Positions 1 to 64,000 of a stretch of 64,000 nt of DNA are shown in pieces. Made by a program: the position numbers and the translations under genes. The notes under the pieces were generated by a model. It did no database searches. It was not told the origin of the DNA and saw only the letters and a list, made by a program, of their open reading frames with translations. Numbering within the stretch: the stretch's first letter is position 1; every line of letters starts with the position of its first letter. The stretch comes from Trueperella abortisuis. Lineage in GTDB: Bacteria; Actinomycetota; Actinomycetes; Actinomycetales; Actinomycetaceae. The DNA lies in contig NZ_JAUSQL010000001.1 of NCBI RefSeq assembly GCF_030811095.1, positions 2,108,001 to 2,172,000 on the forward strand, given 5' to 3'.

Positions 1-805
1 AGAACTGGGAGTGTAGGTGGCGCACGGACACGAACAGACTGTCGGCGATCATCCGCGGGCCGAGCTCGGGGTCGGCGAGGTGGGCCGCCACGAAGCGCCG
101 CACTTGGTGGTTGAGGCTCTCGGTGTTGTCGGTGTCCGCCAGCAGGTCGGAGGCGATGACCGACACCAGCATGTCCAACGCGGACCTGACCAGCGGGATC
201 GCGTAAATGTCCTCGAGCGCGCGGAGGTTTCCTGCGAGCTGCTCGAACAGCGGCACCGCCACCCTTCCCAGCCCGGACTCGCGGGAGATCGGCACGGCGG
301 AGATCTTTTCCAGGTCCGAATCGGGCAGATTCACGAACGATTGCGGGAAGATCATCACCAGCGTCCGCTGCGGGGCCGGATACTCCAGCACGTAGGGGCG
401 CTGGGTGAAATAGACCGCCAGGTTAGACGGTTCAAGCACGCACCGCCGCCCATCCTGTTCCAGGATCGACGATCCTTCCAGCTGCAAGCTCAGCTTGCAA
501 TAGCCCTTTTCACCCGCGGGGATGTCCGCGGCGCGGCGTTCCACGCGGTGGGCCGGCGTGCGCATGTCGAACAGGTCGATGTCCCCGACATGGATCGCCT
601 CGAGGCCCACCTCGAAGTCGGACTTGTCCTCCGGCGTCGTGATGTGAAGCGTGCCGAAGGCCTGCTGCGCCGCCACGTGCCATTCCTCGAAATTCAACGA
701 CCCCTGCAACACCTTCGACACGATGCCCCCAAGCGAACACTGTTCAACAATCGGCGTGCACGCTTTCACAATCAGCGACCGCCCGCCCGTTGCGAGACTG
801 GTCAT
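1..805 (-). CDS. AraC-family regulator, FeaR/NphR-like (3' end outside window)
   Basis: Only about the first 268 residues are visible; the frame is open through the left edge, so this is cut by the window and not broken. Residues about 25-195 read as an AraC-binding-like effector domain (VGDIDLFDMRTPAHRVER, then a cupin-like stretch with KLSLQLEGSSILEQDGR). The last residues, RMIADSLFVSVRHLHSQF, are the first helices of the AraC helix-turn-helix. ATG at 805 was taken as start; a GTG at 721 in frame is possible, and neither has a strong ribosome site. It is divergent from an aldehyde dehydrogenase only 28 bases away. FeaR-type regulators of this family control aldehyde dehydrogenases, so local control of that gene is the likely role (inference). 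Confidence 0.85.
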   Translation of the reverse strand, partial: MTSLATGGRSLIVKACTPIVEQCSLGGIVSKVLQGSLNFEEWHVAAQQAFGTLHITTPEDKSDFEVGLEAIHVGDIDLFDMRTPAHRVERRAADIPAGEKGYCKLSLQLEGSSILEQDGRRCVLEPSNLAVYFTQRPYVLEYPAPQRTLVMIFPQSFVNLPDSDLEKISAVPISRESGLGRVAVPLFEQLAGNLRALEDIYAIPLVRSALDMLVSVIASDLLADTDNTESLNHQVRRFVAAHLADPELGPRMIADSLFVSVRHLHSQF

Positions 806-833
806 CGTTGAACGAGTCGTGCAAGGAGGCACC

Positions 834-2246
834 GTGAAGCAGTACAGCTACCAAGACATTCTCAACTCTATCGCACCCGGGGGCGGCAGCGTTGAGCTGA
901 AAAACCCCTCGACCGGCGAGGTCATCGCGGCTATCAGCTACGACAGTGCCGACGACGTCGCGGCCGCGGTCGACGCCGCCGCCACCGCCCAGCGCTCCTG
1001 GGGAGCTCTCACGCACGCGGAGCGGTGCGAGTACCTCGTGCGCTGTGCCGAGGCGATCGAGGACAACGCCGAGACCCTCGCTGAGCTGCTCTCCCGCGAG
1101 CAGGGCAAGCCGCTGAACGGGCCGAACGCCCGCTTCGAGGTGGGCGCATGTGCGGCGTGGCTGCGGGCCACCGCAGCCATCCCGGTGGAGGAGACCGAGG
1201 TCGTCAACGACGGCGACACGTTCGCCACCCTCGCCTACCGGCCCATCGGCGTCGTGGGTGCGATCGGCCCCTGGAACTGGCCGATGATGATCACCACGTG
1301 GCAGGTTGCCCCTGCCTTGCGTATGGGAAACGGCGTGGTGGTCAAGCCGTCGGAGTACACCCCGCTGTCGGTGGCGGCGCTGGTGAGAGTGCTCAACGAC
1401 GTGCTGCCTGAGGGCGTGCTGAGCATCGTGGTGGGCGACGGCGCGATCGGCGCGGAGCTGACCACGAACCCGAGGGTCGGCAAGATCATGTTCACCGGGT
1501 CGACGGCGACCGGCAAGAAGATCGCGGCCACCGCCGCCGGCGACGTCAAGCGTCTCACGCTCGAGCTCGGCGGCAACGACGCCGGCATCGTGCTCGACGA
1601 CGTCGATCCGCGGGCCATCGCCGAGGACCTTTTCTGGGGCGCCTTCATCAACACCGGCCAGACCTGCGCCGCCCTTAAGCGGCTCTACGTGCCTGGCTCG
1701 ATTTACGACGACGTCGTGGAGGCGCTGGCCGAGGTGGCCACGGCGATGCCGATGGGCGACGGGCTGGATGAGCAGAGCGTGCTCGGGCCGTTGCAGAACA
1801 AGGCGCAGTTCGACATCGTGAAGGAGCTGGTGCGGGCCGCCGTGGATGGCGGTGCGCGCGTGGTTGTGGGCGGGGACCCGGACGAGGATCAGCCCGGCTA
1901 CTTCTACCCCACCACCTTGGTGGCTGACATCGCCCCGGACAATCCGCTGGTGGTCAAGGAGCAGTTCGGTCCGGCGTTGCCGATCGTGCGCTACGATGAC
2001 CTCGACTGGGCGATCGAGCAGGCCAACGCCCTTGACTTCGGGTTGGGCGGCTCGGTGTGGTCCGCGGATCGCGAGCGCGCCCGCGAAGTGGCGGCCCGTA
2101 TCCAGGCGGGGACCGTGTGGATCAATAGCCACGGCGGAGTGGATCCGCGCATCCCGTTTGGGGGCACGAAGGGATCGGGCTACGGCGTGGAGTTCGGCGA
2201 GCTTGGCCTGAAAGAGCTGGCGGTTGCGCAGGTTATTAACGGCTAG
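834..2246 (+). CDS. NAD(P)-dependent aldehyde dehydrogenase
   Basis: Cytosolic oxidation of an aldehyde to the acid. The 470-residue product has the whole ALDH fold: GPWNWPMM near residue 145, the general base Glu244 in LELGGND, the catalytic Cys278 in TGQTCAALKR (34 residues later, the family spacing), and EQFGPALPIV then PFGGTKGSG near the C-terminus. The frame is open upstream to 651, but GTG at 834 was chosen because AAGGAGG lies 5 bases ahead and the ALDH N-terminus begins there. Substrate cannot be read from sequence; aromatic-amine-derived or short-chain aldehydes are possible given the FeaR-like regulator next door. Confidence 0.95.
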   Translation: MKQYSYQDILNSIAPGGGSVELKNPSTGEVIAAISYDSADDVAAAVDAAATAQRSWGALTHAERCEYLVRCAEAIEDNAETLAELLSREQGKPLNGPNARFEVGACAAWLRATAAIPVEETEVVNDGDTFATLAYRPIGVVGAIGPWNWPMMITTWQVAPALRMGNGVVVKPSEYTPLSVAALVRVLNDVLPEGVLSIVVGDGAIGAELTTNPRVGKIMFTGSTATGKKIAATAAGDVKRLTLELGGNDAGIVLDDVDPRAIAEDLFWGAFINTGQTCAALKRLYVPGSIYDDVVEALAEVATAMPMGDGLDEQSVLGPLQNKAQFDIVKELVRAAVDGGARVVVGGDPDEDQPGYFYPTTLVADIAPDNPLVVKEQFGPALPIVRYDDLDWAIEQANALDFGLGGSVWSADRERAREVAARIQAGTVWINSHGGVDPRIPFGGTKGSGYGVEFGELGLKELAVAQVING

Positions 2247-2319
2247 TGTTGGCTCGGCTGGTGGGCCTGGCTTTGGCCGAGCTTGGACGCGGCTTTCGCC
2301 GGGCCCACCCGCTTGCGCT

Positions 2320-4305
2320 CTAGTTCTGGTGCCAGGGGCCGTGGAAGAGGCCCTCCTTGCCAAGCATCTCGAAGCCGTGGGCGCCGAAGTAGTCGCGTTG
2401 GGCTTGGATGAGGGCGGTGGGCAGGCGCCGCGAGCGCGCCGAGTCCAGGTAGGCGAGGGTGGCAGGCAGATTGAGGATCGGCGCCTGGGCGAGGGCTGCG
2501 GCGCTTACCACCTTGCGCAGGGAGGGCAGGTATTCCTCCACGCGCGCGGAGTGCTTGGTGAGGATGTCCATGGGGTCGCCGGACTCGACCAAGCGTGCGA
2601 ACTCGTCGAGCATCGCGCATCGGATGATGCAGCCGGCGCGCCAGCCCCGGCACACTGCTGAGAGGTCAACGTTCCAGTCGTAGGCCGCCGACGCCGCCCG
2701 GATCACCTCGAGGCCTTGGGCGTAGGCGACAAGCTTGGCCAGCCACATCGCCCGGCGAAGGTCCTCGGCGTCGAGGTCGACGGCGAGGGCGGAGGCGCCG
2801 CCCGGGCGGGGAGCGTCGCCCACCGCGCCGGCGGCGTAGCTAGCAGCGCTGGCCGCGGCACCACCCGCGGCACCCTCCGCGGCCCAGGCCCCGCGCAGGC
2901 GCGAGGTCGAGGCGAAGCGCGCGAACAGAGCTCCGGACAGCAGGCTGGCGTCCACGCCCAGCTCGACGGCGGCCACCGTCGACCACGCGCCGGTGCCCTT
3001 GTGGGAGGCCCGGTCGCTGATCTGCTCGATGAAGTTCCCGCCGGTGCGCAGGATCGCGGCACTGATCTCGAGCAGGTAGGAGGACAGCTCGCCGCCGGCC
3101 CAGCCGTCGAGGACGTCAGCTACGGCGTCGTTATCAAGCCCAAGGACGTGGCGCAGGAGGTGGTAGACCTCCGCGATGACCTGCATCTCCGCGTATTCGA
3201 TGCCGTTGTGTAGTGTCTTGGTGAGGTGGCCGGCGCCGTCGGGGCCGACGTGGACGGCGCAGCTTGTCCCATCGCCGGCCCGTGCGGCGATCGCTTCGAA
3301 GACGGGCCGCAGTACCGCGTATGATTCATCCGTTCCGCCCACCATGAGGGCCGGACCGGTGAGTGCCCCCTCCTCGCCGCCCGAGGTTCCGCACCCGACG
3401 AAGTGGATCCCCCGCTGGCGCATGAGGACCTCGCGTCGACGGGTGTCACGGAAGTGGGAGTTGCCCATGTCCACCACGACGTCGCCGGAATCCAGGTGCT
3501 CCGACAGCTCGGCCAGCACGGAGTCGACGGCGGGGCCCGCGGTGACCATGAGCAGGATCTTCCGCGGGCGGCGCAGGTTGGCCACGAATTCGGCGGCGCC
3601 CACGGCCGGCACGAAGCGACCCTCGCCGCCGTGAGCCGCCATGAATCGGTCGGTGTAGGCGGGGTCAATGTTGGTCACCGCCGTGGTGAAGTGGCCTGCG
3701 AGGTTGCGCGCCAGCGCCGCGCCCATCACGCCCAGCCCGTACACGCCCACGTCTGCCGTCGCGTGCGCGTCGTCGTTGCCGGCGCCCCGCGCGTTGAGGA
3801 TGTGCTTGATTTTGGCCTGGACGTCGTTGGCGATCTCGGTGGGTGTGCCCGCGATGTCCACGACAGCGCCGAGCTCGTCGGGCTGGAGCGGCTCAAGGGT
3901 GGCGTACTGGGAGTCGAGGAGGGAGGCGGGCATGAAGTGGCCGGTGCGCGCGGCGAGGCGGGAGGCGAGCAGGTCGCGGTCGCCGTCGAGGTGCATGAAG
4001 AGGACGCGGGCGCCTCCCCTGCGGAGCACGTCGCGGTAGCTCTTCTTCAGCGCGGAGCACGTGACGATGGTCGATCTTCCCTCGTTTTCCTTCTCTGTCA
4101 TCCAGGCGCGGATGGTTTCGAGCCAGGGCCAGCGGTCCTCGTCGGTGAGTGGGATGCCCGAGTGCATCTTGTCCACATTCGCCTGCGGGTGGAATTCGTC
4201 AGCCTCGGCGACGTCCCATCCCCAGCGATCTTGGAGGATGCCGGCCACGGTGGTCTTGCCACAGCCGGCCACTCCCATGATGACAACGTGAATTGTTTCA
4301 GCCAT
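2320..4305 (-). CDS. Gluconokinase / 6-phosphogluconate dehydrogenase fusion protein
   Basis: One 661-residue chain joins two consecutive steps. Residues 1-165 are a GntK-type gluconokinase: Walker A GVAGCGKT at residue 11, EADEFHP, and the STIVTCSALKKSYRD and ARTGHFMP motifs. Residues about 183-661 are a 6-phosphogluconate dehydrogenase: Rossmann start GVYGLGVMGAALARNLAG, GTSGGEEGA, and KTLHNGIEYAEMQ with the catalytic Lys, ending in QRDYFGAHGFEM. Gluconate would thus be phosphorylated and oxidised to ribulose 5-phosphate by one polypeptide. An Ala/Gly-rich insertion (around residues 475-510) lies inside the second domain. No stop or shift between the halves. It is divergent from an FCD-type regulator, and convergent with the aldehyde dehydrogenase. 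Confidence 0.93.
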   Translation of the reverse strand: MAETIHVVIMGVAGCGKTTVAGILQDRWGWDVAEADEFHPQANVDKMHSGIPLTDEDRWPWLETIRAWMTEKENEGRSTIVTCSALKKSYRDVLRRGGARVLFMHLDGDRDLLASRLAARTGHFMPASLLDSQYATLEPLQPDELGAVVDIAGTPTEIANDVQAKIKHILNARGAGNDDAHATADVGVYGLGVMGAALARNLAGHFTTAVTNIDPAYTDRFMAAHGGEGRFVPAVGAAEFVANLRRPRKILLMVTAGPAVDSVLAELSEHLDSGDVVVDMGNSHFRDTRRREVLMRQRGIHFVGCGTSGGEEGALTGPALMVGGTDESYAVLRPVFEAIAARAGDGTSCAVHVGPDGAGHLTKTLHNGIEYAEMQVIAEVYHLLRHVLGLDNDAVADVLDGWAGGELSSYLLEISAAILRTGGNFIEQISDRASHKGTGAWSTVAAVELGVDASLLSGALFARFASTSRLRGAWAAEGAAGGAAASAASYAAGAVGDAPRPGGASALAVDLDAEDLRRAMWLAKLVAYAQGLEVIRAASAAYDWNVDLSAVCRGWRAGCIIRCAMLDEFARLVESGDPMDILTKHSARVEEYLPSLRKVVSAAALAQAPILNLPATLAYLDSARSRRLPTALIQAQRDYFGAHGFEMLGKEGLFHGPWHQN

Positions 4306-4386
4306 TTTCGTAATCCCCAGCTTCGTTGCTCGTACGATGAATCACGCCGCCGCAGTGGTAAACTTGACGCCGTATACTTATCAAAA

Positions 4387-4399
4387 TACCTCAAAGGTA
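4387..4399. promoter_or_regulatory. Candidate operator for the GntR regulator
   Basis: A perfect inverted repeat TACCT-CAA-AGGTA lies in the 155-base divergent region between the gluconokinase fusion and the FCD regulator, in the only AT-rich stretch. A second palindrome GTATAC is at 4372-4377. Short palindromes of this sort are typical sites for FCD-type GntR proteins; binding by the neighbour is inferred. Confidence 0.4.
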
Positions 4400-4460
4400 A
4401 TACTATTCGCAAGCTAAGAGACTACTTGCATATGGTGTTGAACGGAAACGGACGACGCAG

Positions 4461-5171
4461 ATGACCAACTCACGATTCGAAGACATCCTCCAGGTCCTCG
4501 GGCCGCGCATCGCCAACGGCGAACTCGCCCCCGGCGAGGCCATCACGCTCGCGGACATCGAAGAGGAATTCACCTGCTCACGCACCGTCGCCCGCGAGGT
4601 CCAGCGCAGCCTCGAGGAGTGCGGCTTCGTCGTCCCCCAACGACGCCGCGGCCTCATCATCCAGGGCCTCGAGAACTGGGACGTGCTCAACCCGCGCGTC
4701 ATCCGGTGGCGCCTGAGCGGCCCGCACAGCGACCGCCAGATACGCTCCCTCATCGACCTTCGCGAGGCCATCGAACCGATGGCCGCCGAACTCGCCGCCC
4801 AGTTCGCCTCCCGCGACCAGCGCGACAAGCTCATCGCCCTCAGCGCCGAGCTCACCCGCCTCGGATCGGTGGCCACCACCGACGAGTTCATGGACGCCGA
4901 CGTCCGCTTCCACACCCTCATCCTCGCCGCCTCGGGCAACGAGATATTCGTCGCCCTCGCCTCCACCATCGAGGCCGTGCTCAAGTGGCGCGCCGAGAAC
5001 ATGCTCATGCCGCCGCGCCCCGAGCCCCGCGCACTGCGCGACCACGAGGCGATCGCCCGCGCCATCTACGCCGGCGACACGACGACGGCACGCGAGGCCA
5101 TGCGCGACATCGTCGCCGAGGTTCGCACCGCCTTCGACTCCCGCACGCCCAACGTGCTCCGCTTCGACTAG
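4461..5171 (+). CDS. GntR-family regulator, FadR/FCD subfamily
   Basis: The 236-residue product has a winged helix (residues about 8-70, with LADIEEEFTCSRTVAREVQRSL as recognition region) and an all-helical FCD effector domain (about 90-225) with the metal-binding pattern Asp/His spread through DVRFHTLILAASGNEIF and DHEAIARAI. This subfamily senses sugar acids such as gluconate. Divergent from the gluconokinase fusion and close to GntP, so control of gluconate genes is the simplest reading. Ribosome site before ATG 4461 is weak. Confidence 0.92.
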   Translation: MTNSRFEDILQVLGPRIANGELAPGEAITLADIEEEFTCSRTVAREVQRSLEECGFVVPQRRRGLIIQGLENWDVLNPRVIRWRLSGPHSDRQIRSLIDLREAIEPMAAELAAQFASRDQRDKLIALSAELTRLGSVATTDEFMDADVRFHTLILAASGNEIFVALASTIEAVLKWRAENMLMPPRPEPRALRDHEAIARAIYAGDTTTAREAMRDIVAEVRTAFDSRTPNVLRFD

Positions 5172-5182
5172 AACGACGCCGC

Positions 5183-5220
5183 CGGGGCCTTTCGTTAGGC
5201 CCCGGGGGCCATGTTTTCTT
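5183..5220 (+). terminator. Terminator after GntR regulator
   Basis: CGGGGCCT-TTCGTT-AGGCCCCG hairpin (5183-5204) followed by a T-rich stretch from 5213. It sits between convergent genes and may serve both. Confidence 0.7.
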
Positions 5221-5223
5221 TGG

Positions 5224-6747
5224 TTAGGCGCCGAGGGCCTGCGCCGCAGCCGCCCGCACCCCGCCCCGCACGATCAGGTCCAGCAGTTCACCCACACGGG
5301 CGGTAAACTCCTCGCGCTCGGCCAGTTCCTGCGGGAACAAGCCCGAGGTCATCACGGCCCGCGCGTGTTCGGCCGGGCTGGTCGCCCCCGCCGTGGCTGC
5401 CGCCAGGAAGTCCCGCTTCGGCTCGACCATCGCCTCCGCTATCGGCCCGGGCACGAAGCCCCGCGGCGGGCACACGCACGCGATCCAGGCCGCCACCAGC
5501 AGCGCCATCTGCTGCGGCATCTTACCTTGCCGCAGCAGGCGCAGCGCCGGCACGGGCACGCGTTGCAGGATCTTCGCCGAACCGTCCGAGCCCACCCGCG
5601 CCACGAGGTCGCCGAGTGCGAAGTTGGTCCAGCGCACGAAGAGTTGGTCCACGTAGGCACCCGCGTCGAAGCCGGAGGGCAGGTCAATCGAGGGCAGGAA
5701 TTCCTCCTCGATCGCGCGCCGCACGCACGCCTCCACGAAGTCTTGGGTGCGCGATGCGGGGATCGTCTCGCGCCCGTCAAGCGCCCCGAGGTAGGAGATA
5801 AGGGAGTGTGAACCGTTGAGCAGGCGCAGCTTGACCTGCTCATACTTCTCCACCTCGTCCGAGAAGATGACGCCCTTGGCGTGCTCCCAGGCCGGGCGGC
5901 CCGCGGCGAACTTGTCCTCGATCACCCACATGGTGAAGGCCTCCGCCGGCACCGGAACCTCGTCCCAATAGCCGGCTAGCTCGGCCACGTGCTCGCGAGT
6001 GGCGTCGGTGGTGGCGGGCACGATCCGGTCCACCATGGCGTTGGGGAACGTCACCGACTCCCCGAGCCACGCGAGCATGGGCGCGTCGGCGCCCGCGCGG
6101 GTAAGAAACTCGACCACGAGCGCGTGGGTGAGCGTGCCCGCGCTTTGCATGTTGTCGCAGGACAGGATCGTGATCGGGGCCCCGCCCTGCGCGTAGCGGC
6201 GCTCGAGGCCGCGCGCGACGAGCCCGATCGTCGTCGTGGGCGCCGACGGATTCGCGATGTCGGCGAGCGTCTCGGCGTCGGTGAGGTCGAGCCCGACGCG
6301 CTCGGGGTCCTTGCGGTAACCGTTTTCGGAGACGGTGAGGGTGACGATCTTGTGTGCGGGGTCGGCGATGGCGGCGACGACGGCGGCCGGGTCCTGCGCC
6401 GCCACGAGCGTGCGCCGGTGCACGTCCACCACCCCGACCTGCTCGCCGTCCGGCGTCAGCTGCAGGACGGAGTAGAGGAAGTCCTGTTCGGACAGGGCGT
6501 TTGCGACGCGCGGCGAATGCGAGGCGACGCCAACGATACCCCACGGGCCCGGTTCGACGGCGAGGGCTTGCGCGGTTGCCACGGCGGCGTGTGCGCGATG
6601 AAACTGGGCGAGCCCAATGTGAACGATCCCGGTTTGTTCTGGGGCGGGCGCCCCGATCCGCAGATCGCGATGGCCTGCGAGCGTGGCGCGGGAAAGGCGC
6701 GGAAGATGACGTGAATTGGGGGACTGAGAAGTAGCGCTTCGTGACAT
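5224..6747 (-). CDS. Mannitol dehydrogenase-family oxidoreductase (hexulosonate/fructuronate reductase-like)
   Basis: NAD(P)-dependent, zinc-independent long-chain polyol dehydrogenase of 507 residues. Seen motifs: HIGLAQFHRAHAAVA (nucleotide fold), VTLTVSENGY, SCDNMQSAG, FPNAMVDRIVP, and the catalytic KLRLLNGSHS with the family's Lys/Asn/His. ATG 6747 is preferred over GTG 6756 because AAAGGTGG precedes it at a proper distance. The family contains mannitol 2-dehydrogenase, UxuB and UxaB, so substrate is open. Its neighbours are GntP and an idonate dehydrogenase and no IdnO is present, so a hex-5-ulosonate such as 5-ketogluconate is an attractive substrate (inference). Confidence 0.9.
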   Translation of the reverse strand: MSRSATSQSPNSRHLPRLSRATLAGHRDLRIGAPAPEQTGIVHIGLAQFHRAHAAVATAQALAVEPGPWGIVGVASHSPRVANALSEQDFLYSVLQLTPDGEQVGVVDVHRRTLVAAQDPAAVVAAIADPAHKIVTLTVSENGYRKDPERVGLDLTDAETLADIANPSAPTTTIGLVARGLERRYAQGGAPITILSCDNMQSAGTLTHALVVEFLTRAGADAPMLAWLGESVTFPNAMVDRIVPATTDATREHVAELAGYWDEVPVPAEAFTMWVIEDKFAAGRPAWEHAKGVIFSDEVEKYEQVKLRLLNGSHSLISYLGALDGRETIPASRTQDFVEACVRRAIEEEFLPSIDLPSGFDAGAYVDQLFVRWTNFALGDLVARVGSDGSAKILQRVPVPALRLLRQGKMPQQMALLVAAWIACVCPPRGFVPGPIAEAMVEPKRDFLAAATAGATSPAEHARAVMTSGLFPQELAEREEFTARVGELLDLIVRGGVRAAAAQALGA

Positions 6748-6797
6748 TCGTTCCACCTTTGCAAAGAAATCACTTTGTTTTGCGGCTTACAAGTTGT

Positions 6798-6824
6798 ATG
6801 ATACCAGATAATTCGTAGTATCAT
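6798..6824. promoter_or_regulatory. Palindromic operator candidate between reductase and gntP
   Basis: ATGATAC (6798-6804) and GTATCAT (6818-6824) form a perfect 7-base inverted repeat with a 13-base spacer, centred in the AT-rich divergent promoter region. Position suits joint control of both genes. The AT-rich flanks differ from surrounding DNA. Confidence 0.5.
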
Positions 6825-6903
6825 ATGAATATTGGTTCGGAAGTTCGGGCGACGACGCCCACACTTCTACCTCAACGCCGAGAGAACCAAGGATTGGAAC
6901 ATC

Positions 6904-8283
6904 ATGGAAAACTGGGAACAGACTCTGTCAGCAGGTCCGCTCCTCGGCATCGCCGCAGCGGGTATTCTGCTCATCCTCGTCCTCATTATCAAATTCAGGC
7001 TACACGCCTTCGTTACCCTCGTCCTCGTGTCGGTGCTGACCGCCATCGCCACCGGAATCCCCACCGATTCCCTCTACAACGTCGTCATGAGCGGCTTTAG
7101 ATCCACGCTCGGCGACGTCGGCATCCTCGTCGGCTTCGGCGCCATGCTCGGCAAACTCATCGAGCACTCCGGCGGCGCCCAAGCCCTAGCGGACTCAATG
7201 ATCCACAAATTCGGAGAGAAGCGCGCCCCGCTTGCCCTCGGCGTCGCCTCCCTCCTGCTCGGCTTCCCGATGTTCTTCGACGCCGGCCTCGTGGTCATGC
7301 TGCCGATCGTGTTCGCCGTTGCCGCTCGCCTCGGCGGGCCGATCCTCCTCTACGCCTTCCCGACCGCGGCCGCGTTCTCGGTGATGCATGTGTTCGTGCC
7401 GCCGCACCCCGGACCCGTCGCCGCCTCCACCTTCTTCAACACGAACCTCGGACTCTTGGTGATCGTCGGCGTCGTCGTGGCGATCCCCACCTTCTACGTC
7501 ACCGGCTACCTCTGGGGTAAGTACGTCAGCCGCAAGTACAACTTCACGGAAGTGGTCGGCTCCGTGTTCGGCCGCGACGGCCACGACGTGAAGAACCCGC
7601 CCAAGACCTCCACCGTGGTCGCGATCCTGCTCCTGCCGATGCTCCTCATCTTCCTCAACACCGGCGTCGACTTCGCCACCAAGGCCGGCATGATCACCGG
7701 CACCGAGGCGTGGGCGCAGGCGTTCACGTTCGTCGGAAAGTCCGGCATCGCGCTCCTCATCTCCGTGCTCGTCGCCCTGCCGGTGCTCGGCTCCACCCGC
7801 GGCATCCACGGCACCGCCCTCGAAAAGCTCGTGGACTCCTCGCTCGCGCCGATCGCCTCGGTCGTGTTCATCACCGGCGCCGGCGGCATGTACGGCGGGG
7901 TGCTACGCGCCTCCGGCATCGGCGACGCCGTGGCCTCCCAGATGGAGAGCCTGGGCATCCCGATCATCCTGGCCGTCTACCTCGTGGCGCTCATGCTGCG
8001 CCTGGCACAGGGGTCGACCACGGTCGCCCTGACCACCGCCGCGGGCCTCATGGCTCCCGCCGTGCTCGCCGGGAACTACTCCTCCATGCAGATCGTGGCC
8101 ATCACGTTGGCGTGTGCCGCGGGCTCCGTGTTCGCCAGCCACGTCAACGACTCCGGCTTCTGGCTGGTCGGCCGCCTCCTCGGCATGGACGTCAAGACCA
8201 CGCTCAAGACGTGGACCGCCCAGCAGGCACTCGAGTCCGTCATGGTCTTCGCCCTGACCCTACCCATCTTCTTCCTCTTCTAA
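6904..8283 (+). CDS. gntP: GntP-family gluconate:H+ symporter
   Basis: Integral membrane permease of 459 residues with about 12-14 hydrophobic segments. Typical GntP stretches are GFGAMLGKLIEHSGGAQ, GFPMFFDAGLVVMLPI, PPHPGPVAA and LRLAQGSTTVALTTAAG, with FASHVNDSGFWL near the end. The frame is open from 6832, but that start abuts the operator palindrome; ATG 6904 has AAGGA ahead and gives the normal family length. Followed 21 bases later by the idonate dehydrogenase, so probably one transcript. Gluconate or L-idonate is the likely cargo. Confidence 0.93.
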   Translation: MENWEQTLSAGPLLGIAAAGILLILVLIIKFRLHAFVTLVLVSVLTAIATGIPTDSLYNVVMSGFRSTLGDVGILVGFGAMLGKLIEHSGGAQALADSMIHKFGEKRAPLALGVASLLLGFPMFFDAGLVVMLPIVFAVAARLGGPILLYAFPTAAAFSVMHVFVPPHPGPVAASTFFNTNLGLLVIVGVVVAIPTFYVTGYLWGKYVSRKYNFTEVVGSVFGRDGHDVKNPPKTSTVVAILLLPMLLIFLNTGVDFATKAGMITGTEAWAQAFTFVGKSGIALLISVLVALPVLGSTRGIHGTALEKLVDSSLAPIASVVFITGAGGMYGGVLRASGIGDAVASQMESLGIPIILAVYLVALMLRLAQGSTTVALTTAAGLMAPAVLAGNYSSMQIVAITLACAAGSVFASHVNDSGFWLVGRLLGMDVKTTLKTWTAQQALESVMVFALTLPIFFLF

Positions 8284-8304
8284 GTTCAGCCCAAGGAGCA
8301 CATC

Positions 8305-9309
8305 ATGAAGGCAGTACGCATTCACGGCAAGGACGACCTCCGCATCGAGGAAGTCCCCACACCGCAGGCCGGCGACGGCCAGATCCTCATCCGGGTCTCA
8401 CACGCCGGGATCTGCGGCTCCGACCTGCACTATTACTTCCAGGGAGCCAACGGCGCGTTCGTCGTGCGCGAGCCGCTCATCCCCGGCCACGAGCTGTCCG
8501 GCGTCGTCGCCCACGATCCCTCCGGCACGTACGCCGAAGGGCAGAAGGTGACCGTCCACCCGGCGCGCTTCGGCACGCCCTCCCAGAAGTACGGCCGCCA
8601 CCTGTGGCCGAACGGCAGCTACCTCGGCTCGGCCTCGACCTGGCCTCACACGCAGGGTGGCATGAGCGAGTACCTGCTCGTGGAGGACTTCATGGTTGTC
8701 CCCGTGCCGGACGACATGGAGCTGACCACCGCCGCGCTCGCCGAGCCGTTCGCCGTCGGTCTCCACGCGATCAACGTCGGCGGAGGCGTCGAGGGGCGCA
8801 AGGTTCTCGTCAGTGGCGCCGGGCCGATCGGGCTGCTCGCCGCGGCTGGAGCCAAGGCCAAGGGGGCCGCCGAGGTCTGGGTTTGCGACGTCCTCGATGG
8901 CCCGCTCGCCCGCGCGAAGGCGCTCGGGGTGGATCGGGTGGTGCGCACCGACGTCGAGCACCTGCCTGACTTCTACTTCGACACCGTGCTCGAGTGCAGC
9001 GGCGTTCCCGCCGCCATCAACACCGCCTTCGAGGCCATCGAGCGCGGGGGAATCGCGGTGCAGGTGGGCATGCTCCCCGCCGGCCCGCAGCCCATCGCGC
9101 TTGCCACCATCATCTCCAAGGAGGTCCAGCTCCGGCCGACCTTCCGCTTCGACGACGAGATCACCGACGCCGTGGCCCTGCTCGCCGCGCGCCCCGAGAT
9201 CGCCGACGTCGTGGTCACCCACACCTTCCCAGCCGACGACGCCGCGGCCGCCTTTGCGATCGCCAAGAACTCGCAGGAGTCGGGGAAGGTGCTCGTCGCC
9301 CTTTCATAG
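8305..9309 (+). CDS. L-idonate 5-dehydrogenase-like medium-chain dehydrogenase
   Basis: 334-residue MDR enzyme. Catalytic zinc ligands are seen in AGICGSDLHYYFQGANG and GHELSG; the nucleotide-binding GAGPIGLLAAAGAKAKG follows near residue 170. HYYFQGANGAF and GSASTWPHTQGGMSEY are characteristic of IdnD. The four-cysteine structural-zinc loop of classical members is absent (the region reads HPARFGTPSQKYG). It would oxidise L-idonate to 5-ketogluconate, feeding gluconate to the kinase fusion. Start ATG has AAGGAG ahead; downstream of gntP. Confidence 0.85.
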   Translation: MKAVRIHGKDDLRIEEVPTPQAGDGQILIRVSHAGICGSDLHYYFQGANGAFVVREPLIPGHELSGVVAHDPSGTYAEGQKVTVHPARFGTPSQKYGRHLWPNGSYLGSASTWPHTQGGMSEYLLVEDFMVVPVPDDMELTTAALAEPFAVGLHAINVGGGVEGRKVLVSGAGPIGLLAAAGAKAKGAAEVWVCDVLDGPLARAKALGVDRVVRTDVEHLPDFYFDTVLECSGVPAAINTAFEAIERGGIAVQVGMLPAGPQPIALATIISKEVQLRPTFRFDDEITDAVALLAARPEIADVVVTHTFPADDAAAAFAIAKNSQESGKVLVALS

Positions 9310-9324
9310 CGGGCGTTAGCGTGC

Positions 9325-9351
9325 GGGGCCTGGGCGATGAGCCTGGGCCCC
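9325..9351 (+). terminator. Terminator after idonate dehydrogenase
   Basis: Eleven-pair GC-rich hairpin (GGGGCCTGGGC, loop GATGA, GCCTGGGCCCC, two G-T pairs) 15 bases after the stop, with no strong T-tract. Confidence 0.55.
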
Positions 9352-9464
9352 GTCGCCTACCGCCAAGATGAGCGGCTCGGAGCGATCCGCACCAGCTAGG
9401 GGCGCTGGCCGCCCGCCCCACACCAGCTATCCACCGCCCCAGAATCGGCTAATTTGCGCCGGTT

Positions 9465-9498
9465 CAGGGGCGGTTTAGCCTGCCCTAAACCACCCCTG
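9465..9498. promoter_or_regulatory. Long inverted repeat in arcB upstream region
   Basis: CAGGGGCGGTTTAG and CTAAACCACCCCTG pair over 14 positions with one mismatch around a 6-base spacer. No T-run follows. A smaller palindrome AAACC-G-GGTTT lies just after (about 9507-9517). It may be an operator or cruciform upstream of the arc promoter. Nothing else is recognisable in 9352-9464. Confidence 0.4.
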
Positions 9499-9572
9499 AT
9501 GAGATTTAAACCGGGTTTGACCTGACGTTTCCTAGCCACGGTTTTTTGGGTCGGTGCACAGTGGTTTCACCG

Positions 9573-9614
9573 CGCCACAACGATGTGGCGAACACGTCCG
9601 CAACGATGCGGACG
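9573..9614 (+). ncRNA. Tandem hexaloop hairpins, candidate ANTAR-type leader RNA
   Basis: Two hairpins stand side by side in the arcB leader. The first is CGCCAC-AACGAT-GTGGCG (9573-9590); the second is CGTCCGC-AACGAT-GCGGACG (9595-9614), with a 4-base linker. The loops are identical while the stems differ but remain perfectly paired. Loop position 1 is A and position 4 is G, the two bases conserved in ANTAR antiterminator targets. The arcB ribosome site follows 11 bases later. No ANTAR protein gene is in the window; the assignment is by structure only. Confidence 0.55.
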
Positions 9615-9639
9615 CAACCATCACCGAAAGGAACCCATC

Positions 9640-10635
9640 ATGCCAGTGTCAATTTCCGGCCGGAACTTCCTCAAGCTCCTCGACTTCACGCCCGACGAGA
9701 TCCGTTATCTCCTACGCCTGTCGAAGCAGTTTAAGGCGATGAAGCTGGCGGGAACCCCTCACAAATACCTCGAGGGCAAGAACATCGTCCTCCTCTTTGA
9801 AAAAACCTCCACTCGCACGCGATGCGCCTTCGAGGTAGCCGGCTACGATCTGGGTATGGGCGTGACTTACCTCGACCCCGGCTCGTCGCAGATGGGCAAG
9901 AAGGAGTCGATTGAGGACACGGCGCGCGTGCTCGGGCGCATGTACGACGGCATCGAGTACCGCGGATTCGCCCAGGATATCGTTGAAGAAATCGGCGCAA
10001 AAGCCGGAGTTCCTGTGTGGAACGGCCTGACAACCGAGTTCCACCCCACGCAGATGCTGGCCGACATGCTCACGGTCGAAGAAAACTTCCCCGATGGGCT
10101 GACGGGAAAGAAACTCGTGTTCATGGGCGACGCGCAAAACAACGTCGCCAATTCGCTCATGGTGGTGTGTGCCAAGCTCGGCCTCCACTTCGTGGCGTGC
10201 GGTCCTAAGGAGCAGATGCCCGCCGAAGACCTCGTGGCCACCTGCCGTGAGATTGCGAAGGAGACACAGGCGCAGATCACCCTGACGGACGATCCGGAGG
10301 AGGCCGTCGAGGGCGCGCACGTGATCTACACCGACATCTGGGTCTCCATGGGCGAGCCGGCGGAGCTGTGGGAGAAGCGCATCAAGCTGCTCGAGCGCTA
10401 CCGCGTGACCACGGAGCTCATGAACAAGGCACGAGAGGACGCGATCTTCATGCACTGCCTGCCCTCCTTCCACGACGTCAACACGACTATCGGCGCCGAC
10501 ATCGCCAAACAGTTCGGGGTGACCGAGATGGAGGTCGCGGATGAGGTCTTCGAATCCTCGCGCTCGCGCGTCTTTGACGAGGCCGAGAACCGCATGCACA
10601 CCATCAAGGCCGTCATGTACGCCACGCTTTCCTGA
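9640..10635 (+). CDS. arcB: Ornithine carbamoyltransferase
   Basis: 331-residue cytosolic enzyme interconverting citrulline plus phosphate and ornithine plus carbamoyl phosphate. Visible motifs: carbamoyl-phosphate site FEKTSTRTRCAFEVA (residues about 55), HPTQMLADMLT, the ornithine loop FMGDAQNNVANSL, and HCLPSFHD with the active-site Cys. ATG 9640 was chosen (GAAAGGA ahead) over an upstream in-frame start that lies in the hairpins. The next gene is carbamate kinase 11 bases on, which marks this as the catabolic (ArcB) form rather than biosynthetic ArgF. Confidence 0.95.
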   Translation: MPVSISGRNFLKLLDFTPDEIRYLLRLSKQFKAMKLAGTPHKYLEGKNIVLLFEKTSTRTRCAFEVAGYDLGMGVTYLDPGSSQMGKKESIEDTARVLGRMYDGIEYRGFAQDIVEEIGAKAGVPVWNGLTTEFHPTQMLADMLTVEENFPDGLTGKKLVFMGDAQNNVANSLMVVCAKLGLHFVACGPKEQMPAEDLVATCREIAKETQAQITLTDDPEEAVEGAHVIYTDIWVSMGEPAELWEKRIKLLERYRVTTELMNKAREDAIFMHCLPSFHDVNTTIGADIAKQFGVTEMEVADEVFESSRSRVFDEAENRMHTIKAVMYATLS

Positions 10636-10646
10636 GGCGGCCATCC

Positions 10647-11582
10647 ATGACAGAGAATATCGTTGTTGCGCTCGGCGGTAACGCGCTGGGCAAGAGCCCC
10701 AAGGAACAGCTCGACCTGATCGCCGCCACGGCATCCCCAATCGCTGATCTGGTGGAGCTGGGCAACCAGGTCACCGTCACCCACGGCAACGGACCACAGG
10801 TAGGCATGATCAAGGTCGCCACTGACGTGGCGGCCAAGTCCTCCACGACGCCGTCGATCCCATTCGCCGAATGCGGCGCCATGTCGCAGGGTTACATCGG
10901 CTACCACCTCCAACAGGCGATCGGCGAACAGCTTCGCTCGCGCGGTATCGACAAGCCGTGCGTGTCGGTCGTGACGCAGGTAGTTGTCGACGAGGACGAT
11001 CCGGCGTTCTCCACGCCCACCAAGCCCGTCGGCGCGTTCTACACGAAGGAGGAGGCCGAGGCGCTCCACGCGGAAACCGGCAACACCTACGTCGAGGACG
11101 CCGGGCGAGGTTGGCGATGGGTGGTCGCATCGCCAAAGCCGGTCTCGATCGTTGAGGCTCCCGTGATCTCATCGCTCGTCGACGACGGCGCCGTCGTCGT
11201 CGCAGCTGGCGGCGGAGGCATCCCCATCGTCGAGGAAAACGGGCACTACCACGGCGTCGCGTCCGTGATCGACAAGGATCGCACCGCCGCGCTCCTCGCC
11301 GGGCAACTCGGGGCGGACACCCTACTCATCCTCACCGCGGTCGAGCAGGCCTACGCCGGTTTCAATACGCCCCATCAGGAAGCCATCTCTCACATGACGA
11401 CGAGCGAGGCTCGAGAGCGCATCGACGCCGGCGAGTTTGCACCCGGTTCGATGCTTCCGAAGATCGAGGCCTGCCTCGAATTCGTCGAGGACAATCCGGG
11501 CAAACGCGCGATCATCACGTCCCTTGAAAAAGCGGCCGACGGCCTCAAGGGCCTCACAGGCACGGTCATCCGGAGCGCATAA
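10647..11582 (+). CDS. arcC: Carbamate kinase
   Basis: 311 residues, amino-acid-kinase fold. It makes ATP from carbamoyl phosphate, the energy step of the arginine deiminase route. Seen: VVALGGNALG at the N-terminus, VTHGNGPQVG (residues about 48), and AAGGGGIPIVEENG, then VIDKDRTAALLA. Ribosome site is moderate (CTGAGG from the arcB end). Its stop shares a base with the start of the next gene, showing translational coupling. Confidence 0.96.
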   Translation: MTENIVVALGGNALGKSPKEQLDLIAATASPIADLVELGNQVTVTHGNGPQVGMIKVATDVAAKSSTTPSIPFAECGAMSQGYIGYHLQQAIGEQLRSRGIDKPCVSVVTQVVVDEDDPAFSTPTKPVGAFYTKEEAEALHAETGNTYVEDAGRGWRWVVASPKPVSIVEAPVISSLVDDGAVVVAAGGGGIPIVEENGHYHGVASVIDKDRTAALLAGQLGADTLLILTAVEQAYAGFNTPHQEAISHMTTSEARERIDAGEFAPGSMLPKIEACLEFVEDNPGKRAIITSLEKAADGLKGLTGTVIRSA

Positions 11583-13156
11583 TGAGCAACGTCAAACAAG
11601 ACCAAGCGCCGCAGGTCGGCGCGCCAAAACGAAAGTTCAAACTGCGGGTTCCGAGCGCATTTACCGTGTTGTTCGTGTTGACGATCATCGCGGCCCTGGC
11701 CACCTGGGCCATTCCGGCCGGCCAGTACGCCAAACTGTCATACGACGCGGACAGCTCGAGCCTAGTGCTCACTCCCCCGAAGGGTGACCCTCAGTCGCTC
11801 CCGGCCGAGCAAAAATCACTGGAGGATCTAGGCGTTGACCTCGACATCACGCAGTTCACTTCCGGTGCGCTAAACAAGCCGATCTCCGTGCCAGGCTCCT
11901 ACGAGCGCCTCGAGCAAAACCCCGCCGGATTCACCGACGTTCCAAGCGCGATGGTACGCGGAACCATCGAGGCCGTGGACGTCATGGTCTTCATCTTCGT
12001 CCTCGGCGGGCTGATCGGCGTCGTGCGAAAAACGGGAGCCTTCGAGTCCGGCCTCGTGGCACTGACGAAACGGACGAAAGGCCACGAGTTCGCGCTCATC
12101 TTCTTCGTCGCAGTGTTCATGTTGGCCGGCGGATCGCTGTGCGGGCTCGAGGAGGAAGCCGTCGCGTTCTACCCGATCCTTGTGCCGATTTTCCTCGCCC
12201 TCGGCTACGACTCGATCGTCTCAGTGGGCGCGATCTTCCTGGCGGGTTCGATGGGAACGACTTTCTCTACCGTCAACCCATTCTCCTCCGTCATTGCCTC
12301 CAACGCCGCCGGCATCCAATTCACCGAGGGCATTTGGTGGCGTTTCTCCGGCCTGATCGTTGGCGGCGTCGTCGTGGTCTTCTACCTCCACTGGTATTCG
12401 AAGAAGGTGAAGGATAATCCGGCCTTCTCCTACACGTGGGAGGATCACGCCGACTTCACCAAGCGGTGGGCGATGAATTCCTCCATGGATGACATCAAGG
12501 ACTTCAACTGGGAAAAGAAGATCATCTTGGTGCTGTTCGTCTCCGCCTTCGTCATCATGGTCTGGGGCGTCATGGCTGCCGGATGGTGGTTCCCGCAAAT
12601 GGCCGCCGCATTCCTGGTAATCGCCATCATCATCATGTTGATCGCCGCCTTGGGCAGGGAGAAACTGTCGGAGAGCGCCCTCGTTGACGCCTTCTCCGAG
12701 GGCGCTTCCTCACTCGTGGCCGTGTCGCTGATCATCGGCCTCGCCCGCGGCATCAACCTGGTAATGAACGAGGGCCTCATCTCGGACACCATCCTGAACT
12801 CGTTGACCACCATGGTGTCCGGCATGTCGGGTCCTCTCTTCATCATCATGCTCATGCTGGTGTTCTTCATCCTCGGCTTCGTGGTCCCGTCGTCGTCGGG
12901 CCTGGCGGTGCTCGCCATGCCGATCTTCGCTCCGCTCGCCGACGCCGTCGGCATGCCTCGCTGGATCATCGTCATGGCATACCAGTACGGCCAGTACGCG
13001 ATGCTCTTCCTCGCCCCGACCGGCCTGGTCATGGCGACGCTGCAGATGCTGAACATGAAGTACTCACATTGGCTACGCTTCGTGTGGCCGATGGTGCTTT
13101 TCGTTCTCGGTTTCGGCGGCGTGCTCTGCGCGACGGCGGTCATCGTCTCCAGCTAG
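11582..13156 (+). CDS. YfcC-type carrier, putative arginine/citrulline-ornithine exchanger
   Basis: 524-residue membrane protein of the C4-dicarboxylate/YfcC family with a short cytoplasmic N-terminus and about 12 membrane spans. Family stretches include GGSLCGLEEEAVAFYPIL, AGSMGTTFSTVNPFSS and FVVPSSSGLAVLAMPI. YfcC members accompany arc genes in many Gram-positives, where they move arginine, citrulline or ornithine; the cargo here is inferred from the operon. Overlaps the end of arcC by one base. An acidic loop between spans 1 and 2 (about residues 45-110) lies outside the membrane. Confidence 0.9.
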   Translation: MSNVKQDQAPQVGAPKRKFKLRVPSAFTVLFVLTIIAALATWAIPAGQYAKLSYDADSSSLVLTPPKGDPQSLPAEQKSLEDLGVDLDITQFTSGALNKPISVPGSYERLEQNPAGFTDVPSAMVRGTIEAVDVMVFIFVLGGLIGVVRKTGAFESGLVALTKRTKGHEFALIFFVAVFMLAGGSLCGLEEEAVAFYPILVPIFLALGYDSIVSVGAIFLAGSMGTTFSTVNPFSSVIASNAAGIQFTEGIWWRFSGLIVGGVVVVFYLHWYSKKVKDNPAFSYTWEDHADFTKRWAMNSSMDDIKDFNWEKKIILVLFVSAFVIMVWGVMAAGWWFPQMAAAFLVIAIIIMLIAALGREKLSESALVDAFSEGASSLVAVSLIIGLARGINLVMNEGLISDTILNSLTTMVSGMSGPLFIIMLMLVFFILGFVVPSSSGLAVLAMPIFAPLADAVGMPRWIIVMAYQYGQYAMLFLAPTGLVMATLQMLNMKYSHWLRFVWPMVLFVLGFGGVLCATAVIVSS

Positions 13157-13182
13157 GCGATGGACGGGTTCTTCCCAAGCGT

Positions 13183-13216
13183 GCGGGCAGACGGTGTGTG
13201 CGAGCCGTCTGCCCGC
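13183..13216 (+). terminator. arc operon terminator
   Basis: Perfect 12-pair stem GCGGGCAGACGG / CCGTCTGCCCGC with a 10-base loop, 26 bases after the carrier stop. No T-tract follows. Confidence 0.7.
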
Positions 13217-13329
13217 GTCCGCCTGCATTGCCTGCCCGCATCCGCCGGGCACGATTGTCGCACGTGCATCCTAGCTTGGGGTGCATTCCTGCTGGTAGAA
13301 TGTCTTGTCCTTGCTTTCCATCACAGTAG

Positions 13330-14310
13330 ATGAGCCCCGGAATCAAGGGGGATATCGGGTTGATCGTTTTCTTCTACACCATGATCGTGTTCGTGTGTGC
13401 ACTGTTCATTTCGGCGGTGTCATTCTCGGCTTTTGTCGTCACACGCCAGAAGATGTTTGCGCTCGCAACAGCCGCATTCTTCTGTTATTTCTTCGACGTG
13501 ACCCTGGTGTTTCGTACCGCCTACGTCCACCCGCATAGCTCTGCGGCCAGCAGCCTCTACTCGATCACATCTCCCGTGGAGTCAGTGCTTTTGGGCGCGG
13601 GCGTGTTTGGCTGCCTGTGGGCAATGCAATGCAGGTTCTTGGAACGATCGATGTTGCCTGCAAAGATCGCGGTTGCGCTCTTTGTTCTCGGCTCCGCATT
13701 CGCCTACGTCGTCATAGACACCCCACGAGACCGGGAGTTCGTCTTCTTTACCATGCGTTCGCTCGCGATGCTCGCCATGGTTGCATTCGACGCCTGGGTT
13801 TTCGTACGTACTTCAGATCCAATGGAACGCAAGCGCCAGCTGACTCACATGCCGCTCGTGCTCTACATGTTTGTCGGGGCGCTGGGCACAATCATATGGA
13901 ATCTCTACTTCTTGTACCTTCGGCCAGCACTCGAGGTGACGGGCGCGCCGCCCTTCATGCCCGAGCGCAACTTTGTTGAAAACGCGCTTGTCTTGGGGAT
14001 CGGCTTCTGGTTTGTACGCGTCGCCGTTCGTCGTCTGCAGCTGTTTTACGAAAGCGCCCCGGCTGGGCCCACCCCCGCGCGGGAGAAGTTCCTCGACAAC
14101 GAGGTCCATCTGTTCGCCACGCGCTTTTCCCTCTCCGAACGCGAGTCGCAGATCCTGACCGAGATCATGCGCGGCAAGAGCTACACCGCCATCGCCTCGC
14201 AGCTGTACATCTCGCCGTCGACCGTCAAGGTTCACGTGCACAACATTCTGCAAAAGACCTCCCACAAGGACCGGGACTCGCTCGTTCGTGACTTCTGGCA
14301 CGGGGTGTAG
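13330..14310 (+). CDS. Membrane-anchored LuxR-type transcriptional regulator
   Basis: 326 residues. The N-terminal two thirds carries about seven hydrophobic helices (for example IVFFYTMIVFVCALFISAV and AKIAVALFVLGSAFAYVV). The last 65 residues form a LuxR helix-turn-helix: FSLSERESQILTEIMRGK, then YTAIASQLYISPSTVKVHVHN. No receiver domain. TTG 13360 has a much better ribosome site (AAGGGGG, 8 bases ahead) than ATG 13330, so the protein may be 10 residues shorter. It follows the arc operon on the same strand after a terminator; control of arc genes or an unlinked set is possible. Signal sensed is unknown. Confidence 0.88.
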   Translation: MSPGIKGDIGLIVFFYTMIVFVCALFISAVSFSAFVVTRQKMFALATAAFFCYFFDVTLVFRTAYVHPHSSAASSLYSITSPVESVLLGAGVFGCLWAMQCRFLERSMLPAKIAVALFVLGSAFAYVVIDTPRDREFVFFTMRSLAMLAMVAFDAWVFVRTSDPMERKRQLTHMPLVLYMFVGALGTIIWNLYFLYLRPALEVTGAPPFMPERNFVENALVLGIGFWFVRVAVRRLQLFYESAPAGPTPAREKFLDNEVHLFATRFSLSERESQILTEIMRGKSYTAIASQLYISPSTVKVHVHNILQKTSHKDRDSLVRDFWHGV

Positions 14311-14511
14311 TCGCGCTGGCCGCCCGACACCGGAACCAGCCGGACGGCCGGGCGGTCAGCCGGTCAGCCGGACGGCCAGGCTCGGCCACCGGACCAACGT
14401 GCCCGTCGCCCCGCGGGCGTGCACTTAAGGGCACAGATCCGCCAACCATTTCGCGGGTGAGCAGAGCGTCTTAGACTGGGGGTATTGCTAGACCCCGTCA
14501 AAGGAGCAGGT

Positions 14512-14949
14512 ATGAAACTGGCATTTGGATGTGACCCCAACGCTTCCGAGCTGAAGCAGGTCCTTATGGCGAAGGCCACCGAACTCGGCCACGAGGTGAC
14601 CGACCTCGGATCTGAGGATCCCATTTACGCCAACGTCGCCTTCGACGTCGCCACCGCCGTAGCGGCCGGTGACTACGACCGCGGCGTGCTTGTGTGCGGC
14701 ACAGGCATCGGCGTGTCGATCGCGGCCAACAAGGTCGAGGGTGCCTACTGCGCGTGCATCCACGACGTCTACCAGGCAGAACGCGCCGTGCTATCGAACA
14801 ACGCCAACCTCATCGCGATGGGTTCGCAGGTGATCGGCACCAAGCTGGCCGAGAAGCTACTCGAGGAATACCTCAAGTACACCTTCGACCCCAACAGCCG
14901 CTCGAAGGACAAGGTCAACCGGATCTGCGAGTTCGAGCGCGGCGAGTAG
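14512..14949 (+). CDS. RpiB/LacA-family sugar-phosphate isomerase
   Basis: 145 residues, close to the size of ribose-5-phosphate isomerase B. Catalytic Cys lies in VLVCGTGIGVSIAANK, followed by ACIHDVYQAERAVLSNNANLI typical of the family. ATG 14512 has AAGGAGCAGG ahead; the frame is open from 14485. The family includes true RpiB, galactose-6-phosphate isomerase and D-erythrulose-4-phosphate isomerase (DerI). A DAK-type kinase and polyol dehydrogenase nearby at 15960-18800 make the tetrose role worth considering, but pentose isomerisation is the default reading. Confidence 0.88.
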   Translation: MKLAFGCDPNASELKQVLMAKATELGHEVTDLGSEDPIYANVAFDVATAVAAGDYDRGVLVCGTGIGVSIAANKVEGAYCACIHDVYQAERAVLSNNANLIAMGSQVIGTKLAEKLLEEYLKYTFDPNSRSKDKVNRICEFERGE

Positions 14950-14983
14950 GAGCCACCAGCGCACCTGACGCCACCGATCACAG

Positions 14984-15027
14984 CTTGGGGCACTTACCAT
15001 ATCGCGGTAAGTGCCCCAAGTTTCTTT
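14984..15027 (+). terminator. Terminator after rpiB-type gene
   Basis: Perfect 15-pair stem CTTGGGGCACTTACC / GGTAAGTGCCCCAAG, loop ATATCGC, then TTTCTTT. The strongest intrinsic terminator in the window. Confidence 0.9.
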
Positions 15028-15090
15028 GCGGGCTGCAACGCTGGCGTGGCCGGTTTGCCCTCGTTGGCCCGCCTCATCGGCGGTTTACAG

Positions 15091-15285
15091 CTAGCAATCT
15101 TTCCCGCCAGTTCCCTCGCCCTTCTCCTTCTCTCTCGCCCAAATCACCAGGGCCACGCCCACGGCGAGCACGACGATCCCGTGGACGAGGAGACCACGCG
15201 TATCGATGAGGTCCAATATCGCCATCATCGCACCCCCACCAATCAGGATGGATCCTGCCTGTTTGAAAAAAGTAGCGGAACGCAC
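15091..15285 (-). CDS. Small membrane protein of unknown function
   Basis: About 64 residues with two hydrophobic segments (ILIGGGAMMAILDLI and LVHGIVVLAVGVALVIWA) and a charged C-terminal tail (REKEKGEGTGG). GTG 15285 is preferred because AAGGGG lies 8 bases upstream; GTG 15294 would overlap that site. It lies 35 bases downstream of the secreted glycine-rich protein gene on the same strand, so the two are likely cotranscribed, in a secreted-factor plus membrane-partner layout. No family recognised. Confidence 0.55.
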   Translation of the reverse strand: MRSATFFKQAGSILIGGGAMMAILDLIDTRGLLVHGIVVLAVGVALVIWAREKEKGEGTGGKDC

Positions 15286-15319
15286 TGCGATCACCCCTTA
15301 GTAAGACAAAACCCGCACA

Positions 15320-15832
15320 CTAGAGCTCAGAACATGGCTTGTTAATCACCTTGTACCCAAACGGTGATGTCCACGCTCTCATCTTAATCTCAGCACACTG
15401 ATTTCCCTTTGGCCCGGTCTTATCCGACAGGTACCAGCCCAAAGCTCCACCAGCCGCACCGCAAAGGGCCCCAGCCGCCGGCCCCCCACCAGCCAGTGTG
15501 CACAGGGCGCCCCCAGCCGCAGCCCAACCAACAGATGAGACAAAATTCCAATCGCGAGGAGTCAGGTAGATATAAAGATAGCGCCCGACCCCAACATGGA
15601 AAAGAGGTGCCACTGAACCAGAACCATCTTCGGTATCCGAGATAAGAAACAATGGATCAGGACCACTTTCCAATTCGATTAAACTAGGATCCAACCCTTC
15701 GGACAAAGACGTCTCCGAGACAAGGATCTCTCTTTCATCTGACGCATCTGCCGCTTGGGCCTGGGCAACGCCCCCCGCTAGAACCATCAGCATAGAGATA
15801 GAAATCGCAGTAATCGACCTTCTCATCAGCAT
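15320..15832 (-). CDS. Secreted glycine-zipper protein, unknown, possibly antimicrobial
   Basis: 170 residues with a signal peptide (MLMRRS... cleavage after AQA near residue 27). The mature protein has an acidic N-terminal half and then a Gly/Ala-rich hydrophobic stretch (VGWAAAGGALCTLAGGG, AAGALCGAAGGALGWYL) and a basic tail; four cysteines in all, two in the zipper and two in the tail, could form two disulfides. ATG 15832 has AAAGGTGG at correct distance. Gly-zipper segments occur in pore-forming bacteriocins and membrane-active toxins, but no family is recognised. DNA here is less GC-rich than neighbours. Confidence 0.7.
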   Translation of the reverse strand: MLMRRSITAISISMLMVLAGGVAQAQAADASDEREILVSETSLSEGLDPSLIELESGPDPLFLISDTEDGSGSVAPLFHVGVGRYLYIYLTPRDWNFVSSVGWAAAGGALCTLAGGGPAAGALCGAAGGALGWYLSDKTGPKGNQCAEIKMRAWTSPFGYKVINKPCSEL

Positions 15833-15959
15833 ATTGAGACCACCTTTCACATATAGCACCTTCGAGCCACTAAGTATGACCCGCACCACAACGGTATCAT
15901 AAAGTGCGGCGTTTCACACCCGTTTGGGCGCCGCGCCCAGGTAGCCGCCCTAAGCCGCC

Positions 15960-17009
15960 CTACTCATCCCCGGGTACCACGGCGATCTTGACGCCCAGGC
16001 GGTCGTGGAGCGCCTGATAGGCCTCGGCCACCCGCGCGAGAGGGAACGTGTGGGTGACGATCTCGTCCACGTTGATCTTGCCCGCCTCGAGCAGCTTGAT
16101 CGCACGCCTGACGTCCCGGCGCCGGGCATTCGACCCGCCGGTGACTGCCAGCTCCTTGTAGTGAATGAGGTTGGGCTCCATCTGCGAGCTCGATCCCTTA
16201 GGGAAACCCGCAAAGTAGCTGACCCGCCCGCCGTCGGCGGCGAGTTCGAGTGCGTCCTGAGCCAGCTCCTCGGCGCCGATGCACACGATGACGACGTCGG
16301 CACCCGCGCCGCCCGTCGCCTGCGCCACCCGCGCGGGCAGTTCGTCCGGCCCCACGCCGATCGCGCCGAGCCGGTCGGCCACCTTGCGTCGCTCCTCACC
16401 CCTGTTCGAGACGAACACGTGGCTCGCTCCGCTGGCGAGCGCGAGCTGGGCGTGAATGAGCCCGATGGGCCCGGCGCCAAGCACCGCAACAGTCTCCCCC
16501 GCGTTGACCTTGAACTGATCAAGCCCGTTGAGGCAGCACGAGATCGGTTCGGCCAGGCACAGGGCCCGCGGGTCGAGCTCGGCGTCGGTGAGAAAGAGGT
16601 TTCCGCGGCGCAACGCTCGCTCGGGCACGATCATGTACTCCTGCAGGCCGCCGTCAATGCCGTACCCGAACAGCTCGAGGTTCAGGCACAGGTGCTCGCG
16701 GTCGGCCAGGCAGTTGCGGCAGTATCCGCACGAGACGACGATCGACACCGTCGCCTGCCTGCCCACCTCGAGGCCGGGCATGATGTCGATCGCACCCTCC
16801 CCGATGGCGGCAACCCTGCCGGCAAGCTCGTGACCGGGCACGACGCCGGGGCGCACGCCCGTCGTCTTCGCACCGGTGTAGAGGCGGTAGTCGGTGCCGC
16901 ACAGGGTGTTGGCTTCGATCTTGAGCAGGACTTCGCCTGGCCCGGGGGCGGGCCGATCCTTGGTGACGAGTTCGAGGTCGTGGGGTGCGTTCAGTTGTGC
17001 GGCGAGCAT
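15960..17009 (-). CDS. Zinc-dependent polyol/sorbitol-type dehydrogenase
   Basis: 349-residue medium-chain dehydrogenase. Catalytic zinc site in ANTLCGTDYRLY and GHELAG; structural zinc loop CGYCRNCLADREHLC near residue 95; NAD site VLGAGPIGLIHAQLALASG near residue 170. ATG 17009 has AAGGAGGA 4 bases ahead. It lies 63 bases after the DAK-type kinase gene and ends the long minus-strand cluster. It would oxidise a polyol to a ketose for the kinases upstream. Which polyol (erythritol/threitol, pentitol) cannot be read. Confidence 0.9.
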   Translation of the reverse strand: MLAAQLNAPHDLELVTKDRPAPGPGEVLLKIEANTLCGTDYRLYTGAKTTGVRPGVVPGHELAGRVAAIGEGAIDIMPGLEVGRQATVSIVVSCGYCRNCLADREHLCLNLELFGYGIDGGLQEYMIVPERALRRGNLFLTDAELDPRALCLAEPISCCLNGLDQFKVNAGETVAVLGAGPIGLIHAQLALASGASHVFVSNRGEERRKVADRLGAIGVGPDELPARVAQATGGAGADVVIVCIGAEELAQDALELAADGGRVSYFAGFPKGSSSQMEPNLIHYKELAVTGGSNARRRDVRRAIKLLEAGKINVDEIVTHTFPLARVAEAYQALHDRLGVKIAVVPGDE

Positions 17010-17072
17010 ATTTCCTCCTTGTGCCGGTGGGGGCGGCGCTGCGCCCCCACCGGGCAAATCTTGTGAAAGGGA

Positions 17073-18800
17073 CTACTTGATGACCTGCGGGACTACCTTC
17101 ATCAGGATAGCGAAGGAGGTGGCGCCGGGATCCGGCGTTCCCACTGACTTCTCCCCGTGCGTGCGGGCGCGGCCCTTCGTCGCGGCGAAGCGCGCCGTCC
17201 CCGCGGCGGCGTCCTCGGCCACCTGCGCGGCCGACTCCCAGGCGTCCACGAGCGCACCACCGGGCGCGTCGAAGGCGGCCGCGAGCGCCTCGGCGAAGGG
17301 TTCGGAGGCGTCGACGATTGTCTTGTCTCCCACCTGCGCCCCTCCCATGGTGACGAAGGATCGCACCCCGTCGACGACGGCGGCAAGCAGGCCCGCCTCG
17401 TCCGTGGCGGCATCGTCGCTCAGGCCCGCGCCGACCTTGGCAAGCGCCCCGCCCCACAGGGCACCGGCGGTCCCGCCCGCGCCCTCGGACCAGGCGGCGC
17501 CCGCCCGCGCGAGCAGGGTGCGGGCCCCGGCCCCGGCGTCGACGGCCTCGCGCGCGGCTTTAGCAGCCGCGCTCGCGCCGAGCACCATGCCCTGCCCGTG
17601 GTCGCCGTCGCCTGCCACGGAGTCCATGCGCCCCAGCTCGTGCTCGACCTCGCGCGCCCGCTCCTCGAAGGCCGCCAGCACGCGGGCCACCACCCTGGCC
17701 TGCTCGGCCGACTCCGGGGCGCCCGCTTCGATCGCCGCCTGCTCTTCGTCGACGACGACGCGCCGCTCCCCGGCCCGCGCCGCGCCAACGCTACCGACCC
17801 GGTAGGCGGGGGTGTCGGCGGGTGCGAGCCAGAGCCGCTCGAGTTCGTCGTCGAGGAACATGAGGGACAGGGAGACGCCGGCCATGTCGAGCGAGGTGAC
17901 CTGCTCGTCGACCACCGGCCCCACGATCGTCAGCCCGCGCTCCTCGAGCATCCGCTTCACGGCCCCGTAGAAGACGAACATCTCCTCGTACTTCGTGGCG
18001 CCCAGGCCGTTGACCAGCACGGCCACGCGCCCGGTGTAGGGGTGGTCGCCCTGCCCGCGCTCGGGTTCCTCCTCAAGCAGCTTGCCGATGATCATGGCCG
18101 CGATGTCGTCCGAGCTCATCATCTCGTGTTCGGAGATGCCGGGCTCGCCGTGGATGCCCAGGCCCAGGCCGAAGGTTCCGGGCTCGACCTCGAACAACGG
18201 CTCGCTGGCGCCGGGGAAGGTGCAGCCGGTGAACGCTACCCCGAGCGTGCGGGTGCGCGCGTTGGCGCGCGTCGCCACGGCCTCGACGGCGTCGATGTCC
18301 ATGCCCTCGGCGGCCGCGGCGCCGGTGGTCTTGACCACGAGCAGGTCGCCGGCGATTCCGCGCCGGTCGAGGTGATTGTCGGCAGTGTTGGACGCGATGT
18401 CGTCGGAGATGGTGAAGATCCGCACGTCCCTGCCCTCGGCGCGCAACTGCTCGGCGGCGTTGCCGAAATGCAGCACGTCGCCGGCGTAGTTGCCGAACAT
18501 GATGATGGTGCCCCCGCCGTTGTCGGCGGCGCGGCACACGGAGGTCGCCTGCGACGCCGAGGGTGAGGAGAAGATGTTGCCGCACACGGCGCCGTGCGCC
18601 ATGCCCTGGCCGACCCAGCCGGCGAACGCGGGGTAGTGGCCCGAACCGCCGCCGACGACGATCGACACCTCACCCTTCGGGGATGCTCCCGTTCGCACGA
18701 CGCCGCCGTGGACGGGCTGGACGTAGGTCGAGTACGCCGCGGCGAAGCCCGCGACGGCCTCCGCTGGGAACTTTTCCGGATCGTTGACGAGGAACGTCAT
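17073..18800 (-). CDS. Dihydroxyacetone kinase-family protein (DhaK-DhaL, ATP type; possible erythrulose kinase)
   Basis: 575 residues in two domains. DhaK, about 1-330: substrate loop GGGSGHYPAFAGWVG and the His that binds the ketone in GLGLGIHGEPG. DhaL, about 365-575: nucleotide/metal site VAGDGDHGQGM and GGTAGALWGG, then GDKTIVDA. This one-chain ATP-dependent form covers dihydroxyacetone kinases and actinobacterial D- and L-erythrulose kinases (DerK/LerK). A neighbouring zinc dehydrogenase and an RpiB-type isomerase are the other parts of a tetritol route, so erythrulose is a fair guess. Start ATG has AAGGACAG ahead. Confidence 0.92.
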   Translation of the reverse strand: MTFLVNDPEKFPAEAVAGFAAAYSTYVQPVHGGVVRTGASPKGEVSIVVGGGSGHYPAFAGWVGQGMAHGAVCGNIFSSPSASQATSVCRAADNGGGTIIMFGNYAGDVLHFGNAAEQLRAEGRDVRIFTISDDIASNTADNHLDRRGIAGDLLVVKTTGAAAAEGMDIDAVEAVATRANARTRTLGVAFTGCTFPGASEPLFEVEPGTFGLGLGIHGEPGISEHEMMSSDDIAAMIIGKLLEEEPERGQGDHPYTGRVAVLVNGLGATKYEEMFVFYGAVKRMLEERGLTIVGPVVDEQVTSLDMAGVSLSLMFLDDELERLWLAPADTPAYRVGSVGAARAGERRVVVDEEQAAIEAGAPESAEQARVVARVLAAFEERAREVEHELGRMDSVAGDGDHGQGMVLGASAAAKAAREAVDAGAGARTLLARAGAAWSEGAGGTAGALWGGALAKVGAGLSDDAATDEAGLLAAVVDGVRSFVTMGGAQVGDKTIVDASEPFAEALAAAFDAPGGALVDAWESAAQVAEDAAAGTARFAATKGRARTHGEKSVGTPDPGATSFAILMKVVPQVIK

Positions 18801-18843
18801 TGTTCTGTCCTTTCCAAGACGTCTTGGGTAGTGCCCCGCCCGC

Positions 18844-20328
18844 TTACGGTTGCCCGAACAACTCGGCGAGCTTGGGATAGATCTTCTGCTGGACCTTCGC
18901 GATCTGCCCGTAGCGTTCGTGGGCGTCGAGGTCAGGTTCGGTGCGGTCGATGAAGCTGGTCATGGCCTCGGCGGCGGCGGCGACATCGGGGAATGCTCCG
19001 ATGCCGACCATGGCCATGATGGCCGCGCCCTGGGCGCTGACCTCATTCACGCCGGAGACCACGATCGGCTTGCCGGTGGCGTCGGCGAAGATCTGACGCC
19101 ACAGCGGGTTGCGCGAGCCGCCGCCGGTGGCGCGCAGCTCGCGGATGGTGCGCCCGGTGGATGCTTCCACCCGGCGGATGTTCTCGGCCAGCTCGATGGC
19201 GATTCCCTCCATGAGCGAGCGGTACAGGTGGGCACGGGTGTGGGCCGAGCCGAAGCCGACCATGATCCCGCGCGCGAACGGCTCCCAGTAGGGGGACTGC
19301 ACGGCGTTCCAATACGGGACGGTAATCAGCCCCTCGGCGCCAAGCGGAACCTTCGCGGCAGCCGCGTCAAGCTCCGGGTCGATCCGCCCCTCAAGGGCCG
19401 GGTCACCAAGTTCCTTGCGGAACCAATTGAGCAGCACCGAGCCGGAGTTCTGCACGATCTCCAGCACGTACTGGCCCGGAATCCCGGCCAGCAGCGTGCG
19501 GTAGGACGGGTCGAAGGCGAAGGTGGGCGAGTGGATCCCGCACACCACCGACGTGCCAACGTTGACGTAGGCCGTGTCCTGGCAGATCGCGTTCGTGCCG
19601 AGCCCGGAGGCCTGCCCGTCCCCGACTCCGGCGACGAGCGCCGCCTCGCCCAGCCCCCATTCGGATGCCAGCTCCGCCCGAATTTTCCCGATCGTCTCGG
19701 TGGGCCTGGCGAGCTCGGCCATCTGATCCCGGCGCACGCCCGCGATCTGCAGCAACTGATCGGAGTAGTCCTGGGCTCTGATGTCCATGAGGTTGAGCGT
19801 ATCCGCCGAACCCGTCGCCGACACCCACCGGCCCACGAGCTTCTTAGCGAGGTAGGCGTGCACGTCGACCACCTTCGCGGCGCGGGCGAGCACGTCAGGC
19901 TCGTTTTCCTTCAACCACGCCATCTTGTAGATGGCCGGCGTCGTGTCGGCGGGCTTGCCGGACAGCTCATGGATCTGAGGCGAGCCGTACTTCTTGATCT
20001 GCACGCCGGCGCGCGAGTCAAGCCAGAGGATCGCGGGGCGTAGCGCTTCGCCGTCCTCGTCCACGAGCGCGAAGGACTCGCGCTGGTGCGTGATGCAGAT
20101 GGCACGCACCCGCGCCCTGTCCGTCGCGGACAGGCCCGACACGGCTTCGGTGATCGCCGCGTGCGTCGAGGACCACCACTGGCGCGGGTCGTGCTCGTAG
20201 CGGTCCATCCCCGGCGTGAGCAGTTCGATCGGCGCGTGCCCGGCGGCGAGCACCGCGCCCGCCGTATCCACCACCACGGCCTTCGATGCCGAGGTGGAGG
20301 AATCGACCGCGATCACAAGGTCACTCAT
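18844..20328 (-). CDS. FGGY-family carbohydrate kinase (xylulokinase-like)
   Basis: 494 residues, two FGGY ATPase domains. N-terminal phosphate loop VIAVDSSTSASKAVVVD with SSTSASK in place of the common GT(S)S; CITHQRESFALVD; C-terminal GTSVVCGI and RELRATGGGSRNPLWRQ. ATG 20328 overlaps the araD stop by 8 bases (ATGAGTGA), so translation is coupled. It is the first of three FGGY kinases in this cluster. Substrate may be xylulose, erythritol or another polyol. Confidence 0.9.
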   Translation of the reverse strand: MSDLVIAVDSSTSASKAVVVDTAGAVLAAGHAPIELLTPGMDRYEHDPRQWWSSTHAAITEAVSGLSATDRARVRAICITHQRESFALVDEDGEALRPAILWLDSRAGVQIKKYGSPQIHELSGKPADTTPAIYKMAWLKENEPDVLARAAKVVDVHAYLAKKLVGRWVSATGSADTLNLMDIRAQDYSDQLLQIAGVRRDQMAELARPTETIGKIRAELASEWGLGEAALVAGVGDGQASGLGTNAICQDTAYVNVGTSVVCGIHSPTFAFDPSYRTLLAGIPGQYVLEIVQNSGSVLLNWFRKELGDPALEGRIDPELDAAAAKVPLGAEGLITVPYWNAVQSPYWEPFARGIMVGFGSAHTRAHLYRSLMEGIAIELAENIRRVEASTGRTIRELRATGGGSRNPLWRQIFADATGKPIVVSGVNEVSAQGAAIMAMVGIGAFPDVAAAAEAMTSFIDRTEPDLDAHERYGQIAKVQQKIYPKLAELFGQP

Positions 20329-21097
20329 CGCCACTCACCGTCACGACGCCGTCCGCGCCCGCAGCGCCGTCCGCGCCCGCAGCGCCAGCCGCCGCGTCGT
20401 CGTCTTGCCCGTAGACGTTCTGGTAGCGCTCGTAGAGCGTGTCGATGTGCTCCTGGGCGATCGGGCGCGGCGTGCCGAGCCCCTCGACGATGGCCACTGT
20501 CTTGGCCACCTCCTCCACCATGACCGCGGCCTTGACCGCCGCCGTGGCGTCCTTCCCCACCGTGAACGGGCCGTGGTTGCCCATCAGAACCGCCGGCGAA
20601 CGCGAGTCGGCCAAGGTCGCCACGATGCCGCGGCCGATCGAGTCGTCGCCGATAATCGCGAACGGCCCCACCGGCACGTCCCCGCCGAACTCGTCGGCCA
20701 TCATTGTGAGCACGCACGGGATCGGCCGGTGAACCGCGGCGAACGCACACGCGTAGGGCGAGTGCGTGTGGACGACGCCGCCGACCTCGGGCATGTGTCG
20801 GTAAACGTAGGCGTGGGCCGCCGTGTCCGACGACGGCGAGAGCGCATCCGCCGTCCCGTCCTCGATCTTCTTCCCGTCGAGCGTGCACACGACCATGTTC
20901 TCGGGGGTCAACTCGTCGTATCGCACGCCGGAGGGCTTGATGACGAACAGGTCCGCTCCCGCAACGCGCTGGGAGACGTTGCCCGCCGTCCACACCACCA
21001 GGCCGTTGGCCGGCAGCTCGGCGTGAAGGTCGCACACTTCACGCCGAGCTGCCGCCACGGCTTCCTGCACCTGGGTAGAAAGCTCAGATAGCTTCAT
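20321..21097 (-). CDS. araD: L-ribulose-5-phosphate 4-epimerase / class II aldolase family
   Basis: About 258 residues of the AraD/FucA fold. Substrate loop TAGNVSQRV, phosphate site KPSGVRYDEL, zinc His pair in GGVVHTHSPYACAFA, and MGNHGPFTVGK. It converts L-ribulose 5-phosphate to D-xylulose 5-phosphate. The C-terminal 20 residues are a low-complexity DDDAAAGAAGADGAAG repeat, beyond the fold. The start overlaps the end of araB; two ATGs in tandem (21100, 21097), with the second better spaced from GAGGAG. Confidence 0.93.
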   Translation of the reverse strand: MKLSELSTQVQEAVAAARREVCDLHAELPANGLVVWTAGNVSQRVAGADLFVIKPSGVRYDELTPENMVVCTLDGKKIEDGTADALSPSSDTAAHAYVYRHMPEVGGVVHTHSPYACAFAAVHRPIPCVLTMMADEFGGDVPVGPFAIIGDDSIGRGIVATLADSRSPAVLMGNHGPFTVGKDATAAVKAAVMVEEVAKTVAIVEGLGTPRPIAQEHIDTLYERYQNVYGQDDDAAAGAAGADGAAGADGVVTVSGDE

Positions 21098-22761
21098 CAT
21101 CGCTCCTCAAACGCCCGGGCGCGGATGTCCTTCAGCCGATGCATGATGGGCCTCTCGCCCCGGCCGAAGTAATCGTGAAGCTCGCGGTAGATGCCGTAGA
21201 GCTCCTCGTACTTGTTCGACGCCTCCTCGTTGGGCACGTACTTGTGCTCGGTCACGTGGGACATGGCTTTCGCGGCGGCGTAGACGTCGGGGTACACGCC
21301 GGCTGCGACGGCCGCGAAGATAGCCGAGCCGAGCGCGCCCGTCTGCTCCGCGTCCGACACGGACACGGGCCGGCGCGTGATGTCGGCCAGCATCTGCATG
21401 AAGTGGTGATTCTTCAGCAAACCGCCGGCGGCCACGATCTCCGTGACCGGAACCTCGTGATCTTCAAAGTTGTCAATGATGACGCGGATGCCGAAGATCG
21501 TGGCCTCCATGAGCGCCCGGTAGATATCCTCCGGGCGGGTCTGGAGGGTGAGGCCGATGATCGAACCGGACAGGCGCGCGTCCGACAGGATGGAGCGGTT
21601 GCCGTTGAACCAGTCCAGCGCGATGAGGCCGTGCTCGCCGATCTCCATCTCGAACGCGCGGTGCATCATGTACTCCAGCACGGAGATGCCCTCGTCGCGG
21701 GCGGCCTGCTCGTAGCGTTCTGGCACCGCGTTGTCCTCGAACCAGGCGAAGACGTCGCCCACGGCGGTCTGCCCGCCCTCGATGCCCCACAGGCCGGGGA
21801 CCGCGCCGCCGGGCACGTTGCCGAACACGCCCGGCACCGGCTTGTAGTCCTCGCTGTTAATGACGTAGCAACCCGAGGTCCCGATGATCGCCGTCATCTG
21901 CCCGGGCTTGACGGCATTCGCTCCCGCGACGACCACGTGGGCGTCGATGTTACCCGCCGCCACCGCGATCCCCTCAGGCAACCCGGTCAGCTTGGCGGCC
22001 TCGGCGGACAGCCCGCCAACCTTTTCGCCAAGCTGCTTGATCGGCGCGTTCATCTTCTCCTCAAACACCGAGCCGAATCCGGGGGCGAGTGCCTCGCAGA
22101 AGGCCCGGCTCGGGTAGTGCCCGTCCGTGAACATGCGCTTGTAGCCCGAATCGGAGGCCGCGAACGACAGCTCGCCGGTCAGCTTCCACGTCACCCAGTC
22201 CAGCAGGTTCACGACGACGTCCGCCGCCGCATACACCTGCGGCGCCTTCTCGTACGTCTCCAGGATCTTCGGGAAGAGCATCTCGGAGGACAGGATGCCG
22301 CCGTAGCGCTCCAGCCATTCCTCTCCACGCTCCTTGGCCAGCGCGATGATCCGATCGGCCTGGTCCTGCCCGCCGTGGTGCTTCCACAGTTTGACGTAGG
22401 CGTGCGGGTTATTCTTAAACTCTTCCTTCTCGCACAGCGGGGTGCCCTGCGCGTCCGTGACGAACACGGTCGCCGAGGTCGCGTCGATACCCACGCCAAC
22501 GACGTCGTTCGCGTCGATCCCCGCGTCCGCGATTGCGCCCGGAATGGCATCTCGCAACACGTCGATGTAGTCCTGCGGATTTTGCAGTGCGAACTCCGGC
22601 GGCAGTTTCTGGCCGTCGCCGGCGTCCAGCGTGCGGTCCATGACCGCGTACTTATACGTGCTCACGGCCGTGCCAACCTGGACCCCGTCCGAGGCACGCA
22701 CCACGATGGCGCGACCCGAGAGGGTTCCAAAGTCAACACCGACCAGATACTTTTCCGACAT
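21097..22761 (-). CDS. araB: L-ribulokinase
   Basis: 554 residues, the normal AraB size. Family signature VGVDFGTLSGRAIVV at the N-terminus, GVGIDATSATVFV, MLFPKILET, AAGNIDAHVVV, ALDWFNGNRSILSDARLSG and IVAAGGLLKNHHFMQMLAD. Phosphorylates L-ribulose (and, as known for this family, other ketopentoses and some pentitols). No araA isomerase is next to it, so its substrate may come from the cluster's dehydrogenase instead. Its stop overlaps araD. Confidence 0.95.
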   Translation of the reverse strand: MSEKYLVGVDFGTLSGRAIVVRASDGVQVGTAVSTYKYAVMDRTLDAGDGQKLPPEFALQNPQDYIDVLRDAIPGAIADAGIDANDVVGVGIDATSATVFVTDAQGTPLCEKEEFKNNPHAYVKLWKHHGGQDQADRIIALAKERGEEWLERYGGILSSEMLFPKILETYEKAPQVYAAADVVVNLLDWVTWKLTGELSFAASDSGYKRMFTDGHYPSRAFCEALAPGFGSVFEEKMNAPIKQLGEKVGGLSAEAAKLTGLPEGIAVAAGNIDAHVVVAGANAVKPGQMTAIIGTSGCYVINSEDYKPVPGVFGNVPGGAVPGLWGIEGGQTAVGDVFAWFEDNAVPERYEQAARDEGISVLEYMMHRAFEMEIGEHGLIALDWFNGNRSILSDARLSGSIIGLTLQTRPEDIYRALMEATIFGIRVIIDNFEDHEVPVTEIVAAGGLLKNHHFMQMLADITRRPVSVSDAEQTGALGSAIFAAVAAGVYPDVYAAAKAMSHVTEHKYVPNEEASNKYEELYGIYRELHDYFGRGERPIMHRLKDIRARAFEER

Positions 22762-22809
22762 GTTTACGCTCCTTTGCGTCTCCTGCGTTTGCCTTGCGTC
22801 CGTCTGCGT

Positions 22810-24177
22810 TTATTCCGCATCCGGGTGCGGGTGGCGCCCCCAGAAGCCCTCGGGGGAGAAGAGCCGCTCCACGACGTCGTCGTAAATCCCCAGGTCCATG
22901 AGGATGTCCAGCACCGTGTAGCGCGGGCGGATCATCTGCGCCTTGTAGTGGGTCTCGCGGAAGCGATCCCAGTCGATCTTCAGCATCTCCGGATGGTAGG
23001 GCGCGCCGGCGGTCTTCAGCATGTCCCACGCCTGCTGCGCCGGGATGATCTGGGCCTCGCAACGGGCCTTGATCGTGGGCCACTTCTCCTTGAGCAGCGC
23101 GATGCGGGCGCGCAGCTCCTCCTCGGAGAGCAGCTTGCCCACCGAATGCTTGACGGCCTCCTCCGCGATCGTGGGGATGAGGGTGGCGCGCACGTTCGCC
23201 TCCACCTCCTCCGGGGTCTTGCGTGCGCTAAGGGCGCGCTCGACGTCGAAGTCCTCCTCCGTCAGCTTGAGGAACTCCTCCCAGATCGCAAGCGAGGCCA
23301 CCGTGCCCACGCCCACCTTGTTGCCGTGGCTGAGCGGCGGCTCCCAATCCAGGCCGTGGCCCTCCATCTCCCACACGTGGGAGAACTGGTGGCCCGCGCC
23401 CGACGCCGGGCGGGAGGACTGGTGGGCCTGCATCGCCAGGCCGGACATGAGCTGGCCTTCGCCCAGCTTCGCGATCGCGTCGTGCTCGCAGTCGCGCACC
23501 GCCTGCGGGTCGCCCAGGGAATCCATGAGCGGGCCCTGAACCAGGCTCCACACGTAGTCGTCAATCGGCTCGATGCCAAGCTCGTCGGAGAGGATCCAGT
23601 CTGCGCCGGCGGGAATCTTCTCGATGAGGTCGCCATAGCCGGTGGCCGTCAGGCGGTAGGGGGCCTCCATCATCGTCTGGATGTCCATCACCAGGCCGGC
23701 CGGCGCGGGGCAGGAGCGGGTGATCTTAAAGCCGTCCTTCGAGATCGACGCGCCGAAGGAGCAGAAACCGTCCACCGAGGCCGCCGTACACACGTTGATG
23801 TACTCGCGCCCGAGCTCGCCCGAGGCCAGCTTCGCGATGTCGTTGAGGGTGCCCGAACCGATCGACATGACGATCGTGTTCTCGTAGGGACGGATCACCT
23901 CACGCAGCTTCGAGACGTTGACATAGTCGCCATACAGGGTCGGGGTGCCAGGGAAAATGTAGGGTTCGTCCGCGAACTCAACCCCGGCGTCGTGAAGCGA
24001 AGCCACCACGGTCTCGCCGACGGCGCCGAACGTGTTCTCGTCCGCCACCACCAACACCTTCTGGCCCGGGTAGAGGCGGGCGAACAGCGCGCCGGCCTCC
24101 TTGTTGACATCATCACCAAAGATGATGTCCTTCGTTTCGGTGGCAGTCTTCAGTGCCTTGTCAATGAGCTCAGACAT
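22810..24177 (-). CDS. araM: sn-Glycerol-1-phosphate dehydrogenase-like protein (AraM)
   Basis: 455 residues, iron-type alcohol dehydrogenase fold. NAD site SIGSGTLNDIAK, SVDGFCSFGASISKDGFK, and the metal-binding SHVWEMEGHG. In Bacillus subtilis AraM belongs to the arabinose operon and makes glycerol 1-phosphate; in this setting oxidation of a polyol phosphate is also possible. ATG 24177 (AAGGGAAAG ahead) overlaps the DeoR stop by 8 bases; the frame is open to 24204. Confidence 0.9.
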   Translation of the reverse strand: MSELIDKALKTATETKDIIFGDDVNKEAGALFARLYPGQKVLVVADENTFGAVGETVVASLHDAGVEFADEPYIFPGTPTLYGDYVNVSKLREVIRPYENTIVMSIGSGTLNDIAKLASGELGREYINVCTAASVDGFCSFGASISKDGFKITRSCPAPAGLVMDIQTMMEAPYRLTATGYGDLIEKIPAGADWILSDELGIEPIDDYVWSLVQGPLMDSLGDPQAVRDCEHDAIAKLGEGQLMSGLAMQAHQSSRPASGAGHQFSHVWEMEGHGLDWEPPLSHGNKVGVGTVASLAIWEEFLKLTEEDFDVERALSARKTPEEVEANVRATLIPTIAEEAVKHSVGKLLSEEELRARIALLKEKWPTIKARCEAQIIPAQQAWDMLKTAGAPYHPEMLKIDWDRFRETHYKAQMIRPRYTVLDILMDLGIYDDVVERLFSPEGFWGRHPHPDAE

Positions 24178-24958
24178 TGTCTTTCCCTTCCTTTTTGGCA
24201 ACAATGACGTTGGTAAGCGTTTGTAAATGTTTCAGTTCCTCATCGGTGACGGCGTCATCGATGATCATGTAGGCAAACTCCGACAGATCCGCGAGGCGGT
24301 GAAGCGCCACCCGGCTCAGCTTGGATGCTGTGACAGCGAGGATCGGCGCCTCGGTGCGGGCGAGGACCTCGCGTTTGAACAGGGCGGCGTCAATGAACGG
24401 GTGATAGATCGACCCATCCTTGATCGACGCCGCCCCTAGGATCGCCGTCTCGAAGGCGAGCTCGGCCATCTGCCGGTTCGTCGCCGGCCCGAAGAACGCG
24501 TCCAGGGTGCGCTCGTAGCGCCCGCCCAGAATCGTCAGCGACTGGTGATCGCCCGCACCAATCTTGCTCGCCGCCGGCAACGCGTTCGTGATGAAAGCCT
24601 TCGACTCGGGCACACCCACGTAGTCGAGGGAGAGGTATGCCGTGGACGAATCGTCGACAAAGATCGACGAGTAGCGCGAGGCCACCCGCGCCGCCTCCCG
24701 CGCCACGGCCTCCTTGGCCTGCGCTTCCTGATGAAGCCGGAAGACGAACGGCGTCTCCGAAATAGAGGACACCAGCAGGGAGATCGTGCCGCGGTGGCGC
24801 GCGATCATCTGGCGCGACTCGAGGGCCGCGAGGTCCCGGTAGAGCGTCATGACGGAGACGCCGAAGCTCTCGGCGAGGTCATCGACGCGCAGCGAGCCGT
24901 GGTCGATAATCAGCTCGACAATGCGAGCCTGCCTCTCCTCCTGCGACGCCTTCGCCAT
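24170..24958 (-). CDS. DeoR-family transcriptional regulator of the polyol cluster
   Basis: 262 residues. Winged helix at residues about 8-62 (RIVELIIDHGSLRVDDLAES, then VSVMTLYRDLAAL), followed by a DeoR phosphosugar-sensing domain (SSIFVDDSSTAYL, ITNALPAASKIGA, LTILGGRYERTLDAFFGP). Set inside the operon between an FGGY kinase and araM, with tight spacing on both sides (14 bases, and an 8-base overlap), so it is likely an autoregulated local repressor answering a sugar phosphate made by the kinases. Confidence 0.93.
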   Translation of the reverse strand: MAKASQEERQARIVELIIDHGSLRVDDLAESFGVSVMTLYRDLAALESRQMIARHRGTISLLVSSISETPFVFRLHQEAQAKEAVAREAARVASRYSSIFVDDSSTAYLSLDYVGVPESKAFITNALPAASKIGAGDHQSLTILGGRYERTLDAFFGPATNRQMAELAFETAILGAASIKDGSIYHPFIDAALFKREVLARTEAPILAVTASKLSRVALHRLADLSEFAYMIIDDAVTDEELKHLQTLTNVIVAKKEGKDNV

Positions 24959-24972
24959 GATCGCCCCCGGCC

Positions 24973-26556
24973 TCAGCGCTGTCCCGCCACGTAGTCAACC
25001 ACGGAGTGGATGTGATCCTGGTTGACCGCGTACTGCTCGACGTACTTGTCCGCGAAGAACTTGTACTCCTCGTGGCGATTCATGTTCGGTTCGACGCGCT
25101 CGCGCTCGTGAACCATGTGGTCCGCGGCGTCCTGCACCGAGTCGTACAGGCCCGCGCCGGCGGCGGCGAGGATGCACGAGCCGAGGGTGACGGCGTCGCC
25201 AACCTCCGTCAGCGTGATCGGCACGCCGGTGACGTCCGCGTGCATCTGGGTCCACTCGCGCGACTTGGTCGCACCGCCACAGGCGATGAACTCCTGAACC
25301 TCGAAACCGACGTCGCGAAGCTTGCGCAAGGATGCCTCGACGCCGTAGCACACCGCCTCCTGGATGGCCCGGTAGACGTGCTCGCGGGTGTGGGACAGCG
25401 ACAGGCCGGTGAAGACGCCGCGCGCCTTCGCGTCCGACCACGGGGTGCGGTTGCCCTGGAAGTACTCGTTGATGATGAGGCCGTCGCAGCCGATCGGGAT
25501 GTCCTTCGAGCGGGTGTTCATCACGTCGTAGGCGCCGATGCCGATCTCGGTGGCCGCCTTCTCAATGTCCTGGCAGAACTGGTCCTTGAACCACTTGAGC
25601 ACCGATCCCGACGACGTCAGCGACATCTCCACCGTGTACTGTCCAGGCACGACGCCGTCCGTGTAACCGCCGAAGAAGCCCGGACCGGACAGCGGCTCCG
25701 TGGTCTGACCGGACATGACGTGGGAGGATCCCGTCACCAGCGACATCTTGCCCGGCTGGAGGGCGTTCAGCCCGATCTGGCCGTGCCAGGCGTCTCCGCC
25801 GCCCTGCGCCACCGGGGTGCCCGGGATGAGGCCGAGGGCTTCCGCCGCGCGCTTCGTCAGGCCGCCGATCGGGACGCCGAGATCCACCACCCGCTCCGGG
25901 AGCTTGTCGAAGACGTCGCCCGCGCCCGCCTGCTCGTACAGGTCCACCGGCCAGCCTCCGTTATCGCGATCGTAGTAGGCGCGGTGGGCTGCGGTATTGA
26001 TGTTCTGGGTCCACTGCTCGGTGAGCTGGTAGGTCAGCCAGTCCGGGGCGTCAAGCAGCTTATATGCCCGCTTGTAGACGTCGGGCTCGTTCTCGCGCAG
26101 CCAGGCCGCCTTGAACGGGTACCACTCAGCCGTGGGAGGCAGGGTGCCGCCGCCCGTGTAGCGGGTGGCCGGGGAGGTCGAATCCGCCACGCGCGCCGCC
26201 TGCTCCGTAGCGCGCACGTCCATCCACATGATCGCGTTGCGGAGGGCCTCGCCGTTCTTATCCATCGGCACCACTGTCATCGTGGTGGCGTCATAGGAGA
26301 TTCCGGCGATCTCGGGCGGCTCGATGCCGGCTCGGGCCATCACCCGGTGCGTGGAGGCAACCAGCGCCTGCCACCAATCCGCCGGGCTCTGCTCCGCCCA
26401 GCCGGGGCGCGGGTGGGTGGTGGTGTAGGGGGTGGCCGCGAAGGCAATCGGCGAGCCGACGGTGTCAAAGATACCGACTCGACACGACTCCGTCCCGAAA
26501 TCGATGCCCATGAGGTAGGGCCCCAGGGTGTAGCGGTTGACTGCTGCTGTAGACAT
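24973..26556 (-). CDS. FGGY-family carbohydrate kinase (ribulo-/ribitol kinase-like)
   Basis: 527 residues. LMGIDFGTESCRVGIFD, GISYDATTMTVVPMD, NAIMWMDVRA, GGGDAWHGQIG, SSHVMSGQ, INEYFQGNRTPWSD and EFIACGGATKSREWTQM place it among FGGY kinases near the ribulokinase/YDR109c group. It differs clearly from the other two FGGY genes in the cluster, so three different substrates or steps are likely. ATG 26556 has GGAAGAGAAG ahead. First gene of the tightly packed part of the operon. Confidence 0.9.
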   Translation of the reverse strand: MSTAAVNRYTLGPYLMGIDFGTESCRVGIFDTVGSPIAFAATPYTTTHPRPGWAEQSPADWWQALVASTHRVMARAGIEPPEIAGISYDATTMTVVPMDKNGEALRNAIMWMDVRATEQAARVADSTSPATRYTGGGTLPPTAEWYPFKAAWLRENEPDVYKRAYKLLDAPDWLTYQLTEQWTQNINTAAHRAYYDRDNGGWPVDLYEQAGAGDVFDKLPERVVDLGVPIGGLTKRAAEALGLIPGTPVAQGGGDAWHGQIGLNALQPGKMSLVTGSSHVMSGQTTEPLSGPGFFGGYTDGVVPGQYTVEMSLTSSGSVLKWFKDQFCQDIEKAATEIGIGAYDVMNTRSKDIPIGCDGLIINEYFQGNRTPWSDAKARGVFTGLSLSHTREHVYRAIQEAVCYGVEASLRKLRDVGFEVQEFIACGGATKSREWTQMHADVTGVPITLTEVGDAVTLGSCILAAAGAGLYDSVQDAADHMVHERERVEPNMNRHEEYKFFADKYVEQYAVNQDHIHSVVDYVAGQR

Positions 26557-26690
26557 CTTCTCTTCCTTGCGTTTGTTAAAGTGGGTGCGCCGCTTCGGCG
26601 CATGCTATCTGTTGCGCGGGCTCGCCCGCGGGAGTGGGCCGGTTGCGACGTGCCCGGCGCCGGCGTCGTTGCCCGGCGCCGGCGGCGTCG
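26557..26690. repeat. GC-rich spacer with repeated GCCCGGCGCCGGCG
   Basis: Between the phosphatase and kinase genes. GCCCGGCGCCGGCG occurs twice (about 26650-26663 and 26670-26683), each self-complementary, and GCGGGCTCGCCCGC lies ahead. Hairpins here could end transcription from the phosphatase gene. Confidence 0.45.
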
Positions 26691-27542
26691 TTAATCCTCG
26701 TCCGTGTCAGACCACCCCCACTGGGCGCGAATGTCATCGGGGATGAGGTGATCGATGCGATCCAGGACGAACGTGGGCTGATGGGCCGGATCGAGGGCCT
26801 CGGCCTCCTCGGCCGTGCTGTCCCCCGTCAGGAGCAACGCGGAGGCCATCCCCGTGTTGATCGCCATCCCGATGTCGGTGTGGAGGCGGTCGCCCACCAT
26901 CAGGCAGTTCGCGGGGTCCACGTCCAAATCCCCGAGCGCCGCCTCGAGCATCGCCGGCTCCGGCTTGCCCATGTTTGCCCGGAGCTTCGTTCCCGTACAG
27001 GCCTCGATGGCCGCCACGATGGAGGCCGCGTCCGGCTCGCCGCGCCCGCCCGGGAACGGGCAGTAGCGATCCGGGTTCGTGGTGATGAGGAAGGCCCGCT
27101 TGTGGAACCAGATCGCATCGAAGGCGATCTGCAGCTTGCGGTACTCAAACGTGCGATCGTAGGAGGCAATCACAATGTCGATCTCCTCCGGGTTCTCGCT
27201 CATCTTGATGCCGGCCTCGCGGAGCGCCTTCTTCAGTGGCTCCTCGGAAATGGGGAAGACCGTCGCATCCGGATAGTGCGCCTTGAGCCAGCGGGTGGTG
27301 GTCACCACCGTGTTCGCGATCTCGCTCAGCGGTGCCGGAATCCCCAGCCGGCCCAGCTTCTCCACGTAGTCCTGGGGGTCCTTCGTGGGGTTGTTTGACA
27401 GGAAGCGCACCGGCTTGCCCAGCTCGCGTAAGCCCTCAATGAGTCGCTTCGCGCCCGGGAGCAGGTGGTCGCCGAGGTAGATGGTGCCGTCCTGGTCGAA
27501 GACGTAGGCGTCGTAGAGCTTGGTCGGAGAAGAGTATTCCAT
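26691..27542 (-). CDS. HAD-superfamily sugar phosphatase, AraL/NagD type
   Basis: 283 residues, HAD class IIA. Motif I FDQDGTIYLGD, motif II RFLSNNPT, motif III Lys region, and motif IV MVGDRLHTDIGMA, with the C2 cap between residues about 90-190. AraL of Bacillus subtilis is a member and dephosphorylates accumulated sugar phosphates, which would protect the cell when three kinases act at once. ATG 27542 has AGGGA ahead. Same strand as and upstream of the kinase-araM genes. Confidence 0.9.
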   Translation of the reverse strand: MEYSSPTKLYDAYVFDQDGTIYLGDHLLPGAKRLIEGLRELGKPVRFLSNNPTKDPQDYVEKLGRLGIPAPLSEIANTVVTTTRWLKAHYPDATVFPISEEPLKKALREAGIKMSENPEEIDIVIASYDRTFEYRKLQIAFDAIWFHKRAFLITTNPDRYCPFPGGRGEPDAASIVAAIEACTGTKLRANMGKPEPAMLEAALGDLDVDPANCLMVGDRLHTDIGMAINTGMASALLLTGDSTAEEAEALDPAHQPTFVLDRIDHLIPDDIRAQWGWSDTDED

Positions 27543-27626
27543 GTTATTCCCTATCTCTGGGTGGTCGGGGGTGGCTCCGGCGGCGAGGCCGGTGTGGCGG
27601 GCACGGTGCCCGAGTACGGGGCCGGG

Positions 27627-27697
27627 CGGAGGTCCGCGGTCGGATCCGAGTGCGCGGCCAGTCGGAGGTCCGCGGTCGGATCCGAGTGCGCGGCCAG
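27627..27697. repeat. Two tandem 35-bp copies, 36-bp period
   Basis: Positions 27627-27661 and 27663-27697 are identical (CGGAGGTCCGCGGTCGGATC...). They fill the spacer between the permease terminator and the phosphatase start. Function unknown; could be slipped-strand duplication. Confidence 0.8.
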
Positions 27698-27765
27698 CGC
27701 GAGCGGAGATCCCAGCTCAAGTCAAGAGCCGGGCGCGAACCGACGCTCGGCTCGCGTGAGGCGTG

Positions 27766-27792
27766 GCTCCCGCCCGGATTCCGGGCGGGAGC
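27766..27792 (-). terminator. Terminator after the permease gene
   Basis: GCTCCCGCCCGGA-T-TCCGGGCGGGAGC, perfect over 13 positions on each side, begins 5 bases after the permease stop. It separates that gene from the phosphatase and kinases. Confidence 0.8.
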
Positions 27793-27797
27793 GCGGA

Positions 27798-28820
27798 CTA
27801 CATGGCGGCGACGGCCAGCAGGTGGATGACCGTGGTGCCGATCCAGATGGTGAAGGCCGGGGGATCAATGTGGGTGTCACCGTTCGAGCAGGTGGTGCGG
27901 GCGAGGAACTCGCCAAGCAGACCCGCAAGCAAACCGGCGATACCGCCGATGATGCAGGCGATCGCCAGCTGACCGGACGTCCACATAGTCGGATCCGACG
28001 TGCCCGCGATGACGGGCATGAAACGCATCGCCGCGATGGAGGCGAGGATCGTCATATGGTGGGTCACCGGCGTCGGTAGCCCACACGTGAGGAAGATCAG
28101 CGTCACGGCCGAGATCGCCCAGCCAAGCAACTGCGCATGGTTGGTGATCGCGCCGCCGGAGGTCGCGAAGAACATCTGAACCACTGCCAGCGTACCGAAC
28201 GCGGCCAGCAGGCCGGACGTCAGGCCGTGGGCGGCGCTCACCGACCACTTCTCCTGATGGGCAACCCAGTGCTTGCCCTCGCCCACCTCTAGCAGGCCGA
28301 TTCCGTTGACCTTGCCGAACAGGCCCGTCTTACCGAAGATGAAACGGGTGATGATCGCGATGATGATGATGGTCAGCGCCACCGTGTCAGTGGAGCCGAT
28401 CGTGCCCGTGCCGTACTGCAACACAGGGTCAGTGCTGATGCCCGGCAACAGGAAGACGATGGCCAGGTTCATGATGTAACCGATCATGCCGGTCACACCG
28501 CCGACCGCGAGAATATCCCAACGTCCAAGGCCGGCCAGCGGCGTGACGATATCTCTTCCGTTTGTTCCCTTTGGCATCACGCCCTTCCAGGCGGCATAGG
28601 CGGCCGCCGTAGCGCCGCCCGCGAAGGCGATGTGCGGGCCGAAGACCGGGCCGAACACCACCGAATCCATGAACGGGCTGGCGTCAATGCCGGCCATGTA
28701 CACGCCGAGGCCGATGAGGTACATTAAACCGGTGAAGATGAAGGCCGTCTGACCACCAATGGCCGCGCCAAAAGCGCCACCTCCAAAGGCGGCGACCAGC
28801 CAGAAGATATCAATTTCCAT
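27798..28820 (-). CDS. Uncharacterised multi-span permease of the polyol cluster
   Basis: 340 residues, about nine or ten hydrophobic helices with short loops, many Gly; no ATP site, no PTS motif. Recognisable stretches are FGPHIAFAGGATAAAYAAWKG and LTCGLPTPVTHHMTILASI. No well-described transporter family is recognised. ATG 28820 was chosen (AGGAG 5 bases ahead) in place of an upstream start that adds a poor N-terminus. As the only membrane protein of the cluster it is the natural candidate for sugar or polyol entry (inference). Confidence 0.75.
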   Translation of the reverse strand: MEIDIFWLVAAFGGGAFGAAIGGQTAFIFTGLMYLIGLGVYMAGIDASPFMDSVVFGPVFGPHIAFAGGATAAAYAAWKGVMPKGTNGRDIVTPLAGLGRWDILAVGGVTGMIGYIMNLAIVFLLPGISTDPVLQYGTGTIGSTDTVALTIIIIAIITRFIFGKTGLFGKVNGIGLLEVGEGKHWVAHQEKWSVSAAHGLTSGLLAAFGTLAVVQMFFATSGGAITNHAQLLGWAISAVTLIFLTCGLPTPVTHHMTILASIAAMRFMPVIAGTSDPTMWTSGQLAIACIIGGIAGLLAGLLGEFLARTTCSNGDTHIDPPAFTIWIGTTVIHLLAVAAM

Positions 28821-29074
28821 GTGGACTCCTTTGTCAAGGGCGATATACGTGTGTGAGAACGCCGAGCCAACGCTGGCTGGTGACGATCCGTAGCTAGATT
28901 CCTGACCCGCCGCCATCTCACAACCCTTGTGCTACAGCGGCGTTACGGCCGGCCATTGCCGGGCCAGTTCTCTATCTGTTGTCCCACGCTAGCATCGAGG
29001 TTGTTGCTTTTCACATGAGTGACGACAATATGCTCAAAGGTGCTGTGCCCGCCTGCCGGGCCGGAGGGCGGGTG
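28821..29074. other. Intergenic region upstream of permease
   Basis: No coding region seen. It should hold the permease promoter on the minus strand, and the former promoter of the SorC-type regulator on the plus strand. An AT-richer core (TTGTTGCTTTTCACATGAG near 29000-29020) stands out. Confidence 0.4.
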
Positions 29075-29152
29075 GCCCTTCACGGGACGATTTGGGCCGC
29101 ATCTTCAGATATACGAAGATGCGGCCCAAATCGTCCCGGCTAGGTCCGGGTA
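29075..29152. repeat. Palindromic repeat, copy 1
   Basis: A 78-base unit: GCCCTTCAC, then a 23-base arm (29084-29106), loop AGATATAC, a perfectly matching 23-base arm (29115-29137), then GGCTAGGTCCGGGTA. It cuts off the start of the SorC remnant. Copy 2 is at 31040-31117 in the same flank orientation but with the loop reverse-complemented. Confidence 0.95.
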
Positions 29153-29153
29153 G

Positions 29154-29405
29154 GCCGGCTACTCGGGGAAGACCCAGGCCGAGGTTGCCCGCGACCTGCA
29201 CATTTCGCGACCCACCGTATCCAAGTTGCTCGCCTACGCCCAGCGCCAGGGCTTTATCCGCATCAGTGTCATCGATCCGCGCGACCAAAGCAAGGACGTC
29301 ATCGCCAAACTCAAGCAGCGCTATGGTCTGATCGACGTTGTGCTCGTCTCTCCCCCGCTGCCCACCCTGGATTCGCTACGCAATTCTCTTGCGGCAGCCG
29401 CGGCC
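29154..29405 (+). pseudogene. SorC-family sugar-binding regulator, both ends missing
   Basis: The reading frame has the HTH of a SorC/DeoR-type sugar regulator (SGKTQAEVARDLHISRPTV, SKLLAYAQRQGFIRISVID) and the start of its sugar domain (DVIAKLKQRYGLIDVVLVS). A stop at 29151 inside repeat copy 1 removes the first 15 or so residues, and the frame loses similarity near 29405 where another gene's remnant begins. About 85 of an expected 310 residues remain. Not likely functional. Confidence 0.8.
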
Positions 29406-30189
29406 CGCCACCGAGATCTCGGACACCTACGGCTGTTTCGCCTTCCATTCTGGGTTGCTCGCGGCGGGGTGCCCCGCTCCCGATGACGACCACCCGCTCC
29501 ACGGCGAGTTCCCCTGCGCTCCCATGCAGGAGGCCTGGTTGGAAATCGAGGAGGGCGCGGTCCGCGTGGTTTCTATGCGCGAATACGTGCGCGGTTTTGG
29601 GCACCACTATCGCGCTACACCGTCTGTGCGGCTCGAGGCCGGAGCCTCCGACTTCGAGATCTCACTGTCCGTGACGAACCTCAGCGAGTACCAACCCATG
29701 CCGCTGCAGTACATGTGCCACATGAACTACGCCTTCGTTGAGGGCGGCACGATGAGCCAGTCTCTGCCCGAGGGGGCGTTCAAGCTGCGCCGCTCCATCC
29801 CCGCGCACGTGACACCCACCCGGCGGTGGACCGAGATCAACGAACAGATCCTCGCGGGCAAGATCGATGCCGACTCGCTCGACACCGCCAAGGAGTTCGA
29901 TCCGGAGATCGTCTACTTCGCCGACGACCTCCCCTCCTACGGCGACGACCTCGAATTCACGCTGAGCAGCACCGAGGGGCACACCTTCTTCGTCGAGTTC
30001 TCCTCGAAAGAATTCCCCGTGGCGACAAGGTGGCTTCTCTATAATGCTGATCAACAGGTCGCGGCCTTCGTCTTGCCTGGCACATCACGGCCTGAGGGAC
30101 GTAACGCGGCCGCGAAGTGCGGCACGCTCATCACGCTCAACGCAGGGGAAACAAAGAAGTTCACGGTGAAGACAGGAGTACGCAACTAA
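29406..30189 (+). pseudogene. DUF4432 aldose-1-epimerase-like protein, N-terminal part missing
   Basis: From about ATEISDTYGCFAFHSGLL the frame matches DUF4432 (galactose-mutarotase-like) proteins through GHHYRATPSVRLEAG, YMCHMNYAF and a full C-terminus. About 260 residues remain of the usual 340-plus. Upstream the same stretch is the SorC remnant in a different frame, so a deletion joined the two genes. An ATG at 29338 could still start a product, but with an unrelated N-terminus. Ends at the ribokinase start. Confidence 0.75.
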
Positions 30190-31118
30190 TGGACATTGCA
30201 GTCATCGGATCCAACATGGTCGACCTCATCTCGTACATCGACCGGATGCCCGGCGAGGGCGAAACGGTCGAGGCGCCCAGCTTCGCCATCGGTTGCGGCG
30301 GCAAGGGCGCGAACCAGGCGGTGGCAAGTGCGCGCCTCGGCTCGGAGGTGTTCATGCTGACCCGCGTGGGCAACGACGTCTTCGCCGACAACACGATCGA
30401 CAACTTCCGCCGCAACGGCATCGACACCGAGTTCGTGCTGCGCACCGACACCACCTCGGGTGTGGCGCCGATCTTCGTGGACCCGCAGTCGCACAACTCG
30501 ATCATCATCGTCAAGGGCGCCAATGGCCACCTCTCCCCCGCCGACATCGACGCCGCCGCCCACAAGATCTCCGCCTGCCAACTCATCGTGTTGCAGCTGG
30601 AGATCCCGCTCGAGACCGTGTACGCCGCCATCCAGTTCGGCAAGGAACACGGCATCCCGGTGCTGCTCAATCCGGCGCCCGCCCAGCCCGACCTCGAGCT
30701 GGAGAAGGTCAAGGACTGCACGTACTTCGTGCCGAACGAAAGCGAGCTGTCGCTGCTGACGGGCATGCCGGTGGACACGCTGGCCGACATCGAAAACGCC
30801 GCCCACGCCCTGCTCGATTCGGGCATTCGCGACGTCATCGTCACGCTCGGTTCCAAGGGTGCGCTGTGGGTCAACGGCGCCGGGGCGCGGCTTTTCGAGG
30901 CGCCCACGGTTGATGCCGTGGACACCACCGGGGCAGGCGATGCCTTCATCGGCTGCTTCTCGCACGAGCTCGTGGCCAACGGGGACGTGGAGTCCGCCAT
31001 CCAGACGGCGATCCGCTACGCCTCCGACTCCGTCGGGCCGCCCTTCACGGGACGATTTGGGCCGCATCTTCGTATATCTGAAGATGCGGCCCAAATCGTC
31101 CCGGCTAGGTCCGGGTAA
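30189..31118 (+). CDS. rbsK: Ribokinase (PfkB family), C-terminus replaced by repeat
   Basis: About 309 residues. N-terminal VIGSNMVDLISYIDRMPGEGE, GGKGANQAVASARLG, and the catalytic DTTGAGDAFIGCFSHEL identify a ribokinase. AGGAG precedes ATG 30189, which overlaps the previous stop. After YASDSV the family sequence stops: the last 24 or so codons read through palindromic repeat copy 2. The catalytic Asp is intact, so activity may persist. It probably belonged with the SorC regulator and the epimerase in a pentose operon. Confidence 0.85.
   Translation: MDIAVIGSNMVDLISYIDRMPGEGETVEAPSFAIGCGGKGANQAVASARLGSEVFMLTRVGNDVFADNTIDNFRRNGIDTEFVLRTDTTSGVAPIFVDPQSHNSIIIVKGANGHLSPADIDAAAHKISACQLIVLQLEIPLETVYAAIQFGKEHGIPVLLNPAPAQPDLELEKVKDCTYFVPNESELSLLTGMPVDTLADIENAAHALLDSGIRDVIVTLGSKGALWVNGAGARLFEAPTVDAVDTTGAGDAFIGCFSHELVANGDVESAIQTAIRYASDSVGPPFTGRFGPHLRISEDAAQIVPARSG
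31040..31117. repeat. Palindromic repeat, copy 2
   Basis: Same 78-base unit as 29075-29152: arms 31049-31071 and 31080-31102, but loop GTATATCT, the exact reverse complement of copy 1's loop. It encodes the last residues of the ribokinase frame and ends 6 bases from the clpC stop; it can act as a hairpin terminator for both. Confidence 0.95.
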
Positions 31119-31123
31119 ACCAC

Positions 31124-33697
31124 CTACTCCTGGTCGGCACCGGAGTCCTCCCCCGCCGACATCAGCGAAGTCGCCTGCGCCAGGCCGTCGATCTGCTCGG
31201 CCTCAGCGGCGGGCTTGACACCCTGCGGCAGCTGGTAGTCCGAATCCTGCCCGGTGAATGTGAACGCCTTCGGGACGGCATCGTGATCCACATCCACCAC
31301 GATCGTCTGCCCCTTCGTGAACTCGCCAAAGAGCAGCTTCTCCGAGAGCATGTCCTCGATCCCGCGCTGAATAGCGCGGCGCAACGGGCGGGCGCCAAGC
31401 ACCGGGTCGTAACCCTGCTCGGCGAGGAGCTCCTTGGCCTCATCGGTCAACACGATCGACATGCCCTGATCCCACAAGCGGGCGCCAAGCTTAGCGATCA
31501 TGAGGTCCACGATCTGCAGGATCTCATGCTTCTGCAGCTGCGGGAAGACGATGATGTCGTCCACACGGTTGAGGAACTCGGGGCGGAAGTGGTTCTTCAG
31601 CTCCTCCGATACGCGACCCTTCATACGCTCGTATGAGGTCTGCGTGTCGGCGTCGAACTGGAAGCCGGTCTGCACACCCTTGGCGATGTCCTTCGTGCCG
31701 AGGTTGGTGGTCATGATGATGATCGTGTTCTTGAAGTCCACCACGCGACCCTGCGAATCGCTCAGTCGCCCCTCCTCCAGAATCTGGAGCAGCGAATTGA
31801 AGAGGTCCTGGTGGGCCTTCTCCACCTCGTCGAACAGCACCACGGAGAACGGCTTGCGGCGGACCTTCTCGGTCAGCTGGCCGCCCTCCTCGTAACCCAC
31901 GTATCCCGGAGGCGCGCCGAACAGTCGCGAGACGGTGTGCTTCTCGGAGTATTCGGACATGTCAAGCGTGATGAGCGAGTCCTCGTCCCCAAAGAGGAAC
32001 TCCGCGAGCGCCTTCGCCAGCTCCGTCTTACCCACGCCGGTGGGGCCGGCGAAGATGAACGAGCCGCCGGGGCGGTTCGGATCCTTCAGCCCAGCGCGGG
32101 TGCGGCGGATCGCCTGCGACAGCGCGGTGACGGCTTCATCCTGGCCGATGACGCGCTTGTGCAGCTCTTCCTCCATGCGCAGCAACTTGGCGGACTCGGC
32201 CTCGGTGAGCTTGAAGACGGGGATGCCCGTGGCCATCGAGAGCACCTCGGTGATGAGATCCTCGTCCACCACCGACACGACGTCGAGGTCGCCCTCCTTC
32301 CAGGCCTTCTCACGCTCGGCTCGCTTGGCGGTGAGCTGCTGCTCCTGGTCGCGTAGCGAGGCGGCCTTCTCGAAGTCCTGGCCGTCGATGGCGGCCTCCT
32401 TCGCGCGCTTGACCTCGCCGATCTGCTCGTCTAGCTCACGCAGCTCGGGCGGGGCGGTCATCTTGCGGATGGCCAGCCGGGCGCCGGCTTCGTCGATGAG
32501 GTCGATCGCCTTGTCTGGCAGGAAGCGATCGTTGATGTAGCGGTCCGCCAGCGTCGCTGCGGCCTCGAGCGCCTCGTCCGTGATGGTCACGCGATGGTAG
32601 GCCTCGTAGCGGTCGCGCAGACCCTCGAGGATTGCGATGGTCTCCTTCACCGACGGTTCCTCGACCTGGATCGGCTGGAAACGACGCTCGAGCGCCGCGT
32701 CCTTCTCGATGTACTTGCGGTACTCGTCTAGGGTGGTCGCGCCGATCACCTGCAGCTCGCCGCGCGCCATCATAGGCTTGAGCAACGACGCCGCGTCCAG
32801 CGCGCCCTCGGCCGCGCCCGCGCCTACAAGGGTGTGGATCTCGTCAATGAAGAGGATGATGTCGCCGCGGGTGTTGATTTCCTTAAGGATCTTCTTCATC
32901 CGCTCCTCGAAGTCGCCACGGTAGCGCGAACCCGCCACCAGCGAACCCATGTCGAGCGAGTAGAGCTGCTTATCCTTGAGGGTCTCCGGCACGTCCCCGG
33001 CAGCGATCGCCTGGGACAGGCCCTCGACCACCGCCGTCTTACCCACGCCGGGTTCGCCGATGAGCACGGGGTTGTTCTTCGTACGCCGAGAGAGCACCTG
33101 CATGACGCGCTGGGTCTCATTGTGGCGCCCGATCACCGGGTCGAGCTTGTTCTCGCGTGCCGCCTGGGTGAGGTTGCGCCCGTACTGATCGAGGATGGTG
33201 GAGCCGGCCTTCTGGCCCTCGCGAGCGCCGCCACCGCCGACACCCACGGCTTCCTTCCCCTGGTAGCCCGACAGCAGCTGCGTGACCTGCTGGCGAACCC
33301 GCCCCAGGTCCGCCCCCAGCTTGACCAGCACCTGCGCGGCCACGCCGTCCTGCTCGCGGCACAGGCCGAGCAGCAGGTGCTCGGTGCCGATGTAGGAATG
33401 GCCGAGCTGGAGCCCCTCACGCATGGCGTATTCGAGGACCTTCTTGGCGCGCGGGGTGAACGGGATGTGGCCCGACGGCTGCTCCTGGCCCTCGCCAATG
33501 ATCTCGATGACCTGCTCCTGCACGGCGTCGTACGTGATCCCCAGCGACTCAAGCGCCTTGGCCGCCACGCCCTCGCCCTCCTTGATGAGGCCCAGCAGGA
33601 TGTGCTCGGTGCCGAGGTAGTTATGCTTGAGGTTGCGCGCGGACTCCTGGGCGAGCACAATGACCCGCCGAGCGCGGTCTGTAAACCGTTCAAACAA
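31124..33697 (-). CDS. clpC: ClpC AAA+ unfoldase of the Clp protease
   Basis: 857 residues, full ClpC. Two N-terminal Clp repeats ([32 protein letters not shown]), first AAA module ([27 protein letters not shown]), a middle coiled-coil region around residues 410-460, second AAA module ([27 protein letters not shown]). It feeds substrates to ClpP in the cytosol. The frame is open to 33901, but TTG 33697 has GAAGGAG ahead and gives the family start [13 protein letters not shown] starts are rare but fit here. A ClgR-like box lies upstream. Confidence 0.97.
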
Positions 33698-34001
33698 GTT
33701 GGACTCCTTCAAAATAATCTCGCGAGGTCGTGCATCTCCTCGCGATTCCTCATTCACCTTAACGACGACGCCGCCCCGCTCGTCCGCCGTTTCGCCACAG
33801 GCGTGAGACAGCGCGGGACTTTTGCCCTGTGCGAAAGGCGGAGATCTGCGACGTTTTCTCACGACGACGTCGTGCGGCTCGCGCCGGGCATCTTCCGGCA
33901 CTCCACGCTCGCTGGCGCGCGTTCGCCCCGCCCGTTGGTGCCCGCTTTTCGGCGCCCGCCTGTCAGCGCAGGCCGGTGAGCGCCGGGGTGCCAGTGGCGG
34001 G
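33698..34001. other. clpC upstream region
   Basis: No gene supported. It holds the clpC promoter, an inverted repeat CGCGAGG/CCTCGCG close to the clpC start (about 33731-33755), and a ClgR-like box at 33793-33803. Confidence 0.5.
33793..33803. promoter_or_regulatory. Candidate ClgR operator of clpC
   Basis: CGCC-ACA-GGCG inverted repeat, about 95 bases before the clpC TTG. It matches the actinobacterial ClgR pattern CGCYNANRGCG at all but one position. ClgR activates clpC and clpP genes in corynebacteria and streptomycetes. Confidence 0.4.
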
Positions 34002-34451
34002 CTACACCTCGACGAGGATGGTGAACGGCCCGTCGTTGACCAGCTCGACGTCCATCATCGCCCCGAACACACCCGTCTCGACGCGCAGCCCGTAGCCGCG
34101 TACGGCGTCCACAACCGCGTCGAAGATCGGCTCCGCCGCCTCGCCGCCGGCCGCATGCGACCAGCTAGGCTTGCGCCCCTTGCGCACGTCGGCATACAGC
34201 GTGAACTGGGAGACCAGCAGGATGGGGGCGCCGCACTCCTCGGCGCTGACCCGGGCGGCTGGGTCGTCGTCGCCGTCGGGGCCGCGTAGCAGCTTAAGCT
34301 GAGCAATCTTGCGGGCGGTCTTGTCGATCTGGGCGGGCCCGTCGTCATGAGTGACGCCCACGAGCACGCACAGTCCCGGGCCGATCTGCCCCACAATTTG
34401 GCCATCTACCGTGACGGACGCACGCCTTACGCGTTGGATAACTGCGCGCAT
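34002..34451 (-). CDS. dtd: D-aminoacyl-tRNA deacylase
   Basis: 149 residues, normal DTD length. MRAVIQRVRRASVTVDG at the start, the catalytic VSQFTLYADVRKGRKPSW loop, and the NDGPFTILVE end are family hallmarks (SQxxL and NxGPxT motifs). It hydrolyses D-amino acids from tRNA in the cytosol. ATG 34451 overlaps the stop of the DUF2516 gene (TAATG), so the two are coupled. Confidence 0.96.
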   Translation of the reverse strand: MRAVIQRVRRASVTVDGQIVGQIGPGLCVLVGVTHDDGPAQIDKTARKIAQLKLLRGPDGDDDPAARVSAEECGAPILLVSQFTLYADVRKGRKPSWSHAAGGEAAEPIFDAVVDAVRGYGLRVETGVFGAMMDVELVNDGPFTILVEV

Positions 34452-34792
34452 TACCAGGTCCCCCTTTGTGTCCCGCGCCCTGAACCCGGCCTCCGGCCCA
34501 TCTTCGAACGCTCCGGGCCAAGGTAGTACACCAGGGCGATAAGGAACGCGAGGCGGATGAAGCCGGAGAACGGCACGTAAAGATGCAGCAGATACTGGAA
34601 GCGAGTGGCGACCTCGGCGAGGGCGCCGACGCCGAGGATGACCAGCCAGAAGTTCTTCGACTGGGAGGCCACCGCGAACTGCCGGGCCGGGCGCGCCGCC
34701 GCGTCGATGAACGCCCACACAAACAGGCAGGTGATCGCAAGCGGCAAGACGATATTAAAAAGGATGGTAAAGGCGGAGTCGACGATTCCCAT
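34451..34792 (-). CDS. DUF2516 membrane protein
   Basis: 113 residues with three hydrophobic helices (FNIVLPLAITCLFVWAFID, FWLVILGVGALAEVATRF, FIRLAFLIALVYYLGP) and a basic tail, as in actinobacterial DUF2516. GGAGG lies ahead of ATG 34792. Located between ygfZ and dtd on the same strand. Function unknown. Confidence 0.85.
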   Translation of the reverse strand: MGIVDSAFTILFNIVLPLAITCLFVWAFIDAAARPARQFAVASQSKNFWLVILGVGALAEVATRFQYLLHLYVPFSGFIRLAFLIALVYYLGPERSKMGRRPGSGRGTQRGTW

Positions 34793-34807
34793 TGTTCCGG
34801 GCCTCCC

Positions 34808-35893
34808 TCAGCGGCACGGACGCATACCCGCGCCCGGACGCTCATTCGGCGACGCCGTCGACTTCCCCTCACGCGCCACAATCGGCACCTGGGCGGCCAC
34901 AAACGCACCCACCGACAGTTCGCCCTCGGGCGCGTTTCGCTTGAGCAGGGCTAGCGCCACCGGCCCCTCCTGCGAATCGCGAGCCACCGAGGTCAACTGC
35001 CCCACGACCTTCTCCCCCGCCATCACCTGCGCGCCCCGGGCGGGCAGCTCACCCTCCGGGCCCTCCAGGTAAAGGTAGGCCAGGCGGCGCGGCGGGCGGC
35101 CCAAGTTGACCAGCTTCGCCACCGTCTCTTGGCCGCGGTAGCACCCCTTCTCCAGGTGGACGGCGGTTCGTAGCCAGTCCAGCTCGTGCGGGAGGGCCCG
35201 CTCCACCACCTCCGTGTTCTGGCGCGGGCGCCAGTCCGAGATCCTCTTCGCTTCCCACGCCTGCAGGCCGGCGGGTACGAAACCCGCCGCGCCGAACGTC
35301 TCGATCACCTGCTGGTCCGGCCGTGCCGCGATCAGCACGCGCGCCGACCCGTACGCCGGGTGATCCGCGTCGGGCACGCCGTAGTTCGCACCGCCGGGCA
35401 GCGTACACGGCCAGGGGTCACGCCAGACGACGTCGGCCAGCGCCGCGATTGCCTCCGGCACACCGTCCGGCGCGAAAAAGCCAAACACCCGCACGTCCGG
35501 GCGCTCCACCCCTACCCGCATGCGGAACACCATCGAGTCTAGGAACGCGGTAAAGGGCTCCGCTTGGCCGCTGTCGAGGAAAAACCAGGTGCGATCGCCG
35601 TCGTCGATCACGCCGGCGGCCGAACAGATGTGGCCGTTCGGGTCAAGCAAGAGCATCTCCGAGCTTTCGCCCGTGGGGAGGTTCAGAAAGTCACGGGTGG
35701 TGAGGTTGTGCAACCACGTGGCCCGGTCCAGCCCCGAGACAGTCACGACCTCCACGAAGCTCAAGTCCGTGAAGGCCCGCCCGCGGGCCAACATGTTCTC
35801 CTCCGCGAACGGGTTGCCAAAGTGCGCCGGCACTCCGTGCGCCTCGTCGAGCACGGCTCCGGGGAGTTCAACCGAGCGGGCCGCCGGGCTCAT
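34808..35893 (-). CDS. ygfZ: YgfZ/GcvT-like folate-binding protein
   Basis: 361 residues. GcvT-type fold with the signature Cys in KGCYRGQETVAKLVNLGR, and WLHNLTTRDFLNLPTG in the folate domain. Such proteins assist Fe-S cluster assembly or repair using tetrahydrofolate. ATG 35893 has GGAGGAG ahead and overlaps the FABP gene's end by 4 bases. The last 20 residues are extra and low in similarity. Confidence 0.92.
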   Translation of the reverse strand: MSPAARSVELPGAVLDEAHGVPAHFGNPFAEENMLARGRAFTDLSFVEVVTVSGLDRATWLHNLTTRDFLNLPTGESSEMLLLDPNGHICSAAGVIDDGDRTWFFLDSGQAEPFTAFLDSMVFRMRVGVERPDVRVFGFFAPDGVPEAIAALADVVWRDPWPCTLPGGANYGVPDADHPAYGSARVLIAARPDQQVIETFGAAGFVPAGLQAWEAKRISDWRPRQNTEVVERALPHELDWLRTAVHLEKGCYRGQETVAKLVNLGRPPRRLAYLYLEGPEGELPARGAQVMAGEKVVGQLTSVARDSQEGPVALALLKRNAPEGELSVGAFVAAQVPIVAREGKSTASPNERPGAGMRPCR

Positions 35894-36504
35894 TCCTCCT
35901 CCACCTTCTTGGCGGGTGCGTCAACGGCGTCGTCGAACTGGCGCGAAAGCCGCCCCGCAAGATAGTTGCGCATCTCGAAGCCGAACGCCTCCATGTCGTA
36001 GGCGTAGAAGAAATCCGAGGCCACGTTGCCGCCCAAGAACTTCGCCGCTTTAAAGTCCGCCGCGGCGCCCGAGCGGATCACCGTGTCGGTCACCATCTGA
36101 AGCCGCGGGCCGTTGATGAGGCCCACCCACAGCTGGGAGATACCCATCGGGGTGGCGACCGTGGCCTCCAGCTCCACTGAGCCATCCTCGCGCTTGGGGG
36201 CATCCGGGGTGACGCGCAGGTAGCCCGTCTGCGCCGACCACAGCACGTCCTTCGTCAGGTGATCGTACGTCCACTGGCCCGGCGCCTCCTTATCCACCTC
36301 CGACGCCGGCTCCTTCGCCAGCCAAATCCGCGAATTCAGGCGAACGTACGGGCCGCCATCGACGGCGTCGATCGTCAGCTCGTGCAGGTACGCCGCGGCG
36401 TCGACGTTCTCATACTCCAGCACACCGCCGCCGTACCACGTGTCAATCAGCCAGCCCAGCGGGTAGTTCTCCGGGGCCAGATTCTCAGGAAGTCGGAAAG
36501 CCAT
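35890..36504 (-). CDS. FABP/nitrobindin-like heme-binding domain protein
   Basis: 204 residues of the THAP4/nitrobindin-like beta-barrel family widespread in actinobacteria: GWLIDTWYGGGVLEYENV, WLAKEPASE, LWSAQTGYLRVTPD, and MVTDTVIRSGAAADFKAAK; many family members bind heme by a C-terminal His, but no such His is obvious in this C-terminus. Overlaps ygfZ by 4 bases and is likely cotranscribed with it. Confidence 0.85.
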   Translation of the reverse strand: MAFRLPENLAPENYPLGWLIDTWYGGGVLEYENVDAAAYLHELTIDAVDGGPYVRLNSRIWLAKEPASEVDKEAPGQWTYDHLTKDVLWSAQTGYLRVTPDAPKREDGSVELEATVATPMGISQLWVGLINGPRLQMVTDTVIRSGAAADFKAAKFLGGNVASDFFYAYDMEAFGFEMRNYLAGRLSRQFDDAVDAPAKKVEEE

Positions 36505-36513
36505 GAGATTAGC

Positions 36514-37350
36514 CTAGAGCACAACGAGCGTGAAGATGTAGCCGATCATGCCCAGCGCGCAATGCGGCATCACCGCCTTCACATAGCCCTGAACCCAGGT
36601 CAGCGGGCGTTCGAATCCGCGCATGCATCGGCGGATGAACGCGAATACAAGCCCCACGCACACGCCGATTGCGCCGCCGACCCACACCGGGCCGCCGAGG
36701 AGGAACGCCATCAGCAGACCAACCGCCGTCGCGTTGACCAGGCCAAGGAGGTTGGCGTGATCCGAGTCGAAGCTGTGGACGAGGGTGGCCACCGCGATGA
36801 TAATCGCCGTCAGCAGGCCCACGAACGTGCCCGGATTAGGCAACGCGCGGCTGGCTACCTGCCAGCCCCCGGCCACGAACACCCACATCGACGCCGAGAT
36901 CATGACCATCGCCCCGCCCGCCGACGCCGAGATGTGTTCGACGAGGTGGGGGCGGCCGTCGCGTCGCATCATCTCCCCCACGAAGGAGGCGAAGATGGCG
37001 AAGGTGGCGGCCAGCATGGTGCCCGTCATCGAGTTCAGGCACGCGGCGAGAAGACCGGCGGCCAGCGTCAACGTCATGACCACGCGGGAAACAGCTCGGT
37101 TCGTTAGGCCCATGATCACCGGCCAGCCCGCTATGAGCGGGATTGCCGTCGCCAGGGTCCCGATCGCCGCTGCGAGCGGCCCGAGGGAAACGCCGAGCGC
37201 GATGATTGCGGCATAAAACGCGCCGACGGATGCCCAAATAAAGGGCGGGCGCACATCGGCGGAAGGACGGGCCGGAGCCTCCCGATCAAATAACCGATCA
37301 GTGAGCGAAGGCGTGCGTCCGGACTCTTGGGTGGAGGACGTCATAGCCAA
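36514..37350 (-). CDS. Integral membrane protein of unknown function
   Basis: 278 residues: about 45 soluble N-terminal residues then eight to nine hydrophobic helices (for instance GAFYAAIIALGVSLGPLAAA, NPGTFVGLLTAIIIAVATLV). No transporter family is recognised. TTG 37350 has GGGGAG 8 bases ahead; ATG 37344 is a close alternative. Nine bases from the FABP gene, same strand. Confidence 0.75.
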   Translation of the reverse strand: MAMTSSTQESGRTPSLTDRLFDREAPARPSADVRPPFIWASVGAFYAAIIALGVSLGPLAAAIGTLATAIPLIAGWPVIMGLTNRAVSRVVMTLTLAAGLLAACLNSMTGTMLAATFAIFASFVGEMMRRDGRPHLVEHISASAGGAMVMISASMWVFVAGGWQVASRALPNPGTFVGLLTAIIIAVATLVHSFDSDHANLLGLVNATAVGLLMAFLLGGPVWVGGAIGVCVGLVFAFIRRCMRGFERPLTWVQGYVKAVMPHCALGMIGYIFTLVVL

Positions 37351-37480
37351 AAGTGTATCTCCCCAAACTCCGGTATAAGGACTTTACCATGCCAAACGGC
37401 TTTGTGGTGCGGTTTTACAACAACCTAGGCGAACGTGCAGGAGCGCCCAGCTGGAGCGGAAAGCGTGCGCGATTCGAGGG

Positions 37481-37509
37481 GTGACAGGATGGAAAACGTG
37501 AGCTAGGCT
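37481..37509 (+). promoter_or_regulatory. Promoter of orphan small RNA
   Basis: GTGACA (37481-37486), 17-base spacer, TAGGCT (37504-37509). The RNA closing stem begins 9 bases after the -10 box. Confidence 0.55.
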
Positions 37510-37514
37510 ATGAG

Positions 37515-37650
37515 TCAGACACCGGATCGCGAAAGCCCCGGGCTCCAAATATTTGCCGCTACGAGCGGCCTTAGCGCCGACAGGCGCTCTCGGGTTCGGT
37601 GTCCTAAGCGTAGGGCCGCACCTTCTCGTGCGGCCCTTCCCTTTGCTCTT
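37515..37650 (+). ncRNA. Orphan structured small RNA candidate
   Basis: GACACCGGATC (37518-37528) pairs with GGGTTCGGTGTC (37593-37603, with G-T pairs) to close a multi-branched fold that contains AGCC/GGCT, CCGC-TACGA-GCGG and AGCGCC-GACA-GGCGCT hairpins. An intrinsic terminator follows: GGGCCGCAC-CTTCTC-GTGCGGCCC (37613-37636) and TTCCCTTTGCTCTT. A sigma70-like promoter fits just upstream. No plus-strand gene is next, so it is free-standing. Not tmRNA, SRP RNA or a tRNA by sequence. Confidence 0.5.
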
Positions 37651-37678
37651 GCCCGCAAGCCCGGGAACCCGGAACCGC

Positions 37679-39032
37679 GGGTTAATAGACAAAATGGGTT
37701 AATAGACAAAAAATGTGTCTTATCCGGGCGTGTCGTTAGTGTCCTGCCCAGCCTTGGTGGATGGTCAGGCCGTCGTCCCAAGGGGCTTGGGTGTTGATGG
37801 CGTTGTCGATGTAGGCTGGCCCGTCGGGCTCAGGTTCGGGTTTGGGCTTGGTGGTGGCGGGGGTGTTGTTGATGAACGTGGCCAGGGGTTGGGGGTCGAT
37901 GGAGCGGGTGTAGAGGAAGTAGTCCAGGGCGGTCTTCATGTGCTCTTCGGATAGGCCGCGGTGGGCTCGTAGGTAGGTCTTCAGCACGGCGTTCGTCCCG
38001 CCTTCTAAGGAGTTCGTGGTTGAGGCCAGGGGGCTTGTCGCGCCTGTGGTGGGGTCGAGGTAGGTAAAGAGCACCCCGGCCTTGACGTAGCCGTCTAAGG
38101 CTCTGACCAGGCGCCTGGTGGCGTGGTGGGTATACCACCAGGACTTGTTGTTCTGGGCAAAGCGCGGGATCTGTGAGGGGGCGACAGTGGCCTTGTAGGT
38201 GCGTTCGGCCAGCCAGGTGTCGTAGAGGGTGTGGAAGGCTGCGAGGCCTTTTTGCCAGGCGATGGCTTGGTCGGCGGTGGTGATCTTGGTCAGGTCCAAG
38301 GCCAGTTTGTATAGGGCCTTGTGCTGGTCGGTCTTGGGGCGGGTGGTGGTCAGGGTGCGGATGTTGCGCTGGATGTGGACTAGGCACCGTTGCAGGCGGC
38401 TGGTAGGCCAGCAGGCCTTGATCGCGGCCAGGGCCCCGCGGTCCCCGTCGGTGGTGACCACGGCCGGAGCAGGGATACGCGACAGTAAGGCCGTGTAGGC
38501 GGCTTTGGATTCTTTGGCGCATAGCTGGTAGGCGATAACACCGTCAGTGGTAGCCGCCACCAAGACGCACCAGCCGTGAGCGATGTAGGTCCCGTCGATG
38601 AAGATCTGGTCATGAACCTCTCCGGTGATGTCCCAGATCGGGCGGGTATCCCAACACCAAGCGTGATCGCGATCCCACGTCCGAGTAGAGCCGGTTAGGC
38701 GACGTTTGGGTTCAGTGTCGGTAATGAATTCAACGAATTCGCGGAACTGTTTTTCGCGTTGCTGGCGCCGATGAGTGCTGGTGAAGCTGTGGCCACAAGC
38801 CGGGCATCTCCAGCGCTGCCGGCCAGCACTCGTTGAGCCGTTCTTCTTCGTGGCGGTCTGACAAATCGGGCAGCGGCGGGCGTGCGGGTTTGGTCTTCTC
38901 ACCCCATGCACGTAACCGGGCAGATGTCAACGAAGCAACCACTTTCAGCGTCTCAACCTTAAGAACCCTGACTTTCCCTTATTACACCAACGAAAAACTC
39001 GATCATAAAACACATTTTTTGTCTATTGACCC
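37679..39032 (-). mobile_element. IS1249-like insertion sequence (IS256 family), complete
   Basis: 1,354 bases with an intact transposase. Terminal inverted repeats of 28 bases (37696-37723 and 39005-39032) differ at two positions. The left end carries an extra 17-base copy of its own tip (GGGTTAATAGACAAAAT, 37679-37695). Flanking 8-base target duplication GGAACCGC at 37671-37678 and 39033-39040, the size usual for IS256. It landed downstream of mntH in a GGAACCGC-rich spot. Confidence 0.93.
37736..38911 (-). CDS. IS1249-type transposase
   Basis: 391 residues. N-terminal zinc ribbon CPICQTATKKNG and RWRCPACGHSF, then an IS256/MULE-like DDE core: QIFIDGTYI (first Asp), VVTTDGDRGALAAIK (second Asp), LQRCLVHIQRNIR, and TNSLEGGTNAVLKTYLRAH (Glu). 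A proline-rich end follows (PKPEPEPDG). GTG 38911 was taken as start. No stop or shift, so it may be active. Confidence 0.93.
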   Translation of the reverse strand: MHGVRRPNPHARRCPICQTATKKNGSTSAGRQRWRCPACGHSFTSTHRRQQREKQFREFVEFITDTEPKRRLTGSTRTWDRDHAWCWDTRPIWDITGEVHDQIFIDGTYIAHGWCVLVAATTDGVIAYQLCAKESKAAYTALLSRIPAPAVVTTDGDRGALAAIKACWPTSRLQRCLVHIQRNIRTLTTTRPKTDQHKALYKLALDLTKITTADQAIAWQKGLAAFHTLYDTWLAERTYKATVAPSQIPRFAQNNKSWWYTHHATRRLVRALDGYVKAGVLFTYLDPTTGATSPLASTTNSLEGGTNAVLKTYLRAHRGLSEEHMKTALDYFLYTRSIDPQPLATFINNTPATTKPKPEPEPDGPAYIDNAINTQAPWDDGLTIHQGWAGH

Positions 39033-39061
39033 GGAACCGCGGCCTATAGCCCGGAACCGCC

Positions 39062-40294
39062 CTAGACGCCCGCGCCGGTCAAGGTCAGATAAATGAGGGC
39101 GAAGTTCAGCACCACGATCAGCACCGACACCGTCACCATGGCAACCCGCATGACGGGCCCGTCGCGGTAATCGCCCATGACGCCCCTGTCGGCGGTGTAC
39201 TTGGTGAGCGGAATGATGGCGAAGGGGATCCCAAACGAGAGCGCCACCTGCGAAATGACCAGCGCCCACGACGGATTCGGGTACGCCCACAGCACCACCA
39301 GCGCCGGGATGAGTGTGACGAGGCGGCGAACCCACAGCGGAACCCTCACGTGCAACAGCCCGCCCATGATCTCCGAGCCCGCGTACGCCCCTACCGACGT
39401 CGAGGCCAGGGACGAGGCGAGCAACCCCACCGCGAACACGACGCCGATTCCCGGCCCGAGCACATCCGCGATGGCGGCGTGCGCACCCTCAATGGAGTCG
39501 GTGCCGGCTCGCCCGCCGAGCGCGGACGCGGCGAGCAGCAGCAGACCCAGGTTGACCGCGCCGGCGACGATTAAGGCGGAGACCACGTCGGCGCGCGTGG
39601 CTCGGAGAAGGAGTTTGAAGTTGCGCCCTTTCTTGGCGAAGCGATGATTGACCAGCGAGGAATGCAGGTAGATCGCGTGCGGCATCACGGTCGCGCCTAG
39701 CATCGACGCGGCGATCAGCACCGAGTTCGTGTCGCTAAAGCGCGGGATCATGCCGGAGAGCACCCCGCCCGCCGACGGCGGATTGATGAACAGCCCGGCA
39801 AGGAAGCCGCAGGTGATGATCGCCAGTAGGGCGACCACAATGGCTTCGAACTGGCGTTGGCGCCGTACGTTTTGGAAGATCAGAAGCGACATTGACACCG
39901 CCCCGACGATCACTCCGCCCACGATCAGCGGTAGCCCGAATAGCAGCTGGAGGGCGATCGCCCCGCCGATGATCTCGGCAAGGTCGGTCGCCGCCGCGAT
40001 GATTTCCGCCTGCAGCCAAAACGCGATGCGTTGCCGCGTGGGCAGACGATCTCCAAGGAGCTCCGGGAGCGATTGTCCCGTCACGAGTCCGAGCTTGGCG
40101 CTCTGATACTGAACGAGCACCGCAATAGCATTTGCGAGGACGAGCACCCACACCAACATGTAGGAATATGTGGCGCCCGCCGATATGTTCGCCGCCACGT
40201 TGCCCGGATCGACATACGCCACGGCGGCCACAAATGCCGGCCCAAGCATGGGTAGGAGCCCCTGACTTCGGCCTGCGCGAACGTTTAGCACCAC
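39062..40294 (-). CDS. mntH: Nramp-family Mn2+/H+ symporter
   Basis: 410 residues, 11 membrane spans. Metal-binding motif YVDPGNVAANISAGA in span 1 and MPHAIYLHSSLV in span 6; transport signature GGAIALQLLFG. Start GTG 40294 chosen: AGGGAA lies 7 bases ahead, while GTG 40300 directly abuts it; the frame runs on to 40411 without homology. Imports manganese. Palindromes upstream suggest metal-dependent repression. Confidence 0.94.
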   Translation of the reverse strand: MVLNVRAGRSQGLLPMLGPAFVAAVAYVDPGNVAANISAGATYSYMLVWVLVLANAIAVLVQYQSAKLGLVTGQSLPELLGDRLPTRQRIAFWLQAEIIAAATDLAEIIGGAIALQLLFGLPLIVGGVIVGAVSMSLLIFQNVRRQRQFEAIVVALLAIITCGFLAGLFINPPSAGGVLSGMIPRFSDTNSVLIAASMLGATVMPHAIYLHSSLVNHRFAKKGRNFKLLLRATRADVVSALIVAGAVNLGLLLLAASALGGRAGTDSIEGAHAAIADVLGPGIGVVFAVGLLASSLASTSVGAYAGSEIMGGLLHVRVPLWVRRLVTLIPALVVLWAYPNPSWALVISQVALSFGIPFAIIPLTKYTADRGVMGDYRDGPVMRVAMVTVSVLIVVLNFALIYLTLTGAGV

Positions 40295-40336
40295 AACCAC
40301 TTCCCTGTTACATACCGACTGACACCTACACCCTAT

Positions 40337-40380
40337 TTCGGCGAACCTAAATTGTTCAATGCGGCGAGGTAAACCTCGCA
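40337..40380 (-). promoter_or_regulatory. mntH promoter region with operator-like palindromes
   Basis: On the minus strand TTGAAC (40360-40355) and TAGGGT about 18 bases on suit a promoter. GCGAGGT-TT-ACCTCGC (40380-40365) is a perfect 7-base palindrome just upstream, and TTTAGG...CCGAAA (40352-40337) overlaps the promoter. Either could bind a DtxR/MntR-type repressor; no such gene is in the window. Confidence 0.35.
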
Positions 40381-40478
40381 TTCCCGATGCACGACGACGG
40401 GTGTCACCCACCCCTCCGAAGCCGCCCTATTCCGGCCCTTCACCGCTGCACATATCCGCCAAACAGGACTTACGTCCC

Positions 40479-40512
40479 TCGACACGATTATCTCGCGCAC
40501 GACATAATCGTG
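40479..40512 (+). promoter_or_regulatory. Promoter with embedded 9-bp palindrome before the secreted-protein gene
   Basis: TCGACA (40479-40484) and CATAAT (40503-40508), 18 apart, form a promoter. CACGATTAT (40483-40491) and ATAATCGTG (40504-40512) are perfect inverted repeats covering both boxes, so a dimeric repressor bound here would shut the gene off. Confidence 0.6.
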
Positions 40513-40544
40513 CTACAGCTCACACACAAGGAAGGGAATTGATC

Positions 40545-40868
40545 ATGCATCAGAGGACTCAGTCTCGGATTGCCGCAACACTCCTAGCCATTGGGCTCAC
40601 TTTTGGAGCGGCCAGCCCAGCCCTTGCAGGGGACGGCTACCGCGGCTCAACGGTATACGGTTGCCGCGCATACATTCAAGAGGATAAGGCTTGGACCAAC
40701 TGCAAACCTGCAACGCGCTCCGTTAAGATCGCAACCAAGGCATGGTGTACCGGACAACCCACAACTTACGGCGCATGGACATGGGCTTCTAAGGGCAAGT
40801 ACGCCTACAACTTGTCTTCGACAGAGTGCTTGTTCAACGTCCACTACGCCCAGACACTGGCGCAGTAG
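40545..40868 (+). CDS. Small secreted cysteine-containing protein, bacteriocin-like
   Basis: 107 residues. Signal peptide with ASPALA cleavage near residue 28 leaves a mature protein of about 79 residues, basic and aromatic-rich, with four Cys (GCRAY, TNCKP, AWCTG, TECLF) and YGAWTWASKGKYAYN. GGAAGGGAATT precedes ATG 40545. The next three genes on the strand encode an ABC transporter set, the arrangement of many secreted bacteriocins (as in lactococcin 972-like loci), though this sequence does not match a bacteriocin family I recognise. Tightly controlled promoter upstream. Could instead be an adhesin or inhibitor. Confidence 0.7.
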   Translation: MHQRTQSRIAATLLAIGLTFGAASPALAGDGYRGSTVYGCRAYIQEDKAWTNCKPATRSVKIATKAWCTGQPTTYGAWTWASKGKYAYNLSSTECLFNVHYAQTLAQ

Positions 40869-40904
40869 CCTCGTGCCGCGCGGCGTCGAACCTTGGCCGA
40901 TACC

Positions 40905-42164
40905 ATGATTCGCCTACGTTACCCCTTGCGGGCATATCTCGTGTCGTTCTTCGCCGCCGCCGCGGCCTACCTCCTCATCGCGTTCGCCATGCGCGATCGG
41001 ATCTTCGAAGCGTACAACACAGTAACTCTGCTACCCTGGATCTACGTTACATTCCTGGGCGGGATCACCGCCGCAGCAAGCGCATTCCTCACAAGATCTC
41101 ACGCAGAGGCGGACGAAAACGCAATCTCGCTGACGTCACCTCGGTCTCGCATCGCGCTGAATGCCGCCGACTTTATCGTCCAGTACGCAACACTGGCGGT
41201 TATGCCGTTCGCCCTGTCATTCACAGCAACCCTTCTGGCTTCCATGCTCGTCTCGAATCGCGGGTACCTCGATCCGAGCTACATTCCTTCCGCCCTGGCG
41301 CTCCTTGGGGCGCTTGTATTGATAGGTCAAACCCTGGGGTTACTCATCCCTCATCGCATCCTCTGCGTCCTCGCCGCCTTCATCGCCGGCCAGTTCCTCG
41401 GCCTTTACACCAACACGACCCGCATTATCAACAACTGGGACAGCGCAAACCCACAGGTGTGGGCATTCATCGTCCCTATCCTGCTCCTCGCCCTCGCGGC
41501 GCGTAGCTCCTTCGAGTCTTTTAGCGCGCACCGCATATGGATGTCCAGAGCGGCGGTCGCCACCTGCCTCGTGGCCTTCTTCGTCGCCTTCTACTTCTTG
41601 TCCCCAATAAAGCTCACCACGGAGCGCCAAGATAGCGATTCCGCCCATACGTGTACGCCCGTTGGCGAGGATCTGCTGTGTACGTGGAACGAGAGCGATT
41701 ACAGGGTGCCGTTCCTCTCCGCCGAGATCGCCCGCGCGCAGCTCCTTCGCAAAGCCGCCAATATCGATCTCGCTCCCATCCTGTATTACGAGCCCGGGCT
41801 TAACACCGACCGGCTCACAACCGCACCGCCCGACAGGCGAATCGCTCTGCCTTCACTCGGCGGCACGACGAAATCAGTTATGTCCACTCAAGCCATCACC
41901 GGCGATATCCTCGCAGACATCGGCCATCCGCTTTCGGTGTGTGGCACAGCGGACATCACGTTCGACCTCGCCACCAACTTCATTTACGGAAATATCTCAA
42001 CCACGGACTACCGTTCGACTGATGCCGAACATGACAGCGAGGTCAGGCACATCGCCCAAGAGTGGGTGGGCCTAACCGACGAACAGATTGCGCAAAAGCT
42101 GGTCTCGAGGATGCGAAACGACCTGCAATTGTGCGACGCACCGGAGGACAACAATGGATACTGA
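40905..42164 (+). CDS. ABC-transporter-associated membrane protein with large external domain
   Basis: 419 residues. Seven hydrophobic helices in the first 230 residues, then about 190 residues predicted outside the membrane with cysteines (CTPVGEDLLC, SVCGT). It looks like an ABC-2-type permease fused to a periphery domain, partner of the ATPase that follows. ATG 40905 is used; TTG 40893 is possible; no good ribosome site, so coupling with the gene 37 bases upstream is likely. Its stop overlaps the ATPase start by 11 bases. Confidence 0.75.
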   Translation: MIRLRYPLRAYLVSFFAAAAAYLLIAFAMRDRIFEAYNTVTLLPWIYVTFLGGITAAASAFLTRSHAEADENAISLTSPRSRIALNAADFIVQYATLAVMPFALSFTATLLASMLVSNRGYLDPSYIPSALALLGALVLIGQTLGLLIPHRILCVLAAFIAGQFLGLYTNTTRIINNWDSANPQVWAFIVPILLLALAARSSFESFSAHRIWMSRAAVATCLVAFFVAFYFLSPIKLTTERQDSDSAHTCTPVGEDLLCTWNESDYRVPFLSAEIARAQLLRKAANIDLAPILYYEPGLNTDRLTTAPPDRRIALPSLGGTTKSVMSTQAITGDILADIGHPLSVCGTADITFDLATNFIYGNISTTDYRSTDAEHDSEVRHIAQEWVGLTDEQIAQKLVSRMRNDLQLCDAPEDNNGY

Positions 42165-42888
42165 CGCGATTGTTTCGGCAAACCTCAGCCAACGATACGG
42201 CAGGCACACCGTCTTGAGTGGGTTATCTTTCCGGGTGCCATCAGGAAAGATCACCGGACTGCTCGGACCTAATGGCGCAGGAAAGACGACGCTTCTGAAG
42301 ACCATCATCGGACTCTACACGCCGGCCTCAGGATCCGTATCCGTCTTGGGCAATGACATGGGAACCAAGAAAACGCGGCGCCAGGCCCAGGCCAGGCTTA
42401 GCTTCCTGCCCCAAGATTTCTCTGCCGACGGCGCCCTGACCGTTGCCGAGTTCGTGGAGTATAACCTGTGGATGCGCACCTATCCGAAGGAGCAGATTCA
42501 CGACGCGGCGGCCGCCGCCATCGCCGACGTCGGCCTCACCGATTCCACCTCCCAGAAGCTCCGCACGCTATCGGGAGGAATGCGCCAGCGGGCGGGCATC
42601 GCGGCCGCCATCGCCGGGACGCCCGGCATCATCGTTCTCGATGAGCCCACCTCGGGGCTCGACCCCGAACAGCGCACCCATTTCCGCAAGCTACTCGCAG
42701 GAATCGACTCGACGATCATCTTGTCCACCCACCTCATCGAGGACGTCGAATCGAGCGCGCATCATCTTCTTGTGCTGTCCAAGGGCACGCTCGTCTACGA
42801 CGGGTCACCAGCCGTGCTGATCGAGGGCAACGACCGTTCCGTGGCAGCCCTCGAAGCTCGCTACATCGACCTCCTGCAGCGTGCATAG
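42154..42888 (+). CDS. ABC transporter ATP-binding protein
   Basis: 244 residues with every ABC motif: Walker A GPNGAGKTTLLK near residue 37, Q-loop FLPQDF, signature LSGGMRQR, Walker B IIVLDEPTSGLD, and switch His [13 protein letters not shown] precedes ATG 42154. Overlaps the membrane protein before it and is followed after 2 bases by another. Energises export of, or self-protection from, the small secreted protein (inference). Confidence 0.93.
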   Translation: MDTDAIVSANLSQRYGRHTVLSGLSFRVPSGKITGLLGPNGAGKTTLLKTIIGLYTPASGSVSVLGNDMGTKKTRRQAQARLSFLPQDFSADGALTVAEFVEYNLWMRTYPKEQIHDAAAAAIADVGLTDSTSQKLRTLSGGMRQRAGIAAAIAGTPGIIVLDEPTSGLDPEQRTHFRKLLAGIDSTIILSTHLIEDVESSAHHLLVLSKGTLVYDGSPAVLIEGNDRSVAALEARYIDLLQRA

Positions 42889-42890
42889 CA

Positions 42891-43505
42891 ATGCCGATCG
42901 CGCTGTTTGCAAAGACCCGCCGCCTCGGCATGGTGGCGGCGACCAGCTTGCTCCTCATCGTGGTCTTCGAAGGCTTTTACACGCACTCCTATTCGATCCC
43001 CTCGTTTGACTACAGGTGGGAGACCCCGCTGTCCTACCTCCTCGGCCCCTTCCTGGGCGCTCTATGCATGGTCACCGTCAATTCGGTGACCCCCGACATG
43101 GAGCAACTGGCTGTCGCCCCGATTCGGCTATGGAGAACCGCCGTCACTGTCTCGCTGTGCGCGTTTCAGTGCCTCGCCATCATCGGCCTGAGGCCCGTCG
43201 TCAACGCGTTCATACTCGAAAGTCCCATCACCGACGATTCGCTCATCACCCTGCTCTTGTCGACGCTGACGTTCCAGGCGTTGTGCATCATCTCGGCGGC
43301 GATGTGGGCAGACGCGCGAGCGTGGGCATTCCCGCTTCTGGGCCTCGTGATGTGCGTGGGCTTCGGCTTTAACTCCGACACCACCCCGCGCCCGTACCAC
43401 GTTCTCTACGCGCACACGACGGCCAGCGCCATCGTAGCGGGCATCCTGTGGTTCGCCGCGATCGCCGCGCTCGCCTGGTTGCCGCCCGCGAGGAGCGGGC
43501 GGTAG
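42891..43505 (+). CDS. ABC transporter permease-like membrane protein
   Basis: 204 residues with about six hydrophobic helices (for example LGMVAATSLLLIVVFEGFY, LLLSTLTFQALCIISAAMW, AIVAGILWFAAIAALAWLP). Starts 2 bases after the ATPase stop, without a ribosome site, so translation is coupled. Together the two membrane proteins and the ATPase could form one exporter. No family recognised. Confidence 0.75.
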   Translation: MPIALFAKTRRLGMVAATSLLLIVVFEGFYTHSYSIPSFDYRWETPLSYLLGPFLGALCMVTVNSVTPDMEQLAVAPIRLWRTAVTVSLCAFQCLAIIGLRPVVNAFILESPITDDSLITLLLSTLTFQALCIISAAMWADARAWAFPLLGLVMCVGFGFNSDTTPRPYHVLYAHTTASAIVAGILWFAAIAALAWLPPARSGR

Positions 43506-43523
43506 CGGCTCGCTCCTCGTGCC

Positions 43524-45083
43524 CTATTCGTAGGCCTTGGCCGAGTTGACCGCCCCATCCCACACGTCGCCCTCGAGCGTGCCCGGCAGCCCCGCCTTCG
43601 CCGGCACGAACACCGGCTCGGTGACGCGGCGCACCCCGCCTGCTGCACCACCTTCGGCCAAACAAGCCCCGGCCACGTCAACTGCGACGTACCCGTCGCG
43701 CGCGATGGCGACCTGCTGACGCTCGTAGTCGCGAAGCGCCGCCATCACCCAACCGGACAGGGACAGCACGCCGATCAGGTTCAGAAGCGTCACCACGAAC
43801 ATGGCCAGATCCATGAGCACCCACACAAAAGTCAGGGCTAGGACGGCCCCGACGAAGGAGAACACGACGATCGAAACCTTACCCACAGTCAGCGTCCACT
43901 TCGGGGCCCGCAGGAACACGAGGTTGGCCTCGCCGTAAGCGTAGGCGCCGAGGATGGAGGAAAAGCCGAAGAAGAAGATCATGATCGCCACCGGCCACGC
44001 CATCCAGGACCCCATCGTGGATGTGATCGCCGTGGTCGTCAGGTGGCCGGCGTCGTCGGCGGTGAGCACCGTAAGGTCGAGCACGCCGGAGGTCATGATG
44101 ATAAAGCCGGTGGCGGTGCAGATGACGATGGTGTCAAGGAAGACGCCGAAGGACTGGATGAGGCCCTGCTGGACCGGGTGCGCCACGGTGGCGGTGGCGG
44201 CGGCGTTGGGGTTGGTGCCCATGCCGGCCTCGTTGGAGAACAGGCCGCGACGCATGCCGTTGACCAGCGCCGCCAGCACTCCGCCGGCCGTGCCGGCGAG
44301 CGCCTCGTTAAGCCCGAAGGCCGAGGAAAAGACGTCCACGAAGAACTGCGGCACGCGCCCGATGTTCATCGCGACCACGATGAGCGCCACGAGCACGTAG
44401 GCCAGGGCCATCGCCGGGGAGATGATCTCGGTGGAGCGGGCCACCCCGCGCACGCCACCCAGCACCACGAGGGCGGCCAGCACCGCGACGACGGCGCCCG
44501 TCACCCAGGCCGGAACCCCCTGCGAGGCGTCGAGGACGCCGGCGATCGAGTTCGCCTGCACCATCGGCATGGCGATGAACATGGAAAACACCATCGCCAC
44601 GGAGAAGCTCACGGCCAGCGCGCGCGACTTCGCCCCGCGCAGGATGTAGTTGGATGGGCCTCCGCGGAAGGTGCCGTCGTGGTGGCGGGACTTGAAGATC
44701 TGGGCGAGCGTGGCTTCCGCGAACGCCGTCGCCATGCCGATGAGCGCCACGAGCCACATCCAGAACAGTGCACCCGGTCCGCCCAGGATGATCGCGAGCG
44801 CCACCCCCGTGATGTTGCCGATGCCGATGCGGGTGGCCATTCCCATGGCGAAGGCTTGGAAGGAGGAGATCCCGCCCTGCGAGCCCGCGCGCGAGTGGCC
44901 CACGTAGCGCAGCATGTCGCCGAAGCGGCGGAGCTGGAGGGCGCGCCCGCGGAAGGTCAGGTACAGGCCGGTCCCCATGAGCACGGCGATCATGATCCAG
45001 GCGTACAGCCAGTCGCTGATCCCGGACAGCAGGGCCGTCGCCGGCCCGGTCAGGTTGTCGATCCACTCCTGTAGTTCCTGCAT
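43524..45083 (-). CDS. AGCS-family alanine/glycine:cation symporter
   Basis: 519 residues with about ten spans. Signature stretches: YLTFRGRALQLRRFGDML, GNITGVALAIILGGPGALFWMW, FRGGPSNYILRGA, GLFSNEAGMGTNPNAAATA, FFFGFSSILGAYAYGE. It takes up alanine or glycine with Na+ or H+. The soluble C-terminal tail of about 75 residues is longer than in most members. Two tandem ATGs (45086, 45083); the second sits better after AAAGGA. Confidence 0.92.
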   Translation of the reverse strand: MQELQEWIDNLTGPATALLSGISDWLYAWIMIAVLMGTGLYLTFRGRALQLRRFGDMLRYVGHSRAGSQGGISSFQAFAMGMATRIGIGNITGVALAIILGGPGALFWMWLVALIGMATAFAEATLAQIFKSRHHDGTFRGGPSNYILRGAKSRALAVSFSVAMVFSMFIAMPMVQANSIAGVLDASQGVPAWVTGAVVAVLAALVVLGGVRGVARSTEIISPAMALAYVLVALIVVAMNIGRVPQFFVDVFSSAFGLNEALAGTAGGVLAALVNGMRRGLFSNEAGMGTNPNAAATATVAHPVQQGLIQSFGVFLDTIVICTATGFIIMTSGVLDLTVLTADDAGHLTTTAITSTMGSWMAWPVAIMIFFFGFSSILGAYAYGEANLVFLRAPKWTLTVGKVSIVVFSFVGAVLALTFVWVLMDLAMFVVTLLNLIGVLSLSGWVMAALRDYERQQVAIARDGYVAVDVAGACLAEGGAAGGVRRVTEPVFVPAKAGLPGTLEGDVWDGAVNSAKAYE

Positions 45084-45169
45084 CATCGTCCTTTGCTCGC
45101 TTGCTTCTTCGCGTCTTCACGACGCCGCCCCCGGCTCACGCAGGTCGCCGCGGCGCCGGTGCCCCTCCA

Positions 45170-45218
45170 GTTTCACACATCGCTGCGGGCGCCGCCCCCA
45201 GCGGTCACGGTGTGAAAC
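45170..45218. promoter_or_regulatory. Nested inverted repeats between AGCS and DUF47 genes
   Basis: GTTTCACAC (45170-45178) and GTGTGAAAC (45210-45218) match perfectly; inside lie CGCTG/CAGCG and GGGCG/GCCC arms. It is in a divergent spacer of 258 bases, so the outer pair may be operator half-sites for one or both genes, or a hairpin. The rest of the spacer (45084-45341) shows no gene. Confidence 0.45.
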
Positions 45219-45341
45219 CCCTCATCGCCTGTCCGATTGGTCGGGCTTGGCGCGGTCATTTTCCGATTTCTTGGAAAAGTTATTAAACCTCACGTAGCCT
45301 TGGCATTGAGAGCTGTTTACCTATTCGGAGGCGTACGCCGC

Positions 45342-45971
45342 ATGGCAGGATTCATGTCACGCTTTGCCACTCAGCACAAGGTCCAGGACCTTCTCAACGA
45401 GCAGGCAACTTTCCTCGTCCAGTCTGCCCGGGTGTTGGCTGACATGGTCGCCGCGGGCACCACCTCCCGCATTGATCTGAACCGCTCGCTCCATCAGATT
45501 GAGAACGACGCCGACGCCTGCAACCACCGGGTTCTGCAGGAGATCGGCTCCCGCTTCATCCTGCCGTACGACCGTGGGGATCTGATCGAGCTTACCGGCC
45601 AGATCGACACGTGTGTGGACATGATCGATGAGGCGGGTAACAACCTGGTCCTGTACAAGATCGGCGAGGTCCACGACCAGCTTTATGAGATGGCGGACAT
45701 CATCATCCAGTGCGCGGAGCACGCGGTGAACGCCGTCGGGAAGTTGAAGAAGATCGAGCCGTCGATCCGCACGGAGTGGTTGGAGATCAACAACTTGGAA
45801 AACCGGGCGGACCGGATCTACCGCGAGCTCATCATTGACCTGTTCGAGTCGGAGCGTTCGGGCAAGGAGATCTTGGCCCACAAGATCACGCTTGACTCTT
45901 ACGAGGCCGCCGTGGATTCCTTCGAGACCCTCGCCAGCCGCATCGAGCTGCTCACTCTGAAGGAGTCGTGA
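45342..45971 (+). CDS. DUF47/PhoU-like Pit accessory protein
   Basis: 209 residues, all helical. LNRSLHQIENDADACNHRVL and LENRADRIYRELIIDLFE are the two Glu/Asp-rich metal-binding helices of the PhoU/DUF47 fold. Such proteins attend the Pit transporter. ATG 45342 was chosen (GGAGG upstream; FMSRF follows); the frame is open from 45237 without homology. Three bases ahead of pit. Confidence 0.93.
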   Translation: MAGFMSRFATQHKVQDLLNEQATFLVQSARVLADMVAAGTTSRIDLNRSLHQIENDADACNHRVLQEIGSRFILPYDRGDLIELTGQIDTCVDMIDEAGNNLVLYKIGEVHDQLYEMADIIIQCAEHAVNAVGKLKKIEPSIRTEWLEINNLENRADRIYRELIIDLFESERSGKEILAHKITLDSYEAAVDSFETLASRIELLTLKES

Positions 45972-45974
45972 GCC

Positions 45975-46979
45975 TTGGATCCGCTTCTTGCGTTAGTGAT
46001 CTTCATCGTCATTTTCGCATTCGTCTTTGACTTCACGAACGGGTTTCACGACGCCGCCAACGCCATCGCGACCTCGGTCGCCACGCGTGCGCTGACCCCG
46101 CGGGTGGCGCTCATCATGGCGGCGTGCATGAACTTCATCGGTGCTTTGCTGGGCACCGGTGTCGCTGAGACGATCGGTTCGGGCATCGTGGAGGTCACCC
46201 CTTCCGACGGAGTATCCGGTCTTATGGTGGTGATCGCGGGCCTGGTGGGCGCCGTCGTGTGGAACCTGGTCACCTGGTGGTTCGGCTTGCCGTCCTCCAG
46301 CTCGCACGCGTTGATCGGCGGCCTGGCCGGTGCCGGCGTCGCCGCCGCGTTCACCGTGCACTGGTCGGTGATCGGCCTGAAGGTGATCGTGCCGATGTTC
46401 CTCTCTCCGTTCGTGGGCTTCGGGCTGTCCTATCTGCTCATGTCGCTTATCCGGCGCCTGTTGCGCAACGCCCACTACAAGGCGACGATGAAGCGCTTCC
46501 GCGTGGCGCAGACCATCTCGGCGGCGGCGGTGGCGCTCGGCCACGGCTTGCAGGACGCCCAGAAGACGATGGGCGTCGTCGTGATCGCGCTGGTGGCGGG
46601 CGGCTACCACGAGGGTAGCGCCGTCCCGCTGTGGGTCAAGCTCGGCGCGGCCACCGCGATCTCGCTCGGCACGTATTCGGGCGGGTGGCGCATCATGAAG
46701 ACGCTCGGCACCAAGATCGCCGACCTCAACCCGGCCCAGGGCTTCGCCGCGGAGGCCGTCGCAGCCTCTGTTCTTTACACGACGGCGTTTTTCTGGCACG
46801 CCCCCATCTCCACCACGCACACGATCACGTCGTCGGTGATGGGCGTGGGCGCGACCACCCGACGGTCCGCTGTGCGGTGGTCGACCGCCGGAAACATTGT
46901 GGGGGCCTGGTTTATCACATTCCCCGCGGCCGGCCTCGTCGCCGCGGCGGTGAGCTACCTGCTGCACCTATTTATCTAG
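45975..46979 (+). CDS. pit: Low-affinity inorganic phosphate transporter Pit
   Basis: 334 residues, ten or so spans, TTG start with AAGGAG upstream. Both PiT signatures are present: DFTNGFHDAANAIATSVATR near residue 19 and GLPSSSSHALIGGLAGAG near residue 105, plus HGLQDAQKTMGVV and WHAPISTTHTIT. Imports metal-phosphate with protons. Coupled to the DUF47 gene. Confidence 0.96.
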   Translation: MDPLLALVIFIVIFAFVFDFTNGFHDAANAIATSVATRALTPRVALIMAACMNFIGALLGTGVAETIGSGIVEVTPSDGVSGLMVVIAGLVGAVVWNLVTWWFGLPSSSSHALIGGLAGAGVAAAFTVHWSVIGLKVIVPMFLSPFVGFGLSYLLMSLIRRLLRNAHYKATMKRFRVAQTISAAAVALGHGLQDAQKTMGVVVIALVAGGYHEGSAVPLWVKLGAATAISLGTYSGGWRIMKTLGTKIADLNPAQGFAAEAVAASVLYTTAFFWHAPISTTHTITSSVMGVGATTRRSAVRWSTAGNIVGAWFITFPAAGLVAAAVSYLLHLFI

Positions 46980-47027
46980 CGCCGAGGTTGGCCGCCGGTG
47001 GCGCCGCCGGCGACCAGCCGCCTCGCG

Positions 47028-47807
47028 TCAGCCGAAACGACCCGACACGTAGTCCTCCGTCTCCTTATTGCTCGGGTTGGAGAAGATCTTTTCCGTGTCA
47101 TCGAATTCGACGAGGTGGCCGGGCTTGCCCGTCCCCTCGATGTTGAAGAAACCGGTCTTTTGCGAGACGCGGGCCGCCTGCTGCATGTTGTGCGTGACGA
47201 TCACGATCGTGTAGTTCGAGCGTCGCTCCTGCATGAGGTCCTCGATGGCGAGCGTGGAGATCGGGTCGAGTGCCGAGCAGGGCTCGTCCATGAGCAACAC
47301 CTCGGGGCGAACCGCGATCGCGCGGGCGATGCAGAGGCGCTGCTGCTGGCCGCCGGAGAGGGAGGAGCCGGGACGGTCGAGGCGATCCTTGACCTCTTCC
47401 CACAGGTTCGCGCCGCGCAGGGACTCCTCCACGATGCGCTCGCCCTCGGCCTTGGGCAGCTTCTTATTGTTGAGGCGCATGCCCGCGAGCACGTTGTCGG
47501 CGATGGACATCGTGGGGAACGGGTTGGGGCGCTGGAAGACCATGCCCACGTGCTGACGAACCTGAACCGGGTCGACGCCGGGGCCGTAGATGTTCTGCTT
47601 GTCTATCTCCACGAGGCCCTTGACGTGGGCGCCCTGGATGACTTCGTGCATGCGGTTGAGCGAACGCAGGAAGGTGGACTTGCCGCAGCCCGACGGGCCG
47701 ATGAGGGCGGTGATGGAGCGGGGCTCAATATCGACGTTGACGTTCTCCACGGCGAGGAAGTCGCCGTAGTAGATATTGAGGTCGCGTACCTTGATGCCTT
47801 CAGACAT
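47028..47807 (-). CDS. pstB: Phosphate ABC transporter ATP-binding protein
   Basis: 259 residues. Walker [19 protein letters not shown]-loop VFQRPNPFP, signature [14 protein letters not shown], Walker [13 protein letters not shown], switch [11 protein letters not shown], all PstB type. ATG 47807 chosen (AGAAAGGAT ahead). Last gene of pstSCAB; convergent with pit, separated by GC-rich hairpin sequence. No phoU follows. Confidence 0.97.
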
Positions 47808-47830
47808 GAAAATCCTTTCTTGACCAGCGG

Positions 47831-48874
47831 CTACTTTTCGCCTTTGGGGGCGAACCGCTTGGCGATCCAGCGTGCCAACAGGTTGAGGAGAAGAACGACG
47901 AGAATGAGCAGGAGTGCTCCGGCCCACGCTTCAGCCGAGTTGCCAGAGACGTACTGGTTGTAAACGTACACCGGCAGGGTGTACATCTGGTTCTGGAAAA
48001 TATTGTAGTTGTAAAAGTCGGTGGTTCCGGCGGTGATCATGAGCGGCGCGGACTCGCCGATGATGCGGGCGATGGCGATGAAAATGCCGGAGATGATGCC
48101 GGACACGGCGGTGCGTAGCACGACGCGGATGATGGTGGCGGCCTTCGTCACGCCCAGCGCGTAGGAGGCTTCGCGCAGCTCGTTCGGCACGAGCCGCAGC
48201 ATTTCCTCGGTGTTGCGCACGACGATCGGGGTCATGAGCACCACCAGTGCGATCGCGCCGGCGAAACCGTTCTTGAACTGGGCTTGCCCGAACAGTGCCT
48301 GGTTGATCATGGGGATCATCGCGGCAGCGAACAGGCCGGCCACGATGGAGGGGATGCCGGTCATGATGTCGACCATGAAGGTGATGACCCGCTTGAGCTT
48401 ACCCTTGCCGTATTCAACCAGATAGACCGCGGTCAGCACGCCAAGCGGGACCGAGATCAGCGCGGCCACGCCCGTGATGAGGAGGGTGCCGACGACGGCG
48501 TGCCCGGCACCCGTCACCGAGTCCGGCATAGACTGGCCGAAGGTGGTGGCGGTGAAGAAGCCGGAGGCGGACATGCGCGACCAGCCCTGCACCAGCACCG
48601 TCCACAGCAGCGACAGGAGCGGGATGACGGCGGCCACGAAGGCGCCGACGATCATCGACGTCATGAGGCGGTCGGTGCCGTAGCGCCGGCCCTCGACCCC
48701 GAAGCCTGCAGCGACGACGATCAGGGTGTAGGCGGCCAGGAAGATGACGACGCCGACGACGCCGGCGTGGAAGATGCGCGCGCCAAGGACGCCCAGGACC
48801 GCGGAGGCGGCGAGGGCCGCTGCCGTGAACCACGCGGGCAGTTGTTTCTGGGGGGTGGCTACCATGACACTCAT
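47831..48874 (-). CDS. pstA: Phosphate ABC transporter permease
   Basis: 347 residues: about seven spans with the binding-protein-dependent transport EAA loop ([20 protein letters not shown]) that contacts PstB, plus [11 protein letters not shown] typical of PstA. Longer N-terminal part than E. coli PstA, with two extra hydrophobic helices. ATG 48874 has AGGAG ahead and overlaps the pstC stop by 4 bases. Confidence 0.95.
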
Positions 48875-49989
48875 GCATTCGCTCCTGAGAACTCGGCGTA
48901 GCGGGCAACGATCGCGCGGGCGATGAAGTTGACCACGAACGTGATGACGAACAGGATCAGGCCAAGCGCGATGAGGAAGTCAGATTCGATGCCGGAGGCT
49001 TCGGGGAAGCGCAGGGCAATCTGTGAGGCGATTGTGGAGTGCTGGCCGGGGCTCATGAGCTTGAAGTTAATCATCATTCCCGGCGAGAGCACCATGAGCA
49101 GCGCCATCGTCTCGCCGAGTGCGCGGCCGAGACCCAGCATGGAGGCCGAGACGATGCCCGAACGTCCGTGCGGGAGCACCACCATCTTGATCATCTCCCA
49201 GCGGGTGGCTCCCAGCGCGAGGGAGGCCTCCTCCTGCAGGCGCGGGGTCTGGACGAAGACCTCGCGGGAGAGGGAGGTGATGATCGGCAGGATCATGATC
49301 GCGAGGATGACCGCGCCCATGAGGATGTTGCGTGCTGGCGGCACGAAGGCCGCGGCGGTACCGTCGGGGAACCATTCGTAGTGCTCAGCCAGCCAGGACA
49401 ACCCGGGCAGGCCACCCTCCCAGGCCCCGTCAGGGCCCGCCTTGCCGCTCAGGAAGGTGAAGATCGGGGTCAGGATGTCCGAGATCCAGGTAAAGACAGG
49501 GCGCATCAGCGGTTCGAGCGTCCACATGCCCCACAGGCCGAAAACCACGGAGGGTATCGCGGCCAGGAGGTCAATGACGTAACCGAAGATCGCGGCCAGC
49601 TTGCGCGGGGCGTAGTGGGAGATGAACAGCGCGATCCCCACCGCGAAGGGCACCGCGATAAACAGTGCGATGATTGCCGCCAACAGCGTGCCAAAGACGG
49701 TCGTCCCGGCGAACTGCCAGAAGTTCTGGCCGCGGGCAAAGCCCACTTCCTCGACGATCTCCTCGCTCGGCGTGATGAGCACGTTGCCCGAGGACAACAG
49801 GAGAAAGATAAAGACGGCGGCCAGCAGGGCGAGGATGCTGATTCCGGAAAGGTTGGAGATCTCGCGGAAGATCCGATCGCCATAACGAGCCCGGCCCGAC
49901 GGTGGAGTTAGCGCTCCTGTCGGGGCCGGAGCGACGTCCTTGGCCGTCTGATCAGCCGGCTCACCGGCCGACTCTATAGTTTGTAACAC
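48871..49989 (-). CDS. pstC: Phosphate ABC transporter permease
   Basis: 372 residues, six spans after a 60-residue cytoplasmic N-terminus. LLAAIPSVVFGLWGMW and the EAA loop LQEEASLALGATRWEMIKMVVL are PstC marks. GTG 49989 (GGAG 5 bases ahead) is used; the frame runs on to 50037 across the pstS terminator, so that start is rejected. Confidence 0.95.
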   Translation of the reverse strand: MLQTIESAGEPADQTAKDVAPAPTGALTPPSGRARYGDRIFREISNLSGISILALLAAVFIFLLLSSGNVLITPSEEIVEEVGFARGQNFWQFAGTTVFGTLLAAIIALFIAVPFAVGIALFISHYAPRKLAAIFGYVIDLLAAIPSVVFGLWGMWTLEPLMRPVFTWISDILTPIFTFLSGKAGPDGAWEGGLPGLSWLAEHYEWFPDGTAAAFVPPARNILMGAVILAIMILPIITSLSREVFVQTPRLQEEASLALGATRWEMIKMVVLPHGRSGIVSASMLGLGRALGETMALLMVLSPGMMINFKLMSPGQHSTIASQIALRFPEASGIESDFLIALGLILFVITFVVNFIARAIVARYAEFSGANA

Positions 49990-50007
49990 CACAGCTCCGA
50001 TCCTGAT

Positions 50008-50035
50008 GTGGGCCAGCCCCGAGGGGCTGGCCCAC
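50008..50035 (-). terminator. Hairpin between pstS and pstC
   Basis: GTGGGCCAGCCCC-GA-GGGGCTGGCCCAC, 13 perfect pairs, 12 bases after the pstS stop and 18 before the pstC start. It can cut readthrough or protect the pstS message, giving more binding protein than permease. Confidence 0.8.
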
Positions 50036-50047
50036 ACCGGTCAACTC

Positions 50048-51166
50048 TTAGTTGGTCTTGATCTGGTCGACCGCGGCCATAACCTGCTTGCGCAGGGTAT
50101 CCGAGATCGGGGCGTTACCGCCGTTAGCTTCCGCGGCGATCTTCTGCCCGTCCTGGGAGGCCATGTAGGTGAAGTACTCCTTGACGACGCTCGCGGTATC
50201 GGCGTTGTCGTAGTGGGTGCAGGCCACCAGGTAGGAGACCAGGACGACCGGGTAGGCGCCCTTGACGGAGCCGTCGCGCTTGAGGTCGACCGTCAGGATG
50301 CGGTCGGTGGCGTCGGGGGCCGGGGCGGAGTTGTCGACGATGGCGGCAGCGGCCTCGGGCGAGTACGCGAGGAAGTCGCCGGCGACCTCGACGGCGACGG
50401 TCCCGAGATCACCGATCTGGGAGGCGTCTGCGTAGGTGATGGCGCCAGGGGTGGAGCTGACGAGGTTGACCACACCGGAGGTCTTCTCGGCGGACTGGGT
50501 GCCCGTGATCGGCCACGTGTCCTCGGGCTTGTAGTCCCACTCGCCGGAGGACTCGACCAGGTACTGCTGGAAGTTCTTGGAGGTGCCGGAGTCGTCGGCG
50601 CGGTTGACCGGGATGATCGGCATGTCGGGCAGCTTGACGCCGTCGTTCAGCTTCGCGATCGCCGGATCGTTCCAGTTGGTGATCTCCTGCTTGAAGATCT
50701 TGGCGATGACGTCAGCCGACATGTTGACCGAGTCGATGCCATCCAGGTTGAAGGCGATGGCGATCGGGGAAATGTAGAGCGGAACCTCGATCGGGCTCTC
50801 GCCGCCACAACGCTCGGTGGCGGCCGCGACCTCGTCCTCCTTCAGCGCCGAGTCGGTGCCGGCGTAGTCGACCTTACCGGCGAGGAACTGCTCGCGGCCG
50901 GTGCCCGAGCCGGTGGCGTCGTAGTTGACGACGGCGCCCGTGGCGGCGGTGAAGTTGTCGCGCCAAGCCTGCTGGGCGTTGACCTGCGACGACGCACCCG
51001 AACCGTTGATGGTGCCGGAGAGCGAGCCGGACGACTGGGTGCCCGACGTGGAGGCGGCTCCGGGCCCCGTGCTCTCCCCGTTGCCGGCGCCGCTCGAGCA
51101 GGCGGCGAGAACGAGCGAAAGTGAAAGGGCAAGGCCGGCAGCTGCGCGGTGACGTGCAATCTTCAC
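50048..51166 (-). CDS. pstS: Phosphate-binding lipoprotein
   Basis: 372 residues. Lipoprotein signal with lipobox LAAC near residue 23, then a Ser/Gly linker and the PstS fold (GTINGSGASSQVNAQQAW; DYAGTDSALKEDEV; NRADDSGTSKNFQQYL phosphate loops). Anchored outside the membrane. GTG 51166 chosen: AAAGGA lies properly ahead, whereas ATG 51175 overlaps that site. PhoP box upstream. Confidence 0.96.
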   Translation of the reverse strand: MKIARHRAAAGLALSLSLVLAACSSGAGNGESTGPGAASTSGTQSSGSLSGTINGSGASSQVNAQQAWRDNFTAATGAVVNYDATGSGTGREQFLAGKVDYAGTDSALKEDEVAAATERCGGESPIEVPLYISPIAIAFNLDGIDSVNMSADVIAKIFKQEITNWNDPAIAKLNDGVKLPDMPIIPVNRADDSGTSKNFQQYLVESSGEWDYKPEDTWPITGTQSAEKTSGVVNLVSSTPGAITYADASQIGDLGTVAVEVAGDFLAYSPEAAAAIVDNSAPAPDATDRILTVDLKRDGSVKGAYPVVLVSYLVACTHYDNADTASVVKEYFTYMASQDGQKIAAEANGGNAPISDTLRKQVMAAVDQIKTN

Positions 51167-51251
51167 AGTATCCATCCTTTAATGTAGAACTTGAGGGAGA
51201 ACTCCCTGAGTTCAACGCTAAGAGGGCTACCTTTCCGCGCAGCACACGCCC

Positions 51252-51269
51252 GGTGAACGTGAGGTGAAC
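51252..51269 (-). promoter_or_regulatory. PhoP (PHO) box of pstS
   Basis: Two GTTCACC units on the minus strand with an 11-base period (51269-51263 and 51258-51252), matching the actinobacterial PHO-box direct repeat. It is about 90 bases before the pstS start, so pst induction under phosphate limitation is expected. Confidence 0.8.
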
Positions 51270-51333
51270 TGCCTGTAGATTACTTCACACCCGCCGGCGC
51301 CCGGCCTGGTGGACTCAACGCTCCGCACGCCGC

Positions 51334-52290
51334 TCACATCGCGGGCCGGATCTTTTCGAACGCGACGACGACGCACTCGCCCTTCTTCTTCGCCACGTGC
51401 ACCACCATGATCTCCCCCGTCCTCAGCCACGGGTCCTTCCCCGGCAGCTGGCGGCGCAGCCGAGGCGGGGTGACGTCGCCCAGGACCTCCAGCGCGGTGG
51501 GCAGGGTGGGCCTGTGCACGCACACCACCGCCGGCTCTCCCGCACACAGAACCCGGCCCAGGGCCGCAGCCGTCTTCTTCGGCTTCCTCGCGTGGGATGC
51601 CTCGGTCAACTCCTCGCGCTCGTCAACGCCCACGCCGGTTGCCTTCGCGTACGGGGCCACGGTGTCCACGCACCGCTTCCACGGCGAGCTCACCACCTTC
51701 TCCACCCCGTACGCTGCCAGTAGCGCCACCAGGCGTTTGGCCCGCGCCTGCCCCGTCTTCGTCAGCGGCCGAGTCTGCTCCGGACCCTTGTGAACCGAAC
51801 GCTTAGTCGCCCGCGCATGACGCGCGATGAGCACCGGCGTCGTGCACGCCAGCCCGCGATTGTCCAGATCCGTGAGGTGGTCGAGCATCTTGCGATCGCC
51901 CTTCCGGGTGAGAAGCTTGTGGGCCGCCTTGACGGTGACCCAGCGCACGTCGTCAATCTCCTTCTTCGACGCCGGATGCGCCTTGCGCCGGGCCGCGAGC
52001 GCCGGATGCCCCTTCCGGGCGACCGTCGCCGCCCAGTAGCGCACCTCCTTGCTCTTGCCACCACCGACCGTGTAATGCTGCCAGCCGAGCGGGGCGCCGA
52101 GCACGACGTCGTGACCGGTCTCCTCCTTCATCTCCCGGATGCAGCACTCGTGTAGCGTCTCCTCGCCCTTGACCTTTCCCTTCGGGAAAGACCAGTCCTT
52201 CCACGTGGGACGGTGGACGATGAGAACCTCCAGCCTGTGGGAGCGCCGGCGCCAAATGACGGCGCCGGCGGCCCTGATATCAACCGACAC
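51334..52290 (-). CDS. MutT1-like NUDIX hydrolase fused to histidine phosphatase domain
   Basis: 318 residues. NUDIX box near residue 38-60 (GKVKGEETLHECCIREMKEE TGHD pattern), then a phosphoglycerate-mutase-type domain from about 150 with LIARHARA (catalytic His) and VVSSPWKRCVDT. Same layout as mycobacterial MutT1, which removes oxidised guanine nucleotides and hydrolyses diadenosine polyphosphates. GTG 52290; starts 9 bases after ppk stops, so one operon. Confidence 0.93.
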   Translation of the reverse strand: MSVDIRAAGAVIWRRRSHRLEVLIVHRPTWKDWSFPKGKVKGEETLHECCIREMKEETGHDVVLGAPLGWQHYTVGGGKSKEVRYWAATVARKGHPALAARRKAHPASKKEIDDVRWVTVKAAHKLLTRKGDRKMLDHLTDLDNRGLACTTPVLIARHARATKRSVHKGPEQTRPLTKTGQARAKRLVALLAAYGVEKVVSSPWKRCVDTVAPYAKATGVGVDEREELTEASHARKPKKTAAALGRVLCAGEPAVVCVHRPTLPTALEVLGDVTPPRLRRQLPGKDPWLRTGEIMVVHVAKKKGECVVVAFEKIRPAM

Positions 52291-52299
52291 GCGCGACCC

Positions 52300-54717
52300 C
52301 TAGCGGTGGTCCACCACTGTCGCGCGGGCGCGAGCCATCAGCTCCTCCTGGGTGTCAACCAGCAGGTTACCCTCGGCGTCGCGGGTGGTGTGCACCCAGC
52401 CGTCGGCCGTCATGCGCCACGAACGCACCTCGTCCGACGTCGCCCTGCGAACCATCTCAATGAGGAACTCTTTCTGATCCGGCTCCACGATCCTGATCAG
52501 CGCCTCAATACGGCGATCAAGGTTGCGGTGCATGAGGTCGGCCGAGCCGATCCAGACCTCCGGATCGTCGTCGTTGCAAAACGCGTACACGCGCGAGTGC
52601 TCGAGGTAACGACCCAAGATGGAGCGGACGTTGATGTTCTCCGACATGCCCGGGATGCCCGCCCGCAGGCAGCAAATCCCGCGCACCTGGATGTCGATCG
52701 GCACGCCCGCCTGCGAGGCGCGGTAGAGGGCGTCGATCAGCCGCTCGTCCACCAGCGAGTTCGCCTTGAAGCAGATCCACGCGTTCTTGCCCGCCTCCTT
52801 GTTCGCCACCTCGCGCTCGATACGGTCGATGAGGCCCGAGCGGATACCCGTGGGCGCCACCAACAGGCGATGAAACTTCACCTTCGGGGCGTAGCCGGAC
52901 AGCTGGTTGAACAGGCGCGTGGCGTCCTGGCCGACGTCGCGGTCGCACGTGAACAGGCCCAGGTCCTCATACCCGCGGGCCGTTTTCGGGTTGTAATTAC
53001 CCGTGCCCACGTGGACGTAGCGGCGCAGCCCGTCCTCTTCTTGGCGCACGACGAGCGAGAGCTTGCAGTGCGTCTTCAGGCCCACGATTCCGTAGACCAC
53101 GTGCACACCCGCCTGCTCCAGTTTGCGCGCCCACTCGATGTTGTTCTCCTCGTCAAAGCGGGCCTTGATCTCCACCACCGCGAGCACCTGCTTACCCGAG
53201 TTCGCCGCCCGGATAAGGGCGTCCACGATCGGGGAGTCGCCCGAGGTGCGGTAGAGGGTCTGCTTGATCGCCAGCACCTTCGGGTCATCCGCGGCCTGGC
53301 GGATGAAGTGCTGGACCGACGTCGAGAAGGACTCGTAAGGGTGATGAACCAGGATCTCGCGGCGGCGGATCGCGGCGAAGATGTCCGCGGCGCGGGAGGA
53401 CTCCACGTCCGAGATTCCGCGGGCCGTGACCGGCACGAACTTCTTGAACTTCAGCTGCGGGCGGTCCAGGTCGTGGATGACGTTGAGGCCCGTCAGGTCC
53501 AGCGGGGCCGGCAGGTGGAGCACGTTCTCTTCGCGCACGCCCAGTTCGCGGGTGAGCATCTGCAAAACGCGCTTCGAGATGTCGTTTTCAACCTCGAGGC
53601 GCACGGCCGGGCCGAAACGACGGCGCAGGAGTTCCTTCTCGAGCGCCTTGAGGAGGTTTTCGGCGTCGTCCTCCTCCACCTCAAGATCCTCGTTACGGGT
53701 GACGCGGAACGTGGAGTAGTCCACCACCTCCATGCCCGGGAACAGCGCCTCCAGGTGGACGCCGATCACTTCCTCCAGCGGGATGTAGGAAGTCTTGCCC
53801 TGCTCGTCCGCCGGCACGTCCTCCGGGCGGTAGGGGCGCCCCTCGGAGTCCACCGCGATGAAGCGCGGCAGCAGCTGGGGGACCTTCACTCGGGCGAAGA
53901 GCTCCTTGTCCGTCTTCGGGTTGCGTACCAGCACCGCCAGGTTCAGCGACAGGCCCGAGATGTAGGGGAATGGGTGGGCCGGGTCCACCGCCAGCGGGGT
54001 CAGCACCGGGAAGATCTGCTTGCGGAAGAACTTCGAGAGGCGATCCTTCTCGGTCTGGCCCAGGTCCGACCAATGCTGGATCACGATCCCGACCTCGGCC
54101 AGCTTCGGCTGAACGTCCTCAGCAAAAACGCGGGCGTGGCGCTCCTGAAGCTCCTTGGTGCGGGCCGTGATCCCCTCCAGCACCTGACGCGGGGTCAAGC
54201 CGGATGCCTTCGTCACCGCCATCCCCGTGGCGATGCGGCGCATGAGGCCGGCCACGCGGACCATGTAAAACTCGTCGAGGTTCGAGGCGAAGATCGCCAA
54301 GAACCACGCCCGCTCCAGCACCGGCAGCGTCTGGTCCTCCGCCTGCTCCAGCACGCGCTCATTGAACGCCAGCCAGGACAGTTCTCGGTCGAGGAAGCGC
54401 CCCTCGGGCAGAACGCCAAGGTGGGCGGGGTTTGGTTCGGCGTCAGGCTGATTCCGGCGTTCCTCGGCGACCTCGGCCTCGCGCACGAGCCGCTCGGCCT
54501 CCTCCACAAGCGCCGCGGTGGACACGGACGCGCCCAGCCGCATCTCTTGGACGCGGGCACGCAGGTTTGCCATCTCCTGCGAGGAGAGCTCACCGGCCTC
54601 CTCGTCCTCGTCAAGGAAGTCCTGGATCGCACCCTCGGCGACATCGCCGAAATCAAGGTGGTCACTAGGTGTGGATTCCACGAGAGCGGAATCGTCGTCA
54701 AAGTATTCGTCGCTCAT
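52300..54717 (-). CDS. ppk: Polyphosphate kinase 1
   Basis: 805 residues. After a 90-residue acidic N-terminal extension the Ppk1 domains follow: [74 protein letters not shown] (catalytic His region), and [18 protein letters not shown]. It polymerises phosphate from ATP. In operon with mutT1, next to pst, so uptake and storage are adjacent. Confidence 0.97.
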
Positions 54718-54865
54718 ATCCGAATCGTCTCAGATCTAGTGTGGGAGGATCAACACCCCCGCTTGGCAGGGGTCGGGGCCCGCCGGTTGCGCTGACCCCA
54801 ACTACATCTTAGACGAGGATGGGCGCCCGCGCGGGGCGGCGGGTTCGTCGCTACGCGTTCGCCCG

Positions 54866-55480
54866 TTAGTCGAGTGCGCCGCGAAGCAGGCGCTCGCCGG
54901 CGAGGCGGAATTCCTCGGCGGTGCGGAGCATGGCGGTGTCGCGGCGGGTGACCTCGGTGGCGAGCGGGTGATCGTCGGAGGCGATCCAGGTGGGCTGGAC
55001 GCGGCCGAGGAAGTCCGTCAGGCGCGCGGATGCCCGCAGGACCGCCGCGAAGTCGCCGGTGAAGTTCCCCTTGAACACCTCGTCCCACAGGGCACGAACC
55101 TCGCGCGGCGTGGCCACCTGCTCCAGCTTCTCAGGCTCTTCTTCCCCCACCGCGAGGCGGGCCGCGCCGTAGCGTTCCTCAGCCTCCTGCGGGAAGCGGC
55201 GGACCCACTCCGCGAGCAGGAATCCGCGCCACAGCACGCCCGGTAGCGATTCCTCGGGCGAACTCACCCACGACTCCGCGATCGTGTCCACGCCCTCGTC
55301 GGCGATCAGCGCGAGCACCCGGTCGCGCACCTCCGGGTCCTCCCCGTGAACGCGCCCCAGCGGCACGATCGCCTGCGCCGAGGTGTGGGCAAGCTCGGAA
55401 GTAGCGGCCGTGTCCGCGCCCCCTTCAATCATCTCCACCTGCTCGGGTTTGAGCTGTGCGGGCCTACGTGGTGTTGACAT
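54866..55480 (-). CDS. Conserved hypothetical protein
   Basis: 204 residues, soluble, acidic, mostly helical. Conserved-looking blocks: LAHTSAQAIVPLGRVHGED, LPGVLWRGFLLAEWVRR, RDTAMLRTAEEFRLAGERLL. ATG 55480 has AAGGAGG ahead; the frame is open to 55552. Same strand as ppk and 148 bases upstream. I do not recognise a family; it resembles actinobacterial proteins of unknown role. Confidence 0.8.
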   Translation of the reverse strand: MSTPRRPAQLKPEQVEMIEGGADTAATSELAHTSAQAIVPLGRVHGEDPEVRDRVLALIADEGVDTIAESWVSSPEESLPGVLWRGFLLAEWVRRFPQEAEERYGAARLAVGEEEPEKLEQVATPREVRALWDEVFKGNFTGDFAAVLRASARLTDFLGRVQPTWIASDDHPLATEVTRRDTAMLRTAEEFRLAGERLLRGALD

Positions 55481-55590
55481 GACGACCTCCTTGCGTTGTC
55501 CTTCTATTGTCCCCCAGATCAGGGCTGATGTGGGAAGAAAGAGGAAAGTCATGCCGGTGGCAAGCAGGCGTGATCGCGTTCGGGACTATT

Positions 55591-55662
55591 CTGCGGGCGC
55601 TGTGGGCGACGTGCCTGCGGGCGCTGTGGGCGACGTGCCTGCGGGCGCTGTGGGCGACGTGC
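55591..55662. repeat. Three perfect tandem 24-bp repeats
   Basis: CTGCGGGCGCTGTGGGCGAC plus GTGC, three times (55591-55614, 55615-55638, 55639-55662). Both strands read open through it with repeated peptides, but no real gene is supported. Confidence 0.95.
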
Positions 55663-56192
55663 ATTAACGGCTTTCCCAATTAAGGTGCAGTTTAGGTGGA
55701 ATTCGCTGACCTTGAGTAGTGCGGGAGCGACCGGCACAACTCAGGAATCTGGGGCCAACCAGGCCCGTATAGCCACCGGCAGTCGGTATATTCAAGAGAA
55801 GTGTCGGGCACCGACACAACTCAGGAATCTGGAGCCAACCAGGCCCATATAGGCACCGGCAGTCGGTATATTCAAGAGAAGTGTCGGGCGGTAGGCCAAA
55901 TCCTCAAGTGAAGTGTCGGGGCCTTCCCGATGCTGCGGTAGTACGCATCCATCATGGAAAGATCCCGACCCTTTTCACTAACCCCACACCCTCACACCCC
56001 CCGATGCGCCTTTAACTGGGAAGATAACTGGGAAGAGCCACATTAACGGGGACACGATCGCCGCACTATACGTGCATGTAGGATTTGACCCTGCCCGGTG
56101 GTATTTCCTCCCGCCGGAAGGCAAGACGATTGCGGAACTCATCCCCGAGCGTCGAGTCTGTCAGGGTGAGTACCCCAAATAAGAGGGGAGTG
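55663..56192. other. Gene-free repeat-rich stretch before tRNA-Lys
   Basis: Two 80-base copies (separate entry) and a partial third. From about 55956 down to 55870 the minus strand reads a short peptide MMDAYYRSIGKAPTLHLRIW, which could be a fragment of a lost gene. Nothing else is supported. Confidence 0.5.
55731..55920. repeat. Two 80-bp direct repeats with CCGACAC...GTGTCGG ends, plus partial copy
   Basis: 55731-55810 and 55811-55889 differ at only a few positions. Each begins CCG(A/G)CACAACTCAGG and ends AAGTGTCGGGC, so the ends are inverted repeats. A third end, CAAGTGAAGTGTCGGG, is at 55905-55920. Looks like short non-autonomous elements or leftover insertion-sequence ends. Confidence 0.85.
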
Positions 56193-56269
56193 TGGTAGGC
56201 CCCGTGGGACTCGAACCCACAACCTACGGATTAAAAGTCCGCTGCTCTGACCAATTGAGCTAGAGGCCC
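56193..56269 (-). tRNA. tRNA-Lys (TTT)
   Basis: Full cloverleaf on the minus strand: acceptor GGGCCTC/GGGGCCT, D-arm AGCTCAATTGGTCAGAGC, anticodon loop CTTTTAA, T-arm GTGGG-TTCGAGT-CCCAC, discriminator A, and encoded CCA (56195-56193). Confidence 0.97.
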
Positions 56270-56423
56270 GCGCTGGCGCGCTGTTGGTTGAGCGCCTACG
56301 GCGCCGCCACCCAACGCGCAAAGTCTACCCCGCTCAGCGCCCGCGGAAAAATCGTCACGGCGCGCCAGGGGCAGACGGCAGACGCGCGCCGGGGCAGTCA
56401 AAGCCACCGCATCCGCATCGGCG

Positions 56424-57383
56424 TTAACGGCCGGCCCGCCCCGCGGCTGCGCCGCGGCGCCGGCGCGGGGTCCAGGTCACCAGCATGACGGCCACGGTAA
56501 TCAGCACGAGTCCCCCGAGTTCACCCAGCGTAGGGATCTGGCGCAACACGATCATGCCGACGATCAGGGAGGTCGCCGGGTAGAGCGCCCCGAGCAGGGC
56601 GAACGTGCCAGCGGGGATCTTCGTCAGGACGAACAGCTCCAGCGCATAGGGCACTACCGAGGAAAACACACCCACGGCGACCATGAGGGCGAGCAGCTTC
56701 GGGTTCGTGGCAATGACCGCAAAATCGGGGATCGCCAACCACACGAACGCGAGCGCCCCGATGCTCATGCCCACCGCGAGGGAGTCGGTGCCCCGCCCGG
56801 CGCGCGCCACCTTCGACCCGATCCACATGTAGACGGCCCAGGCTCCGCCCGCCGCGATCGCCAGGATCACGCCGGCGAGCACACCCGGCGCCGAGACATC
56901 CACCCCGACCCACGAGATCGCGAACACCCCGCAAAGCGCGAGCACAATCCCGGTCCAGATCCGCCAGCCGCGGCCGGTCACCGCCGCGAGGATCACCGGA
57001 CCGAGGTACTCGAGCGCCACGGCCGTGCCGAGGGGGATCCGCGCGATCGCCTCGTAGAACACCACGTTCATCGTCACCAGCGCCAGCCCGTAAACGGCCG
57101 CCAGCCCAAGCCGACGCCGCCCGAGCTCACTACGGAGGTCGAGCCTCGGGCGTCGCCACATCAGCATCACGACGGCGGCCACCGCCACGCGTCCCCACGC
57201 CACGGCACCCACCGCCGCCACCGCAAAGAGTGTCACCGCAATCGAGGCGCCGAGGTATTGGATGAGGCCCGCCGCGATGAGGATGCCGGGGGCGGCCGAG
57301 CGCATGGAAGTGTCGGTGAAGTTCAGGCTCCCGGTCAGCCGCCTCGCGTCCCGGTCGCCCCACCGCCCCTCTGACTTAGCCAT
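56424..57383 (-). CDS. EamA/RhtA-type transporter
   Basis: 319 residues, ten spans in two EamA halves (IPLGTAVALEYLGPVILAA in the first, IPAGTFALLGALYPATSLIVG in the second). Members export amino acids or metabolites such as threonine and homoserine. ATG 57383 is used; it overlaps the stop of the AEC transporter gene by 8 bases, so these two exporters are coupled. Confidence 0.9.
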   Translation of the reverse strand: MAKSEGRWGDRDARRLTGSLNFTDTSMRSAAPGILIAAGLIQYLGASIAVTLFAVAAVGAVAWGRVAVAAVVMLMWRRPRLDLRSELGRRRLGLAAVYGLALVTMNVVFYEAIARIPLGTAVALEYLGPVILAAVTGRGWRIWTGIVLALCGVFAISWVGVDVSAPGVLAGVILAIAAGGAWAVYMWIGSKVARAGRGTDSLAVGMSIGALAFVWLAIPDFAVIATNPKLLALMVAVGVFSSVVPYALELFVLTKIPAGTFALLGALYPATSLIVGMIVLRQIPTLGELGGLVLITVAVMLVTWTPRRRRGAAAGRAGR

Positions 57384-58293
57384 AGAAAATCGCCGCCACG
57401 ATAACAAGCATAGGCATAGATGCGAGCGCGCTGGCAACGCCGGCGTCGCGGACCAAGGCCACCCCCGCCTCGTAGCGGTGTGCGATCGCGAAGAGGTTGT
57501 TGGCGGTGGGGAAGACGGACACGACCATCGCGGCCAGCAGCTGTGTGCCCTGCAGGCCCAGCGCCATGGCGATCACAAACGTGATGATCGGCGACAGCAG
57601 GACGCGGAACCCGACCGACGCCACCACCGGCACCGCTTCCTTACCCCGGCGCAGTTTCGCCGAGGCAAGCGAGACGCCCATCGCGATCATCATGACGGGC
57701 ACCGTGGCATCGGCCAGGGCGTCGATCGGGACGGTGACCGCGCGTGGCAGGTGCCAGCCCGACAGGTTGATGGCCAGCCCGGTCAGCACGGACAGTAGCG
57801 GCGGCTGCATGAGCGCGTGCCCGGCACGCACCATGAAGCCCGCCCCGGCCGAGCCGGTCTGTTTGTCGAGCATGAAGAACGCGAAGGGTACCAGCACGAG
57901 CACCTGGAACATGATCACCCCCGCCGCCGCGGTCGCCTGGCCCACCGTTGCCAGCAGGTAGGCGATGCCCACGTTGCCCGCGTTGGTGTAGGCGCCGGCC
58001 ATCGCCCCGACCGTCCGTTCCGGCCCCGACAGCCCAAACTTCCCGCCTATCGCGTAGTAGAGGCCGAGCAGGATCAGTGCGGTCAGGATGTTGGCGATCA
58101 GGCCGCGCGAGAAGACGTCGGCGAGGTGGGCGGTGTCGACCGTGCGCATGAGCAGCGCCGGCATGGTCACGAAGAACACGATCCTGGATAGCCCCCGGTC
58201 CGCGTCCGGCCGGACCACGCGGCACTTCGCGAGCGCGACGCCGATCGCCGTGTAGACCAGGAGGGTCCAGATGCTCAATAACACGTCATTCAC
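57376..58293 (-). CDS. AEC-family transporter
   Basis: 305 residues, ten spans; NVGIAYLLATVG, GYxNxG-like AGAYTNAGNVG and PTANNLFAIAHRYEAG near the end identify the auxin efflux carrier/malonate transporter family. The frame is open as far as 58971 through antisense of the next gene, so GTG 58293 was chosen (GAGG ahead). Substrate not clear. Confidence 0.88.
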   Translation of the reverse strand: MNDVLLSIWTLLVYTAIGVALAKCRVVRPDADRGLSRIVFFVTMPALLMRTVDTAHLADVFSRGLIANILTALILLGLYYAIGGKFGLSGPERTVGAMAGAYTNAGNVGIAYLLATVGQATAAAGVIMFQVLVLVPFAFFMLDKQTGSAGAGFMVRAGHALMQPPLLSVLTGLAINLSGWHLPRAVTVPIDALADATVPVMMIAMGVSLASAKLRRGKEAVPVVASVGFRVLLSPIITFVIAMALGLQGTQLLAAMVVSVFPTANNLFAIAHRYEAGVALVRDAGVASALASMPMLVIVAAIFYG

Positions 58294-58379
58294 TCGCCTC
58301 AGCCTACTCGTGGCGGCCGCGCCGCGCCCGGGCGGCTCCTCCTCTGAGCTGTGGGGTGGTCTTGCGTGTTTGGCGAGTG

Positions 58380-59252
58380 TTACGGGCGAATGTCCGGTTG
58401 CGTATCGGTCCGTGTACAGCCGGTCACGCCGACGACGACGGCCGCGTGATCCGAGACCGGCATCGGCACGGTGCGGTCCTGGAGCACGCAGAGGCCGCGG
58501 CCGAGCACGTGGTCGATCTGGATGCGGGGGTCCCAGCTGGGCGTGCCGTTGCCGCGGTGGAGGATCTCGAAGGTGGGCGGGCCGGGCGTGGCCGCCGCGT
58601 GGCCAATGAGCTCTTCTTCCACGTGGTTGATCCGCAGGTTGAGGTCGCCGATGAGGAGGGCGGGAACGCCGGGCGCGAAGTGGTCGAATCCGCCCAACGC
58701 CACCGCGAGCTGTTCGCGGGCGGTTTGCCTCACCGTTGACAGGTGTGTCACGCCCACCGCGATCGGGCCATCCGGGGTGTCGAGAAGCGCATACAGGCAT
58801 GCCCGCTGATCTGGCCATTTGATGCGCCACGTGCTTTCCCGCCCGCGCCGGGAGGCGCGGGCGGCCGGCAGGACGTCGATCAGCTCGCGCCACCGCGCCG
58901 GCCTCCCGTCGCGAATGAGCGAGGTTGCCCGGCCGGGCAGGCGCAGTATGCGGGCGCGAAGCACAGGCCATCGGCTGACTAGCCCCATGCCGTAGCGGCG
59001 GCGGGTGGGTGCGAACAGCGCATTCGCGCCGCTGGCCTGCGCGATCAGTCGAAGCTGGTCAACCCGGCCCGAACGCCACTTCCCACGGTCGACCTCCTGC
59101 AGGCCGGCCACGTCGGCGTCCAGGCGCGCGATCTGCGCGGCTACGAACCGTGCCGAGCCGAGCCCGGCCCGTTTCCCCGCGCCCGGGGATGCCGTGGGCT
59201 GGCCGGCCGGCACCGGAGTCGCGTATTGAATGTTGAAGGTGAGGACTTCCAC
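58380..59252 (-). CDS. Endonuclease/exonuclease/phosphatase-family protein
   Basis: About 290 residues. EEP marks: LTFNIQYA, AGLQEVDRG (metal Glu), GVTHLSTV, LLIGDLNLRI, DHVLGRGL and SDHAAVVV. Hydrolyses phosphodiester or phosphomonoester bonds; the substrate could be DNA, a lipid or an inositol phosphate. GTG 59252 (right after the msrB stop) is preferred to TTG 59270, which overlaps msrB. No signal peptide seen. Confidence 0.88.
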   Translation of the reverse strand: MEVLTFNIQYATPVPAGQPTASPGAGKRAGLGSARFVAAQIARLDADVAGLQEVDRGKWRSGRVDQLRLIAQASGANALFAPTRRRYGMGLVSRWPVLRARILRLPGRATSLIRDGRPARWRELIDVLPAARASRRGRESTWRIKWPDQRACLYALLDTPDGPIAVGVTHLSTVRQTAREQLAVALGGFDHFAPGVPALLIGDLNLRINHVEEELIGHAAATPGPPTFEILHRGNGTPSWDPRIQIDHVLGRGLCVLQDRTVPMPVSDHAAVVVGVTGCTRTDTQPDIRP

Positions 59253-59253
59253 C

Positions 59254-59655
59254 CTAGGCGTCGGGTTCAAAACGAAGCGCCACGGAGTTCATGCAGTAGC
59301 GCCGCCCAGTGGGGGTCTGCGGCGCATCGGGGAAGACGTGGCCGAGGTGCGAGCCGCAGTTGGCGCACTGAACCTCGGTGCGGACCATCCCGTGAGAGCG
59401 GTCCTCCACGTAGATGACAGCGTCCTTCTCATCCGGGTCGTAGAAGGAGGGCCAACCACAGTGGGAGTCGAACTTGGTGGTCGAGCGGAATAGCGTGGCG
59501 TCGCACGCGCGGCAGTGATACATGCCGGGGCGATCCTCGTTGAGTAGCTCGCCCGTGCCGGAACGCTCGGTGCCCGCAAGCCGGAGCACGTTGAACTCCA
59601 TGGGGGTGAGGATGTCACGCCATTCGTCGTCAGTCTTGTTCACGCGGAAAGTCAT
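59254..59655 (-). CDS. msrB: Peptide-methionine (R)-S-oxide reductase
   Basis: 133 residues. Zinc pairs in YHCRACDATLF and VQCANCGSHLGHVF, HCGWPSF, and the catalytic Cys in RRYCMNSVALRF. Repairs oxidised methionine in the cytosol. Its ATG overlaps the mscS stop, so it is coupled to that gene. Confidence 0.97.
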   Translation of the reverse strand: MTFRVNKTDDEWRDILTPMEFNVLRLAGTERSGTGELLNEDRPGMYHCRACDATLFRSTTKFDSHCGWPSFYDPDEKDAVIYVEDRSHGMVRTEVQCANCGSHLGHVFPDAPQTPTGRRYCMNSVALRFEPDA

Positions 59656-61148
59656 TGATCGTCCTTTGTTTGCGTCTCCGTGACAGGTAGTTTTTGAGTT
59701 TGGGTGTTTAGCTTACGCTCTTCGTAGGCCTTCTCGCCGGGGCCCGAAAATGCCTTAGCCCGTTCCTCCGCCTCGGGCGATCCGGTGAAGATGGCAGACC
59801 TCGTGCCCGTCGTCGGCGTTTCGTCCGTGGGGGTGGCATCATCGAGCTCGGCGTCCAGCTCGGCTTCGCGCTGGGCGAGCGGCACGCGCATGAGCTTCGC
59901 CACGTCCGTGGCCGACAGGATCTCCGTCTCTTGCGTGTCCGGCTGGGCGGCGCCATCCGGCTCGAAAGTCGGAGGCTGGCCCTCCCCGCGTTCATGCACC
60001 AGCTCGAACGTCGCCTCGTTGCGGGCCGCCAAGTCTCCCGGCTCGCCCATGTAGTGGCGTTCGTGCGGGACCGACTGCGGGGCCTCGTCCTGGATCCAGC
60101 GCACCATTTCCTCGCGCACGTAGTTGCGCAGGTCGGTCAGCGTGGGCGAGTTCTTTGCCGAGACCAGGCAGCGCAGGGTGATCCGGTCCTGGGAGGCATC
60201 CGACACCATGAGCACACCGGTGCGACCATCCCACAGGGCCGTGTTGCGCAGGATCTGCTCGAAACGCATGCGCGCCGCGTCGATCGGCACGGCCCAATCC
60301 ACCGTGATCAGCACGTCGCCCATCATCTCCGGCGCCCGGCGCGTCCAGTTCTCAAAGGACTCTGTGGTCATGATCGTGGACGGGACGATGATCCGGCGCC
60401 CATCCCACACCGCCAACACCACGTATGTGAGCGTGATTTCCTCCACCGTGGTGTAGTTGCCCTGGTACACGACGACGTCGTCTACCCGGATCGAGTCTGT
60501 GAAGGCCAGCTGTAGGCCGGCGAACACGTTGCCCAGGGTGGTTTGCGCCGCGAGGCCGGCAACCACCGAGATGATTCCCGCCGAGGCGAAGATCGACGCG
60601 CCCGCCGCCCGCGCTCCTGGGAATGTCAGCAGTGCCACCGCCACGCCAAGGATCCACAGGCTGACCTTGATCACTCGCCGCAAGATCTGCGTCTGCGTCT
60701 TCACCCTGGCCGCGCGGTCCTGCGAACGCTGCGCCATGGAATCGTTAATTGCCCGCGTGACGCCGTCCACCAGGCCGGACAGCACCCACGTCACCGCGCC
60801 GATAATCGCCAGGACGAATCCGTGCGCCACCCAGTCCAGCCAGTCGGGCGGGGTTGCCGGCATCACCGTCAGCCTGTAGTGGAAGCCGAGCCACCCGCCG
60901 ACTACCGCCAGCAGGACCTCCATCCGCCTGCTCACCGCGTGATAGACCCCGTCCATGTGGACGCTGCGCCGGGTCAGTATCCGCAGGCCGGCGATGAGGA
61001 GCAGGCCCGCCAGGATGCCAACGAGCATGCCCGCGCCGATGGTCAGGATCATCTTTACAACGTCGAAGGTCACCTCAACGGCGGCCTCCACGGTGTCATC
61101 TCCCTGGTTGGTAGCCATCACGATCGGCAGCGCGGCAATTACGTTCAT
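59652..61148 (-). CDS. MscS-family mechanosensitive channel
   Basis: 498 residues. Four hydrophobic helices, then the pore and beta domain of MscS: FASAGIISVVAGLAAQTTLGN (Gly/Ala-rich pore helix), GLQLAFTDSIRVDDVVVY, and WDGRRIIVPSTIMTTESFENW. The C-terminal 130 residues are acidic and low complexity. Protects against hypo-osmotic shock. Possibly internal starts at M11. Confidence 0.93.
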   Translation of the reverse strand: MNVIAALPIVMATNQGDDTVEAAVEVTFDVVKMILTIGAGMLVGILAGLLLIAGLRILTRRSVHMDGVYHAVSRRMEVLLAVVGGWLGFHYRLTVMPATPPDWLDWVAHGFVLAIIGAVTWVLSGLVDGVTRAINDSMAQRSQDRAARVKTQTQILRRVIKVSLWILGVAVALLTFPGARAAGASIFASAGIISVVAGLAAQTTLGNVFAGLQLAFTDSIRVDDVVVYQGNYTTVEEITLTYVVLAVWDGRRIIVPSTIMTTESFENWTRRAPEMMGDVLITVDWAVPIDAARMRFEQILRNTALWDGRTGVLMVSDASQDRITLRCLVSAKNSPTLTDLRNYVREEMVRWIQDEAPQSVPHERHYMGEPGDLAARNEATFELVHERGEGQPPTFEPDGAAQPDTQETEILSATDVAKLMRVPLAQREAELDAELDDATPTDETPTTGTRSAIFTGSPEAEERAKAFSGPGEKAYEERKLNTQTQKLPVTETQTKDDQ

Positions 61149-61396
61149 GATCCAAGGCTAAGCCACGCCCGGAACAAATCCTTAGCCCGTTTCGCTGACA
61201 ACTCACCCGGGCCCGCCACGCCCCCGTGCGCACGACGCCGACCGGCCCACACCGGCCCACGCAGGATCCGGCTGTGGCGGGCAGAACGGCGTCGTTATGG
61301 GCTTTCATGGTAAAGTGGCACATAACACGTCTGCCCAAGTTGGCAAGATTGCGAAATCCGCATAAGCTTATCGACGTTCCCGGTAACACGGAACGA

Positions 61397-61469
61397 GCCC
61401 CTATCGTCTAGTGGCCTAGGACGCTGGCCTTTCACGCCGGTAGCACGGGTTCGAATCCCGTTGGGGGTA
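61397..61469 (+). tRNA. tRNA-Glu (TTC)
   Basis: Acceptor GCCCCTA/TGGGGGT, anticodon loop CTTTCAC, T-arm ACGGG-TTCGAAT-CCCGT, discriminator A. CCA not encoded. First of three tRNAs. Confidence 0.96.
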
Positions 61470-61503
61470 CGGCTTCACCAGAAGCAGGAAGAAATTCCAA
61501 TCT

Positions 61504-61577
61504 GGCCCTGTAGCGCAGTTGGTTAGCGCGCCGCCCTGTCACGGCGGAGGTCGCGGGTTCAAGTCCCGTCAGGGTCG
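61504..61577 (+). tRNA. tRNA-Asp (GTC)
   Basis: Acceptor GGCCCTG/CAGGGTC, anticodon loop CTGTCAC, T-arm GCGGG-TTCAAGT-CCCGT, discriminator G. CCA not encoded. Confidence 0.96.
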
Positions 61578-61586
61578 CAAGGAACT

Positions 61587-61609
61587 GCCCGGCACCCCGG
61601 GCTTTTTCT
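61587..61609 (+). terminator. Terminator after tRNA-Asp
   Basis: GCCCGG-CACC-CCGGGC (61587-61602) then TTTTTCTT. It lies between the Asp and Phe tRNAs, so tRNA-Phe needs its own promoter or readthrough. Confidence 0.8.
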
Positions 61610-61612
61610 TAA

Positions 61613-61685
61613 GGCTCTGTAGCTCAGTTGGTAGAGCGTTCGACTGAAAATCGAAAGGTCACCGGATCGACGCCGGTCGGAGCCA
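61613..61685 (+). tRNA. tRNA-Phe (GAA)
   Basis: Acceptor GGCTCTG/CGGAGCC, D-arm AGCTCAGTTGGTAGAGC, anticodon loop CTGAAAA, T-arm CCGG-ATCGACG-CCGG in place of the usual TTC start, discriminator A. CCA not encoded. Confidence 0.95.
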
Positions 61686-61690
61686 CCGCG

Positions 61691-61714
61691 AGGCCCCCGA
61701 AAGGGGGCCTTCTC
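61691..61714 (+). terminator. Terminator after tRNA-Phe
   Basis: GGCCCCC-GAAA-GGGGGCC hairpin followed by TTCTC, a few bases after the tRNA. Confidence 0.75.
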
Positions 61715-61950
61715 GCTACCCGGCCCGCACAGCAGCCTTCGCCACCCGGCCCCCGCGCGGGAACATCCGCGCCCGTCTCCTACGCCGGCTCCGTCCGACA
61801 TGCGCATTCTAGAGCCAATCCATTGTCGTAAAACGGTTGCACCCTCCGCCTACCCCGCATACGCTGGACGGTGCGATTGTCTGACAACTGGCTTTCCCCG
61901 TGCCCGCACCGACGCGGTCCACGCAATCGCAATGATGCGAAAGGAAAATG

Positions 61951-64000
61951 ATGAGGAAAACCCGAGCCTGGCGGAGACGATTCGCTCTCGCCACAGCTGC
62001 GGTCGGAGCGCTCGCTCTGACACCGCTCACCCCCTTGGCCGCTGCCGCCGACGACGCCGGCGCCCCCGCCAACACCCACGTCTCCTATTATTCCTTCGAT
62101 GAATCCGCCACGAAGGATCAGTGGGGTAGCCGCGATGGCACCCCCACGGGCGACCTGCCGCTCGTCGAGGGCAAGGTCGGCAAGGCGGTAGAAATCAAGG
62201 ACGGCGCCAAGATCACCTACCCGGCGCTCGACCTCCCCCACGACTGGTCCATCGGCTTTTGGGTGAAGGCGCCCACGGCCACAGGTCGTGCGTCGATCAT
62301 CCAGTCCGCTGACGGCGTCCGCGCGGTCTCCCAGCGCCTCGCCGCGAATCGGGAGGACAAGATCGGCTTCCACGTGCTGCCGGGGGCGGGCGGGGTGCTG
62401 ACCTACAATTACACCCTCGCCAACAACACGTGGACGCACATCACCGCCACCAATTCCTCCACGGAAGGCATCGCGCTCTACGTCAACGGCGAGCTCCTCG
62501 AGCTGAAGAACTGGGGCATCAACAACCCCGTGGCCGTCCCCTCCGACATCCTGGGCGGCACCGGCTTCACCGGCGTCGTCGACGAGCTGAAGATCTACAA
62601 CCGCGCGCTCACCGCTACGGAGGTGCGCGCCGAGATCGACGGCCTCGAACCGCAGGCACTCCCCACGCTCAAGGCGACGTTCGAGATCACCAACGCGGAC
62701 GAGGCCCCATTCCAGGTCGGCGACGTGATCCAGTACAACCTCAACGTCACGAACGACACGGGCAAGACCCGCTCCTTTGAGGCCACCGACTCCAACCTTG
62801 ATAACTGGTCGGGCTGTAAGTGGAACACCTTCGAGGCGGGCGCGACCAAGTCCTGCCCGTTCCCGAAGCACACCGTGACCGAAGCCGACGTCGCCAGCGG
62901 CTCATTCACGCCGTCGATCACGTTCCAGGCCTACGCCAACACGGGATACACGGGCGCCACCACTGCCTTCGCCCCGTTCGAGGGGAGCCCGACGCAGGTC
63001 CTTCCCAAGCTGGCACGGATCTCCTCCTTCACGTTCACGGCCGGCACCGGCAAGGACAACTACCAGGTGGGCGATGAGCTGACGGCCACGCTCGTCGTGG
63101 ACAACGTCACCGACGCCCCCATCACGATCGCCGCCTCCGACGCCTGCACGGCCGATGTGCCCGCGGGCAAGAGCCACACCTGCGAGCTGCCCCACAAGGT
63201 GACCCGGGACGACCTCGAGCGCGGCGAGGCCCACGCCGACGTCGTCGTGAACGCGACCCAAGGTGACCGGACGAGCGTCGAGACCGCGCGCGCGACGACG
63301 CCGACGCCGACCGTCCGCCCGGCCGCAACCGGCTTCACCGCGCCTAACGCCGATCCGCGACTGGAGGCGAATCTGACCGACCTGCAGATCCTGGAGTCGA
63401 ACACGAGCGCCTACAACATCCGCATCCCCGCGATCGCGGTGGCCTCCAACGGCGACATCCTCGCCTCCTACGACCTGCGCCCCACCAACGGCGTCTGGCG
63501 CGGCGGCGACTCGCCCAACGAGAACTCGATCATGCAGCGCCGCTCCACCGACGGCGGGAAGACCTGGGGCCCGGCGACAGCCATCGCCGAAGGCAAGGTC
63601 GCCCCGGAAGGTCAGCGTTACGGCTGGTCGGACCCGTCCTACGTCGTCGACTACACGACGGGCGAGATCTTCAACTTCCACGTCGGCTCGTTGGACGCGG
63701 GTCTGCCGAACGGCCCGGGCTACCGCGTGGATGAGAACGGTAATGTGGATGAGACGTATCGCAAGACGATGAATTTCGCGCTCACGTCTTCCACCGATAA
63801 CGGTTACACGTGGTCCTCGCGCATCATCACGAACGAGGTGCTCGGGGCACGCGCGGCGCAGCTGGACGGCTGTTTCGCGACGTCGGGCGCTGGCATCCAG
63901 AAGATGCACGAGCCGCACAAGGGCCGCCTGCTGCAGCAGGCCGCGTGCCGCTTCAAGGGCGCGGGCTTCCGCGCGATCACGATCTACTCCGACGACCACG
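61951..64000 (+). CDS. Secreted sialidase with LamG-like domain (3' end outside window)
   Basis: 683 residues visible, frame open at the edge. Signal peptide of about 36 residues: RAWRRRF, hydrophobic core, PLAAAA cleavage. Then a concanavalin/LamG-3-like domain (about 45-225; WSIGFWVKAPTATGRAS, GFTGVVDELKIYNRAL), two immunoglobulin-like repeats that each begin with FxxG...YQVGD-type strands, and the sialidase propeller from about residue 470: YNIRIPAIA (RIP motif with catalytic Arg) and Asp boxes STDGGKTW and STDNGYTW. It frees sialic acid from host glycans outside the cell. ATG 61951 has AAGGA 5 bases ahead. No nan catabolic gene is in view. Confidence 0.94.
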   Translation, partial: MRKTRAWRRRFALATAAVGALALTPLTPLAAAADDAGAPANTHVSYYSFDESATKDQWGSRDGTPTGDLPLVEGKVGKAVEIKDGAKITYPALDLPHDWSIGFWVKAPTATGRASIIQSADGVRAVSQRLAANREDKIGFHVLPGAGGVLTYNYTLANNTWTHITATNSSTEGIALYVNGELLELKNWGINNPVAVPSDILGGTGFTGVVDELKIYNRALTATEVRAEIDGLEPQALPTLKATFEITNADEAPFQVGDVIQYNLNVTNDTGKTRSFEATDSNLDNWSGCKWNTFEAGATKSCPFPKHTVTEADVASGSFTPSITFQAYANTGYTGATTAFAPFEGSPTQVLPKLARISSFTFTAGTGKDNYQVGDELTATLVVDNVTDAPITIAASDACTADVPAGKSHTCELPHKVTRDDLERGEAHADVVVNATQGDRTSVETARATTPTPTVRPAATGFTAPNADPRLEANLTDLQILESNTSAYNIRIPAIAVASNGDILASYDLRPTNGVWRGGDSPNENSIMQRRSTDGGKTWGPATAIAEGKVAPEGQRYGWSDPSYVVDYTTGEIFNFHVGSLDAGLPNGPGYRVDENGNVDETYRKTMNFALTSSTDNGYTWSSRIITNEVLGARAAQLDGCFATSGAGIQKMHEPHKGRLLQQAACRFKGAGFRAITIYSDDH

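Follow-up and report, generated by a model that had tools for sequence, protein, structure and literature searches.

The arcB operon and its upstream region

The window, by which we mean the whole stretch of 64,000 nucleotides analysed here, comes from a Trueperella abortisuis genome assembled as a single contig of 2,447,956 bases. It carries an operon of arcB, arcC and a transporter gene (9640-13156), adjoined by the gene for a LuxR-type regulator (Table 1). No arcA lies between the operon genes, so its carbamoyl donor may be citrulline or some other compound. A second arcB-like gene (G000:C1:1355782-1356756) in the same genome is 52 per cent identical.

Table 1. Features of the arcB leader and operon, with the lacZ leader for comparison (window coordinates unless another sequence is named).
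Feature	Coordinates	Strand	Details
20-bp dyad GGTTTAG-N6-CTAAACC, candidate LuxR-type operator	9472-9491	+	arms identical in the same-species genome G152, centre differs
Second TAAACC box	9507-9512	+	starts 35 bp after the start of the GGTTTA box
GCACAG, possible start-of-transcript region (inferred)	9556-9561	+	also in L182 and the L010 group, not in L187
5' arm with two alternative partners	9561-9568	+	predicted folds only
P1 hairpin	9573-9590	+	CGCCAC-AACGAT-GTGGCG; stem 6 bp, 9573-9578/9585-9590; loop AACGAT, 9579-9584
Linker between full P1 and P2 stems	9591-9594	+	AACA, 4 nt
P2 hairpin	9595-9614	+	CGTCCGC-AACGAT-GCGGACG; stem 7 bp, 9595-9601/9608-9614; loop AACGAT, 9602-9607
Shine-Dalgarno-like GAAAGGA	9626-9632	+	sequence; predicted partly paired in transcript from 9556
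arcB, ornithine carbamoyltransferase, 331 aa	9640-10635	+	TIGR00658 above cut-off
arcC, carbamate kinase	10647-11582	+	TIGR00746 above cut-off
YfcC/DcuC-family transporter	11582-13156	+	PF03606; below its NCBIfam cut-off
LuxR-type (GerE) regulator	13330-14310	+	adjacent to the operon
lacZ-leader dual A1/G4 hairpin	L247 ~16420-16385; G000:C1 near 956400	-	Shine-Dalgarno in second loop

Of the 213 family genomes, 20 have a close ortholog of arcB (E ≤ 1e-140); these represent ten genera and, within Trueperella, only the two genomes of the source species. The operon and its LuxR-type regulator are kept together in all seven of the family regions that were fetched around other orthologs (L204-L210) and in L048; in L206 the regulator gene is upstream of the operon and divergent. 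The region of L047 (labelled Clostridiales) has arcB and arcC only. In G152, the other genome of the source species, some 4 kb that are missing from the window genome at this place separate the preceding gene from the arcB leader, upstream of 9393. Open frames are present on both strands of this extra DNA (L180) and, read by eye, resemble genes for a sugar kinase, an aldolase, a D-2-hydroxyacid dehydrogenase and a DeoR/SorC-type regulator.

Between 9300 and 9800 we found no terminator and no consensus sigma-70 promoter, and the best Rfam match there (E = 0.09) is far below its gathering score. The sequence GCACAG is 49 bp beyond the second box, and 48 bp beyond it in L182. Given this spacing and the retention of GCACAG, transcription likely starts near 9556, upstream of the hairpins. 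Boxes of the GGTTTA or GGATTTA type are paired with TAAACC-type boxes 35 bp away in L009, L182, and L187, and the P1 loop follows the second box by 72, 73, and 74 bp, respectively. Similar boxes occur in L010 (with its near-duplicates) and L192, and a single box in L183 and L011; the leaders of L184, L185, L186, and L193-L197 have none of either type. These boxes, which recur in several genera, are better conserved than the tandem hairpins, and the LuxR-type protein encoded beside the operon is their likely binder.

Structure of the tandem hairpins

Reading the sequence directly and folding it both bear out the initial annotation, which had described two adjacent perfect hairpins sharing an AACGAT loop on unlike, fully paired stems. 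All pairs in both stems are Watson-Crick; a single inserted T-A pair and an A-T/G-C exchange distinguish one stem from the other. The minimum-energy fold of 9560-9630 holds both hairpins (z = -4.05, with none of 200 shuffles as stable); over the longer stretch 9541-9660 the fold reaches a z of only -1.64. A search of the 64-kb window for adjacent A1/G4 hexaloop hairpins whose stems reach at least 5 bp and whose linker does not exceed 12 nt picked out the site in the arcB leader alone. The site is counted once per strand, because AACGAT reads ATCGTT on the opposite strand, again with A at position 1 and G at position 4. No dual A1/G4 hairpin with stems of at least 5 bp appeared in sixty dinucleotide shuffles of the window. 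With this result and the fold z of -4.05, the structure at 9573-9614 is real beyond reasonable chance. In each loop, an A1-U6 pair that closes a tetraloop ACGA is predicted to be 0.7 kcal/mol more favourable than the open hexaloop.

The arcB start codon (ATG at 9640) was read directly from the sequence and lies 25 nt past the 3' end of P2. The ribosome site is outside both hairpins, with the Shine-Dalgarno sequence beginning 11 nt past P2. The 5' arm is predicted to form either a helix GUGGUU/AACCAU (9561-9566/9616-9621), which leaves the ribosome site freer, or a competing helix of GGUUUC (9563-9568) with GGAACC (9630-9635), which covers part of the Shine-Dalgarno sequence. In the predicted fold of a transcript from 9556, the GGA of the Shine-Dalgarno sequence is covered, with unpaired probabilities of 0.06, 0.02, and 0.25. 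For L182 the predicted fold lacks the covering helix and leaves the ribosome site unpaired.

arcB leaders of related bacteria

The twenty ortholog loci reduce to thirteen distinct leaders once this genome, the same-species copy and five near-duplicates (L186, L188-L191) are set aside. For L192, L194, and L197 the protein match begins at residue 2-4, so the 110-nt leader includes 3-9 coding bases. A more distant set provided seventy-nine leaders; the eightieth locus, L103, was dropped because its upstream DNA was too short. The same-species leader has four substitutions within 9393-9639, all upstream of 9481 and none in the hairpins.

The covarying stems that were to be sought in arcB leaders are found in part. 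P1-type hairpins recur with compensatory changes, but the dual A1/G4 form is in none of the thirteen family leaders and none of the seventy-nine distant ones, and among the leaders examined only those of the two genomes of the source species carry it. At the nearest other ortholog (arcB 93 per cent identical), the first base of loop 1 is G and the second hairpin has a long loop. L182, which is probably Arcanobacterium canis (from the name on a LuxR relative), has ACCAC-GACGAT-GTGGT followed by a hairpin with a 17-nt loop. In L187, GGTCAC-GATGAT-GTGACC precedes a 10-bp hairpin with the hexaloop CGCCGT. L184 has TCGGT-TCCGAT-ACCGA and then a 3-bp CGC-AACGAT-GCG, and L192 has TCAAC-TTCTAC-GTTGA and then TGGTCTAC-AAGGCT-GTAGACCA. 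The nine other distinct leaders (L183, L185, L010, L011, L193-L197) have no AACGAT-like hairpin. Counting from the loop and comparing by eye, we see compensatory changes in P1 in two other genera: L182 has one at pair 5 and a mismatch at pair 6, and L187 has compensatory changes at pairs 4 and 6. We also considered the in-frame ATG at 9583 as the start of an upstream reading frame that would add an arginine-rich N-terminus. This candidate was rejected, as by eye the ATG is out of frame in L182 and reads ATG TGA in L187.

A loop within two mismatches of AACGAT, on a stem of at least 5 bp, is found in four of the thirteen distinct non-self leaders against 0.255 expected from shuffles, in a test that was itself set after the leaders had been seen. 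When all 4096 hexamers are used as the query, only twenty-six reach four or more leaders, which places AACGAT in the top 0.6 per cent. The four recurring loops all have G4, and one has A1; retention of G4 is partly expected, because the loops were chosen for their closeness to AACGAT. One leader of the thirteen has an A1/G4 hexaloop hairpin with a stem of at least 5 bp, and single A1/G4 hairpins of at least 4 bp are at chance (1/13 versus 1.07 expected). The loop word NAYGAT is present in 2/13 leaders versus 0.013 expected and in 0/79 distant leaders. Since this word was picked after the matches had been seen, we rely on the looser two-mismatch test.

A search at the level of the order, made for a fresh test, added three more distant arcB genes. 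Together with twenty-seven other loci of other-class arcB genes, these gave thirty upstream regions, with no clear enrichment of AACGAT-like hairpins among them (2/30 versus 0.62 expected). The z of the leader fold is -3.02 in the window genome, -1.57 in L182, -1.07 in L187, -0.35 in L184, and -1.95 in L192, and five further leaders give values between -1.73 and 0.98. Only in the source species is the leader clearly more structured than chance would give.

The ANTAR protein and its kinase

An ANTAR gene, which the initial annotation had proposed to look for elsewhere in the genome, is present. The genome encodes one ANTAR protein (PF03861), a PdtaR-like protein with REC and ANTAR domains (E = 3.2e-22), as well as a PdtaS-type kinase (GAF_PdtaS match, E = 1e-29). 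All thirty-nine genomes surveyed have at least one ANTAR match, so the presence of the gene is weak evidence. The ANTAR protein is 94-95 per cent identical to proteins of Trueperella bernardiae, 91-92 per cent to those of T. pyogenes and 90-92 per cent to those of T. pecoris, and its gene is beside a pyruvate kinase gene (named by eye from its sequence).

The closest solved structure is 1s8n, which we take to be Rv1626/PdtaR of M. tuberculosis. The protein also aligns along its length with 6wsh, presumably EutV. We mapped EutV residues onto it by eye, with the numbering set from the spacing of Y164 and M172. In this alignment R142, K143, K149, E160, M172, and R175 are kept, the position of Y164 is F (as it is in 1s8n), and the positions of K147, R168, N173, and R177 differ. 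The RNA-contacting roles of these residues are those given in PMC8934654.

Searches for further sites

If PdtaR acts through RNAs of this kind, further copies would be expected in the genome, and PMC8164766 predicts twelve ANTAR RNAs for Trueperella. A dual-hairpin covariance model scored the arcB site at 56.4 bits (E = 3e-8) across the whole genome, a score that follows by construction, as the window sequence is one of the twelve rows of the model and the other eleven are its variants. The next match had 17.7 bits (E = 2.7), and there was no further strong site among the best 150 of 2069 first-look candidates, which were those scored. In the 213 family genomes, with thirty-one candidates scored per genome, the only strong matches among those listed were in the two genomes of the source species. 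The forty-three weak matches (E 0.04-0.48) compare with about 100 predicted by chance, a shortfall due in part to strict filters. All twenty-seven that were inspected are in open frames, which carries little weight in GC-rich DNA.

Dual A1/G4 hairpins with stems of at least 4 bp number sixteen in 464 kb (the window and twenty other stretches), counting the arcB site on both strands. Apart from the arcB site, the pair with the longest stems precedes a lacZ-type beta-galactosidase gene, named by eye, and is the only further leader candidate in this sample. We rejected it as a second maintained site, as substitutions in G152 break pairs in both of its stems. Across the candidates scored genome-wide and the 464-kb sample, no further site that is maintained within the species was found. 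In lacZ leaders of other species, an A1/G4 hairpin of at least 4 bp is present in 14/28 versus 1.75 expected, and a dual A1/G4 hairpin in 2/28 (L267 and L279) versus 0.01 expected. These twenty-eight leaders are not independent, because six of the genomes have a common dyad TGTTAACGTCAACA that resembles a LacI-type operator, and four leaders from two genera have ACACC-ANNGNN-GGTGT in common. The enrichment nevertheless does not fit a simple rejection of further sites. Recurring hairpin types, which may be RNA elements or DNA operators, were seen in the lacZ leaders L265-L268, L274, L275, L280, L282, L285, and L288.

Discussion

The initial annotation read the arcB leader as a target of an ANTAR-domain regulator, and this reading is partly supported. 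The dual A1/G4 hexaloops, the linker, the position in a leader and the presence of PdtaR-like and PdtaS-type proteins speak for it, as do the AACGAT-like hairpins of four other leaders and the compensatory changes in P1. Against it stand the restriction of the dual form to the source species among the leaders examined, the loops of the nearest other ortholog, the failure to find a second maintained copy in the part of the genome covered, the lack of a terminator and the placing of the ribosome site outside the hairpins. The pattern in relatives is compatible with ANTAR binding but is not the textbook form, since G4 is kept in four of four recurring loops and A1 in one, and the dual A1/G4 form is absent. 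Our preferred interpretation, to which we would give a little under an even chance, is that the hairpins are a leader control element read through its loops, with the PdtaR-like protein as the best candidate reader.

In such a scheme P1 and P2 would be transcribed as part of the 5' leader of the arcB-arcC-transporter mRNA, and would most likely act post-transcriptionally. PdtaS would phosphorylate the PdtaR-like response regulator, the only ANTAR protein of the genome, and the phosphorylated protein would bind the G4-containing loops. Binding would then alter translation or stability of the mRNA. Loop binding could, for example, shift the balance between the helix at 9561-9566/9616-9621, with the ribosome site free, and that at 9563-9568/9630-9635, with the site partly covered. 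A bolder proposal, which we consider rather unlikely, is that G4 and not A1 is the loop base that is kept. The leader would then be a relaxed ANTAR target of a kind that existing covariance models would miss, and PdtaS-PdtaR would directly control an ornithine/citrulline operon that is patchily distributed in the Actinomycetaceae.

It is also quite possible that the leader is structured for reasons other than ANTAR binding. The hairpins might shield the mRNA at its 5' end, or they might adjust translation by way of the competing base helices, with PdtaR not reading the loops at all. The position and stem of the P1-like hairpin are kept better than A1, and L184, L187, and L192 have tandem hexaloop hairpins without the A1/G4 pair. 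Bases 1 and 6 of the loop can pair with each other (A1-U6 or, by eye, G1-U6), an arrangement that folding prefers in the A1 cases, and the Shine-Dalgarno sequence is predicted to be partly covered. Yet hairpins alone would not need the recurring AACGAT-like loops with G4, and a role for the covering helix is at odds with the fold predicted for L182.

We regard a structure that arose by chance in one lineage and has no function as unlikely. The dual A1/G4 motif is in a single species among the leaders examined, and the comparable motif in the lacZ leader of the source genome is broken in its same-species relative, much as such an origin would predict. The arcB structure is far above shuffle expectation, however, and P1 persists in two other genera, with stem changes that compensate each other. 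These changes also bear on whether the element acts as DNA, with two CCRC-N6-GYGG dyads serving as operator sites for a DNA-binding regulator. Here the centre RAYGAT is kept while the arms change in compensation, the opposite of what is usual for an operator, and the GGTTTA/TAAACC boxes are better operator candidates. The DNA explanation would account for a pattern that is equal on both strands and for a TAAACC box and a P1 loop spaced 72-74 bp apart in L009, L182, and L187, but we find it distinctly improbable.

PdtaR is a widespread actinobacterial ANTAR regulator whose targets are mostly predicted and rarely tested. A strong, compact candidate preceding a defined catabolic operon that has a second regulator in view would allow a clean test of what is required of the loops. 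The initial annotation's suggestion that an arginine/citrulline operon would represent a new target set fares worse than the reading itself. Actinobacterial ANTAR RNAs have been catalogued, and that catalogue (PMC8164766) includes targets in amino-acid metabolism and the twelve RNAs predicted in Trueperella. Its main text also links ANTAR to the Streptomyces gene for agmatinase, an enzyme of arginine breakdown. Judged mainly by title, the papers listed for ANTAR together with ornithine carbamoyltransferase or Trueperella give no report of the arcB site, and none came up for ANTAR domains with arginine deiminase. Among those listed for Trueperella only PMC8164766 deals with ANTAR RNAs, and its supplement may include the site.

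In this catalogue (Mehta and Ramesh 2021, PMC8164766), actinobacterial ANTAR RNAs consist of two stem-loops with A1/G4 hexaloops, as does the arcB leader. Its 4-nt linker fits the range of 2-25 nt in that set, and its stems of 6 and 7 bp exceed the 3-bp minimum for an ANTAR-target RNA. The site is just upstream of an open reading frame for amino-acid metabolism, as some catalogued targets are, and the genome has one ANTAR protein, the number reported there for Trueperella. Part of the known ANTAR RNAs overlap a terminator, a ribosome site or a start codon, unlike the arcB site; about 39 per cent of the catalogued RNAs are likewise intergenic, with no overlap of ribosome site or start codon. 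Another difference is that relatives of the arcB site mostly lose A1, which the ANTAR motif has. The catalogued set was not defined by covariation and conservation upstream of orthologs.

The eut leaders of Enterococcus faecalis bound by EutV also have dual A1/G4 hexaloop hairpins (PMC3369931, PMC8934654). No terminator was found at the arcB leader, and its linker has 4 nt versus 5-12 nt in the eut leaders of E. faecalis, where cutting the linker to 3 nt impaired induction (PMC3369931, PMC8934654). In the structure of EutV, the base G4 is stacked on the protein and A1 has no specific contact (PMC8934654), but changes to A1 impair induction in vivo (PMC3369931). The mycobacterial target RNAs of PdtaR (Mehta 2020, as cited in PMC8164766 and PMC8934654) involve the same type of protein, and control of translation has been proposed for them. 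Their genes are concerned with lipids and redox, whereas those here point to ornithine/citrulline-type catabolism. If the preferred reading is true, the arcB leader would plausibly be an addition to the known ANTAR RNAs and not a new mechanism.
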